Positions 1-64,000 of a stretch of 64,000 bases of DNA are shown one piece after another (position 1 is the stretch's first letter; the number at the start of each line of letters is the position of its first letter). The notes beneath the pieces were generated by a model. That model did not search any database. It was not told the origin of the DNA and was given only the letters and a program-made list of their open reading frames with translations. Source of the stretch: Leuctra nigra (taxonomy: Eukaryota > Arthropoda > Insecta > Plecoptera > Leuctridae); contig OW203768.1 of assembly GCA_934045905.1 (NCBI GenBank), positions 20,598,770 through 20,662,769 on the forward strand. Reading direction: 5' to 3'. The translations under genes were made by a program, and so were the position numbers.

Positions 1-34
1 CCCCTGTATGATGAAAGTAGTTCCTACACGCCTG
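1..34. mobile_element. Terminus of an hAT-like element cut by the window edge
   Basis: The end reads AGTTCCTACACGCCTG, nearly the same as the right end of the element at 61555-62404 (AGTTCCTACGCGCCTG). The rest of this copy lies before the window. Confidence 0.5.
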
Positions 35-97
35 CAGGGGGTTGTAGACGAAGAAGACAGCAATATGTGCCAGGAATCCCAAAGGAATTATAGCAAG

Positions 98-395
98 TTG
101 GTTCAGCTTGTAAAGCTCTGGACTTGTACATCGGAGGTCCCGGTTTTGATTCCCGGACTGTCCCTCGAGACCAAGTACAATGAACACGGGTAATCATCCC
201 CGTATACCTGGTATGCATTCACCTTGTCTCTATGATTGTCTCGTGGTTTTCCTCAGTCGGACACAAATGTTGGGAAGGTTCTCTACATCCTAATAGGTCG
301 TGACCTATTAGGATAATAATTTCCTTATACATATCATTATCATGCATCCTTTGTCATTAGCTGCAGAACAGTGAGACGTTAAACCATTGGCTATA
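98..395 (+). mobile_element. Degenerate tRNA-headed SINE, plus orientation
   Basis: A tRNA-like head has a box B relative (GGTTTTGATTCCCGG). It is followed by body sequence shared with the copies at 21.0, 34.0 and 63.1 kb: a CCTCAGTCGGAC block, GGGAAGGTTC, and a tail part GCTGCAGAACAGTGAGACGTT. It is diverged and has no clean A tail. Confidence 0.6.
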
Positions 396-425
396 AACAC
401 CACTAAAAATTAAATAAATGTATCT

Positions 426-655
426 ATGATATTGTGGACGTTTTCGGAACCATCTTGTAATGAATTGGCAGTGGTGACGGTTCGTCGGTTTGTTCCGATG
501 AATGTGCTGGTGGCCCTGATAAGGGCCGTTCGCGACGTTTCGAAGGAGTTACTTCCTTCATCTTCTGGCGGCGACTGCTTCGAAACGTCGCGAACGGCCC
601 TTATCAGGGCCACCAGCACATTCATCGGAACAAACCGTCACCACTGCCAATTCAA
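426..655. mobile_element. Palindromic MITE, family with a second copy at 52.8 kb
   Basis: Arms 462-547 and 577-655 are reverse complements (core GGGCCGTTCGCGACGTTTCG), with a short insertion in the left arm. The left shoulder GTGGACGTTTTCGGAACCAT is shared with the other copy. Confidence 0.85.
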
Positions 656-2329
656 ATGTATCTATAGTCAGATGTTAGCATTGAAAAATATCAAACTCCT
701 TAAAAATTGTCTACAATTTAAAATATACATGTGGGAACTCATCGTGTGTTATTTAATTGGAATCATCCCAGCAAATTTTGAGTCTTAAAGTTTATAAGGA
801 AACCTATGACATAATATATTCTGCTCATTTGCAAATAAAACGACTTCAAAGACTGAAAGTTTCTGTAAAAACCAACAAAATTCCTCCTCTTTATTTCAAA
901 AGAACGGCAGATTGTAATATCGTACATCTGACTTCTCAGTGATTTTCCTCCATTAAATTAAACTTGACGATTCAAATCTCGTCTCGGCTGCTCGCTTTCA
1001 TCGGATGCTCTCGAATACAATTCAAAATAATCTTAGCATTACGAACCTAAACTTGAATACCAACTGTCTTAATGATTCATTCAAATGCATCCAACAGATA
1101 CTTTTCATTTTCTCAGAGCGATGATGGACAAGAAACCTGTTCAAAGATAAAGTTTAAATTCTGTAAAACATTCACTTTCCATCAGCAGCGACAAGTATGA
1201 TAAACCATCACCGAATTGTTCTTTGCAATCTTCAAAGTGTGAAAACCTAACAGTAATTTCATCAAGTCTGATAAATTATTAAGATATAATGAAAGTGGGT
1301 CAGCCAAATTAGAAATGTGAATTCATTAGATGACTAAGAAAGAAAAAAAATATGAAAAATTATAACAAGATTATGATGACATTTCTTGAGCAAAATAGAG
1401 TTGTTGATTATAAATTAACATCAAATTGTAATTGTACGTTTCACAAATTTTATTAAATTTTATTATTGAATCTCTCAGTATTTTGCCTGCCTTCTACAGG
1501 CTTCTTCGGGAGTTTGACATTACAGTTATAGATATTTGGTGAGATTTCTTCCTGGTTTGAAATTAATTTGGAAAAGAACAATAATTTTTGACTATCTAAA
1601 AAAACTTATAGAATCGATTTTGAGGAAAATTCTGTACACGGATGAAGAATAATATATCAATCATCTACAAGTTTGAGAGCTCTGCTTCCAGTACATGCGA
1701 GCCATGAACACCCAAAAATCTTCGAAATTCAATAAAGATGCAGCTACGAAATCCAGAGTTTTCTTCTAACTGTCTTTGAGGTCCTATTTTGAATCGATAA
1801 GGAGTACCTACCTGCCTAAATATTATATTTTTTATAATTTTTGGGATATAAAATAATCGTTTTTTTTAAACAACGTCTAAAAAGAAATTGAAGTCAAATA
1901 GTTAAAGGACTAGAAAAAAAACATTACAAATATGTAACAAATTGTTAATTTTTGTGTTAGGTCCAATAATAAAGGTTACGAAAATTGATTAAAATAGCTA
2001 ATAACGTTGTTTTCTATATGATTAAAGCTGGTGTCGGTGATTCAGCACGACTTCCTGCAAAAGGTTCGGTTCTTCTGAGTGTGTAAGAAGTAAGAACCGA
2101 TGAGTTAGGTAACAACTCCGAGGGGAACAAATTGCGCGATGACTGGAGATGGGCTCGACTGCTGGCCAGGGCCTCGTTTGACTAAACACCGCATGTTTAC
2201 AACTATTAGACATTCGTGTTACGTCGTTAATACTGATTCATGTTCTACCACTTACAAATTATTCAAAAATCAGTATAAGTTCTCGAAACTATTTCAAATT
2301 TCTTGTGATTCCCAAAACTTAAATTTCCT
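656..2329. other. AT-rich stretch without recognisable gene
   Basis: Only short frames broken by stops are seen. No repeat family, tRNA or promoter cluster was recognised. Confidence 0.5.
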
Positions 2330-3301
2330 GTCATTAAGCGAGCGGAGCGAGCGTCTCTACTTGACTCTTGCGGCACTTTCTCTGTGTGTGTGTTTTTTTT
2401 TGTCGCTTCAACCCAGGTCGCACCGGTCAACGTATCGATCTGAAATTTTGCACACACCTTCATCTCATACTAACTTAGACCTGTATAGTTTTTGAGAAAG
2501 ATCCGTCCATAAATAAAAACAATCGTGTTTTTCCATATAAATAGCATTGTAGGTTCGAGGAGTCCGTTGCGGCCGCTCGATGCACCCCATTCAAAACAAC
2601 TCGGAAGCAAGCAGCTGTCTATAGATTATTGTTAGAATACGTTTTACGGTTAAATAGGTATAGTTATAGCAATACCTGCGAGGTTATAGTTTTTATTTTA
2701 TTTTAACCGATAGTATAGGTATTTATTGTTTATAAAAGTTTTAACATGCAGTCTTACTTTCAATCCTTTCAAATGCTAAGCAAATTTTTTGTAGACCGGC
2801 GAAATGTCTGCTTGATTGTAGAAAAAGATTGGTTGGTTGGTTGATAAATAAATGAAATTACGTTTATGAATTATTTTATTTATTCAGTCAATATGTTATA
2901 TTTATAGTTACAATACAATGTGTTGGGTAATAGGAAATTGCTCTATTGTACGGAACGGCAAGTAACTGTTTGAATACTATTTCTTAAATTATGTCATGTT
3001 GCCTATTTTGTGAGTTTCAATCTCTGTATTTATCTGTATTGTTTAATTATCTGTTTTGTTTCTGTAATTATTATTTGGAATAAATCCCTTTGATACACAC
3101 CTAAATACTCAAAAAATACACATGAGTGTGTGTCTGTTACTAACTTGCAATGAGACACAAATGCAGTTATTTTTTATATAATTTAGTGAATCATGCTTCT
3201 AGCCTTCAGTATATTATTGCCGTGTTTTAAGGAATTATGGTTCGAGGTGTCGCACGTATCCGTGCTCGCTTATCAACGCGTTACACAGAGCGTTTTCCTA
3301 G
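2330..3301 (+). mobile_element. Helitron-like non-autonomous element (candidate)
   Basis: The 5' part has the hairpin GAGCGGAGCGAGCGTCTC and the body motif ATCTGAAATTTTGCACAC. The 3' end is GTGCTCGCTTATCAACGCG, then TTACACAGAGCGTTTTCCTAG, followed by T. The CTAG|T end and preceding stem-loop fit Helitron termini. The same order of parts occurs, inverted, at 34521-35610. Confidence 0.45.
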
Positions 3302-4740
3302 TATTATTTAAAATGCTATTACATAGTCTGTTATGTGGATTATTGACATGATGTTGAAGAAAGGGTACACTTTGAATTTGATGTCGGTAGTTGCCTAATA
3401 AGAAACCAAATTATGCATTTGCTCTAGACTGAGTGAAACTAAACTGTTGAAACCCCCCATTCGGAACTTTCAATCTGTTTTGTAAAAGAGATTTACGTTA
3501 GGACCTTGGCTATTTGAATCGTGCTTTAACTTGTCAATGTGAGGCATGCAAGTTAAATTAACAATGTTAAAAAATAGCCAAGTTCATAGAACTCTCTCTA
3601 GTTAATTGAGATCAAGCGTGGAATTTGATCCTGTAAGTCAATTTCTTAATGCCATGATCACATCAAATTAAACTATCTTTCTTCATCACCCCAATTATCA
3701 CAATATAATATTCACAGACGCTAAATGATATACCTGCCGATTCATTTACAACACGCATTTTCCCAAACAGTTGGTGCAGTCGATCGATGTCAACTATCTA
3801 AAATTTTAGAAAATACTGAAAGTGAATAATTGCTTTAGTATACCTTAATGACTGCTTCTTATGCTCATATAGTTTATATTGCCAGCAAGTGCAATAATAA
3901 TAATGTTTGAAAGTATTCTGGGGTAAGCAAAAACAAACAATAAGTAAAATGAGTTCGAACATTTTATAAACTTAAGTACACACTACACTTCCCACTCCCC
4001 CATTCCTCTGGGCAGGGTTTACAGATAATTTTACTTTAATGGGCTCTTTTGGCGTTTTCTTTATTAATTTTAGAAAAATATACAATATTTAATATTTCGC
4101 ACTGTTAACGGTATGTGTGTTCAAAGATTTCTCCTGAGGAAGTTTTAATTTAATTACATGTCAAAAATACCATATAAAGTATAAATTACAATTACAATAA
4201 ATTAGCATAATATGATAGTCAATACTTAGGGTCAGTTTTTCAATTTCCTGCTAAAACCAGTAGATATAGTTTAAACGGTAATTCTAATTCGTTCTGGCAA
4301 TATAATCCTATATCAACTGTTTAAAATTTAACAGAGTATTGAAAAACTGGCTCTTAGATACTCTTCAAAATACATTTAGAAAATCGGTATTAGAATACCA
4401 TTCAATCAAAATTTTTACCGAGACAATAGAGTTGGGGCTAATCCCCCCTCCCCCGACCCATAAAAGTTTGTAAGCACTTAATTTTCAGTTTATAAAGGAT
4501 GCTAGCCGAATCTTAGGTTAACCCTCCCTTTATCACTTACGAAAAAATATTTAACTCGCATTAATTATAATTAATTGTAGTTATTTTGTACCATTAACTA
4601 TAATATATATAATTAAACATACTACGTTAAATTTATTATAATTATTATTAAAAATATTATAATAAAAATTATAATTTTCACTATAAACTATAATTAATTA
4701 TAATTTAAAACACGTGAAAACAACACCGCCAATAAAGTGC
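3302..4740. other. AT-rich intergenic DNA with a small TIR element
   Basis: At about 4231-4353 an inverted pair (GGTCAGTTTTTCAAT and ATTGAAAAACTGGCTC) marks a short MITE. Otherwise it is low-complexity AT-rich DNA (4560-4710) without coding signal. Confidence 0.5.
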
Positions 4741-4803
4741 ACCGCCGATGAATAGCTCCAGGGGTGCACAAACCGCCGATGAATAGCTCCAGGGGTGCAC
4801 AAA
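4741..4803. repeat. Two tandem 31-bp units
   Basis: ACCGCCGATGAATAGCTCCA followed by GGGGTGCACAA occurs twice head to tail without differences. Confidence 0.9.
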
Positions 4804-5021
4804 GCAACAGGTAAACGCCGAGCAGTTGAACACAATCAGTGCGTCGAACGCACGGCGTGTGACGCTGACTTCACATCGAGTCAACTCGCTCGAACTGTTG
4901 TGTGTTTAACCCACATAACTCTTGACACGACACCGAGTCGATGTGAACCTAGCGTCTTCGTTTGATTACACGCCCGGCTGGGGCCTCATTCACAAAGCAC
5001 GGATAGCTTGGGTTATCTCCG

Positions 5022-5751
5022 ATGTTGTACAAAAACAAAAACTTGTAAAAAAACTGCCAAGCACCTTCCCACTTAAAATAATTGAGATCTAAAAGAAGGG
5101 CCAAACAATAATATATTGTTTAAACATTTTCGCACTTAAAATTCGTGAAATCATTTCGCTCAGCTACTACCGCCAAGCACAACACTATAAACCTAACGTT
5201 GTGTCCAAATTTGAAGAATACAATCTAAGTGAACCATCATTGTAAACTTTAACAAATTATAAAAATTAAAAACGACTTAAAAAATAAATTTAAAATCGAA
5301 ATTAAAAAAATTAAAAATAAAGCTAGGCGCATTGTGTCAAGAAGAAGGCAACATAAGAAAGAAGATGACGATAAAGGAGCCGAAGAAAGACAGAAAGTAG
5401 GAAGAAGATAGAAGAAGTCTACATGGTCGATGCAAATTCAATGCGCCAAGCTTTATTTTTAATTTTTTTAATTTCGATTTTAAATTTATTTTTTAAGTCG
5501 TTTTTAATTTTTATAATTTGTTAAAGTTTACAATGATGGTTCACTTAGATTGTATTCTTCAAATTTGGACACAACGTTAGGTTTATAGTGTTGTGCTTGG
5601 CGGTAGTAGCTGAGCGAAATGATTTCACGAATTTTAAGTGCGAAAATGTTTAAACAATATATTATTGTTTGGCCCTTCTTTTAGATCTCAATTGTTTTAA
5701 GTGGGAAGGTGCTTGGCAGTTTTTTTACAAGTTTTTGTTTTTGTACAACAT
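5022..5751. mobile_element. Long fold-back element, 313-bp arms over 99% matched
   Basis: Arms 5022-5334 and 5439-5751 are equal in length and reverse complementary, with only a couple of differences seen. The outer ends read ATGTTGTACAAAAAC. The 104-bp loop is strikingly purine-rich (GAAGAAGG, AGAAAGAAGATGACG). No target duplication was found. Confidence 0.9.
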
Positions 5752-7027
5752 GTCATATGGGGTATAAGTTTATAGCAGCTTTCACTGATCATTAAGTGTT
5801 ACCTATCATTACAGTTAACGCCAACAACGTCAGTTCTTGTCTAAAGTTTTCTGTTTTTATTTCAATAGTTCCGAAGTTAGTATAACGAAAGGGTCCATTT
5901 CTTTTGGTTGAATTTGAGTTATATCAAATTATAATTTGTTAAAAGTTCACAGCTTTGAGTCATGTGAATAACGTAAATTGTAGGTGTATTGTTCCGGTGT
6001 AAACCGGAATTTGTGCGTTCATCTCGTAAAACGCGTATTTGTCGCCACTAGGTAAACTGAAAGGTACACGAAAGATGATTGCAAATGCGTTTCCTCATTT
6101 TTAAATTCTCCCATGTTCACTCTTTTATGTCAAAGTTTCGAAGTATAAACTCAATTGGTAAAGCGTGCAGGCTTACAGATGTTTACAACACATTTTAAAT
6201 AAAATCCGGATGGTTTTTGGAAGGCAATGTAACTTAAAAGGAACTTAGTTAAGATTAACTAGCTGAGCCACCTGGTGTTTATAGTGCTGGTGGGAAGGAG
6301 TATGACGGGTGATGAAATTTACGCTACCCGCCTTACTCGCCTATGTATATGTACACGGATAGCATGGGCCGGCCTATACCTGGCATCTCCACCTCTCTGC
6401 CTCTCCCTGTCAGGTCAACTTAATGTTTACATTTGTTTGTTCATGGCAAATACGATCGATGTCCATTTAGTATTGTTGTCTTCTTCTATAGGTACTTGTA
6501 AACAGTTATCGAGCTTGCATTTTAATTAGTCCACTGATCTTATTTAGTGATTATTATATTGTTTTGTGATGTTGCTGTGGAAGATAATATTTTCATATTT
6601 TCAAACCAGGAAACAACTTCGTGCTATTGCCTAGATACTTGAAGAATATTATTGTATTGCCGATGTAAACAAGCCAGACCACTTTCGTATATAACGTTCG
6701 CATCAAAACCAATGTTTATTTTATTAGTGTCAGATTAGGAGGAACATCAGTTTCAGTTTCATTTATTTCCATTAAACAATGTCACTTGATGAGACTTTGA
6801 CTCACAGTTTGGAAATAAATCATGACAATTTAAAAGCGTTTTATTATTCTAACTTTTTAACGTGAGCATTGTTGGATGATGAAATGAAATTTAAATCTCT
6901 CATACCCACAGATTTCCATTAATTATCATGGACCATTTAGTGTAGTTTCTTGTTTATTGTAACCGAGCTTCTAAGATTGACAGATTACAACATCTGAAAC
7001 AATGAAATAATTTTTACTAAGTTGTAA
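5752..7027. other. Intergenic DNA, no gene recognised
   Basis: Unique-looking AT-rich sequence. A diverged sub-repeat of the following array (TAGTGTAGTTTCTTGTTTAT) lies at about 6937-6957. Confidence 0.5.
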
Positions 7028-7677
7028 ACACCTAATAAACCTAGTAATGGAGCCATTTTGTGTGGTTTCTTGTTTCGTATCTGAACCATCAAGATCGACA
7101 AATTTGCATAATTAAAATAATTAAATTTATTTTAGAAACTTAAAGTTGTGATCACGTAATGGATGCACGTAATGGAGCCTTTTTGTGTGGTTTCTTGTTT
7201 CGTGTTGTTCTTGTTTCTTGTTGAGCCACCAATATTGACAAATTAACTCTATTTTAAATAATATATAAGTGTGACAAATGAAAAGTTGTAAACACGTAAT
7301 ACACTGAATATTAGTAATGGAGCCTTTACTGAATTTTACTATTTACTAAATTACCTGAATTTTACATAATTAAATAATTCGGATAAATAAAAAGCTGTGA
7401 CAACCTTATGCACCCAGTAATGGAGCCTTTTTTGTGTGGTTTCTAGTTTAGTAACTGAGCCACCAAGATTCTGTTGATTAGCATGACCACGAATTGTTTT
7501 ATTGCACAACTTTACGTACAACGTGTACATTGACAATCATTATTAGAGTCCAATGAGTATAATATTAAAAAGAGTTGCTATGTAATCGTTGAATGTATTC
7601 GGATTAACATTTTGAATATATACACAAGAAGGTTAAACATTTTTTAAGTAAAGAAAAAGATAAAAAAATAAAACATT

Positions 7678-7752
7678 TGTTACGGGGATCGAACCCGGCA
7701 ACGCCGTGATCGAAGTCACTTGCCTCATGTGACCGAGCCAATTCGCCACACT
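7678..7752 (-). repeat. tRNA-like SINE head in macrosatellite unit 1
   Basis: It carries box B GGTTCGATCCC and an A-box-like TGGCTCGGTCA, with a T-loop stem GCCGGG/CCCCGT-like fold. The acceptor arms do not pair fully, so it is tRNA-derived rather than a functional tRNA. Confidence 0.6.
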
Positions 7753-8620
7753 GAAATTAAACCTGTGTAGTATATCAAAGAAGAAAGGTAGAGCGTAAAA
7801 CGACGTGCGCAATTCCTGTTTCCCTGATATCTTCACTGTTCACGATGGCAACCGGCGTGCCGCGATGGAGATGTTTCTGTCTATTGATGATCTTCACAGC
7901 ATCCATTGGTAGTCTCATTTATTAAAAATGTACCAGAGCACCAGAGCATTAGTCTCTTAGAGTATTAGGAGCAAAGAGCACCTAATATACCTAGTAATGG
8001 AGCCTTTTTGTGTGGTTTATTGTTTCGTAACTGAGCCATCAAGATTGACAAATTAGCATAATTAAAATAATTAAATTAATTTTAGAACCTAATGCACGTA
8101 ATGGATGCACGTAATGGAGCCTTGTTGTGTGGTTTCTTGTTTCGTGTTGTTCTTGTTTCTTGTTGAGCCACCAATATTGACAAATTAACTCTATTTTAAA
8201 TAATTAAATAAGTGTGACAAATGAAAAGTTGTAAACACCTAATACTCTGAATATTAGTTATGGAGCCTTCACTGAATTTTACTATTTACTTAATTAACTG
8301 AATTTTACATAATTAAATAATTCGGATAAATTAAAAGCTGTGACAACCTCATGCACCCAGTAATGGAACCTTTTTTGTGTGGTTTCTAGTTTAGTAACTG
8401 AGCCACCAAGATTCTGTTGATTAGCATGACCACGAATTGTTTTATTGCACAACTTTACGTACAACGTGTACATTGACAATCATTACTAGAGTCCAATGAG
8501 TATAATATTAAAAAGAGTAGCTATGTAATCGTTAAATGTATTCGGATTAACATTTTGAATATATACACAAGAAGGTTAAACATTTTTTAAGTAAAGAAAA
8601 AGATAAAAAAATAAAACAAT

Positions 8621-8695
8621 TGTTACGGGGATCGAACCCGGCAACGCCGTGATCGAAGTCACTTGCCTCATGTGACCGAGCCAATTCGCCACACT
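8621..8695 (-). repeat. tRNA-like SINE head in macrosatellite unit 2
   Basis: Matches the unit 1 head base for base as read here, at a spacing of 943 bases. Confidence 0.6.
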
Positions 8696-9556
8696 GAAAT
8701 TAAACCTGTGTAGTATATCAAAGAAGAAAGGTAGAGCGTAAAACGACGTGCGCAATTCCTGTTTCCCTGATATCTTCACTGTTCACGATGGCAACCGGCG
8801 TGCCGCGATGGCGATGTTTCTGTCTATTGATGATCTTCACAGCATCCATTGGTAGTCTCATTTATTAAAAATGTACCAGAGCACCAGAGCATTAGTCTCT
8901 TAGAGTATTAGGAGCAAAGAGCACCTAATATACCTAGTAATGGAGCCTTTTTGTGTGGTTTATTGTTTCGTAACTGAGCCATCAAGATTGACAAATTAGC
9001 ATAATTAAAATAATTAAATTAATTTTAGAACCTAATGCACGTAATGGATGCACGTAATGGAGCCTTTTTGTGTGGTTTCTTGTTTCGTGTTGTTCTTGTT
9101 TCTTGTTGAGCCACCAATATTGACAAATTAACTCTATTTTAAATAATTAAATAAGTGTGACAAATGAAAAGTTGTAAACACCTAATACTCTGAATATTAG
9201 TTATGGAGCCTTCACTGAATTTTACTATTTACTTAATTAACTGAATTTTACATAATTAAATAATTCGGATAAATTAAAAGCTGTGACAACCTCATGCACC
9301 CAGTAATGGAACCTTTTTTGTGTGGTTTCTAGTTTAGTAACTGAGCCACCAAGATTCTGTTGATTAGCATGACCACGAATTGTTTTATTGCACAACTTTA
9401 CGTACAACGTGTACATTGACAATCATTACTAGAGTCCAATGATATTAAAAAGAGTAGCTATGTAATCGTTGAATGTATTCGGATTAACATTTTGAATATA
9501 TACACAAGAAGGTTAAACATTTTTTAAGTAAATAAAAAGATAAAAAATTAAACGTT

Positions 9557-9631
9557 TGTTACGGGGATCGAACCCGGCAACGCCGTGATCGAAGTCACTT
9601 GCCTCATGTGACCGAGCCAATTAGCCACACT
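9557..9631 (-). repeat. tRNA-like SINE head in macrosatellite unit 3
   Basis: Same as the other two, with a change in the A-box-side arm (TTAGCC for TTCGCC on the plus strand). Confidence 0.6.
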
Positions 9632-9867
9632 GAAATATAAACCTGTGTAGTATATCAAAGAAGAAAGGTGGAGCGTAAAACGACGTGCGCAATTCCTGAT
9701 TCCCTGATATCTTCAGTGTTCACGATGGCAACTGGCGTGCCGCGATTGCGATGTTTCGGTCTATTGATGATCTTCACAGCATCCCTGGACCTCTCATTTG
9801 AATATATATCCATGAAGGTATCATCGCTTATACAAATTAAAAAATAATATATGAAAAAAAAAGTTTT

Positions 9868-9945
9868 CCGGGATCGGGAATCGAACGTGTTATGCAGATG
9901 TCGAAGCCAGCTGCCTTCCTAACATGAGCTATCAGTCCGATGGGA
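9868..9945 (-). repeat. Diverged tRNA-like sequence
   Basis: Minus-strand box B is CGTTCGATTCCCG and box-A-like sequence is TGATAGCTCATG. It is related in layout to the SINE heads but not to the macrosatellite units. Confidence 0.45.
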
Positions 9946-11374
9946 ATTAGAGCCGCTGTTTAGTGTATCAAAGAAGAAGGGCGGAACGTAAATATTGATA
10001 ATTTTCCCACTTCCGGTTTAAATTTATTGATTTTTCTTGAAGTGGAGTGTCTAGCAATACATTGTCTTTATTGTTGCCAAATTTCAAAACTCTCGATGGA
10101 CCCGTTTGACTTTTAAAATATTTAAAATTTAAAATTGTAATAACTTCACTTCCGGTCAAAATGTTTCAGATTTTCTTTCAAAGGGCACTGCTATAAATAT
10201 GACTCTATGTCTCTGCCAAATTTCAACTCTCTAGGACAAACCGTTCAACCTGTGGAGAGGGGCAAACAAATTGACCGTGCCTAACTAACTAACTAACTAA
10301 CTAACATGAAAGTCAATCCTTGCATGTTTGAGGCCCAAAATTCACCCCGAAGGGATGATCGCAGCACTTTGATATTTGGTTAGGTGTTGTCAGGTGGCTA
10401 AATATACCCGATAACCATGGTTTTCAACTTTCATTTCTAAATGCTTGCATGCGTACTGACACCCCGAAATCGGGCCCGAAGCGCTTGCAGTATACAGTAG
10501 TGGTAGTAAGCTCGCCGCGTTTTAAAAGTAGACCTCGTATTGACACGGTGCTTGGCAGCGTCGAGCTAACGCCCGACTAGATTAGCGCTGACCTTGAGAA
10601 AATCCGATTCACGACCTAACATTCACTAACCCCGCTACGGGGTAGTGTTACCGCGGATTATCGGGGGTTTGTAGGTTAAAAGCGACCGACTCTCACAACT
10701 CATGCATTATTTTGATGATTTATATTTTCATAGTTCTTGAACTCTTTATGGAACATATAAGAGCATTTGTACTGTGTTTTTACGTGTTCTTATAATGATT
10801 TTACAGTTTAAAACATTAGTTTACTCGTAAATTAGATACCGGAAGTAGCTTCAAATTATGTGACAGAAATATTTCGACGACTTCCGTAACTTTGTGAAAA
10901 CAATACACGTTATTGCGGGAAAGTAAATAATTTCAAATTGTACGTTTCTGATTGGCTAATGAACTTTAACACAAGGGCGGAGCCTAGTTGTTTTGTGAAT
11001 ACGATTTTCCATCTTGTGATAGCGGCGATTAGAGGCAGGATAAGGTAATCCGGAATAGCACCGATTATCGAAAAGTTTCGTGAATGAACCCCCTGGCGTT
11101 CGGCCATTCTTCGACAATTACCAGATTAAACAAATTACAGGTATTTGTTTGATGAAAGAAAGAAGAAGGTTGAGCATTGTTTGTGAGCGAGTGTAAAAGT
11201 TTGATTGTGCGGTGAGTTTTTTTTGGCGATTTCGTGTGAAACTTCGTAAATGGTTCACATAAATATCAGATTGTTTCTAATTCATTTTACATTCAATTTA
11301 AAATTAATTTAATTATACAAACAGATTTTAGCACAAAATAAATATTACATTCCTATGGAAATTAGTGTGTAGAT

Positions 11375-11545
11375 TAATTAACGAATGATGAATGATGATG
11401 ATTTGAAGATGTTGAAGAAAAATCAATGATAGAAGGTGGTAAAGAGTCTGTCGTGGCCTAGTATTATAGGGAACCTTCTCATCATTTGCCTATCGACTGG
11501 GGAAAACAACGAAAACAAAGTAAAATTCGGGATTCGAACCTGTAC
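11375..11545 (-). mobile_element. Degenerate SINE copy
   Basis: The plus strand reads GTCGTGGCCTAGTATTATAG, AACCTTCTCATCATTTGCCT and a box B complement GGGATTCGAACC, in the order of the intact copies. Confidence 0.6.
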
Positions 11546-11754
11546 CTTTAAAACCTGTAAAAATAGTATATTTTTTTATAGATTTAAATAAATTATTAAT
11601 TCATTGAATGGGATTCAATCATTTTTTATTTAAATAATAATGAGATATGAACTCCGCCGTATTAAAAAAATATTTTTAATAAAACTGAATTCATAACTGC
11701 TTATACTGTTTCGAATCAAATTCATATTGATTGATCTCTGTTGGTATTATAATT

Positions 11755-11965
11755 TATTTTAATAATGGTGTTTAACGTCGCACTGTTCTTCAACTCTTTA
11801 ATGCCGATGAATGAATGGAAGAATAAGTAAGGACGTACGGCGGGAAGGAGACGGTCTAGGCCTATTAGCGAGGAAACCTTCCCATCATTTGCCTCTCGAT
11901 CAAAATAATCGAGATGGGAATAGGTCCTGGGTTCTAGCCCCGGTTCGGTCAGATATTTTTCACAA
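11755..11965 (-). mobile_element. Degenerate SINE copy
   Basis: It has GTTTAACGTCGCACTGTTCT, GGAGACGGTCTAGGCCTATT and CCTTCCCATCATTTGCCTCT in family order, with a degraded tRNA-like end (GGTTCTAGCCCCGG). Confidence 0.6.
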
Positions 11966-12380
11966 CGCACTTCCCTTCCTATCATCCTGACTCCATGGAA
12001 GTTTTCCACAGAAACCTACATTCTCAACAAGGCCCTCTAGTGTCCAATTCCAGAGCATTATACTACCACCGCCAACTTGCTCCGGTTTCTCTCTGCAAGG
12101 TAATATTTCTCTGTGGGTTAACAGCGATCTCATCCTACTGATCTCGAAGAAAGAAAGGATCATTGTTCAAGTGAAGAGTAAAAGCCAGTGGCGTGATGAC
12201 GCGACCTTGCATGTGAACCTCCACAAGTGGTTCGCAGGTACCAGATATTTAGACTAATTGTTCTGTATTCTCTTTCTAATTAGTGGTACGTCCCATGATT
12301 ATAAGGATGATTGCAGATGCGAATTAAAGGGGAAGAAAGCTGATTGAATCCAATTCATTAGAAGATCACGAGAAACTAAA

Positions 12381-12757
12381 GACGGCTGAGTAGTGAGTGT
12401 GGCCTTGAAGAATTTTTTAATCTGTTTTTATCAATATCTTTTACCAACTTAATTGTTAACAAAATAGGGCTTTGTCTGAGTGTTCAGAACAGTTCAATGA
12501 AAATAATTTCATAGCTTGGAATGGTGTATTAGTTTTATTTTGTCCAACAGATGTTTAGTGCCATATTTTACTAACTTTCAGGCACTAAACGTCTGTAGGA
12601 CAAAATAAAACTAAAAAACCATTCCAAGCTATGAAATTATTTTCATTTAACTGTTCTAAATACTCGTACAAAGCTTTATTTTGTTAACAATTACATTGGT
12701 AAAAGATATTGATAAAAATCGATTAAAAAACTCTTCAAGATCAAACTCACTACTCTT
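12381..12757. mobile_element. Palindromic MITE, GACGGCTG family, copy 1
   Basis: Arms are marked by GACGGCTGAGTAGTGAG at the left and CTCACTACTC at the right, folding on a centre near 12570 (GTTTAGTGCC / GGCACTAAAC). Copies lie at 41.4 and 60.6 kb. Confidence 0.85.
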
Positions 12758-14340
12758 AAAATCTATTGATTATTCTTTATAGAGGTAGAAGGATTGAAGT
12801 CCATTTCAATTAGTATTCTTTTTGTGAGTTTAAAAACCAGTAATTTTACCTCATTCGATCATATTTGTATTCGTGACAATAGTCATTGTAGGAGGAGATT
12901 ACTTCAATGTAACTGTATTTGATGACATTCAGTCAAATTGAAATTGATAGAGCTTGATTTAATCATTTCAAAAGTGTTCCACGCAAAATCGAGAACATAG
13001 GCATCGGGCCTACTACCTCTGATGAGAGATTTAATTCATCGAAGGCATGACAATTTACAGATATAACATATAATTAACTCCGCAACGATTTGATACAACC
13101 AGTATTCAACCAAAAACATCATGATTATTTATCTTTATTGAGCCATAATATTCATAGTTTGCACGGGCGTCTTTTGTTTTACATCAACAATGTAAAAAAG
13201 TATATTTTCGGCCAAATTGGTGATAGTTGTCAAGTCGATTTAAACTAATTATTATCGGTTATAGTCAAAGATAGTATGTAAATGAGTGGTTATATACCTG
13301 TCAGAACTTCTTCTGCAGCCTACAATTGCACAGGTAAACCATAAATAATATCAACAAATACTGAAAAACAGATTGACAGCCGTTCTGACATGTATCACCA
13401 AGATGGCCGCGCAACAATGAGATGATGTCACGTGCAAAGCATGAATAGACACAGTTTCTTTATTCTCTGAATGTCAGTTTAACCAGGGGAACAAGCTGAC
13501 AACAGAGACGACATCATGAAAACAAAGACAAATGTCGCACGATCGCTAAGCTCCCAGGACAGCCCAGTAACACTGTAACACACATCTGAATTCATTCGCT
13601 CCAGCCGCATTGTTCTCTGACGAGCAATCAAAGCAATGAACATCGTCGTGAGAATCAATCAAGTTGTGTTTGAGTTTCAGAACACAAGAGTAGCGTTGTG
13701 TCCCGCTTCAGTTGGTTCTTGGAGGACAATAATCAGCCGTTATACATGTTGTTAGCAGCGGGGTTCAACCCAGGGCAGGGCTTCGAATTGAGAGCTCATT
13801 GTTGCGTGTACAGCAGACCGTTCCTCGCATCAAGCTGACATTAGGAGGCAGATTTTGCATTTTGAAGATGTTTATCTCGAACCGATCGTTCACTTTAAAA
13901 GTAAGTCATATGGTATGAAAACGCTATGTGTAACGCGTTGATGAGCTAGCCTTCGTATGGCATGAGAATTGTTATGCGTTTGCAAGTTTCTGCTCTTTAG
14001 ATACCTTGGAAAGAGCCGAAATAAATGAGTCAGAGGAGCAGTGATAAATTATCTGCCATTTCCGACATTTCCTTCAAGAAATTTGACAAACTTTTTCAAA
14101 CACGCATAAAATGTCCATTAATTTTGAGTTATAACGACAGATTAGTCTGAAAATTGACAGAAACACCTAAAATGTTGTTCCCAATGACCATGCAAACTAT
14201 GAAGTTGATTGGTCAAACCTAATTTCTGCTGCATTCCTTCTGACTGAGGAATTTTTCATGTATATCCTCAGTCGAGGAGACGTAAAAGATGGAAAGGTTC
14301 CATACTAAAAGGCCTCGACCTCCTCCTTCGCACCGTCCAT
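12758..14340. other. Intergenic DNA with a Helitron-like end
   Basis: No gene is recognised. At about 13918-14230 sequence related to the candidate Helitron family occurs on the minus strand (AAAACGCTATGTGTAACGCG). A YY1-like CAAGATGGCCGCG is at about 13400, without an ORF. Confidence 0.45.
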
Positions 14341-14346
14341 CCCGTC

Positions 14347-14535
14347 CATCATTGCAGAACAGTGAGTGACTAATGTCCATCATTGCTGAACAGTGAGTGA
14401 CTAAAGTCCATCATTGCTGAACAGTGAGTGACTAAAGTCCATCATTGCTGAACAGTGAGTGACTAAAGTCCATCATTGCTGAACAGTGAGTGACTAAAGT
14501 CCATCATTGCTGAACAGTGAGTGACTAATGTCCAT
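14347..14535. repeat. Tandem array, six 31-bp units
   Basis: The unit is TCCATCATTGCTGAACAGTG plus AGTGACTAAAG. The first unit has GCAG for GCTG. Confidence 0.92.
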
Positions 14536-14679
14536 CTCGCCTCTCTGTTACGACGTATACGGACTCGACGTGAAGTTTCCTGCCCGACAGCGGCCGAAGT
14601 CTTCGCATAACGGCGCGTGATGTCGGTTCCATGTCGTGGTCAGGTAATTCACTGACCACGCACGCGTGCCTGACCACTG

Positions 14680-15772
14680 ACTCCGATCATGGCACCGTGC
14701 AGTGGCCAGAACATGATGTCAGTGCCTGCCCACTCGCGGTTTAGCACCGTGCAGTGGCCAGTACATGATGTCAGTGCCTGCCCACTCGCGGTTTAGCACC
14801 GTGCAGTGGCCAGAACATGATGTCAGTGCCTGCCCACTCGCGGTTTAGCACCGTGCAGTGGCCAGAACATGATGTCAGTGCCTGCCCACTCGCGGTTTAG
14901 CACCGTGCAGTGGCCAGAACATGATGTCAGTGCCTGCCCACTCGCGGTTGCGTCGCTGATGACTCCGATCATGGCACCGTGCAGTGGCCAGAACATGATG
15001 TCAGTGCCTGCCCACTCGCGGTTTAGCACCGTGCAGTGGCCAGAACATGATGTCAGTGCCTGCCCACTTGCGGTTTAGCACCGTGCAGTGGCCAGAACAT
15101 GATGTCAGTGCCTGCCCACTCGCGGTTTAGCACCGTGCAGTGGCCAGAACATGATGTCAGTACCTGCCCACTCGCGGTTGCGTCGCTGATGACTCCGATC
15201 ATGGCACCGTGCAGTGGCCAGAACATGATGTCAGTGCCTGCCCACTCGCGGTTTAGCACCGTGCAGTGGCCAGAACATGATGTCAGTGCCTGCCCACTCG
15301 CGGTTTAGCACCGTGCAGTGGCCAGTACATGATGTCAGTGCCTGCCCACTCGCGGTTTAGCACCGTGCAGTGGCCAGAACATGATGTCAGTACCTGCCCA
15401 CTCGCGGTTTAGCACCGTGCAGTGGCCAGAACATGATGTCAGTGCTTGCCCACTCGCGGTTTAGCACCGTGCAGTGGCCAGTACATGATGTCAGTGCCTG
15501 CCCACTCGCGGTTTAGCACCGTGCAGTGGCCAGAACATGATGTCAGTGCTTGCCCACTCGCGGTTTAGCACCGTGCAGTGGCCAGTACATGATGTCAGTG
15601 CCTGCCCACTCGCGGTTGCGTCGCTGATGACTCCGATCATGGCACCGTGCAGTGGCCAGTACATGATGTCAGTGCCTGCCCACTCGCGGTTGCGTCGCTG
15701 ATGACTCCGATCATGGCACCGTGCAGTGGCCAGTACATGATGTCAGTGCCTGCCCACTCGCGGTTGCGTCTT
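14680..15772. repeat. Satellite array, 19 units of 52 or 74 bp
   Basis: The basic unit runs GCACCGTGCAGTGGCCAG to CCCACTCGCGGTTTA. Five units carry an extra 22-bp linker (GCGTCGCTGATGACTCCGAT), giving 74 bp, including the first and the last two. CAGTGGCCA recurs at about 14701, 14753, 14805, 14857, 14909, 14983 and onward. A/T variants (CCAGAACATG, CCAGTACATG) alternate. Open frames on both strands here are products of the periodicity, not genes. Confidence 0.95.
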
Positions 15773-15774
15773 AT

Positions 15775-16656
15775 AATAAGTAAACTATCTCAAATGCTTG
15801 AAAACTGTTTCTTTCGTCAAGTCGTTGTGGTTTGTCTTTCATTTTTTTCAATCTTCTTTTCAATCTTTTTCATCGAGCTTCATTCAAGCCGACGGAACAT
15901 CTTTATACGAACAATTTTCATAGTTTGCATACGAATCGTGTAACTTTTGTCAGCAACCGATCGATCTGTTATGATGTAGTCCACGCCACAGACGATCGAC
16001 AGCAAGCTTGAGTAAACTGCATCTTTCTATGAATTGTTGATTGATTCAGCTATAATTTTACACGATTGCTTCTGTTGAAAACGTTTGCCATGCGGAATTG
16101 CGCCACGTGCACAGTGGATTCAGCGAAATTAACATTGAAAAATCAAAATGATTTCACTGATTTCATGAACATTTCCGTTGACGGATTCAATTAGAGAATA
16201 TACACCATAGCTTGAAATTAAGGGCCTATAAATTATCACTATTCATTGATCTGGAGGACAATTCTTGAGCTTTCACGACTTGAAAAAGTTGACAACTAGC
16301 ATTAGTCTTCAACTTTTCAAGGTACCTACAATAACTGTTCCAAAACGTGAAATCTCAAGAATTGGCCTCCTGATATCGATCGTGGTATGACTGACGTCAT
16401 TTGAGATCACATTTGACAACTGTTTCCAACTACCAAGTTCCTTTCGATATTATGTGAAATTTCAGTTCAAACGAACTTGAAAATAGGGGTCAATGTCACC
16501 ATAATATTCACTCTTCACCCCAATCATCCCCACTTCCAGGCGGTACCTCAGCTAATCCAGTGAGTGCCTAATCTCAAATAGCTGACAGCATTGTTACAGC
16601 ACAATATCTTCTATCTAGCAAACGCTGTGATAGTTCCTATTTGTAAATACACTGAC
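15775..16656. other. Intergenic or intronic DNA below the candidate exon
   Basis: It contains an imperfect inverted repeat (GGACAATTCTTGAGCTTTCACG at about 16255 with its complement near 16348-16370). No further exon is recognised. Confidence 0.4.
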
Positions 16657-16732
16657 CTTGTGACCGGACAATGAGTGGGAGCAGACAGCCAATCAGCAGC
16701 CGCGCCACGTGGCTCGACATGAAGGCCGCCAT
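16657..16732 (-). CDS. Candidate first coding exon with signal peptide, unidentified gene
   Basis: An ATG in CAAGATGGCGGCC opens 25 codons plus one base and ends at a good donor (CAAG|GTCAGT). The peptide starts MAAFMSSHVARLL and continues IGCLLPLIVRSQ. It has a basic residue, then a run of about ten hydrophobic residues, then a polar end, which is the layout of a secretory signal peptide. A YY1 motif overlaps the start codon, and CCAAT, E-box and CRE motifs lie within 90 bases on either side. No following exon could be recognised at lower coordinates, so the gene is unknown and may continue beyond the window through a long intron. It could be chance, but promoter, start, signal peptide and donor together are unlikely to occur at random. 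Confidence 0.4.
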
Positions 16733-16769
16733 CTTGTATGACGTCACATGTCTGACGTCACAGCACGTG
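16688..16769 (-). promoter_or_regulatory. Cluster of CCAAT, E-box, YY1 and CRE motifs
   Basis: Seen directly: CCAAT at ~16689, CACGTG at 16706-16711 and 16764-16769, GCCGCCATCTTG (YY1, minus strand) at 16725-16736, and two perfect TGACGTCA palindromes at 16739-16746 and 16753-16760. The YY1 orientation predicts minus-strand transcription beginning near 16737. This density is far above the surrounding AT-rich DNA. Confidence 0.5.
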
Positions 16770-16873
16770 TCTCGTCGGGCATCTGAGGGTGAGAAGAGAG
16801 TCATTAACATCATGAAGGCTGCGAGTTCGAGACCAGACGACACTTGGCAAAATAAAAAGTGATCGGAGAACAA

Positions 16874-19800
16874 TTTTGAATGACTGCTGGTCTAGTTCTG
16901 TAACAATCAATTATCATTGAAATGAGAGATCACCTATACTAGAGTGAGACAAGGAGATCGCTAGACTCTCTTCTAATGGTGTGATCTAAATTTTTCAGTC
17001 AAAGCGATAGTTTTTTGTTTTGCTAAGTTTACATTGGTGAAAATAGGGGAGAGATAATTAATAGCGTGCCCCCTGTCATACAGGGGTCATTTGGAGCATG
17101 TACATTTTTTTCATACTATAGGTCATGGGAGGGGGGGGGGGTCGACCAACGAGGCAGTTCGGAGGAGTCCAGCACTATAGTAGGTACCAACCACACTGGA
17201 AGAATGGCTGTAATAATTCGCTGATGGGAATGTATGCCCAAATCTTTAGCATTTTCAAAGGTACGATTTTTACAATAAAAATGTTACCAACTGGTTGATA
17301 AATTGTGCACATTAGGTACGTTGAATTTAAAATATGATTAAGAATATGATTTCAGACTGTTGCAAAAGCAATAAATGATAGGCTATGGTCGAGATCTTCT
17401 AAAGAAAAGAGAACAAGAAGACATGTAGCATCATTGATCATCACGCATACTGCTGAAGAATCATCTTGCAAGTCTCAATGCATGATGTTTATTCAGCGAA
17501 TGATTCTGTAAAAACGGGTTATCGAATGAGAGTAATCCCGAGTCATCTGGGAACTGATCTGCCGGAATGTTCGGATGCTGTTGATGTACCATGAATCACG
17601 CCTGCACCAGGTAACTGTAGCGCTGTTCAAATGCAGAGTTGCTCATTGCAGAGGTGTGGAAACATGAATTGCACTTTAGCTAATGAAATAATTGGCGTTT
17701 CCTTTTCGCGTCCTTTCATCTGCTCGGTTTTACTGTGCGAACTTTTTGATCCAGTTCTGTGTTTATTCAAAGACGCCGTTTCTTCTGAGAAGCTTCAATA
17801 ATGAAATAATAGATTTTATGAACCAATTGCTGCAACTGTATAAGTTATTTTAAAGAGGATGTCGAGACACAAAACTAATTAGTATTAAGTAAATAACAGT
17901 TTATAAAATTAACACAAAATAAGGGTTTAAATCGACTCACATAACCAGAATGAATCGGGTATTTTTTTGTTTTTAAGTAAGAGTTATTATGGTCTTTTCC
18001 TGCACTTTCTCGGTTCTTTTCTTATTTTTTCTTTTCTGTAAGGCCCGCCCATCTGTCACACCGAATAAAATATCGAACTTAAACTTTGAACAGACGCGTA
18101 TCATCTAGTATATTATACTATAGCGTTGATCTGTACTATAGTCAGCAACAACAACTGATTGCTGATTGGTTGAAAATTGAATAGGCTATTATGGATTTTT
18201 CAGTCCATATGTCCCTTTAGGGATCTACCAAGAAGACATTTTATTAGGTAATTGTGATCAACATTTTATTATTATATGAATTTTCTGTGAATTCGGTCCA
18301 CAACTATAACAATTTTTGTTACTTCTTCAACTAGTATTCACAAATTGATCACTTGCAACTAATTGGGGTTTGTTTTTACACCAGAGATGTAAAGAATAGA
18401 AACTCATGTAGGTAAAGCATTTTAATAATAACAAATGATAATAATAAATAGTCTTGACATTTTACCCCTTACCCATTACACACGAAAATGAAACGCTTAA
18501 GAAAGTATAGCTATACACATAGCGTTTTCCTAGTTTAAACTATGCATCATTTTAGACTCCACAATATCTGTGAAACATGCTTTACCGATATTGTGACAAT
18601 TTCGTTTCAATTGCTCAAGTTGAATCGTGCAAATCACTTTGCATTTTAATGTTGTGGTTATTTTGAATCCCGCTACTTTACAGACCTATATTCAGCAACC
18701 ACAGAAATGAGATTTTCCAAGACGAACGGGAATTATTACATCATGCATTAAATTACACTGAATCATTGCTTTATTATTTCCAATAATTCTACTAAAAAGG
18801 TAACCGCGAAAAAAATAACGACCTTTTACACCCACAAAAAAGTATATCTTGTATTCGTATATATAAAATTGATCTTCTTATTCGATTTCAGTCTTTGAGC
18901 GGAAAGTTATCTTTGTTGCTTTGGAAAAGAACAGAACGGAAATGTTCCGTACCGAGGAAATCGTTCCTTGTTTGAGGAACTTTGGATTGCTGTGGCTCAG
19001 GATTTGTATTTATACTTAAAAATTTAATTTGTATTAAATTATTCAAGAGATGTATGATATAATATAAAATCCTTTCTACATTTTGCTCCAATCATCATAT
19101 TTCTACATTACTCACCATCCATGATGCAGTAGCCAGAAATCTAACGTTATCCATTTTGATAATTTCACAAAACACCCACTTTTAATTATTAAAAACTATC
19201 CTGTAAATTAAAGATATTTGACTGTATAATTATTGTAATAAATATTTAACGAAGTACTCTTATTCCTTTTGGGACGCCAAAGCTCTGTTCATTTCTGGTG
19301 GAACTGAAACTGGAATAAGCCTGTCATTGAAATGACCTTTATACCTATAATATATGGTATATGAGTTACGACCAGTGGCGGACTGAGCAGTGTAATCTGA
19401 AGAGGCGCAACCAGTGGCACATCCACGCACTGTGACCGCCACTGTTCCACCCACAGTTCAAGGTCATTCAACAATCATATCTGTCAATAAGGAGTTTTAT
19501 TCTTTGTTATTTCTCTGTACTTCTATCCACCTTGATTGAGAGATGGTCTTGTTTCACGCCAACAATTAAAACAAAGCAATCGAGCGATGATCAAATAGAA
19601 ACCTTGACAGTAACAATAGAGTACTTTACATACTCAATTGTCTTCTGACGTCTTGTTTTCAAGATTATTTGCATCCAGTTTCTTGACAGCATGAAAATAC
19701 ACTTTTTCATGCATCATGGAAATAATATTGTTTACTTTGGTTAGAAAAGTTCAGTAACAATCGTTGTTTGTAACTTGCTTACAAACCCCCATAAGATTAA

Positions 19801-20940
19801 CATGGGGAGATGAATGCACGTATAGGCGAGTATAAATGAATAGATGTTTTACTAGTTTGTAAAAGTCGCCTAGAATGTGTTTTAATGTTCATTTTACGTG
19901 ATCCATTGTTGTTAATATAAAACATTAATGATATAAATGCTATCTTACTATACAATACACTATTAAAATATTGTAAAGAATGCATTTAATTGAATGTAAT
20001 AATTACTGTGTTGTTTACACTTGGAGTTAGGGTTATGAAGTTGAAATCTTTGTATTATCCGGGTTGACCTTACATAGTGTGAGCTGGCATTAATCTTTAT
20101 GATTACTTTGTTTACATCAAACAGCCTTCAAGGCTTTGTATACATGTACATCGGTGGTTTATGGATTTGTTTAAGAGTATATAATTTAATTGAGGATATT
20201 GTGGATCACTACTTGAATAATTGGTCACGGATAATATATTTATCAGGGTTATTTTATCTAGGTATCTAATATTTCGTATGAGAGGTACGCGAACTAAATA
20301 GCAATCCTTATCTAGTTTTAATTCCAAAACTCTGTTTTCTTTCTCTTGGATAAATTATTACATCCACAAACAATTTAAGTGTTTCACCAGTAATCGTGTC
20401 ACAATTATGTACAGAAGCATCAGAATGCAAGAATTTATAATATATTATGATGAGAAAGTAGGATAGTATTATTGCATCTGAACGTCTTTCAAAAACAAAA
20501 ATATCGTCACTTATGGAAACATGGGGCAGAATCATTGACAGCACCCCCCCCCCCCCCACTCCCCCTCCCTCCTGCACCTATGCCAAGACTCCAAATATTA
20601 ATGATGTTGATGACGATTGTCGTCCTTAATTAGCAGATAGTTTGAAATGTTTACTCCATTGACCTAAATGTAAGAAGTCTTTTCCTTATTTCCTTCAAAC
20701 TGAAATTACACAAATTTTAGAAAATTTTAAAACAAAATCTGAATTTCAATCCTTTCACTAAAATCTCACTGCCACAGTTGTACAGGAAAAAATAAACTAT
20801 ATAAACCTAGTTGCTCTCAACATTTAGCTTGACCTTGGTAATGACAGCTGTCAAAGTGACATCTACACGTGCTATTCATGCTAATACTTCCGACCAACTC
20901 TTTCTGCAGAAGTTGAACTCTCGCTATCAACTTTCATGTC
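16874..20940. other. Long gene-free stretch
   Basis: It is AT-rich, with a G tract at about 17128-17137 and a C tract at about 20546-20560. A Helitron-like 3' end (TAGCGTTTTCCTAG then T) ends at 18533. A short CAGTGGCGGAC / GACCGCCACTG inverted pair lies at about 19373-19444. No gene is recognised. Confidence 0.5.
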
Positions 20941-21215
20941 TTTTTTTTGTCTGGGGCTTAACGTCGCACTGTTCTGCAGCGAGGCTAATGGCGACGGATG
21001 GATGATTATGATTGGGAGATGATGGTGAAGAGTAGGTAAGGATGGAAGGTGGGAAGGAGGCGGTCGTGGCCTATTAGTAGGGTACCTTCCCAGCATTTGC
21101 CTGAAGACTGAGGGAAAACCACGAAAAACCCCAGTCAGGAAGGACGGCCGCGGGAATCGAACCCGGGCCTCCGGAATACAAGCTGAGAGCGTTAACCACT
21201 CACCCAACCTGTTCC
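20941..21215 (-). mobile_element. tRNA-headed SINE, near full length
   Basis: On the minus strand a tRNA-like head (box A GGGTGAGTGG, box B GGTTCGATTCC) is followed by the body (GTTTTTCGTGGTTTTCCCTC, GGCCACGACCGCCTCC) and ends in AAGCCCCAGACAAAAAAAA. It is the best-preserved copy in the window. Confidence 0.85.
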
Positions 21216-21605
21216 GTAACTTTCATGTCACTTAGAAGGCGGTGTAATTCTAAAAACCTTTTAGGTGCAAACATTGAAAGAAGTGATTGTTATTGAATAT
21301 TTCTTCCGGGCGTTTAGGACTTATCACACTCTCAGTGCTAATTGTCAAACAAAACCAAAGAAACAGTTACCTTCTAAAACGCATGTAACGGATCTAGAAA
21401 CACTCTAACCACACTTCCATTTGCGCGAGAGTGATAATTAATTCAAATAAAGGAGGAAAGAAAGCTGACAACGTTTTCGTTTTGGATGTGCAATATTAAA
21501 AAACTTACCATTTACTTTTTATTGGTTGTATAAATGTAGCCTTCTGCCCTTGAGCGAGTTGCAAATGAGGCTTGTCGTTTGTCAGTCGATGTCTTGTGAT
21601 AAACC
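21216..21605. other. Gene-free spacer
   Basis: Nothing recognised between the SINE and the next MITE. Confidence 0.5.
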
Positions 21606-21823
21606 AATGGGGTTGTTCACGCAAAACTATTGTAGATGGCGCTGCTGTTCTAATCGTCCGGGAGAGAGCCAATCAAAATGCATCTAGCGGAATGGAAGGT
21701 TTTTAAACCTTGGCGGGAATTTGATTCAGAGATCTTGGATTCAGAAACCAACCAATCAGAGAGAGATACCTCCAATGCCGCTAGCGCTGCGACTGAGAGC
21801 AAATGGCAGTGAACAACCCCATT
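21606..21823. mobile_element. Short TIR element (MITE)
   Basis: The ends AATGGGGTTGTTCAC and GTGAACAACCCCATT are perfect inverted repeats enclosing about 190 bp. Confidence 0.7.
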
Positions 21824-21959
21824 ACTTGGAGAGAAACATGTCTATTAAGTTAAAAAGTAAGTGAATCGATTTAAAAGAACATTTACTTGAGGGTTTTTAT
21901 TTGAGATCGATTTGAACTTTGTCTTTAAAGTGACACAACAGTTTAATCGTATTGATTGA

Positions 21960-23185
21960 TTACTTTGATCCTTGGCTTCAATGAGTAAAATCTTAAATCT
22001 TTCCGTTAAATCTTATTTAACGGAAAGAAAACAGGTGATAAAACTAGTGACTTCTTCAGGTGTTAATTTTTCTGATGAAACTACTGTTAATATAGGTGTT
22101 CCGCAAGGTTCGATAATTGCTCCTCTAATATTCATTTTATTTACTGGCGATTTGACACATTGTATTCAAAAAGGAAATTTAACATTATTTGCTGACGATA
22201 CTTCTCACTTCTTGAGCAATGATCTTGATGATAGGTGCATGGAAGTACAGCAATTGGCTAGTTGGGTTGTTAACAACGACTTGTGTTTGAATGAATCTAA
22301 GACTGTTATGCTTCAATTTTCTCAAAGTACTAATAACAGTAATTTGTCCAGTCCATTAATTTACTTAAATGGGAGAAGTATATTGGTACAAAATTCAACA
22401 AAGTATTTGGGCATTACATTAGATAGTAAATTAAATTGGAAAGAACACATTTTTAATGTAGGTAATAAAGTGTCTTCCGGTTGCTTTTTGATCAAAAGAA
22501 TAATGCAAATTTGTAATTTTGAGGCAGCTAAGTCCGTTTACTATTCCTATATTCATTCATTTATTTCTTATGGAATTGTGTTGTGGGGTCATTCCACACA
22601 CACAAAAAGACTTTTTATTTTACAGAAGAGAGCTGTTCGGTTTCTGGCCAGTGCTAGTTACGATCCGTGTACTGCTGGTGTTTACTTCAAAGATTCATGT
22701 AGACCACTTTTTATAAGTTTTAAAATTCTCACTCTTCCTTGCATTTATATTTATAATACTATTATGTTCGTGATAGAAAATAAGCATTTAACAATTGATA
22801 ACAAGGAGGTACATAATCACAATACCAGGTTAAATTATAATTTAAGAGTATGTTCAATGAACTCTAAATCTAAGTTTAATAATAAGTGTCCAGTCGCAGT
22901 TGGTGTCAGTCTTTTCAATAAATTGAATTCATCATTAAAATCTAAAATTGACTATGAGAGATTGTATATTTTTAAATCATCACTGAAAGAATTTTTAATT
23001 ATTAATTGTTTTTATTCAATTGACGAGTTTCTCAACGCAAAATGTTTATAGTTATTATGATTTCTTGTACAAGCCTGAATTTAATTTGTTTGCTTTACCT
23101 AATTGTTATGTAATTGACGTGTCCAATATCATTTGTATATGATCAAATAGGGATTAATAAAACTTGAACTTGAACTTGAACTTGA
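21960..23185 (+). mobile_element. 5'-truncated non-LTR retrotransposon (jockey/CR1-like LINE)
   Basis: It consists of a reverse-transcriptase C-terminal ORF, a short 3'UTR with an AATAAA-like signal (ATTAATAAAACTTG), and a terminal (CTTGAA)n microsatellite tail at 23157-23185. The 5' end is lost within the reverse-transcriptase palm domain, the usual outcome of incomplete target-primed reverse transcription. No target duplication could be fixed by eye. Confidence 0.85.
21972..23051 (+). CDS. Partial LINE reverse transcriptase
   Basis: About 359 codons are open. Visible motifs are SYLTERKQ, GVPQGS (~residues 42-47), the catalytic FADD box in LFADDT (~72-77), and the thumb and C-terminal region with LDSKLNWKEH, YGIVLWGHS, LQKRAVRFL and a final CFYSIDEFLN, typical of jockey/CR1-group ORF2 ends. 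The endonuclease domain and the first reverse-transcriptase motifs are missing, and an in-frame stop precedes the open stretch, so it is a dead-on-arrival copy even though its remaining frame is unbroken. The first natural ATG is at 21981. Confidence 0.85.
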   Translation: MASMSKILNLSVKSYLTERKQVIKLVTSSGVNFSDETTVNIGVPQGSIIAPLIFILFTGDLTHCIQKGNLTLFADDTSHFLSNDLDDRCMEVQQLASWVVNNDLCLNESKTVMLQFSQSTNNSNLSSPLIYLNGRSILVQNSTKYLGITLDSKLNWKEHIFNVGNKVSSGCFLIKRIMQICNFEAAKSVYYSYIHSFISYGIVLWGHSTHTKRLFILQKRAVRFLASASYDPCTAGVYFKDSCRPLFISFKILTLPCIYIYNTIMFVIENKHLTIDNKEVHNHNTRLNYNLRVCSMNSKSKFNNKCPVAVGVSLFNKLNSSLKSKIDYERLYIFKSSLKEFLIINCFYSIDEFLNAKCL

Positions 23186-23189
23186 TGCA

Positions 23190-24379
23190 AATCGTTTCGT
23201 ATTACAGACAATCTACGTGGAAAAGGTGATAAAAAGTTTGAACAGACAGACAGATAATGTCAGACATTATTTGGGTACCCATCTCTATTCCTTTTTATAA
23301 AAATCAGGTGTAGTTTGGTTATCAATATATCTTTTCTGTTTTTCATTCATTATATCAGTACAAAAGATTGATTTCATGGAATCCACATAAAAAGCTAAAT
23401 TTTTTAGGTATCGTCGAAACCGAATTGTCGAAAATTAGCTTAGATTTAAAAAAGCTCAATAGGTTTCTTGAACTTCAAAGTGGATTCCGATAAATGGAAC
23501 CTTTTTATGTAGATAATATTTTCCTTGTCTCGTGATAAAGACAGTAGGTATGAAACACATACGAAAATCGAACTTGACATGTGAAATTGTTCAGCATTTT
23601 AGGCCCACCCAGAATATTTCAAAATTGGTCTATTGGTTCCAGTCAATCAGAAATGAAGCTCCAAACTTTGATCTCATGGGAAAAAAATGTTCTAGGTTTC
23701 CTGTAGTAAACAAATGTTAAATTCGTAAACGATTTTTACACAAACCATGGAATGAAGGAAAACATAATAATGAGGTAAAATTAATAATTATATAAATCGA
23801 ATTTCAAGCTATTGGCTCATCGTAATTTTCTGCCAATTCATTCATTATTTACCTTCCAAGTAATTAGTGTTAAATTTCGGTAATGACAAACTAAACGTAG
23901 TTGCATATTGTCGATGTGTTAATCTGTTTGAAGAGTGTTACAAATCTTGAGGCAATTGCTATTGTACGGCGAATGCAGGAAGCCATTCCGGATGAGTGGT
24001 GAAGCAACAGAGGAAGCAGTTAGAGAGAAGCCAAGTAAAACATGTGCAGAGTTTGCCGTGATGTTCAATACAGTACATCCAGTAGCTGCTACCTCTAAGC
24101 TGCTACATTTCAGTAGCTCTTCTTTGAGTTGCATCAAACTCTAACAATTGCCATTTGACTACACGGAAGATTTACAAAGAAATAAACTAAGGATTTGATA
24201 TTCAAATATTCAAGGATTTGACTAAAGTCAACAAATACAGTTATTAGAGTATTCTCTTACAAAAGGACTTATGTCAGTGTCACAATTACAAAAATGATTG
24301 GTTGGACGAAGGGAGAAGTTCTGGCTAACAGTGTCGGATGAATGATGATGATAATGATGATGAAGAATAGTTAAGAGGC
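23190..24379. other. Gene-free spacer
   Basis: AT-rich, with only short frames. A SINE-like fragment (GGATGAATGATGATGATAAT) lies just before the next element. Confidence 0.5.
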
Positions 24380-24764
24380 GAACGGAAGCGAGCGGGAATC
24401 GCACGGTTCGTCAGAGCGTCTTTTTGAAATTTTGTCTTCCCACTAAATAATTTTAAAAAATCAGATAGTAACGACCCATTACAGCCTAATAGACTAAATA
24501 ATAACGCACACTGCAGTTAATTATGACCTCTGGTACGACCTCAAAGTGTTAAATACGATATTTTTAGTAAAATAATAAAAAATAATCGTATTTAACACTT
24601 TGAGGTCGCACCAGAGGTCATAAAGTACTCCAGTGTGTGGCTTTATTTAGTCTATTAGGCTGTAATGGGTCGTTACTATCTGATTTTTTAGAATTATTTA
24701 GTGGGAAGACAAAATTTTAAAAAACCGCTCTGACGAACCGTGCGATTCCCGCTCGCTTCCGTTT
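24380..24764. mobile_element. Palindromic MITE with ~185-bp arms
   Basis: The outer ends read AACGGAAGCGAGCGGGAATC and its reverse complement. Pairing continues through CCCATTACAGCCTAATAGAC to a centre near 24570 (TTAACACTTTGAGGTCG). Confidence 0.88.
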
Positions 24765-25310
24765 GACCATAAATAGAATAACATTTCTCGTGTCCAGTTT
24801 CTGAGATAAATTGATTTGTCTCCCCCATATGATATCTTATGGCGGAAAAAGAAAAACGTGTCATTTTTAGGCTATAATGAAGGTCTATTTTTTGTGTCGA
24901 TAGATTTGGACGATTTTTTTTCTTATGGTGACCTACGGACATACTATCAGGAAAATACACCAAATTCGAAATAATTTTCCTATACCTCCCATGTTAAAGT
25001 TTTGTTCATTCTATGATGACATAAAATTGAAAACTAATTGTTGGACATGGAGTTGAAAACTACAGTCGGTTATATGCAACTAGTGGCTTTTCGGTACACG
25101 CTCTGAGATGTTTTTGTGATGTTTGTGATGTGGGGCCAACATCACAAAAACATCTTAGAGCGAAAAGCCACTAGTTGCATATAACGATAGCTCTCAGACC
25201 CTCAGTCATCTCATACAGTCGGTTATACTTAAATATAGTTGAAATGTAGGAAAACGTTTTTTGAACTTGTAATTTTAAGAAAAAATATTCTTTTTATATA
25301 TCAATCGATT
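24765..25310 (+). repeat. Dispersed ~500-bp repeat, copy 1 (interrupted)
   Basis: It shares TTTTGTTCATTCT, CCTATACCTCC and ATACTTAAATATAGTTGAAA with 36640-37135, in the same order. Here it is broken by a small palindrome. Confidence 0.6.
25067..25190. mobile_element. Small palindrome inserted in the dispersed repeat
   Basis: TCGTTATATGCAACTAGTGG-type ends and a GATGTTTTTGTGATG core form ~55-bp arms around a GTGGGGCC loop. Confidence 0.75.
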
Positions 25311-25392
25311 GCTCTACCTTAAGAACGGCGGTGGGAATGAGGTGGTGGGGACATATTAGTATTAAACATTATGAAAATAATAAAAATAACTA

Positions 25393-25466
25393 TGGCCCAT
25401 GGGGGGATCGAACCCACGACCTTCGCGTTATTAGCACGACGCTCTAACCAGCTGAGCTAATGACAG
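25393..25466 (-). pseudogene. tRNA-Ile(AAT) pseudogene or SINE head
   Basis: It matches the 36.1-kb copy through the anticodon, T arm and 3' acceptor, including the same T-stem mismatch, but the 5' acceptor strand is replaced (GCTGTCAT instead of GGCCCAT). About 28 bases of upstream flank (GTAAGTCAAGC region) are shared with the other copy, with an 18-base deletion here. Confidence 0.6.
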
Positions 25467-25469
25467 CTT

Positions 25470-26560
25470 GACTTACACATCACGTTTATCTTCAATTCAT
25501 TCATCATAGTGCATTGATTCATTATGCTTCACTCTTTCTATTACTAAGAATAATGAATGTAACTAATAATGTTTTATCGAAGCCATCAAACACTATGAAT
25601 CATGAAGGATGGCCGCAGGAATGGAACCCAGGACCTCTGGATTACATCCAGAGTGTACTGCGTGTGTCAACTTGCTACGTAAGATGTCAAGTAAAACATG
25701 CAAGAGTTCAATGATCAGAGTTTCTTACATTGCAAACCAAACTAACATGCTAGCAAGGAACGTATACTTATTTGTAGAACTATCAACTAGTACGCAGACA
25801 TCCGCATCAAAGTTCAGTTGTAATATTTCTGTCGAAACTACAGAATATCGTGTGTTTTATAATGAATCTCTATGCTATCAGGAACAAATATTTGTAAAAG
25901 TGCCTTCCCAATACCAAATAATTGTCCATTATCAATAATCTGACGTAAGGAGCACGTGGTCGGCACATGGACTGCAGACATAAAGAGAGTTATTGCTCTT
26001 TCACCTATCACAGGATTCGCAATATCTGATCGAGAATTACTAAGAAATCGTCTGCCTATTAGTATTCCAAATTGTTTTACAGTTGGGTGCATGAGGCTGA
26101 ACCGAAACTGCTTCTGCTTTCTGTACAACCTTCGCTGCGATATCGGTTTTGTACATCTCTGGTTTGTACTCCTCGGTAGTGACGATTCCATGGAGAGTTT
26201 TAAAAATAATTGAAATTATAAATAATCACAAAAATTATATAAATATTCAGTGAATTCAGTGTTTAATTAATGCATACATATTTGTCCTTTTACCAAATTT
26301 TTGGGGTTAATACCGGAAAGTTGGTATTTTGCATTTATCATAGTGTGTTTTTCAACAAAATAAAGAGTCCTGCTGAAAAAAATGACCATCAGAAATTATA
26401 AAAACCCTGTATATCAAATTCCAAATTTTCCCGGTGATGTTCGACCCGGACCCACATATTACAGGAGGAACACTAGTCACTACCCAGTGCTATCATTGTT
26501 TTATGTGCACTTTGTGAGTGTGGATAAATTGTTGTCCCGTTTTCATTATCAGCGTTGAGC
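25470..26560. other. Gene-free spacer
   Basis: Short open frames on both strands overlap each other without known motifs. A degenerate SINE relic (GGATGGCCGCAGGAATGGAA) lies at about 25606-25650. Confidence 0.4.
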
Positions 26561-26564
26561 ATTT

Positions 26565-26695
26565 TAAAAGTTCTAGAAGTTTTAAATTCCCAACTCCACT
26601 TGAATTCGATTCCCTGCAATGTTAATCCTTATGGCCGAGGCCGGATTCCATCAGAATGGAATTGGGAAAACGTTTTAGAATAGGCCTCCGGGTTT
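26565..26695. mobile_element. TTCTAGAATAGGGCC-type MITE, copy 1 (diverged)
   Basis: It shares GCAATGTTAATCCTTATGGC and GGATTCCATCAGAATGGAAT with two copies at 42.5 and 42.8 kb. Confidence 0.7.
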
Positions 26696-26912
26696 ACCGT
26701 TTTGCTTATTTCTTGTGCCCACCCTAAGATTTGGTTTGCCCTCTTGTGAAATGTCTGAATGGAAGTGCGTCCTCCGCACGACATCGGCGCATGCGCAACA
26801 CGCGGTCACGTGACAAGTGAATCTGAACGCACTTCTTCGGTTCACCAGCACGAGCCGACGCAAAGAGCGTGGTGTTTTACCGGTGTGTTGTGTTTACCAC
26901 CACTTAGAGGCT

Positions 26913-27465
26913 ATTCGCACAACCAAGATCAGTTCTGCACTCTAGTGGTAGAGATGTGGTACTAGAGGAAAGGGTTCAACATTCAATTATCCATAAGGAA
27001 CCTGTAGAGTTTGGATACCTCTACAGCATACACAATTAAACATAGAACCATAAAAATTGTAAGTAGTATAGAAAAGATTATGCTTATTCGATCTGTCACC
27101 TCAGAAATGCATTTATTGTGTCTAAATAATTATAAAATAACTTTCCGTATGAAGCTAATACGGCTTATACTGTAGCCTGATTGGTCTGTTGAACCATTTC
27201 CTGTACTCTGATTGGCTGCTGCATTTCATGTTTGCATGATTATTACGCTGCAATTTAACCTCGGAGAAAAATTCTGAGGTGACAGATCGATAAAGCATAA
27301 TCTTTTCTATACTCGTTACTTTTTTCAGGGTTCTATGTTTAATAGTGTATGAAGTAGAGGTATCCAAACTCTACAGGTTCCTTATGGAGAATTGAATGTT
27401 GAACCCTTTCCTCTAGTACCACATCTCCACCACTAGAGTGCAGAGCTGATCTTGATTGTGCGAAT
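26913..27465. mobile_element. Fold-back element, 194-bp arms
   Basis: Arms 26913-27106 and 27272-27465 are equal in length and reverse complementary (GGAACCTGTAGAGTTTGGAT; AATTCGCACAA ends). A 165-bp loop separates them. Confidence 0.88.
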
Positions 27466-28495
27466 TGACGTCTACCAATACTAAATACAAACAGAACTGA
27501 AGCTTTGCCTCCATTTCAGAGCTTTATGAGGAGTTCACATAAGCGCGGAAAGCAGAAGCGTATTTTCAGAAACCACTGAGAAAGCTAGCAGCTTACTAAA
27601 ATATGCTCTCCGAGCTTTTTCGAGCTTTTAAAGACTAAATTCACTGGCTTTTTGGCATCGCAACTTGATTTATTGCCTTGGCAACAAAGAATTCACCATG
27701 GTAACACATTGTTTGGGGACATGGAAATTGCATAGTTCTGATTCTTGTCGCATACCGTTTTTCCCGCCAAAAAGTACCAAGACATTTGAATTTGATTTTA
27801 ACAAATAGAAATTTTACATTTGGATCGGGTGATAAGTGAGTTTGTCATTATTATTTGATATTTACAAATTTACCCGGATAAAATTTAACCAGACAATTTC
27901 CTAAAGCTTAATTGACGAGGTAGTATAATTTTTATTTCACTGTTCTGCAAAGGAATGGCGATGGATGTGTTATTATGATTGGGAGACAATGATGGCGATA
28001 AACAATAATTTGTAAGTAAGAATGGACGATGGCAAAACGATGTGTTTTTTGTATAAATTTTAACAAATAGGGATTTGGCTGCAAAATTATAAAATTTTAT
28101 AAATTTTTGGTCATAATTACTAGGTATGCAAAATTCGATTTTTATCAGATACATTGATGACCATTTTGATTATTTCTTCGCCTATTAGTAAAATCTCAGT
28201 TCGGAACGACGGGCGTGGGTATCGAAGCCGGGCCTGTAAAATGAGAGCTTACACCTCGAACACACTGGCGCTGTATCAGTCGAAAGGGTTCAAGTTGAAC
28301 TTCTGGAAGGTAACTGTCTGGTGGGCTGTCATGCGCAGTGAGACGCGATGTAACGGCACAGACTTCCTATCATCTGCGCACGCGCGGAGGTACCACACGC
28401 GCACGCCAGCGGGTTGACCACGCGACTCGTGTCATTCGGGAGACCCTACCTTGTGGGCTAGTGTCCCGAACCTCGCGACCATTTAGTATTGGTAC
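27466..28495. other. Gene-free spacer with SINE relic
   Basis: A SINE fragment (CACTGTTCTGCAAAGGAATG) lies at about 27938-28030. No gene is recognised. Confidence 0.5.
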
Positions 28496-28812
28496 CAGGA
28501 ACCGGTACCGGAACCGGAACCCTGATTAATATTAAACATTATTTGGGTTCCATAACGGTTCCATAAGGGTTCTTTGCCTTTCAAATATGAAATTATTTAG
28601 TTTTTCTAATAAATGATCATCGAGTCAAATATTAATGTTAGACCTTTCTGAGCATGTAAGTTCCCAAAAGTCGATTAAAACAATTGAATTATTGTCTGAA
28701 TTTGATGGAACCTATTTGAACCCTTATGGAACCGGAATCCGAACCGTTATTTTTAAAAACTAGGAACTGTTATTGGAACCGGAGCCGATATTCATTTGGG
28801 TTCCAGTTCCTG
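28496..28812. mobile_element. hAT-like non-autonomous element, GGTTCC-rich, copy A
   Basis: The termini are CAGGAACCGGTACC and GGGTTCCAGTTCCTG. The flanking octamers ATTGGTAC and TTTAGTAC agree at six of eight positions. The interior matches copy B at 29320-29756 in opposite orientation (GGGTTCCATAACGGTTCCAT). Confidence 0.7.
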
Positions 28813-29228
28813 TTTAGTACAAGTTTCCATTTGTCTCCATGGACTCATAATATCGCACACGGACTATATATACTAATACTATGAGACCTGGGAGGGCGAT
28901 CATATAAAATGGCAACTTTCTTATCGCGTGACAATTATCTCACCTCAATCTTATTACGTATTCCTCGTGTGAGATGAGAGCTTGTCACTGCGTCAGGAAA
29001 GTTCTCTCTCATTTTACGTGATCGCACCCCTGCGTGCCTCATCGTGTTGAAAACGACAACGGCAATGTTCGACTTTGAGAAATTAAGTCAAGTCTCTGTT
29101 TTCCATTTTAATTTTAGAGAGCCTTTAGCTGAGTCCATTGTGAACATTTTACAAAATCATAGGCCTTTTAAATCGTCAAATTTATAATTTTATAATGAGC
29201 AACACGCTACTAATTGTGAGAATCAACA
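28813..29228. other. Spacer between two related hAT-like copies
   Basis: No gene or repeat recognised. Confidence 0.4.
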
Positions 29229-29830
29229 TTATTGTGATGCTATCGAGATGCTGGGAATGATGAAGATAAGGCAAGGTGGGACGGTGGGAAGGAGGCGGTC
29301 TTGGCCTATTAGTAAGAACCAGGGACTGGAACTCATATAAATATCGGTTCCGGTTCCAAGATTTTCAAACTTATCGGTTCCGGTTCCTAGACAAAATAAA
29401 ATATCGGTTCCGATTCCACTTCGGTTCCAATCGTTTCCATCAAATTCAGACAATAATTCAATTGTTTTAATCGACTTTTGGGAACTTGCATGAAGAAATG
29501 TCTAACATTAATTTGACTCCGTGATCATTATTTGAAAAACTGTAAATGGCAGTAAATAATTTCATATTTGAAAGGAAATGTAGTCAAAATTCAATGAAAT
29601 TAATTATTTAAAGAACCCTTATGGAACCGTTATGGAACCCAAGTAGGTAATGTTTAATATTAATGGTTCTTCCGGTTCCACCAAAAAATTAATATGGGTT
29701 CCGATTCCTGTTCCGGATCCTATAAAAATGACGGTTCTTTTCGGTTCCAGTCCCAGGTAAGAACCCTTCCTAGCGTTTGCCTCGACTGAGGGAACCCCGT
29801 GACCCGTCACTCAGTCAGATAGATCGGACC
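29229..29830 (-). mobile_element. SINE copy split by an hAT-like insertion
   Basis: The SINE block GGGAAGGAGGCGGTCTTGGC...ATTAGTAAGAACC stops at 29319 and resumes at 29757 with GTAAGAACCCTTCCTAGCG and TTTGCCTCGACTGAGGG. Confidence 0.75.
29320..29756. mobile_element. hAT-like non-autonomous element, copy B, nested in a SINE
   Basis: The termini are CAGGGACTGGAAC and GTTCCAGTCCCAG. A perfect 8-bp duplication GTAAGAAC lies at 29312-29319 and 29757-29764, as expected for hAT. It is 437 bp long, rich in GGTTCC, and has no ORF. Confidence 0.85.
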
Positions 29831-32215
29831 TGGAGTTCAAGTCCAGAGGGTTTACTGCCTGAGCTTTGTGCGTCATTAAGCGACACAGATCATCCCCGCA
29901 TGCGATCCGCCATGTTGTATCACGTGACAGACAGGTGTAAACAAGTCGAGACATGTTAATGATGAAATGCAAACTTCCCTCGCACGCGGCGACTCGGGTT
30001 CGATTCCTTCTCTCCACCAACATCCTAAACCTGACTTGATAATCTTACCGGACGAGCATGATATGGATACTGCCGTAAAGAAAGGTATAAGTAGTGCATG
30101 GAAGATTAAAAATACGGCTATTTTTAAATGCGAATAATTTCAATATTGCTCTTCACAACACTTGGTTTTTTAGTGAGAATTTAACCTTCGGGGAGCAATA
30201 TTATAGAGTGACGTAGGTATCTGATCTACTAGTTTACAAAATATATATTTAAAGTTTAACTTTTGTATTTTTGCTCATTTGCTACGTTATTTTGTCACTG
30301 GCTTAATTTGTATTTATTTCTTTTCTAGATTTATTAAAATCTAGTAACTTTGAATCAATTTAAAATAAAAGAATCTATCGAGTCTGAGATTGTAATGTTC
30401 GTATGATTTTACAATTATAAAAGTATTTGATTAATGTAATTGTGTTGTATAATGATGATTATAGGTAGGTACCTTGTCAGTTGAATAAATAATTACACTT
30501 TTTGCCATCTGCTAAGTATAATGTTTTTTACAATGCCTTTAGTAACTGCTTATTTTCTGTGAATTAAGTCTAAGGAATTGCAATGGATTTGTAAACAATG
30601 ATTGACTTCCTTGACTCTGTTCACTGACCTATTGAAAGAAGAATTCTTCATTGTGATTGAGTTTGTAAAGAATGTTCTATGGCTAGACTTCTTTACTATA
30701 CAGGTGAAATAATAGATCAAGAACATCCATCAAGTTCATCATTTTATCTAGATACGTTATAGTAAATAATTAATTATTACACCTACTTATAGTACTGTAG
30801 GTACCTAATTTTTGTAATATTTAGTTAGTCGCAAATATTGGCTATACCTAGTTGCAGAAAAAAATACGTAAGGTACCTAGGTATATTTACAGAATTTATT
30901 AAGTTAAATGGCGTATCTATTCAATATTGCTTTATTATTAATAATTTATATTAATTAGGCTAAATAAAAATAATTAAATATTAGATAAATTCGAAATTAA
31001 ATAGAAATGCAAAGTTTTCCACCTTGTAGGATTTATCAATTTCAACTCGAAAAAGTTGATTTATTAGGTAATTATAATGCATAGTGAATACAAAACTAAG
31101 CAACACATCTTGGCATTATGGATGATCAGCGACAACCGTGATGGTCGACACTTGTATGATGATCCATGGTAAATTAGCAATTCCTTTCTGCTAACTTTTA
31201 AACTGTTGATTAAGACTGCATTGTTATGGCAACAACCAGTGAAAGACAAAGTTTTGTAACTAACTTTTAGCAGCTAATTGAGTCTTTATCAGTGTATTGA
31301 AAGACCGGCCCTTAGAATGGACCTTGCCAAGTAATGTAGATTTCTGGAGGCTGTGCCCAAGTTAGTTCTTCCTGGTACTTCTTATTATGTTAATTACTTT
31401 GCTAGACCCCAATATTCAAACGGAGCAAGTTGGCTCACCTGAGTTTCGAGTCCTGCGACTTCAGTGATTAAATTTTTTTGTGATTTCCCTCAGTCGAGAT
31501 TCAAAATTACTTGCTAATAATCCAAAACTTCTCCATCCCTTTTTCATCAACATCATCGTCCTCTTTCGCGAAATCGCTGTTTAAAGCAAGTTCAAACTTA
31601 CTTCCCTATTTCTTTGTTTACTTCTTAGATTATGAAGTAAAAATGCCGGCAAATAGTACCTTAAAACTATTTTTAAAAAATTACCATAACATCCCGAAAA
31701 AGGACCAATGAAATGTTAGGCTTTGTAACATTCGTCAACATTTATTCGATTTATTGATTTAGGAGTTGAATTTGGAGTAAGATATTAAAATTAACTTAAA
31801 TTATTGTATGAATGTGTCAATGTGTCAAGTATCGTTGTTGGCCATCCAAGTGGAGGATAGACATTTTGTGAAGACAACAATTTTATTTGTAACTTGAAAC
31901 AAATATTTGATATTATTTTCCCAATATTTAAAAAAAACGAAAGCAAGAAAAGGGCTGAATTCATAAAACAAAATTGAGAAAAAAGCATTTTCAGGCAAGA
32001 TAGTTTACACTTATTTTTGAAATTAGGAACATATGAAACATATTTATCATATTTAGACGTGCCTTAACAAAAAATTTAAAAATGATATGTGTTAAACATC
32101 CTAGCTCTAATTATGATGACACATCTGCATATTTTATTATGTACTTGGCCGCAGACTAGCCTTTTGACTATGCGGCACATTGTTGTAGTGTGTTTATTTT
32201 TCTTATACCGGGTGG
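29831..32215. other. Gene-free AT-rich stretch
   Basis: No gene is recognised. A box-B-like GGGTTCGATTCC at about 29996 and a SINE fragment near 31430-31510 (TTTCGAGTCCTGCGAC, CCCTCAGTCGAGATT) are the only repeat traces. Confidence 0.45.
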
Positions 32216-33016
32216 CGCAAAAAAAAATCACCCTGTTTAAGAGGTCACTATATCGAAATTATTATAGATAGGATTCTGAAATGTGTACACATATTAGAAA
32301 ACATACCAAAATTTAATATGTGCAAGTTTCAAAAACATTACTATTGTAGGAAAAAAGTTACAGCTGTTCAAATTTGTTTGTCAAAAAATTGATAATACAG
32401 AGCTCAAATAGCGCCCGTCGAGAAAACTTCCAATGGCCGGGACGCTGTTTCTTCAAAACTACTTAAGATATCAAGCTGAAAATTTCAAATTGTGTGATTG
32501 TGTGAAAATTTCAATCAATTTGAATGAATGGAACGAAAATTATGGAATCTTGGCGTTGAGCTTGAAAACAGAATAATGGGAAAAGAATCACTTTTATAAC
32601 GTGTGTAATAAAAGTTTAGAAATAATCTACATATTCTGACTTTACGCTCAACTTCAAGATTCCATAATTTTCGTTCTGTTCATTCAAATTGATTGAAATT
32701 TTTACACAATCGATCTTAGTATATTTGAAATATAATTTGAAATTTTCAGCTTGATATCGTACGTAGTTTTGAAGAAACTGCGTCCCGGGCATTGGAAGTT
32801 TTCTCGACGAGTGCTATTTGAGCTCTGTATAATCAATTTTTGACAACCAAATTTGAACAGCTGTAACTTTTTTCCTACAACAGTAATGTATTTGAAACTC
32901 TCACATATTAAATTTTGGTATGTTTTCTAATATATGTACAAATTTCAGAATCCTATCTATAATAGTTTCGATATAGTGATCTCTCAAACAGGGTGATTTT
33001 TTTGCGCCACCCGGTA
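32216..33016. mobile_element. Fold-back TIR element, ~800 bp
   Basis: Arms of ~350-365 bp begin TACCGGGTGGCGCAAAAAAA and end with its reverse complement. A TA dinucleotide at each edge would fit a Tc1/mariner-type target. Internal pairing includes GAATCCTATCTATAATA and TTGGAAGTTTTCTCGACG. A short central loop lies near 32570-32645. Confidence 0.85.
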
Positions 33017-33152
33017 TGTAATTATTATCAATAAAAAAAATCGTCTATAAAACAAACAACTCACCCCTATGTGCCCCAGCTGTAGATGCGTCTATAATCC
33101 AACTGAATGTCACTTCACTGCACTCGCGTCAACACTAAAAGAGTTCGCAACA

Positions 33153-33291
33153 GAGCTAAGACAAGACTGCATGCGATATGCCTGCACTGCACTGAGAGAG
33201 CTAAGACAAGACTGCATGCGATATGCCTGCACTGCACTGAGAGAGCTAAGACAAGCCTGCACTGCACTGAGAGAGCTAAGACAAGAGGTCT
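33153..33291. repeat. Short tandem array of 45-bp and ~29-bp units
   Basis: Two 45-bp units (GAGCTAAGACAAGACTGCAT, GCGATATGCCTGC) are followed by two shorter deletion forms. Confidence 0.88.
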
Positions 33292-33870
33292 GCACTGGAT
33301 GTCGGCTACACGCGATATGCACTGAGTGGCTGAAGCCCCACTGAGTCACGCTTGCTGCCTCCACCAGGTGGGGCTCCTGTCGCCTCATCCGGCCCGCTTC
33401 CCATCAACAACAAAACAAGAGAAAACCTGGCATTAGGATAATCACTTCACTTGGCCGTGGTCTTCCCATTCATTCCATTCCGGACAGAATTATACCTTTT
33501 CGATTGCAATTTGTAGCTGGAGGTAAACTGTCATAATGTTGTTGTTATAAAATATAATCCATAACAATAACAGGTGTCGTTGCGTTTGGGGAGAGGGTCA
33601 AACTTCCCCCAAGCTATGAACTTGCTGCTTCGTTTCATTTGACTGACTTTGATGTTAAACATATAGGGTGGCCAAGAACATTCAGAAAATCTGATAGGTA
33701 GGTAGGTCAGTTAAAAACTAAAACATACATAAATATACATAGGTACTGTCTGTACGAAGGGAAGGGGGATAGAATCCACACAAAAAGGATGCATTTCTTG
33801 GTAAGTATGAGCAGCTGCGCGTAGGAATGGAGGGAATGGAAGGAAAATCCCGCCGCCCTCTGATCAATTT
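33292..33870. other. Gene-free spacer
   Basis: Nothing recognised. Confidence 0.5.
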
Positions 33871-34163
33871 ACTTTTTTTGTCTGGGGCTTAACGTCGCAC
33901 TGTTCTGCAGCGAGGCTAATGGCGACAGCTGAATGATTATGTTTGATGATTGGGAGATGATGGTGAAAAGTAGGATAGGATGGAAGGTGGGAAGACGGCG
34001 GTCGTGGCCTATTAGTACTTAGGTTACCTTCCCAGCATTTGCCTGTCGACTGAGGAAATACCACGAAAAAACCCCAGTCAGGAAGGACGGCCGCGGGATC
34101 GAACCCGGGCCTCCGGAATACAAGTTCAGAGCGTTACCACTCTGACTCGGCCAACTTGTTCCG
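33871..34163 (-). mobile_element. tRNA-headed SINE, near full length
   Basis: Same family and orientation as 20941-21215. It has the A tail (plus-strand ACTTTTTTTGTCTGGGGC) and a tRNA-like head with GGTTCGATCCCGCG. Confidence 0.85.
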
Positions 34164-34520
34164 TTGATCGATTTACTGTGCACTATAAATTCATTCCCGA
34201 AATTCCAAATATTTACGCTTTGCATTGGGAGGCTTTCCTCGGGGTTTAGGACGTTCTGCAGACGGACTTTCTGCCGAAAACACATCAGCGGACATTTTGA
34301 CGAATAACTTAAATATTCTCTTAAATAGTGTTACTTATTTGTCTAGGTATTTATTTTTCATTTTTTATATAAACCTGGACATTGTTAAAAATTAAGTTTC
34401 TTCTTGAGAAATGCATGCTTTTTATAATGTTTTGATTGTTTCATTGACAATTAGATGTCAATTAGATATATGGATTCTAAAAAAAGTCTATAAACTAAGA
34501 TAGGTAGGTAAGTAGGTAAA

Positions 34521-35610
34521 CTAGGAAAACGCTCAGTGTAACGCGTTGATGAGCGAGCACGGGTACGTGCAAATTCTCGAAACGGAAATGCGTTCACAAC
34601 GCACAGAAAACATATAGGTACATCCATATAGGCATCCTGCGTGACAAAAGGTTGCCATAGTAACCTATACAAAAGTATAGGGAAAAACAAATCTGACAGC
34701 GGCAATCCAAATCTCATATTTTGAGTGATTACTTGTGAAAGAAAGATATTTAAGTAAGTACAAGCTAATAATAATACGCAATATTTATCTTTACACATGT
34801 TCAAGTTAAATATTCATCTGATAAATATGATTTATTGCTATTATTTAGAGCTTTGACACATTTCCCCTACCATAGCAGCCTCCATTTTTCTACCACTGTG
34901 ACGTCACGAGCAGGATTCCTATTGAATAGAAATATGAACATAAAAGTATATAATTCTTTTCATCGAAACTTTAAAATAGCATCTAAGCACCTGGTTCATA
35001 AAGCAAATCAGAATCAATTCAATTGGCACTGGAAAACATTCATTTCGATACTTCATTACTGACAGATATTAAAAATGTCAATAGGTAAGTTCATACGTTC
35101 TTAACGGATTGGGATGACATTTTGTAAAATAAGAGACAATGTTGGTCTTAATGATCATGCAAAATATGAGTTTGATCAGAATTATCGAAGACCGTTTTCA
35201 TTTTTCAGCCTATCAGGAGATATTTATTTAAATTTTAACCAATGAATGGATTTCAAAAAAAATAGGTTCTTGAAACAGAAAAAGTTGTCTCTACATGTGT
35301 GCAAAATTTCAGCTCGATCGAAGAAAAACTCTGACCTGTATAGCCAAAATATGAGTTTGATCAGTTTTATCGAAGACATTGTCATTTTTCAACCTACCAT
35401 CAGGAGATGTTTATTTAAATTTTAGCCAAAGAATGGATTTCAAAAAATTTTGGGGTCTGCCAACAGAAAAGGTTGTCTCCACATGTGTGCAAAATTTCAG
35501 CTCGATCGAAAGAAAACTCTGATCTTTATATCGTCAGGTAAAAGAAAAAAAAAAAAAAAAAACAGAGGTCCGTGTCAAAAGAGCCAAAAGGAGACGCTCG
35601 CTTCGCTCGC
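34521..35610 (-). mobile_element. Helitron-like non-autonomous element (candidate), minus strand
   Basis: On the minus strand it starts at the hairpin GAGCGAGCGAAGCGAGCGTC and ends CGCTCATCAACGCG, TTACACTGAGCGTTTTCCTAG, followed by T. The end has a perfect 6-bp stem (CGCTCA / TGAGCG). The body contains GCTGAAATTTTGCACAC twice, in a tandem duplication. Confidence 0.5.
35157..35525. repeat. Tandem duplication, two ~186-bp units
   Basis: CAAAATATGAGTTTGATCAG recurs at 35159 and 35345. Both units end in GTGCAAAATTTCAGCTCGAT. Confidence 0.85.
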
Positions 35611-35984
35611 TCAATGATAGTATAGGTATATTGAGTTTTGGAAAATGGGTTCTGGAAAATTAAAACATTCAATTGATTTAAATTCAAATAAAAAAAAATT
35701 AAACTTTGCGTACGTATATACTCACTTCCCATATTTGAGTAATTTTCTTTTATAGAAATCATGGAGCTTCCCTATTTTTTTTTTAATTATTTTACTTTTA
35801 CAAACATTTATTTTTGGCAAAATGTCGGAAAAATGTTTAAAGCTGTCTGCAAAATATCCTCGGTCTATGAGTTTTCGGCAAAAATATGTATTTCAGTAAA
35901 AAGTCCGTCACAGCCTTTTTTCACAGCCATTTCAAGCCGCGAGGTTCAGTCTTTCTTATGACTGAACATAATTACTTAGTAATT

Positions 35985-36075
35985 AATAATTATGAATGAA
36001 AATGATGACGATGAAGAATGTGGACGGATGAACGCCGGTAAGGAGGCGGCAGTGGCCTATTAGTGGTTGGTATGA
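35985..36075 (-). mobile_element. SINE fragment abutting the tRNA-Ile-like gene
   Basis: GGTAAGGAGGCGGCAGTGGC and CTATTAGTGG match the SINE body. It breaks off where the tRNA 3' flank begins. Confidence 0.55.
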
Positions 36076-36089
36076 AAATAAAAAAAGAT

Positions 36090-36163
36090 TGGCCCATGGG
36101 GGGATCGAACCCACGACCTTCGCGTTATTAGCACGACGCTCTAACCAGCTGAGCTAATGGGCC
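36090..36163 (-). tRNA. tRNA-Ile(AAT)-like gene
   Basis: The 74-nt cloverleaf folds with acceptor GGCCCAT/ATGGGCC plus A73, D arm GCTC/GAGC, anticodon stem TCGTG/CGCGA, loop CTAATAA (anticodon AAT), and T loop TTCGATC. Pol III boxes A (TAGCTCAGCTGG) and B (GGTTCGATCCC) are intact, and a T7 run follows directly as terminator. The T stem has one T-C mismatch (GTGGG against CCCCC), which the copy at 25.4 kb shares. It is either a slightly degenerate gene or a member of a tRNA-derived repeat. Confidence 0.65.
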
Positions 36164-36480
36164 AGTTGTTGATCACGGCTTGACTTACGCACCACGTTCA
36201 TAAATAAATAGATTATTTTCATTTACAGGAATACGCTGATTTTTAAATGAATGGTTTGACAAAGGCTAAAATGTAAATAAGTTTTGAAAAATGGATGTCG
36301 AACCATAAATTAAACAAAAACTTTTTTAATTTTTTATTTAATAGATTATTTAAATGTGACCTCATCCTCTCTACACAAGTCCAAAACTTTGTTTTAAAAC
36401 CTAAAAAATTTTTAAATTAGGTTATTGAATAGTATTTTTAAATAATCACAATCTAGCACAGGAACATCATTAGGTAATGA
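36164..36480. other. Gene-free spacer
   Basis: AT-rich; nothing recognised. Confidence 0.5.
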
Positions 36481-36606
36481 ATTGAGGGGTGCGGATGGAG
36501 CGGGGAGCTTTATTGGAAGTTAACCCATTTATCATTGACTTGTCATTTATTAAGGTAGTTGTAAATCCATGTACATGTGTAAATAAAGATTTTATAAAAA
36601 AAAAAA
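36481..36606 (+). mobile_element. Probable 3' tail of a retroposed sequence
   Basis: GTACATGTGTAAATAAAGAT is followed by TTTTAT and a 12-A run. A polyadenylation signal just before a genomic A tail is typical of a 5'-truncated LINE or a retroposed transcript end. Confidence 0.5.
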
Positions 36607-36639
36607 GGTAGCACAACTGATATCTCATATCTTCCAAAT

Positions 36640-37135
36640 AAGCCTATTTTTAGCAGAGGTATCAATAATCACTATTTACACGATACTGTGCAATATGAAT
36701 AACTTCTCGTGTCTAGATTTTGAGATATTGTAGTAAATTCCTATTTTTAACATGTAGTCTTATGGGGGCCATTAAAATCATGACGATTTCCATGCTATTT
36801 TTGAGTTTTTAATTTTTCTGAGGTTCAACGTTTTTTCAAAAAACTGATTTCTAGATAGATAGTTGGACATTCTATTAGGAAAAAAATTGAAAACAATACC
36901 AACGTGTGCTATTTTAAAAGTTATCCACCAAAAACGAAATGATTTCCCTATACCTCCTGTGTTACAGTTTTGTTCATTCTCGGAAGGCAATAAATTGAAA
37001 CCTCGCTATACGACAGGGGTTGCAAGTTAAATGACATTTTATGATTCATTTATACTTAAATATAGTTGAAATGTAGGAAAACGTTTTCTGAATTTGTAAT
37101 TTCAATTTTTTATTTTTTTTGTATATGTATAATGA
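36640..37135 (+). repeat. Dispersed ~500-bp repeat, copy 2 (uninterrupted)
   Basis: Homologous to 24765-25310, but without the small palindrome found there. Confidence 0.6.
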
Positions 37136-37949
37136 AGGTACCCCCTTAAGTATTACATAATTGTTTTTCTTTCCTTCGAATTTGAAAGACGTTGTAAGTC
37201 TAAAAATCAGCCACCGCCCTAAAATGAGTATAGGTAAAAAATTAATAGAAATAAAGTATATCTTAGCCCTGTTAGATGGCGTTCCATTTATCGTAAAAAC
37301 ATTGTAACCACGTTATACGGGGTCTCACAAGTTGTACTTTGTTTCTGTTACTTAAAGGTTTTAGTTTATTGAGAAATCTCATGACTTGGGCTGACATAGC
37401 TCAGCTGGGCCGTATTAATCTCGGGGGACCACAATCATGATAGGCTGGTGGAGACTCGAACCACGACCTTCTGTCTCAATCCAGTGTAAAAGCGTGAGTA
37501 ATAAGTAGATTATTAAAGCCTTCATTACATGATCACCAATTATGTTCAGAGTTTGGTAAAATAGGTATTTAAAAAATTCGGCCTCAATCTTCTATTTAAA
37601 ATATTTGATGATCTGTGAAAAATGTGCGAAAAAAATGATTTAATATTTGCTTTCACAATACCTACCTCCAAAAGTTCATACTTTATTGAGCAATTAGTTA
37701 GTGGGACTGTGAATAGCTAGAAAATGTGCTCCTAGCTGAAAGTCAAGATTATCAGATATTTTTCATTTAAGGTGATACTAGCGCTCGGCCGTTTTAGAAA
37801 ATTGAGCGAGAAAAATTGTTATATAAGTGAGTGTAACTTTTACAGGATGTTCGCATGATCAGTCTGATTGTATATTGGTAGCACCTTTTAATTTTTGTTC
37901 ATTGCATCGTTAATTTCGCGCCGGTTATTCAACAAAAACGTGAAAAACG
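37136..37949. other. Gene-free spacer
   Basis: A degenerate tRNA-like fragment (CATAGCTCAGCTGGG) lies at about 37397. No gene is recognised. Confidence 0.4.
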
Positions 37950-38258
37950 ATGAAATTTGCGATACGATTGGAGACCAAACCCGTTAACCAATTGATCTCT
38001 AATTTTAATTATGATTAGATGAAAGACAAACTTAGGGTTATCACTTGTCACATCTTTGAAATTTAATTCTATACGGCGCCCAGGGAGACCAGAAAATAGC
38101 TAATTTTTCACCAAAAATCCACTAATTATTACTAATTAACGAAACAAAAAATAAAAAATGTACCAAGGGATAACCCTAAGTTTGTCTTTTATCTAATCAC
38201 GATAAAAATTTCAAATAATTTGGTCTACCAGTTACGTTTCCATTCGTATCGCAAAAAG
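37950..38258. mobile_element. Imperfect palindromic element
   Basis: TTGCGATACGATTGGAGACC and AGACAAACTTAGGGTTATC pair with their complements at 38162-38255. Confidence 0.65.
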
Positions 38259-38473
38259 TGTCTACAAAAGGCAGCAAAAACGCTCGCGCTTGCAGCACCT
38301 TAATATATCGAACAAAATCGTCTTGGAATGACAGAAACTACGAGTGATTGATAATTCATTTTCCAAAATGAGTTGGTCAGAAAGATCCTTGACAAAAAAT
38401 TTGAAGGGATACATCCTTCCTAGATATGGTAGGTATAAGAAAACAACTTTGATACAATAATAGTGGCATAGCA

Positions 38474-38479
38474 TTTATT
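38474..38479 (-). terminator. Polyadenylation signal for CFDP1
   Basis: AATAAA lies on the minus strand, about 276 bases after the CFDP1 stop; no nearer canonical signal was seen. Confidence 0.45.
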
Positions 38480-38754
38480 AAGAAAATACAAGCTAAGAGA
38501 TAAGTGAAACTGAAACATTGATTAACATGAAACAATTAAACTCGAGTTTGATACTGACTGATTGAGTACAATCTTGAAGTATTATTTGGAATTGCACAGA
38601 AAAAAAAGTAACTAATTAGTATCAGAAGATCCATTCAGCGACATTCTTGGCTACGAGAAGACTTGACAAAATGTAAGTGTTCAATGAAAGATTATCAATT
38701 GAGATGATGGCATAGTTACAAGTAATATCAGGTAATGAACGTGAAGAGATTGTT

Positions 38755-41700
38755 TTATCTATTGCTTCGTCGCGTGGTCCGCATGTCCTTCTCGATCTCA
38801 AACTGCCTCAGATCCGCTCGCTGCAAGAAGTCTTGTCGCTCCAGATACCCGTCCTTGCCTCGATTGTGCGTCTGCACCTCGTCCTCGATGCCTTCCACTC
38901 GCTTGAACCGATCCCAGTCCAGCTTGGACTTCTCCAGAGTCCCGATCTTCTCCTTCTTGCCGAGCTGCCCGAGCACTGCCGACAGCCCCTTGAGGCCGCC
39001 CGAGGCCCTTCCTCGGCCGGCCGGCGAGGGTCGGTCGACTTGCAGTCGCGCTTCGGCGGAGTCGGCGGCGACTTCCTTCGTCACTCGGACTTCCTCCCCC
39101 GCAAACTCAAATACTTTCGTTACGACTACTTTCTCAGCATGTGCTTTCACTTTGGGTAATTCTGGTTCTGTGATTATTTTCTCCTGTTTCTTCGGAATGT
39201 CGGATGATGTGGGCTTAGGTTTAGGACTGGATGTGTCACTCAAGAAATCTGAAATAAATTAAAATACATCGTTTTTATAAACACCTTATTAACACGCAAT
39301 CACTAAGGCATACATTTATAGAAAGTTACTATTGATTAAAGAATCATTTTTTCTTAATTTTAAATCCTTTTTTTTTATTTATGGACCTTTGGATGAACCA
39401 AGGTATGTGTAGTAGGTACCAAGATTGATTCAGAGTTTTCCTTTTCAATAGAGCAGGGCACTGGGTAGGTAACAGGATAATTTGATAATTTTTAAATTGA
39501 AAATTAGTTTTTTTATAACTCTGCTTGTGATTCCTATCGATTAAGTCAACAAAAAGGTGTTAAAGAGTAACACTTGTACCTTTTCTATGTAGGGTGATCA
39601 CTACATTTCTAAATATTTGTGTCTTTTCACATTTTCTTAAAATAAAAATAATCTCACTTGACCTGACAATGATTCATATTGCAGTCAAAACATCCCAAAA
39701 TTATATACGTATATTGAAATAAAATTCATAGTTTTTTTTTATGAAAATAATAATTATTGATTTTAATCACGCATACCCTTCACAGAGGTATAAATTGGAA
39801 ATAATCAACATGGATGAAGGAAATAATTGAGTAGACACGCTGTGATTGGTCATTATGTACTTTTTATTTATAATTACGTTTACATTTTGACAAACATTAG
39901 GATCTGATATTGTTTACTTAAAGGTAGACTTGGAGAATGTCAGAATAGATTTCTTTGTTTGCTTAGTGCAAGTAGACATTCTGAAATTTGGTCATAGATA
40001 GTTCTAGGTATAATTTTCTACAAGTGACAAAAAATGTTTATAATTACGAATCAATACGAATAAAATGACCTGATATCAGTACAAAACGAAACACATCTTT
40101 ACGCTAAGCTATAAATAACATATAATTTAACACGTTGACTTTCGTTTGACTTTGACTTACCAGGCTGAGACCAAGGGTTCCACCTGAGTTACCGAGTTTA
40201 CTTGGTAATTCCTTGGGCTTTTCGCCCGAAAGGTTTCTAGTGTTGAAAGCAAATTTAGTTTTACGGTCGACAACTAACCTGCCGCCGACTATTCTTTACA
40301 CCAATGACTACCTGGACCTAACCAAATGGTTGGATTAGATATTCATGAAAAATATTCAACATTTTTCCTATAGCAACACATTTTAAAAATCAATGTCATT
40401 CTTGTACGTAGTTGTTTGTCCCTACGACTTACAAATAAAAATATAATAGTTTAAGTTACCCAAATAAGTTCTGGGTGTCAGTTAGAAAATGCCCTGCAAT
40501 GAAATTGTGTATTTAATTTATGTGATACATCATACAGTTGACATAAGAAGCTTGAGATGCACACAAAAAGTTATCTCAGATAATGCAATGACTTCTAAGA
40601 AGCCTGGAGACAGCTGTTAATCTTCAAATCTCCCCTCATTCCAACATCAAATATAAAGTTGCAACACTGTACAATGAAGAGTTAAAAAAGACAGTGTTAA
40701 AAAAGGTAAATATAACATTTTACAGCCATCCCCAGGCATCTTACACACAATTAAAACAATGCAGGTCTACAAACTCAAGAAAAACCAATGGAAATACGTT
40801 CACATTTTTCACTCAAAGGGTTCAATTTTAGCCTTATTCGGATTGTCTGGATGGTATTTGAGCATAAGCCCCATGATCTTGTACTTGCAAACCGCAGCGG
40901 GCCACGGCTTCATCTGTCGAAGCTCCGCGGCGACAACTTTTCCAAAATGATCGTACAGGTCTGGTTTCTTGTCCACGGCCGCAACCAATCCCTGCATCAC
41001 CTCCAACGCTTTAAGTAGGACGCGGGAGTGAGATTCGCCCGATTCGGATTCATTTTCCTCGCTTGCGGCCAGGGAATTCCTCTGCCACTCGAGGATCCGA
41101 ACAACTTTGTCGTCTTCCAATGGAGGCAGGCCACTTGGTTCAGGCAGGATGGCTTTGGCACCTTAGAAAGAAAGAATTGTTATAAGCTGACTTATTTCAG
41201 TTAACCGTAGCATATTCGGCTAAATCTTTGAAGAAAGAAAGCAGGTTTATGGCTTTTTCCACTGGCCGCACTGGGGCTGCACTGAAATGACGTCACCATA
41301 CAAAACTCAATGCAAATTTCAAACAGAGTGTAGAACTAGTGCGGCCCAGTGCGGCCAACACCATTAGTTTCTCTCACTTTTATCTCCATTTTACTTGTCA
41401 TCTCACTATTTCAGGAATTGCCCTCAAGTGTGTGGCATTAAGACGGCTGGGTAGTGAGTTTGACCTTGAAGAGTTTTCTAATCGATTTTTATTAATATCT
41501 TTTATTTTACCAATACAATTTTTAATAAAATAAGGCTTTGTACGAGTCTTCAGAACAGTTAAATGAAAATAATTTCATAGCTTGGAATGGTTTTTTAGTT
41601 TTATTTTGTCAGACCTACAGACGTTTAGTACCTGAAAATTAGTAAAAATATGGCACTAAACGTCTGTAGGTCAAAATAAAACACCTATTCCAAACTATGA

Positions 41701-44485
41701 AATTATTTTCATTGAACAGATCTGAAGACTCGTGTACAAAGCCTTATTTTATAAACAATTACATAGGTAAACTATATTGAAAAAAAATGTAGAAAAACTC
41801 TTCAAGGTCACGCTCACTACCCAGACGTCTTAATTGGACAAATGAAATGTGCACAAACTTTGACATTTTTAATACTAGACCACTATGGTCCGTCTCATAC
41901 CTAGATACACTAATTGTTCTCACTTACATTGGACCTGACCCTATCGTAAAAACGTAAAAGTATCAAAACAAACCTCAGCTGTGGAATGCTTTCTGTATCA
42001 GCTCTGCCGCAGAGCCAATAGACCCTCAAATGTGTCTACATTTTCACCCACTCAAGGTCCATTTCTTTGGAACGAATTTTTACAACCCTTAGAGGGCTAA
42101 GAGTAACAAGGTTGTAAACGACATCGAACAAGGGACGGACAATAAATGGTTGAGGATACAATGAGAGCAAATGATTTTACGATACATAATAAACGAGAAC
42201 AATGAGTGTCTCTAGGTCTGAGACTGACCATAGTAAGAACCCCATGTGTACGATTATATTGGCCAGGCATACAATGAATGACTACTAATTGTGTCATAGG
42301 CACCGTGGTTATAGGTAAAAGAAAGAAATTTACCAATGTCCTCCAGCCGAATAAGTTCACTACAACTAGAAGGATTTCAGAGCTCTTGGTAATGCCTTTC
42401 GATTGAGCTCTGGTTGTACCCGGAATTCTACTCAAATTGGAGACATCTTATTCCTAGCGCCCAAAGAGCTGACAATGTCACCCTGACCTTTTCAGGGCCC
42501 CTATTCTAGAATTTTTAAATTCCCAATTCTGACGAAATTCGATTTCGTGCAATGTTAATCCTTATGGCCGTGACCGGATTCCATCAGAATGGAATTGAGA
42601 AAACGTTCTAGAATAGGGCCCCAGGACCAAACAGAAGCTCAATAGAAGAAGAAAGCATTGGGAGATTTAGAATGAATTAGTGAGCCCAGCCCAACAATGG
42701 ACCTGTGAAAGAAAGTAGGTATTGTTTGCGAAAGCGAGTGTTATCAGTCACTCTTTTGCCACTTTCTGTTCGCTTTTTGGGGGGAACCAACAAGACCAGA
42801 CATAAGCCAGGGCCACTATTCTAGAATTGTTAAATTCCCAATTCTGATGGAATTCGATTTCATGCTATGTTAATACTTATGGCCGTGACCGGATTCCATC
42901 AGAACGGAATTGGGAAAACGTTCTAGAATAGGGCCCCAGACCTAACTAGAACCAACCAGACATCATTTACCATTGAACTTCAGGGAATGACGTCACAATG
43001 CACGTAGACAGTTACCAATCCCTGTAAAGTGTGATGATCTAACTATTAATTAAGAATGTTACTTACCAGAGAATTGAGACCCCAACTCCTGGATGCATTC
43101 TTCAAAAACAATTTGGTTTTACGTTGTGATTTAGGGGTCAATTCACACCATCAGCTCTTGGTCAATAGCAACTTGGTTCTGTAGTGCAGAGTACTCGAAC
43201 GGCACCAAAGTGACTCTTCGCACGATCAGAACCAAGTTGCTCAGCCAAAAGATGATCGTGGGAATCAGCCTAAACTATTACCAATGTCTAAACACTGTCG
43301 TTATGTAGGTTGAAGTGGTTATTGCACAGCATTCTGTACACTCGTCGTTCGTTCCTCCTCCTGTGAGCTTCCTGCCGTCGCCACCGTCGCGCATTTGAAT
43401 CGCCAGGCGACGGTAGCGGCCCTTCCCACAACGGCAGATGAGGAGCTACAATTTTTACTCAGATAACAGGAGAAGGAGGAATGAACGACGAGTGTACAGA
43501 CGGCTGTGGGTTGTTGAAAGCTATGATAGTGTTGAAATATTTAATTTAATACATTTTATTTGCACAAACTACGATTATTAAATATTTGAGCCACAAAAAC
43601 GTACATAAATAATTAACATCCCCTATTATTTAACTGTTTTGTTTTGTACCAGGAGTTGATGTTGAACACGCTTTACCCAAATGGAAAATTCCTGAGATCC
43701 TTGTTTCGAAACCATTGTTTGAAAACATGTTTGAAAACTTTGAAAAAAAAGTTGAAGGCCAAGGCCTAGTAGGTACTAGTTGTAAACTTTTTAGAGTTTT
43801 TAACAATGAAAACGTGAACAGTTTCAAAACGTGAAGTCAAACCTAGATTTTGAAGTTGCACCTGTGGTTGCATCTCAACGGAATGAGCAGTAGAGCAAAC
43901 TAAATTATATTGGCTAACATTGTAAAAACTAAGAAACTGGGTTTCATGGGAAACTTCCAATGGATATCAGTAGACAGGAAGAGAGAGATGCAAAATCAAT
44001 ATAATCCGGCCCCGGCTTTACTGGATTTTTTACTTCGCACATAGCCTTCCTAGATCATTGTAAAGCCTGTTCAAACGCCTAGACCAAAAAGTAGAATCAT
44101 CATAATCTAATAGAGATATCAACAAATAACTACTTAAAGAATTTTAGATCTACCTAAGGTACCTACAATAATAAAATAAAATGATTCGCATTTACTCACC
44201 GGACCATAAGGAATCTGTTTTCTTCTTCTCCTCTTCTTCATTCAACTGCTTTTCTTCTGGTTTCTCTTCTTCTTTGTCTGCAACACTCGCCTTCAACTTC
44301 TTCTTCCCTGCCTTTTGTTTTCGCTTCCTCTTATTTCCGGAAATTTCTTCGTCACTTCCGCCGACAGCAGTGTCCTCTTCGGCATCGCCGTCCGATTCAA
44401 CCTCGGAGCCTGCATTCTCCCCGTCGGATGGAGCGTAATCCACATCACTTTCATCACTGTCGGAAGGCAGATCTTCTTTATCCAT
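38755..44485 (-). CDS. CFDP1: Craniofacial development protein 1 (BCNT/Yeti), two coding exons
   Basis: The coding exons are 44485-44200 and 39248-38755, joined in phase 1 (donor G|GTGAGT, acceptor TTATTTCAG|AT), giving 259 residues; human CFDP1 is about 299. The N-terminal half is acidic (it opens MDKEDLPSDSDESDVDY), followed by a lysine-rich stretch. The splice junction restores the family motif LWSDFLSD. The last ~80 residues form the BCNT-C domain: LSAVLGQLGKKEKIGTLEKS, then KLDWDRFK, GIEDEVQTHNRGKDGYLER, QDFLQRADLRQFE. In the family this domain links the protein to SRCAP/SWR1-type H2A.Z exchange and chromatin maintenance in the nucleus. The start sits in a strong context (AAAATGG) three bases after a 5'UTR acceptor. 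A possible AATAAA lies at 38479-38474. TMEM170A lies head to head upstream, now separated by a MULE insertion. Identity is firm; the exon join is inferred from phase and the conserved motif. Confidence 0.93.
40809..41161 (-). CDS. Possible alternative last exon of CFDP1 with a BESS-like tail
   Basis: The exon starts after a good acceptor (TTCTTTCTTTCTAAG|GT) inside the long CFDP1 intron. Its frame is open for 116 codons only in the phase that CFDP1 exon 44485-44200 supplies; an in-frame TAA lies immediately upstream, so it needs splicing to be translated. Joined there, it would replace the BCNT-C domain and give a 212-residue protein. Visible parts are an acidic segment (SEENESESGESHS) and a C-terminal piece FGKVVAAELRQMKPW, then KYKIMGLMLKY, which resembles the BESS-type tail of insect MADF/BESS proteins; no MADF domain is present. 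It could instead be the last exon of another gene, or a gene fragment captured in the intron. No AATAAA is obvious nearby. It is GC-richer than its surroundings and has no stop for 350 bases, so coding origin is likely. Confidence 0.5.
41266..41357. mobile_element. Tiny TIR element in the CFDP1 intron
   Basis: TGGCCGCACTGG at the left pairs with CCAGTGCGGCCA at the right. Confidence 0.6.
41442..41829. mobile_element. Palindromic MITE, GACGGCTG family, copy 2
   Basis: It is the most complete copy: GACGGCTGGGTAGTGAG to CTCACTACCCAGACGTC, flanked by TTAA on both sides (41438-41441 and 41830-41833), which suggests a piggyBac-type target. Confidence 0.85.
42494..42622. mobile_element. TTCTAGAATAGGGCC-type MITE, copy 2
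   Basis: The ends GGGCCCCTATTCTAGAA and TTCTAGAATAGGGCCCC are inverted repeats enclosing about 95 bp. Confidence 0.8.
42808..42937. mobile_element. TTCTAGAATAGGGCC-type MITE, copy 3
   Basis: Nearly the same as the copy 300 bases upstream, including GGATTCCATCAGAACGGAAT. Confidence 0.8.
43333..43500. mobile_element. TIR element in the CFDP1 intron
   Basis: TCTGTACACTCGTCGTTCGT pairs with ACGACGAGTGTACAGA at the other end. The element is 168 bp and GC-rich. Confidence 0.8.
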
Positions 44486-44714
44486 TTTCTAAAATGTCAA
44501 AATCATTAGTACACGTGATGAAGTTTGGCGCCTTTTTCTAGGGGAAAGTATAGTTATAAAGATATGGTTGGTATTACTGACACAAAATCTGGACAAAGTT
44601 GAGGCAACCACACCACACTTTACTGATTTTCACAAGTTGGGAATTACTACGTCTGTTGCTGGTGCGCATTATTGTTAAACCTACAATATTACATAATATT
44701 AAACTTGTACTTAC

Positions 44715-44829
44715 AGTATATATTTACAACTTCCGTGTTTTTCTTGAGAAATTCGAGGACGATCTTGCCGCTGTCTGCCAAATGGCAAATTCTCGTGCGC
44801 TTCTGTTTCCGGAAAATGTGCATAGAGGG
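44715..44829 (-). promoter_or_regulatory. CFDP1: CFDP1 5'UTR exon with a 36-codon upstream ORF
   Basis: A strong donor (ACT|GTAAGTAC) ends a likely 5'UTR exon at 44715; the matching acceptor (ACATTTTAG|AAAATGG) lies just before the CFDP1 start at 44485. An ATG at 44823-44821 opens 36 codons (it begins MHIFRKQKRTR) that run to the donor. Splicing then creates T|AA, a stop codon spanning the junction, one base before the CFDP1 ATG. An ETS-like TTTCCGGAAA lies within the exon. The exon's 5' limit is unknown; the MULE target duplication begins one base upstream of 44829, so the transcription start may have been displaced. Confidence 0.5.
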
Positions 44830-44838
44830 CGCTGCACA

Positions 44839-44883
44839 GGGAAAGACTATATTCACACAGCAGTATCCAAGGAGGCGTGGCTA
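44839..44883 (+). repeat. Left terminal inverted repeat of the MULE
   Basis: This is the 45-bp inward-reading terminus GGGAAAG...GGCGTGGCTA. It differs from the right end at one position (G here against C at the 25th base). The 9-bp target duplication CGCTGCACA abuts it at 44830-44838. Confidence 0.92.
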
Positions 44884-45109
44884 ACTAGAAATCAACCAAT
44901 CGAAGTTACCTTTGATCTGTGCGGGAAAGTTAAAAACATATTAATTTTTTTTATAAATTATGATTGGAAAACTAATTAAACTTTCTAAGACAATGTGTAC
45001 ACAACCATGACGTAAACCAGGGAATATTGAAAAAGTTCAATAATACGTAAATAACTTTTAATATTCAAGTTCAAATGGCACAAGGTCAATACAAATTGCC
45101 AATTAAATC

Positions 45110-45870
45110 TCCCAATTACAAAACTAGTACATAATAGCACCAATACAATTACTGTTTCTTTTATACACTTGAATAGCACAATACCATACATTTGTATCAA
45201 GAAGTGACGGTATAAATGTGTAGGAAGCAATGTACCGATACAACAATTAAATCACTAAATTATACAAAACTAGTAATAGCACCAATACAATTACTGTTTG
45301 TTTTATACACTTGAATAGCACAATACCATACATTTGTATCAAGAAGTGACGGTATAAATGTGTAGGAAGCAATGTACCGATACAACAATTAAATCACTAA
45401 ATTATACAAAACTAGTAATAGCACCAATTACTGTTTGTTTTATACACTTGAATAGCACAATACCATACATTTGTATCAAGAAGTGACGGTATAATTGTGT
45501 AGGAAGCAATGTACCGATACAACAATTAAATCACTAAATTATACAAAACTAGTAATAGCACCAATACAATTACTGTTTGTTTTATACACTTGAATAGCAC
45601 AATACCATACATTTGTATCAAGAAGTGACGGTATAAATGTGTAGGAAGCAATGTACCGATACAATAATAATCGACATACAAATAAATCACTAAATTATAC
45701 AAAACTAGTTATAACACCAATACGATTCCTGTTTGTTTTATACACTTAAATAGCACAATACCATACATTTGTATCAAGAAGTGACGGTATAAATGTGTAG
45801 GAAGCAATGTACCGATACAACAATTAAATCACTAAATTATACAAAACTAGTAATAGCACCAATACAATTA
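45110..45870. repeat. Tandem array of ~140-bp units inside the MULE
   Basis: Five near-identical units plus a partial sixth begin around 45117, 45262, 45403, 45540, 45696 and 45838, with spacing of 137-156 bp. Each carries TACAAAACTAGT, TTTTATACACTT and GTGACGGTATAAATGTGTAG. The array sits between the transposase stop and the left terminal repeat; subterminal repeats of this kind can bind transposase in other families, but no such role is shown here. Confidence 0.9.
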
Positions 45871-46012
45871 CCAATACCATAGACATTGTATAGCATACAA
45901 TGCCTATGCCAATACCAATACCAATACTGTTACCTTGGAGCATGGAACTGAAGAGTCAAAGTTGCCGTGATCAATCATTTTCGAGATTACAAGAATACGT
46001 AGAACATTAAAC

Positions 46013-49000
46013 TTATATTGGCATCTCCACATTTCCACTTGCTACGCGCCATTTGTCTGCTACTGCACCAAAACGACCGACATGTTTTTGGCTATTATTC
46101 CCCTTTTTCTTGCGAGACGGAAGATTGAGGTATTTTTGATGTACCGGTTTTAAAGGTATATGTAGTCTTGACTGGATGTTTTTTTTGTGGATTAATGTGA
46201 TATTTTCTTGAAGAGAAGGATCTACAACCAACCCTTCATCAGTGCAAGAGAGAGCAGACCTTACTTTTGGCTCCCAGTCATTCAAGACTTGCTCAAATTG
46301 GATTGCTATGGGATGTTGGGAATCTAATAAGTAAGTGTGATCCATTAATATTTTCAGCTTCTCCCTGAGTTGAGGCATTGAAACACCTTGCGATCGGGTG
46401 AGCGTTGGAAGCTCACTCGACACTAACTGTTCTTCGTCTAATGTCTGAGACGATCGGGGGTTAATTTCACATTGCTCCATTACAACATCAGGTTGCACAT
46501 CCACCTCTTCTTGGGTAACTTCCATGTTTGCTGCGTAAGCCATGTCTACTGTAATGTATGGATTTTTCGTGTAGTCATCTGGCAGCATCTCGAAGTGCCA
46601 ATCTGTAAATATAAATATGGCACACATGTGTTTGCACGGAAGACGCCAGGTGTAAAAGTCATGACAAGAGCAAGATACATTTTTCATGTCGACATGGTAA
46701 AGTTCTTCTGAATTTGCCTCGCTCTCAACGCAAAACAGCCCCTCCGTCATGTCCTGTATCCGTTCCAATCTGTACTCTAAATCAGCCTTGGCGTGTCTGT
46801 TCATAATATGTTTGATAAAGTGAAGTGGCCTGTTATGTAGGAAGGAAGGTACGTTTTTACTGAAAGGTTTGTAAGAAGAGGTCATTTTGGCGTTGTTCTT
46901 GACATATTTTGCAATTGAATCGGGTAGATACTCTTTAATGACGAGCCTGAGCATTCCAGTTATTGTTTTATCGTATGAATGCTTTAAGTATGAATGCTTG
47001 AAGACCTTGTTCTGACTTTCTATTCCATTATTGGTATTAACTTTTGACAGAAAATCATTTGTGTGGAATGCAGCCACCCACCTGTGGGCCTGGGGCAACC
47101 ATTGATGATTGAAATACTTTTGGGCAAGAGGGCATTCAGAATATAATTCGCTTGTGTTCAAGATGTCAATGTTTGCTTGAAACTCCTCTTCAGTCTTAGA
47201 CTTGGCGATAGCTCTCCACAGAGATTTAATTGGGTCTGCGGCACCTTTCGGCACATTACCACTTTTATGCAACCAACGCTGCCATGACTGTTCACGGTGA
47301 AATGCACAAAGGTAAACCGTCGACTCAGGGAAAGTTGCCTCGAGAGCTTTTATCTCAGCCTCTGAGAAATCCGTCATGAAGTATTTTGGTTTCCATTCTT
47401 CATTCCAGGACGCAAATATGGACAGGGCCTCACTGATCAAAACAGAGGATTCACTATGCACAACAAATGTACCAACTACCGAGTACCCAGAGTTAGTTTT
47501 CACAGCTAAAAAGAAGAGTGGTAAACTATATTTAGTTGTTTTATATGTAGCGTCTAATAAAGAAATATTATTGCCGTAACGAAGTAGCAAGTCTCGTTGC
47601 CATTTAGTTTGGTGGCAGAACAACAGAGTGGAAGAGCCAGCATCATCATCTTTGTTTTCAACGCTATCGTCGGGACACTGATACGGTCGGAAGAAGAATG
47701 TGTCGTCTGGACTCTCCTTTTTCCACTCTTTAATGTTCTCCTCCAGAGCTTCCTGATCAAATTTGGTTTTGTTTGTTTGGAAAAGTGCTAAATATACATG
47801 ATTGCGAATGTCTTTATCAGATGGATAAAAACCTTTATTAAGTTTGTCGGGAGGTTGCAGCCCTTCGAACATCTTTTCCACCAACATTCCCAAGTGAAAT
47901 TTTATATTTTTAACTGAACAAACATTCTTTTTCACCAAATTGCAAATCTCTTCTTTTATAGCGGGGTGCAGAGACTGTTTGAGGTTGGTTGACTCTATGC
48001 GATGAGTGTGTACGTCTTCATGTGACAAGTACACAATGTACCGGAGATAGCTGACTGGGGGCGGAGAGTCGAGAGCAATGTCGGTTTTCAACAGCTTCGT
48101 TATCTAAAAAGTAAAATTAATCAAATTAATTAGTAGGTAGTATAAGAATTTCATGTACTACCTATCTACCTATTAGTGACCAGTTTGTAATACGTTGTAC
48201 CTGTTCATATCTACAAACACACATATTTTGCATACGTCACTTTCTGTGTTGCTTTTATTTTAATTGCGTTTTTGTCTGTACTGCCCAGGTCACACCGTTC
48301 AACCAATTGATCTAAAATTTTGCACCCACACTATTGTCGTAGAGCCGTGACGAGTAGGTTTTGATCAAAATCCTCTAAATGGTTGAAAAGTGAAAAACTC
48401 GTTTTGAAATATTAGATTCTTCAATGCATTTTATTGGTGTATTTATTGGTTTAGATTTTTATTTGTTTCATGGCTCCTAACACTTTCTCATACAAATCGA
48501 AGACTGCGTTAGAATGCGTTACACAGAGGGGTTTCCTAGTAGGTACCTACATGTAGGTATATCTAGGTACAATTAAAAGTAAATCAGAATATTAGAATAG
48601 GCCTGACAATAGTAGGTACACCCACTTCCAATAGTTCCTATACCGGTTTCCCATATACCAACATAGGGATTTGGCCGGCTTCTTTTGACGCTGACCCTAC
48701 CTACTTAAAACTATGGAAAGCAGTTTGCCTATACCCTCACGATTTTAGTCCAGATTTGTTATTATTCCTTTATTTCAACTTTGTCAAGCTTGGTAGTACA
48801 CTGGCTGCTCAATTAATTACCTTGGAGCATCCATGTCTTGAATAAGAGATACACTGATATTTTGATTCCTCGAAAACTCGTATACATTGGACCGACATGA
48901 AGGCTGGGCATCCCATCTTCTTCGTAGGTTGAAGTAAGAGGCGCTTCTTCTGTCCGGATGGATGATCAGCCTATTCAAAATATTAAAATTATTGTTATTA

Positions 49001-49570
49001 CATGGCATGTAATAGAATAATAGTCAAATAACTATATACTGTCTGTACTCGACCTACTCGTTGGCAGTATACCTATAGAAAATTCAATTTTCCAAAGCAT
49101 GAGAATGCGATAATCCAGCAATAGACTTACTAGAACAGTAGCTGAGGATGACGTTTGTTGCTGCCCAGTTTTTGATTTATAGTATTTTTCGCCTTGAGCG
49201 CAGTCATACCGACTAGACTTTTCTACTCGAAATGGACAGCCGAAGAAGGGAATAGAGATTTCTCGCTCCGAGGAACCTCTGCCGTTTCTCGTAAAGCAAA
49301 TTTGCCCTGTAAATTATATAAAATTCATGATAGAATAAGATTTTAGTTAGTAACATATATTATGAACAAATTTTCTGGGTGCTTTCAGGGAACCACACCT
49401 TGATCATTGTATATTTTACTATTCCTTGTTGAAAAAGAATATCCAGCTGCATTGATAGCAGTAAGAAAAGATGCGAAGCCCTCTTGGTGATCTATGTGGC
49501 CTGAATATGAAGACCCTTCCTTCCTGAAGTTTTGTAATCGATCTGCTAATACTTTGGCAAAATACGACAT
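46013..49570 (-). CDS. MULE transposase with SWIM zinc finger, four coding exons
   Basis: Exons 49570-49399, 49306-49131, 48970-48821 and 48103-46013 join in phases 1, 0 and 0 at consensus sites (CAAG|GTGTGG, CTA|GTAAGT, CAAG|GTAATT), giving 862 residues. The start MSYFAKVLADRL follows a 5'UTR acceptor; a 5'UTR exon ends at 49680 (donor ACTG|GTAAGT). Residues ~58-166 form a cysteine-containing N-terminal module with CPFRVEKSSRYDC and the family hallmark TKKMGCPA (residues 132-139). The MULE DDE domain follows: D350 (LLDATYKTTKYSLPLFFLAV), D411 (YFMTDFSEAEIKALE), the CAFHREQ motif (C432, H435) and E528 (NNGIESQN). A SWIM finger has C644, C646, C656 and H658 (CSCHDFYTWRLPCKH). These residues are those needed for cut-and-paste transposition in the superfamily, so activity is plausible; related insect proteins are often labelled calcium-responsive transcription factor-like. 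A domesticated role is less likely because terminal repeats and target duplication are intact. Confidence 0.9.
48240..48539 (+). mobile_element. Helitron-like end in transposase intron 3
   Basis: The family body motif CAACCAATTGATCTAAAATT is followed by GCGTTACACAGAGGGGTTTCCTAG and T. It is shorter than the other copies and lies inside the MULE, so it arrived after or with the MULE lineage. Confidence 0.4.
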
Positions 49571-49679
49571 GACTAGAGACCTGCAAAATAAATAAATGTA
49601 CCTACTGTAAGCTACTCTACAGTACAGCAACGATAATAATAAAACATAATATGATGACAGTTTAATTAAAATTACTTAC

Positions 49680-49757
49680 CAGTAATCGTAGGTGATAGGT
49701 GTTTGGAAATCACCATGCTCCGGAAGGGAACCTGACCTGACCAAACTAAACCTGACG
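49680..49757 (-). promoter_or_regulatory. Transposase 5'UTR exon with a 14-codon upstream ORF
   Basis: An ATG at 49716-49714 reads through the 49680|49590-region splice junction and stops (GGTCTCTAG) just before the transposase ATG. The donor ACTG|GTAAGT and acceptor TATTTTGCAG|GTCTCT are both strong. Such an upstream ORF may dampen transposase translation; this is inference only. Confidence 0.45.
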
Positions 49758-49802
49758 TAGCCACGCCTCCTTGGATAGTGCTGTGTGAATATAGTCTTTC
49801 CC
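49758..49802 (-). repeat. Right terminal inverted repeat of the MULE, promoter side
   Basis: This is the reverse complement of the left end, with one mismatch in 45. The transposase 5'UTR exon (ending 49680) begins within or just inside it, so this end probably carries the transposase promoter. The second CGCTGCACA copy follows at 49803-49811. Confidence 0.92.
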
Positions 49803-49811
49803 CGCTGCACA

Positions 49812-50008
49812 CTGCTAGCGTTTTAAAAATGGCTGCCAGTACTTGTTAATGGAATTTGACGTAAACGCTAATTACGTTATTTAAGCTATAATATCAACTG
49901 CATTTGTATATAATTAACATAGTATGGTAACCATTTCCCTGGGCTAGTACCGGGACAAAGTGTATTTTACGGCATTGGTGAAAATTAGTCCAATCAACAC
50001 TTTCCAGG
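49812..50008 (+). promoter_or_regulatory. Likely TMEM170A first (non-coding) exon and promoter side
   Basis: Immediately after the MULE target duplication comes AAAATGGCTGCC, a YY1-like start-site motif, then sequence running to the donor at 50008. In the pre-insertion allele this would lie about 20-30 bases from the CFDP1 upstream exon, as in a compact bidirectional promoter. No transcript data support the exact start. Confidence 0.4.
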
Positions 50009-50173
50009 TAGGTGGTTAGCCTAGTTTGACGTCTGACCTCTCCTTCATTGTCGAGAACTAGGTTGTAATTTTTTTACTTTAAAAGCCACCTATGTAGATT
50101 GACTATAATCCGTGTTATTGGTGTTACTAATAGAAGCCATATCAGTTATTTAAACTGTCAATTTTATTTTCAG

Positions 50174-50274
50174 GATGTAATCCAGAAACTGCCACAAACA
50201 TGGAAATGCTAGAAAAACTTGTCTCTCTCGGTGAAGCCAATGAAAAGTGATTCGATCTCTAGACTGGTAGAATC
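50174..50274 (+). promoter_or_regulatory. TMEM170A: TMEM170A 5'UTR in exon 2 with a 16-codon upstream ORF
   Basis: An acceptor (TTATTTTCAG|GATG) opens this exon at 50174, and a strong donor CCAG|GTAGGT at 50008 is the likely partner. An ATG at 50200 opens MEMLEKLVSLGEANEK and stops at 50250, 24 bases before the main start. The 5'UTR thus probably starts between 49812 and 50008. Confidence 0.5.
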
Positions 50275-51331
50275 ATGACCAGTGAATCAGGTTCCTCGAC
50301 TGACGAGAAGGGTCATCTGTCTCCTGCGATAGCGAGTCAAGAGCATCCGTATCCTGCGACGTTCGCCGAGATGTGGTATCAGATATTCCTCTGTGCCGTC
50401 TTCTCTTCCATCTTTGTCCACACGATTGCTGCGGCCATTGCCTTCGCAACTCTCAGGAAACACAAGTTTGGAAAGTATGTTATAAATGACAGTTTTAAAC
50501 TTGCAAAGAGTGTACCTACCTACTAAATTTGTTCCGTGACAATTATTTTGACTTATATCGGAGGTATTCATAAAAAGATTTGCATTTCTAAGCCCAGTAA
50601 ATTTGTGTGGTATTCAGAGGCAATTTGCAATTTAAATTTTACAAATTTCAGTTTGTACTGTACAGTTGATAAACTATTCCATTAAACTACCTACCTACTT
50701 ATTTCCAATTATTCATCTATGATTCATCAAATGATTCATCTACAAATTTAACAAATTAAATCAATGGCCCTCATGTCAATGAATGACAATGCAAGAAAAC
50801 CTCAAATAGCACATTAATTATTTAAACATTGTTCCGAAGAGCAGAGACACGATTTGAACTTGAGCCACTTCTGGAAAGATGGTTATCACAGTCTAATTTA
50901 CTGTTTTTACATTTCATGTTTCCATAGAGCAGTGAAAAAGGAGAAACAAATGAAATTGAAATTTAGTTTTAAATTTACTCTTTTAGCCATAACAAACAAC
51001 ATATTTATATTTATGCGATGTGCCTTGATTGATACAGCCATCTATCTAGTACCACAAAATCCACCAGAGGTCAGTCATATTCCTTATTTTCTCTATAGTC
51101 GAGACTGTCAAGTTACAATGAATCATTCTTTCCAGATTCTTTCCAATCTTCATTCTGGTGATGGGCTTGTTCATCCCGGTGACGTCTGGATCGGTGAGCA
51201 GCGCTGCGATCGCCTTCGTCTACAGAGCTTCCATTTTCAAGATGTCGCCTTGGTTCCCCGTCGTCTGGGGAGTCGGCCACACAGTCCTCGCGGCCTGCAT
51301 CGGCTTCACTCGCATCCTCGCCACGTTATAA
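50275..51331 (+). CDS. TMEM170A: Transmembrane protein 170A, two coding exons
   Basis: Exons 50275-50474 and 51136-51331 join in phase 2 (donor GGAAA|GTATGT, acceptor TTCTTTCCAG|ATTC) and give 131 residues, close to the ~144 of vertebrate TMEM170A. Residues ~28-45 hold the family signature PATFAEMWYQIFLCAVFSS. Three hydrophobic segments follow, at about 33-57, 68-90 and 104-129. The protein ends GFTRILATL, matching the vertebrate C terminus FLRILATL, and contains the conserved PVTSGSVSSAAIAFVYRAS (~79-97). The family is a small endoplasmic reticulum/nuclear-envelope membrane protein reported to affect ER sheet shape and nuclear pore formation. The ATG chosen follows a short upstream ORF in the same exon. 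It is divergently placed with CFDP1, with the MULE inserted between the two first exons. Identity is firm; the N-terminal ~25 residues are not conserved. Confidence 0.93.
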
Positions 51332-52786
51332 CGAATAATCATCCGCAAGCAACCAGACACAATAATTACGTTAGTCGTAAACAACGGGCAACGATCAAAC
51401 CATTTCCTCTCCTACTGGTCTCAATCTTTGGTAATAATATTAATCAAGTCGATCAACAGTTTTAGCTACGTCGAAGTATGTTTCGGGCTTCGGGCTTAGT
51501 AGATGAGTTTTTAAAGCAGTTTTACTCTTTGTTTACAAGTAGATGGCGAATGGCATAAAGATATGAACAATTGAACGCAACTGCCGTCCGATTCAGACTG
51601 TGAAAGCCAAATTGAGGTTGTGTTTTGATTTAAACTAATTTGTTAGTTCGATGCTGATTGTTTGGCCGAGGTGCAGGAACCAAGAGTTGAATTCTCGTAG
51701 AGTTCACGAAGTTGCCGTGCACTTTTAAGTGCAGCAGGATATAGTTGAAAGGAAAGAAAAATAATTACCAGCTGGCAATGTTACTGCCCTCATTTAGCTT
51801 TACTTTTTTAAGTGCCAGTGTCCCATGGGTTTTTGCCTCTGTAATTGTTAGTTCTATTTATCTTTTCAGTAACTTTATTGGTAGGTTAAACCTAGAGCAT
51901 GTTTGGGTTGAATTCCCACCTGTTGGTAAGGTCCTGGTTACTGGATAGTAGCTAGTTACTAATCAATAGTAGCTCGGAAATGAAAATTTCCAAACGGGTT
52001 TTTATCGCGAGGTGCAAACATCGACCCTTAACGGACAAGAAGCCATTCAAGTTAAGATACTCTCAAATCTGAAAGCTCCAACCTATTTCAAAAGACAGCT
52101 AAAACACTTTTGAATATGAATTAATTATTAGGTACCTAATTGTAGTGCCATAGACATTTAGTAGTGCTACCTCTACCAGTGCAGTTTTCAGAGGTTTCTT
52201 AATTGAAATGAGTACATCTTATTTTGAATGGCTCTATTGGTCATGATCAGGACTGGTTTTATGGTTTATTCAGAAAATATTTGACCAGAATTAACCTAGG
52301 GTAGGTATCTATTATCAATGGAGGCTTCTGTTCTATTTTCGTCCATCCATATGCATTTTTAACATCATAATGTAAGCGGTTTGTAAACCGTAGTTTAATT
52401 TTGTTGAAATTGTGAAAAAGTTGACAGAAGTTAAATTTTTCAATGTGATATTGAGAGTCTGCTGCACTCGAAAGTTAAACATTGAAGATCAAATTCCCTC
52501 TCATCATAACATTTGAACCCGTCAAATTATGACCAACTTAAAAAATAAATAACTCACACCTTACATACTACGGTTTTAGTCGACCTTACAGTTTGTACAC
52601 CATCTTATTAACACAAAATATGTGCCCAAAGTCGATACAAACTGAATAAATATTAAATATTCACATTTGGGTCAAGTTTAGGCACAAAAGATATATATGT
52701 TTGTAAGTTGGTGCTTATGCTGCAAGGTCGTACAGGTAAACAATATTTTAATTTATCATATTTTGAATTTTTCAAACGTTACGAGG
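51332..52786. other. Gene-free stretch after TMEM170A
   Basis: TMEM170A 3'UTR presumably occupies the first part; no clear AATAAA was seen close to the stop. No other gene is recognised. Confidence 0.5.
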
Positions 52787-53010
52787 ATGATGTCGTGGAC
52801 GTTTTCGGAACCATCGGGTGATTGCATGGCAGTGGTGACGGTTTGTTCCGATGAAAGTGCTGGAGTGCTGGAGTGCTGGTTCGCGACATTTCGAAGGTGT
52901 TACTACCTTCTGGTCGCCGCCAGAAGAAAGGTAGTAACACCTTCAAAACGTCGTGAACGGCCCTTATCAGGGCCACCAGCACTTTCATCGGAACAAACCG
53001 TCTCCACGGT
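52787..53010. mobile_element. Palindromic MITE, second copy of the 426-655 family
   Basis: It shares the shoulder GTGGACGTTTTCGGAACCAT and the arm motif GACGGTTTGTTCCGATGAAA with its complement. It has a local GGAGTGCT duplication. Confidence 0.82.
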
Positions 53011-56000
53011 CTTACGAGGATATTTAGGAAATATTATCTCCAATGATTTTTGAGTGAAGCTAACTCGGAAGCATCAAAACGTATAAGGTTTGAAAACAAG
53101 AACGTTTAAGAATCGGGATCCTAGTTATTTTTAAAATGCACTTAGATGATTGGTTGTAAGCACTGTATTACGAATGACTTTGCACTCTCTAGACCTGTAA
53201 CCCTACTTGGTTTCAAATGGCCTAACAAGTGATACAAGTAGCTGCCTCTGCATTGAGTCTAGCACGTAGTTGATTGTGAGGTAGAAACCGAATGGTCTGA
53301 TCGGAAGTCTGACTACGGTAACTTGAAAGGTGCGAAGTGTAGTTTGGAATGAGTTGCAAGTAGACACCAATTCTTTGGACGATTGTAAAATCATAAAGGT
53401 TTTTGTGATTCGTAGTAGTGGACTTTCAAAACAATTTATTTTCATGAAGGACAGCACAAAAGTATAATAGTGTATAAGAAGTTACGGAGCTTTTAAAGAC
53501 AGTTGATGAGTTCTGATCAGCCGATTTATTCATAATTTGACGTCTTTTCACTGCCCCGAATGTGAATTTTTTACCTTCAATGAGTATTGTGCATTTCATA
53601 TTCCTGGAGTGTTAAAATTTAAGTGTTCCGTAGTTACTTTAACTTAACGATATCATATCATCCCTTCTCTCAGTTGGTCAGTTCAGAATGGGAATCAACC
53701 AATGTATACTCATTAATTAACAGTTCTATAACTATTATCTGCGCAAGCTTGGTAGGCTCGAGATTCTGAGACGGTGGAGAGCTTTCTCCTTCTACTCATG
53801 GACATCCGAAGCTTCTTTGTTTCTCGATTCTCCACATTGTCTTTCTCCACGCTTGTACATCATCGCGTTTACTACAAATTCGTTTAGATTTTCACGTTTA
53901 TTGGGTAGAATACTCTCTCCATAACTGAGATTTTAGCACTGTTTTTTATAACTATAAATATAATCCTTGAAAGAACTACCACTCTCTGTCTGTATTTGAA
54001 AATCCACAAAGTATCTAATAATCTTCTATACTCTACCTAAATAACTTACAGATTAATGTGTCCGATATTTAAATTAAACTACCAAAGCAAACCCCAACAT
54101 TACACATGATCATCACAAACCCGTGTGCTCAGGAAGGAAATGTATGGGATCTATGTTCTATTCATTTTGTTCTTCATTTTCGTGCTATTATTTTGATTGT
54201 CAGTGGTTTGATCATTCCCACTAAGTAAAGTATTTCGTAATAATTTCTTTGCTGGGTTGAAGCACATTGAAGATAGATAGCACAACTGTTTGTGATGAGT
54301 GATGACACAACGTCAGCAATAATAAAAATAATAATAATAATAATATGGCTCCAAACATTAGTATCGTTGTCATAGAAAGTTGAGGCTCTTTCACTTGATA
54401 GTGTAATGAATTACTGTAGGGGTAAGTTAGGTTCCCATAAAACACTTTGACACTGGCATAACGGTGAGCAGTCCTGCAGGCTTGATGCGGCCATTGATAT
54501 TGAAGTTCAGCCAACATCACCACGTATTCCCTACGTGGGTCTGACTCCGCCCATTTTATACCTATTATAAATCCCCCAAATCGAGGCAAAGTATGCATTT
54601 CATGGGAACCGTACTTGCACTTATAAAAGACCACACATTGTCAACTTGGAATCTATTAAAAGACTCTAGAGGGATTCTATAACTGATGAAATTGTTTATT
54701 TTAAAATATAATTTTCTAGCGCGTTGTCAGTTCTAGTGTTTGATATAATTGTTCTGTAAATAAGCACACAAAGACAGTTGACCAACATACTGAAAGTCAA
54801 TAATGTTTCAATCTGTTAGCTTGGGGGTTTTGTTTGATGCGAGATTATAATGAAGTATTACTTCATACCGAGGCCTTGGGAAGTGCCCGTGTTGTCCACA
54901 ATGTCGTGGTTAGAGAGTGTAGGTTGGCAGGAGTGTTAAATGTTGATAGTAAAGCGAACAATGTCGTCAGTCGATCCTGTTCATTATTACATCCGAAAAG
55001 ATAGCTACTGTTGATTAGTGAATGTATTCAAACTTTGATTAAAAACCGTCTAACTTCTGAATATTCCATATTTGTGAAACATTCAATTCTATCTTAAGGT
55101 TGGTTAACACAGACGTTTCAAACTTCCAAAGTGCCCTAATCATTCCGAACAAGCGAAAACAACTATGTGAACTATGAAAATATGTAAACTGCGAAGAATT
55201 GGTTTTGGAACTTTGGAATTTGAACAACAATCTAAATATGAAGTTTCGAACTACAAGGGAATGGAGTTTGAAACATCCTTGTGAACTTACCTTTTCGGTT
55301 GCTAATTCCAAATTATGGACCTTTAAATAAATAAACATAATAATATGCTTGTTTCCACAATTTGGTGGTATTTAAATTCAAGAAGGAATGAAGGAGTGTA
55401 TGATTGTAAAACTGAACTGGGACTCGCACCCAAAAGCAAATGAAATCACCCATAAAATATATCTAACAGTGTCTTTTTGAGAAGAAGATAGGGTATTGGG
55501 TTGAGGGGAGAACTTACGATTGGTAACGGTGTACATTTCTTGCTACGATATTAGAGTTTCTGTAATTTTTTCAGATGAGCCTCACTTTTTCGTATTCGTC
55601 AATAACTAAATCGTCAATTGTGGTGTTGTTTCGTTTTACCTTTAGCACATTGTGTACATTGAGACTTAAACCGAATTTGAGTTTTTTTGTGTCGTTTCAC
55701 TGGATTGAGATAGACTCACTGCACAATGGGGTGCTATTTATTAACATTGAAACGGCTGATGACTTTGCGACGATTCTCGCCTCAAAACTGCCGTGAAAAT
55801 GTCGAAAAGTTTTCATGCTAATTTTATTGGGCTCTAGTTACATGATTTTAATGTATCGAATCACAAGGGTGTTATTTAAGTGTTCTGTTTTGACTGTTTT
55901 GCAACTTAGTTCACAAGCACGTGGTCTGTTGAATTACAGTAACGAATGATGGACAAGTTGAGGTGGGTCGTTTTGTCGTAACGAGGGAATAGTTACTTCA

Positions 56001-57602
56001 CTATACTCGCTAGAAATATTGCACACAAGTTACACTACCACTCTTTATCGATAATTCTAATTGTAAATAGTCGTTATGTATATAATCATCATGTAGGTAT
56101 AATAATATATTTTTTTGAATATTGGTAATTTTTAAAAAAATGCAATGAGACTGGCAATTTATTTTAAAATATTTATATAAACTCAATTTATCGGATGGGA
56201 AAATGAAAAATTTCGGAGGGATGTACAGTTGTCTATTATTATTAAACATGCTTAAGATTTCTTTGTTACTCGAATGTAAATTAGAAATGTGGACCACTCA
56301 CTCGATTGGTAAAGCGCTTACGTTGCGATTGCAAAGCCAAGACATTGGCAGACAATATCATTGGATAATGAAAATATGATAAAGTTTGGAGATCTCATCA
56401 TTAATTATTCATTTTAATAATTATATAATAATAATAGATCATGTTATAAACTTTGAACCAAATGTAGATGCTATTGTACATAACTATGATATCTGTACTA
56501 TTAAAATTATATACTCTTTGAAAATTATTTTAGCAAGTAAGGATATGATTAGGATGCACATAATTATGTATTACAGTATTATTCAATATTCATATTGTTT
56601 TTACCAAGTGGAAATATCTAGAAGTAGTAGTAGTAGTAGTATGAATGCTACTATAAAATACTGATTTTCTCACATTTTTATGTACAACAATGTTACATAT
56701 TTATTAGAGTCCTAGCTAGTCATGGATGGGTTTCAAATTAAGATTATGTATGCCTACTTGTAGGCATTAAGATTTTTTACGGAAAATCTGGCAATTTATT
56801 CACAATATAGAAATGAATACGTACTATAATTTGTGTCAATTTATTTGGTTACCTCCTATCCTATAAAAATGGCCTCTAGTTATCTACTTCATGAAGAAAA
56901 AATCATAGTAACCTAATAATTGGAACATACTGAAAATATGAAATCAGAGATAAAATTAAAAATTCAGAATTTTAATTTTTCTTTGTTGTAAATTGAGATC
57001 ACAAATTGCACGAGCTCTGCAAGATAATTTTTATATATATTTTTTTACTTGCATAATGTTTTAATATCCCTCTGCACTGCCCACTGTTATTTGAATCTAA
57101 ATGGTTTCCCATCCAGTTTTAAAATGTGTTTTTAATTGTTTGACAAAATTATTAAAAATTATTAAAAAAATATTTGTAAATAATTCGCAATTCTATTCAG
57201 AAAAACGATGTTATTGGTGTAAACCTCATTGGTGTGACTTTCGCAGCCCTACACAGCAAAAAACAAAGTTTTAATAAATTTACCTTCAATTTCAATCATC
57301 ACTGAAATTGATTTTCTCTCCACATCTCAATCAATCAACAGGGTCATAACTGTGCCACAGCCTCATGCCCAACCAATCAACACCTCATATCAACTCATTA
57401 TCACCCTGTTTGTCAGCTGCTGGTCTCTTGGAGATCACATCTGGATGTAGATCAGTTTCATCTCGTAAAAACATCAGACGTCATAGAAGGGATGTGTTGT
57501 GACATTATGTTGCTCAGTAGCAGGGGCATGGTGTTTTGTGGCTGATGGAGAGATCTTCTGAAGATGTGGAATAATATGGTAAGTGTAGTTTCATTGCTAG
57601 CA
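53011..57602. other. Long gene-free stretch
   Basis: A diverged copy of the 60-kb palindrome family lies at about 55080-55330 (ACAGACGTTTCAAACTTCC). A short TIR pair (TTAGGTTCCCAT / ATGGGAACCGTA) lies at about 54425-54615, and a (GTA)n tract at about 56624-56640. No gene is recognised. Confidence 0.5.
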
Positions 57603-57990
57603 AATAGGAAAACGCTCGGTGTAAGCGAGCACTGATATGTGCAAAACCTCCAACCATTAGATACACTCAATCAAACATAACTCATTTTCTCTGATCTTTG
57701 CAACTTTACAATTTCCACATACTCTGGAATAATTATTTAGTAGGTAACAATCCGTATGGCGTGCGAGAATTTGGTACTTTTCGAAATCTCCTTTTTTGGA
57801 CAGCTCTTTCAAAACTTACGAAATGGTAACAAGTCAGTAAATACTTTACAGTTTGTGCTGAAAAAAACTTATAAATATGAGATAATGTTGATCTTGATCC
57901 CATTCAAAATTTGAACTAAATCAGAACGTTTCGATTTTCGACCGATCGGAAACAATTTATAAATTTTAAACAATTACAGGATTTGGCTGA
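57603..57990 (-). mobile_element. Helitron-like family copy, degenerate
   Basis: The minus-strand end GCTCGCTTACACCGAGCG runs into TTTTCCTAT (CTAT instead of CTAG). The body motif GATCAAGATCAACATTATC is shared with the 35.1-kb copy. Confidence 0.4.
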
Positions 57991-59020
57991 AACTTTACAA
58001 AATTTGATAAAAAGCGTAATTATTTATTTTCATATTAACCATTTGGAAAGAATTTGCTAAAAAAGTCAAGTTATATTATTAATTTTTTAATAGTATTCAA
58101 GCAACTCCCAGAATGTTATTGGAAACACGTGATTTAAAGCCATGAACGAGGATTTGATGGGTCAACTGTATTGAGTCGTGTAGTATTTCGACTCGCATGT
58201 ACGGCGCATTGCGTTCAGGTGGTTGCAGGCGCAACCTGAAGAAGTGATCTTTGCGGTCAAAAGAACACGTGTTCACTCACCACAAACATAACAACAACTG
58301 AACCAAGAATTCAAATCAACACAAATATAACCACTTCTAATTATGAATATTCACAATTATTATAAATATATGTACACTCAACAAATGATAAAACGGTATT
58401 TAAAAGAAATGGATTGACTCAAAAAAATGTAAGGCATCATCCAATGGAGTTGACGCTAACTCGTTATCTACTTCTAGTAGATGAGCACTGATTTCAAGCA
58501 AAGATTGATTGCCAAGGAACCAGACCAGCAGCCAATCCGTTTCGTTCAAACCGTTTTATGATGTGTTGGGTGTACCTACTGCACTTCAGAAGTAGAAAGA
58601 CGGAAGTCCACTTTCTCGATTTTGCGTTCCACACTTTTGAATGATACTCAGGTGCTCTATCATTTGAAATTTGGTTGATATCAAAAAATATAGTTATATT
58701 GCGTTGGTATTCTCTTACGAAATGACTTTACACCATTACAAATGTTTGAACTCGGGATGAACGCAGAATTACTAGTTAATTGAACTCACCTTAAGAATAA
58801 TTGAAATGGACTTCCGCCCTTCAACCTCTAAGGCACTAAAGGTTACATATTTCAATAATGACCGGATTTATGCATAGCTGCGATTGGCGCACAATGCCAC
58901 ATCCAAACCGAACCAAAAAACCACATTCAGCCAGGCTTTCTAGTATTGTTATAAAATGTAGCTTGTAACGACGACCTTGCAATGACGTAATACAAATATC
59001 TCATCGCATTAATTGCACAA
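57991..59020. other. Gene-free stretch below the orphan exon
   Basis: It would hold the 3'UTR of the orphan exon. No canonical polyadenylation signal was seen close to the stop. Confidence 0.4.
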
Positions 59021-59268
59021 TTACGTCAGTCTGACATCGCCGACTGGTTTTCCTTCTTCGAATCTCTTCTGAGTCAATTGTTGTCTCTTGGATTGCGCCT
59101 GGGATACATGAAGCTGGGCAGAACAGAGACGCTGGTCAGCTATGTCGAGAGCAACGCCATGTAGGGCAGAGATCATGCAGACCATTGTCCTGGCACTCAT
59201 ATCTTGGCGGGCTTCCTTGGAGACGAAGAAGGAGAGGAATTTACACACATGTTCACAGACTTGACATT
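59021..59268 (-). CDS. Orphan terminal coding exon, protein unidentified
   Basis: After a pyrimidine-rich stretch (ATTTTTTGTATCCTCG), the first AG (CCGCCAAG|AATG) opens a frame in phase 1 that runs 81 codons to TAA at 59021. The peptide contains CEHVCKFLSFFVSKEARQDM, SARTMVCMISALHGVALDIA and DQRLCSAQLHVSQAQSKRQQ, and ends EEGKPVGDVRLT. It is predicted mostly helical, with cysteines and a basic/glutamine-rich tail. Base composition and codon pattern look coding and contrast with the AT-rich flanks. I do not recognise the family. Upstream exons would lie at higher coordinates, where only repeats are seen up to 64 kb. A retained gene fragment is the main alternative. Confidence 0.45.
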
Positions 59269-59464
59269 CTTGGCGGTTTGCGATGTAAGTCCACACGAGG
59301 ATACAAAAAATATAATAGCGCGTTAAATCTCTGACGAACAAAAAGCAAATCTCTTTGCAGGCAATGTTTTTGTGTGAGGTAAATAGGTCAAATATTAATT
59401 TCAACTTCCGAGGGACACACCGCCTCCATCCCAACTTCCTCCCTGCAATAAAACCACCGGAGAT

Positions 59465-59672
59465 GTTATTCCGGACTCCGGAGGTCCTGGATTCGATTCC
59501 CGCTGACGTCCTTCCTGACTGCCGAGGTTTTTGCGTAGAGGCAAAAACATAGGAACGTTTTCCACTCCTTCCACCGTCCATTTATCAATTCTTCATCAAC
59601 ATCTCCCTATTAATCCCAATCATTAATCCGACCTCATAAGCCAAGCTGCAGAACAGTGCGACTTTTAACATT
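59465..59672 (+). mobile_element. SINE copy, plus orientation
   Basis: GGAGGTCCTGGATTCGATTC (box B region), CGTCCTTCCTGACTGCCGAG and the tail part GCTGCAGAACAGTGCGACTT follow the family order. Confidence 0.7.
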
Positions 59673-60034
59673 GTTAAAATAGAAAATGGTGAGAAATTGT
59701 GAGGTGATGCAAAACTGCGCCGTCTGCACTTCAAGTTCGGAGGAGAACAGGAAAAACAGTCCAATTTCCTATTCAAATAGCCCGTGAAATCAGTTTTCAA
59801 TTCACGTTTTGAGAGGGGAGACATTTTCCTTGCACTTTTTATTGCATTGAGAAGATAGAGAGTTGAAAACAATATAATAATTTAAAAATAACATGAAAAT
59901 ACAAGACAATAATTTGGAGAAGGCAAGTTTTACATCTATTTACCTACCTCTCAGTTATGGGCTTCAGTGGTAGAAGGCTTTATCGATGATTCTTCAGGTG
60001 AGCCAGCGATGGGTGAGCTCAAAACAGGCCCTCG
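59673..60034. other. Gene-free spacer
   Basis: Nothing recognised. Confidence 0.4.
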
Positions 60035-60038
60035 TTAA

Positions 60039-60242
60039 GGTGGATTCACACGGCCGTTTCAAACTTCCCAAGTTTGCCGAAGTTCCGAATCGCCATTACA
60101 AAAACTCCCGTGTGAACTATGAAAGTTTGGAACTCAATCTTCGCAGTTCGAATCTTTTCATAGTTCACACGAAGGTTTTTGGAACGGCGATTCGGAACTT
60201 CGGCAAACTTTGAAAGTTTGGAACGTCCGTGTGAATCGACCT
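60039..60242. mobile_element. 204-bp palindromic TTAA element, tandem copy 1
   Basis: It starts GGTGGATTCACACGGCCGTT after TTAA (60035-60038) and folds on a centre near 60140. Confidence 0.88.
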
Positions 60243-60246
60243 TTAA

Positions 60247-60450
60247 GATGGGTTCACACGGCCGTTCCAAACTTCCCAAGTTTTCCGAAGTTCCGAATCG
60301 CCGTTCCAAAATCTCCCGTGTGAACTATGAAAGTTTGAAACTCAATCTTCGCAGTTCGAATCTTTTCATAGTTCACACAGGAGTTTTTGGCACGGCGATT
60401 CGGAACTTTGACAAACTTGGGAAGTTTCGAACGGCCGTGTGAATCCACCT
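60247..60450. mobile_element. 204-bp palindromic TTAA element, tandem copy 2
   Basis: It is the same length as copy 1 and shares the TTAA at 60243-60246 with it. It ends GCCGTGTGAATCCACCT, followed by TTAT. Confidence 0.88.
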
Positions 60451-60641
60451 TTATACACGAAGGCCTCGTCAAAACACAGTAATTCTGCCTTTATCCAATA
60501 CGCCAGTACTATTTAAAACTCCATGAACCAATCATACATGAAATGGTGAAGTGGTTCAAATTTTATTAGAGAATTTCAATCAACTGTATTTGTTGACTTC
60601 AAATCCCATGGCAATTGATAGAGTTCAGATTACATAAAAAA

Positions 60642-60992
60642 ACGGCTGAGTAGTGAGCGTGGCCTTGAAGAGCTTTTTTTTAATCAATTTTATGTAATTG
60701 ACTAATTGATAATAACAAGGCTTTGTACGAGTCTTCAGAACAGTTCAATGAAAATAATTTCATAGCTTGGAACGGGGTATTAGTTTTATTTCGTCATACT
60801 TTTTACTAATTTTCAGGCACTAAACGTCTGTATAGGACAAAAAAACTAATACACCACTCCAAGATATGAAATTATTTTCATTAAACTGTTCTGAAGACAC
60901 GTACAAAGCCTTATTTTATTAACAATTACATTGGTAAAAGATATTGATAAAAATCGATTAAAATGCACTTCAAAGTCAAACTCACTTTTCTC
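60642..60992. mobile_element. Palindromic MITE, GACGGCTG family, copy 3
   Basis: It starts ACGGCTGAGTAGTGAGCGTG and ends AAACTCACTTTTCTC. It is more diverged at the right end. Confidence 0.82.
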
Positions 60993-61059
60993 AGATTCCA
61001 AAAGGTGCAAGCAAAACAGAGAAAATGGACTGTCGGCCTTCTACCTCTGATGTACAGAG

Positions 61060-61200
61060 AATGGAATGGGAATGGAAGGTCGTGGTTTATGTTGAATACC
61101 TTCCCATTCCCAGCATTTGCTTCTCGAGTCTCGACTGAGGTAAACCCCGAAAGAATTAGCCCACGTGATCGGCCCGTGCCTCCGGACATAGATTTCCCAC
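61060..61200 (-). mobile_element. Degenerate SINE fragment
   Basis: TACCTTCCCATTCCCAGCAT, TCGACTGAGGTAAACCCCG and GTGCCTCCGGACATAG follow the family order. Confidence 0.6.
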
Positions 61201-61546
61201 TGATACATCTCATCTAATAATAACATCCAACTCATGTTTTAATCCTCCGTCTCAGGTGTGAACATTATGACGTTGACCTGACTAAACCCGGTCACGCCTG
61301 ACCCCTGACCCGCACGGTCCGGCGTGGTCAGGTATTCATCTCGACGTTTAGCGGTGGAATTAAATGATTCGGAGAGAAGATGGCGCCAAGGAGGCGGATA
61401 CCTCACTGAAAGACAATTGATTCTCTAGAATCGATAGAATCTTCATTGGGTTCATCGGAGCTTTCTAAAACACATTTGAATCAGTAAATAAGTGTTGGTA
61501 TTTTATAGCTTACAGAAAATGTCTATAAAAATAGTATGCTTTTTGT
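61201..61546. other. Gene-free spacer
   Basis: A short inverted pair (CCTGACTAAACC region and GGCGTGGTCAGG) lies at about 61277-61332. Nothing else was recognised. Confidence 0.4.
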
Positions 61547-61554
61547 AGTAAAGA

Positions 61555-62404
61555 CAGGCGCGTAGGAAGGGGGGGGGAGTGGGGGTCAATGACCCCCCCA
61601 CTTTTCATCTTGACACCCCCAGATATCACTCCCAGATATACAAAATATTGATAATGAGATCCAAAAATGCACAGATTTGCTCCATTATGAGGTTGAATTC
61701 TCAAAATTTTCCCAGGTTTTGCAAAACTAATTGAACAGAGGTATTTCCAATGAGACAATAACTAATTTGTCCAACATGATCATCCTCATGAATAAAATTA
61801 AATATTACACGTTAAACTAATATACCAAAACACAAACAGATGTATCTTATTGCTTATTGGTGTTGCTTATTGTAACCTTTTTCAAATGAATTCCAAAATC
61901 GATTCATAATCGATTCTCCTTTACTAGAAATTCAAAAATTCCCTGCGGGGCCATTGGAGATTTAATCAAATAACTAAATTTACAGATTATAAATTATAAT
62001 GCAATTTGTCTAAAGTTTCCCCAAGAATATTGCATATCACACATTTTAAATTTCTTTGAAAAGGATGCGAAAATAGCTTCAAATTCGATTCTTTTGTATC
62101 AAAAACTCAAAAATTTCCCTGCGGGGCCATTGGAGATTTCATAAAAACAAATAGTTACAGATTATCACAAATGTCTAAAGTTTCCACAGAATATTGCATA
62201 TCACACATGTAAATGTCTTTGAAAAGAATGCCAAAATAGCTTCAAATTCGATTATTTTTATGAAAAATTCAAAAAAGGCCCTGCGGGGCAAATTGGGGGG
62301 CAAGCCCCCAGCCCCCTTGTGCGCGGCGCACTGCTTTTTTCTCACATTCATCGTTCCCCGATAATTTTGACCCCCCCACTCAAAATGAAGTTCCTACGCG
62401 CCTG
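61555..62404. mobile_element. 850-bp hAT-like non-autonomous element with 8-bp target duplication
   Basis: The termini CAGGCGCGTAGGAA and TTCCTACGCGCCTG are perfect inverted repeats. AGTAAAGA occurs exactly on both sides (61547-61554 and 62405-62412). Inside, a block with CCCTGCGGGGCCATTGGAGA recurs about every 170-180 bp, roughly three times. There is no transposase ORF. Confidence 0.9.
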
Positions 62405-63067
62405 AGTAAAGAAAACGCTTTTTGTACCTACAACGCGGAGATAAAAGAACATGTCCCGTATACATAAATATATAGTATCGTACGTTGCCGATGTGATATG
62501 TAGTCAGCAAGATAGAAAACCAAAGAAAGTGAAAATTTATAAATTTATAAGCTCTATAAATAATCTAGAATCCTAAACCGAATTGTGAGAATATCACACA
62601 TCGTCTGTGATGCATTGGCGTATCCAGGATGAAATTTATGGTGGGGAGGGTGGGCGGCTATTACTAATATTTTGAAAAATTACAGTAAAATGCAGAGGGT
62701 TCGGGGGTGCAGCCCCGAGAAATTTTTTAATCAAGGTCATTGTTTTGGTGCTATTTTGAATCGCAGTGTAGGTTTAGCTATTTTAGGAATAATAAATTAC
62801 AAAATGTGTAAATTTGTTCTTAGATTTACGAATAGGTACATTTATTTATTGAACTCATTATAGGATGTAAGTCCGGGGCGCATAGCCCCTGATTTTTTTT
62901 ACATTTTAGCTCAATTCTAACCATTTTGGAACGTTTTTGACACGTTCTGCCTATTTTTGAAGTGTTTTTTTTTACATATTATTTTAAATGTGCTTTTTTT
63001 TTAGATAAAACCCTAATTTTGCCCCCCCCCCCCCCCCCCCCCTTATATGCCCTTGGAGTTTAGGATG
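62405..63067. other. TE remnant and homopolymer tract
   Basis: CATTGGCGTATCCAGG at about 62613 and GGGTGCAGCCCCGAGAAATT at about 62704 look like parts of another element related in style to 61555-62404. A ~22-C tract lies at about 63020-63042 and a T tract follows. Confidence 0.4.
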
Positions 63068-63275
63068 TTTTTTTTTTTTTTTTGTCTGGGGCTTAACGTC
63101 GCACTGTTCTGCAGCGAGGCTAATGGCGACGGATGGATGATTATGATGATGATTGGGAGATGATGGTGAAGAGTAGGTAAGGATGGAAGGTGGGAAGGAG
63201 GCGGTCGTGGCCTATTAGTAGGGTACCTTCCCAGCATTTGCCTACAGACTGAGGGAAAACCACGAAAAATCCCCA
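63068..63275 (-). mobile_element. tRNA-headed SINE, truncated before the tRNA head
   Basis: The A-tail side is complete (plus-strand TTTTTTTGTCTGGGGCTTAA). The copy ends at ACCACGAAAAATCCCC, so the tRNA-like head is missing. Confidence 0.82.
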
Positions 63276-64000
63276 CGTTATTATCTTTCTTAATAATTAT
63301 TATGTAAATGACAAGATAATATGTGAAAGACAAACATACAAAACATTCCGCCTCCACCCCCTCCTCTTTTCTATAAATTCTAAAGAATACTCGCTTTTCA
63401 TAAGAATTAATAATTATATTTATAGCATGACTCGTATTATTGTGGCTTTTCAGATTAAAATCAACTGATAACTTTGTAAATGAATCAACGTATAATTAAA
63501 AAATCGTCATTAGGTAGTGATACATTCTAGATAGATAGATAAACTTGTATCTTTTGACAACACCGAAAGTCTAGGCTGGACAAGTTTAAATTTAATTCCC
63601 AATAATAATTGCTATCAGCATCCTCTTGATGAATGGAAATTATGATGAATGAATGAATCATTTGTTTTTATTTGCTCTTTCCGGCAATTACGTTGAGTTG
63701 TAACCGTGGAGCTGCGGTTTACTAGAAGATGACGTCATTGTGTAATTATAGACGAGGCTTAACATTCGGATGAATAATTTGATAGCAATTGGATGGATGA
63801 CAGACTAAAATTAGATCAGAGCTCAATTGAACTTAACTCAGTGAATCGTTGTGTGACATTTATGAGTGATTTTATTCATCAGCAGCGGAAATGCAAATCT
63901 GATCTGGTTTCATTAGCCGTTGCAGTTATATAAATTGCACGTGAACATTAATCAGTACTTATTCAAATGTATCAGAACTTCAACCTATGCGAGAACTAGA
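63276..64000. other. Gene-free window end
   Basis: AT-rich; no gene, repeat family or RNA recognised. Confidence 0.5.

Follow-up and report, generated by a model that had tools for sequence, protein, structure and literature searches.

A well-preserved MULE transposon with a CARF/ALS2CR8-type domain in its transposase, between CFDP1 and TMEM170 of Leuctra nigra

Introduction

Which kind of element occupies the space between two divergent genes of Leuctra nigra (Plecoptera), when did it arrive there and can it still move? A stretch of 64,000 nucleotides of contig OW203768.1 (the window, whose numbering is used below) had been interpreted from its letters as carrying a complete, possibly active MULE transposon, inserted only recently near CFDP1. 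The analysis described here followed up this sequence-only reading by means of domain profiles, genome searches, codon comparisons, a protein tree and predicted structures. The explanation that is favored, with a probability of about 0.9, is that an autonomous MULE was recently inserted into the promoter region between the head-to-head genes CFDP1 and TMEM170, and that its transposase unites a CARF/ALS2CR8-type domain, a DDE catalytic domain and a SWIM-type finger.

The Element and Its Genomic Setting

The names of both neighboring genes are supported by Pfam: BCNT is matched at 38755-39258 (1.9e-30) in CFDP1, and for TMEM170 the Tmemb_170 match is split over two pieces of exon (2e-14 and 9.3e-24). 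The element lies between these divergent genes. The element spans 4,964 bp (44839-49802). From its edges it is 354 bp to the CFDP1 ATG (44485), a distance previously given as about 350 bases, and 473 bp to that of TMEM170 (50275). The features of the element and of its protein are as follows.

44830..44838, strand not applicable: left 9-bp target site duplication, CGCTGCACA
44839..44883, plus strand: inverted end flanking the transposase on its 3' side; 45 nt long and 98% complementary to the opposite end
45132..45871, strand not applicable: minisatellite of 5.1 copies of a 142-bp unit, located after the transposase stop and before the 3' inverted end
49570-49399, minus strand: transposase exon 1
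49306-49131, minus strand: transposase exon 2
48970-48821, minus strand: transposase exon 3
48103-46013, minus strand: transposase exon 4, 696 codons and the stop
47792..49268, minus strand: CARF/ALS2CR8-type domain PF15299, residues 71-270, in exons 2 to 4 (introns included)
47297..47560, minus strand: MULE catalytic domain match (Pfam), residues 348-435 with D350 and D411; E528 lies beyond it
46610..46699, minus strand: SWIM-type finger, residues 635-664, under the Pfam cut-off
49758..49802, minus strand: inverted end flanking the transposase on its 5' side
49803..49811, strand not applicable: right 9-bp target site duplication, CGCTGCACA

The inverted ends pair at 44 of their 45 positions (44839-44883 with 49758-49802), and the 9-bp duplication is perfect on both flanks; at a single fixed place an exact match of nine bases has a chance of 4^-9. 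The one mismatch in the ends and the perfect duplication are thus as first read. Inverted ends, a duplication of 9 bp (8-11 bp are expected) and a DDE domain place the element in the MULE superfamily, and its completeness is confirmed by the ends, the duplication and the intact transposase frame.

The Transposase

Splicing of the four exons at GT/AG sites yields 862 residues free of internal stops. The residues D350, D411 and E528, the CAFH motif (at 432) and the CxCx9CxH motif of the finger (CSCHDFYTWRLPCKH, from 644) were all recovered where the sequence-only reading had put them. The match to the Pfam MULE model PF10551 (1.6e-13) is above the cut-off of that model, whereas the SWIM model scores 14.8 bits on the whole protein, below its cut-off of 19.6 bits. 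The catalytic triad D350/D411/E528 is complete in 41 of 48 aligned relatives, and a Mutator-type catalytic fold was found in the predicted structure of a relative, P0001. No PHD family was matched in the 862-residue protein by Pfam at E up to 0.1. According to the mechanism proposed, the CARF-type domain would recognize the inverted ends, the Mutator-type RNase H (DDE) core would cut and join, and staggered joining over 9 bp would generate the target duplication.

Copies, Sibling Families and Recent Movement

The genome search for the element end, suggested along with the original interpretation, was carried out with 131 bases of the left end against the L. nigra genome (536,196,549 bases in 144 contigs). 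Six matches were obtained, corresponding to the paired ends of at least three copies: that of the window and one each on contigs C4 and C9. For this family the PF15299 profile pointed to the same three places; the figure of three comes from the left-end search, and this and all other copy counts given here are lower bounds.

The C4 copy is of full length (4,964 bp) and differs from the window copy by five substitutions without gaps; its 862-residue frame is intact, two residues being replaced (K208N and V740I), and since one of its flanks is unreadable it stays outside the duplication tally. The C9 copy (2,966 bp) has lost its middle, with a CATAC filler at the break, and is flanked by a perfect 9-bp duplication of its own, CGTTTATCA. 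Four sites distinguish it from the window copy; at all of them it agrees with C4, so that C4 and C9 are identical wherever both exist. Overall the three copies are 99.8-100% alike and the frame is intact in two of them. Recent movement of the family is therefore well supported at the sequence level by near-identical copies and by the separate duplication of C9, in agreement with the young insertion that had been proposed. The mutation rate of insects is near 3e-9 per site per generation, and at this rate 5 differences in 4,964 bp would, as a very rough estimate, trace the window and C4 copies to a shared source no more than about 200,000 generations ago. The mismatch between the inverted ends is no clock for the age of the insertion, because the end-to-end comparison likewise gives 97.8% (44/45) when the ends of the window copy are compared with those of the C4 and C9 copies; it predates the copies, as the differences among them never fall in an end.

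These data also bear on whether the locus could be a domesticated host gene that still carries transposon ends. The transposase is strongly constrained (omega about 0.03 on its branch) and the element sits at a promoter, as such a gene might; however, constraint is equally expected for a mobile family, the ends, triad and duplication are intact, and near-identical copies occur elsewhere in surroundings of their own, all of which makes domestication of this locus highly improbable.

The PF15299 profile detected 69 exon-level places in the genome (E up to 0.001), and by their sequences at least three further multi-copy sibling families with similar ends are present. F552 has 12 copies, of which the pairs shown (four copies as queries) are 99.6-100% identical over 2.2 or 3.3 kb; F859 has six, 95-99% alike to L032; and F761 has seven equal-scoring places, two of which, when compared, were 99.96% alike over 2,669 bp, in addition to the related copy L027 (95% alike). 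The ends of the siblings (GGGGAGGTCTATCTTCACA, GGGAGACCTAAAGTTGACACA and GGGAGACCTAATATTCACC) and of the window element (GGGAAAGACTATATTCACACA) all begin with GGG(A/G) and have the core CTA...TT(C/G)AC. Perfect 9-bp duplications flank six of the seven insertions that are readable on both sides, the window family included; the F859 copy on contig C8, one of two of that family read at both ends, has none. Tandem arrays lie between the last transposase match and the 3' end in the window element, F761 and F859, while the array of F552 (5173-5408 of the stretch read) precedes the last matched coding piece (5940-6044). In a tree of 22 proteins the window element groups with L023, F552 and L022 (99/99), and F761 and F859 group with Bacillus rossius (96/94).

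At position 208 of the protein L022, L023 and F552 have N, F761 and F859 have T, and the window copy has K. Given the N of the first three, K208 is probably the newer state, and this private replacement, together with the finding of three copies, means that the enzyme of the window copy could be impaired. Accordingly, an element that is complete yet immobile, i.e., a recent dead copy for which the C4 copy, or no copy at all, acts as the source, has to be considered. The low copy number found is compatible with this, as is the identity of C4 and C9 where shared when set against the five sites and the private K208 of the window copy; against it, the reading frame, the splice sites and the catalytic residues are intact, as are the two ends, and we regard it as a possible, if somewhat doubtful, alternative to an autonomous element.

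The CARF/ALS2CR8-Type Domain

Residues 71-270 match the Pfam family PF15299 (ALS2CR8, i.e., CARF) with 2.5e-31 over profile positions 15-229 of 235. The score is 109.8 bits, compared with a curated cut-off of 28.9, and the N-terminal part alone attains 65.4 bits; indeed, nine of nine N-terminal segments taken alone, including that of the window, match the profile. In precomputed assignments the domain is present in 45 of the 52 relatives retrieved with the whole transposase, and 44 of these 45 also have a MULE or ZSWIM1-3 RNase H domain. The hosts include Bacillus rossius, Planococcus citri, Priapulus, Magallana, Diadema, Lytechinus, Exaiptasia and Hydra. On the evidence of the profile matches, the N-terminal domain of the transposase is homologous to the animal CARF domain, both being members of one family.

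Homology searches with the N-terminal domain yielded only transposase-looking proteins and not CARF itself, no Pfam or PDB sequence match to WRKY-GCM1-type zinc fingers (FAR1, FLYWCH) was obtained, and a fold search, based on a weak model, gave nothing useful. P0053 was considered as a CARF orthologue and rejected, being a transposase-like protein that lacks the catalytic core. The window element was likewise rejected as a gene for the CARF transcription factor, as it is a multi-copy transposon with a complete catalytic triad.

In which direction was the domain passed? From its distribution, transfer from transposon to host appears most likely. The reverse, in which an ancient MULE would have captured the DNA-binding region from a CARF gene of its host, would fit the tendency of MULEs to acquire fragments of host genes that is described in PMC6446971. 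However, the domain and the MULE core are joined in stick insect, mealybug, priapulid, oyster, sea urchin, sea anemone and Hydra, whereas PMC2877716 reports CaRF as a single gene in vertebrates, Branchiostoma and Nematostella, with none detected in fly or worm. Capture from the host is thus considered unlikely, and transfer toward the host is preferred.

The same paper gives the CARF site as RRARYGAGGC, with A3, GAG and GC as key bases of chCaRE (PMC2877716). The end of the window element holds CCAAGGAGGC with these bases, and a comparable match arose in 2.2% of 20,000 trials with shuffled ends; only one of the four families has the key bases. A CaRE site in the inverted ends was dropped, as the resemblance is not significant when the other families are counted.

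Among the top-ranked matches in the open-licence literature searched, mostly the best 10 to 20 of hundreds to thousands of papers, none linked CARF/ALS2CR8 to a MULE or a transposase; one co-mention proved to be a table row on LINE1 silencing. The main texts of PMC6446971, PMC10027918, PMC5225508 and PMC13359780 contain no mention of ALS2CR8. The sequence-only reading did not include the CARF-type domain or the sibling families, nor what the minisatellite signifies, nor the relative with altered catalytic residues that is described below.

A Candidate Domesticated Relative

An open frame of 618 residues on contig C1 (48297874-48299727) shares 45% identity with the window transposase over 393 residues. 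It keeps the aspartate that matches D350 and a PF15299 match (7e-12), with an additional exon-level match upstream, but S, K and SLFH occupy the places of D411, E528 and CAFH, respectively; no SWIM match was detected by Pfam at E up to 1. Within 6.9 kb no transposon-like ends surround the gene, the inverted repeats found being two local hairpins and short pairs of 16 bases, and its DNA is single-copy, matching itself alone in the genome search. Its branch length is 1.56, compared with 0.41 for the window element, and for so long a row the position in the tree is unsure.

Codon changes were counted at the 97 codons identical between the window element and L023. Of the single-base changes in the C1 gene, 10 replace a residue and 22 are silent (neutral ratio 3.77 to 1), and no stop occurs; in 35 more codons two or three bases are changed, in 34 of these with replacement of the residue. 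The apparent omega from single-base changes is 0.12, which is too low since the multi-base codons are excluded from it; the true value is higher and probably still below 1. In the absence of constraint one would expect about seven stops, given a stop share of 7% among at least about 100 changes. Counted likewise, the window element and L023 come to 0.03 and F552 to 0.06; L023 has three stops within the stretch compared. From these sequence features, the C1 gene is a candidate domesticated transposase gene.

Comparison With Known Systems

Among the closest known systems are uncharacterized proteins of Bacillus rossius such as LOC134537844 (P0001), which combines PF15299 with MULE/ZSWIM1-3 RNase H domains as does the window transposase (44% identity, 88% of the query); the B. 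rossius relatives are known here as predicted proteins alone, unlike the complete element of the window. The best fold match for the catalytic region of P0001 in its predicted model was the ISCth4 transposase (PDB 6xgx, 6xg8), a bacterial enzyme with 13-18% identity in the alignments listed; the match runs from residue 274 of the model on and excludes its CARF-type domain.

The Rehavkus group, as characterized in part of PMC6446971, has 9-bp duplications, inverted ends, a minisatellite before the 3' end and a PHD finger. By this description, the window element shares the duplication, the inverted ends and the 3' minisatellite (45132-45871) but its protein lacks the PHD finger, which is present in the relatives P0018, P0022, P0038 and P0042. 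Muta1 of Aedes aegypti, from portions of PMC5225508, is also an insect MULE with near-identical copies; its duplications are of 8 or 9 bp, its ends carry short subterminal repeats and measure 145 bp in contrast to 45 bp, and it is mobile in yeast, whereas the window element is known from its sequence alone. CARF/ALS2CR8 shares PF15299 with the window protein and differs in being a host transcription factor rather than a transposase, and the site that the excerpts of PMC2877716 give for it is not common to the ends of these families.

Significance

As a transposon, the window element is a normal, well-preserved animal MULE, and the point of interest is the link to CARF. The insertion lies in promoter space common to two conserved genes, which makes its effect comparable between carriers and non-carriers. 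CARF, a transcription factor of vertebrate neurons that has been described as unique, shares its DNA-binding family with the transposases of recently mobile elements, and its origin thereby becomes testable by means of a tree and a binding assay, with the candidate tamed copy on contig C1 as a natural comparison.

Sibling transposon families and domain additions

Three sibling families in the genome of Leuctra nigra encode transposases that carry the CARF/ALS2CR8-type domain (PF15299), and these comprise L012-L021, L024 and L025 (family F552), L031-L036, and L037, L038 and L027. Within F552, which has 12 copies, identity is 99.6-100% between the members that were compared, suggesting a recent burst. 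Among the proteins retrieved as relatives of the window transposase, P0018, P0022 and P0042 carry two additional domains C-terminal to the CARF-type and MULE domains: a protease domain of ULP1 type (PF02902) and a PHD finger (PF00628).

Other features of the window

7029-9784: tandem array, unit ~943 bp, 3 copies (89-100% identity in parts compared)
14344-15770: dense minisatellites, units 31-bp and 52/74-bp
21969-23051: reverse transcriptase fragment, 360 residues (PF00078, 3.6e-11); its source, at a guess, is a non-LTR-like element
36089-36164, minus strand: single tRNA-Ile gene, anticodon aat (ARAGORN prediction)

A candidate domesticated relative

48297874-48299727 of contig C1, same genome, outside the window: L022, a relative of the window transposase, open frame of 618 residues

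L022 occurs as a single copy in this genome and has lost the equivalents of the catalytic residues D411 and E528 together with the SWIM finger; no inverted ends were found at this locus. The PF15299 match is retained, and L022 is a candidate domesticated gene.
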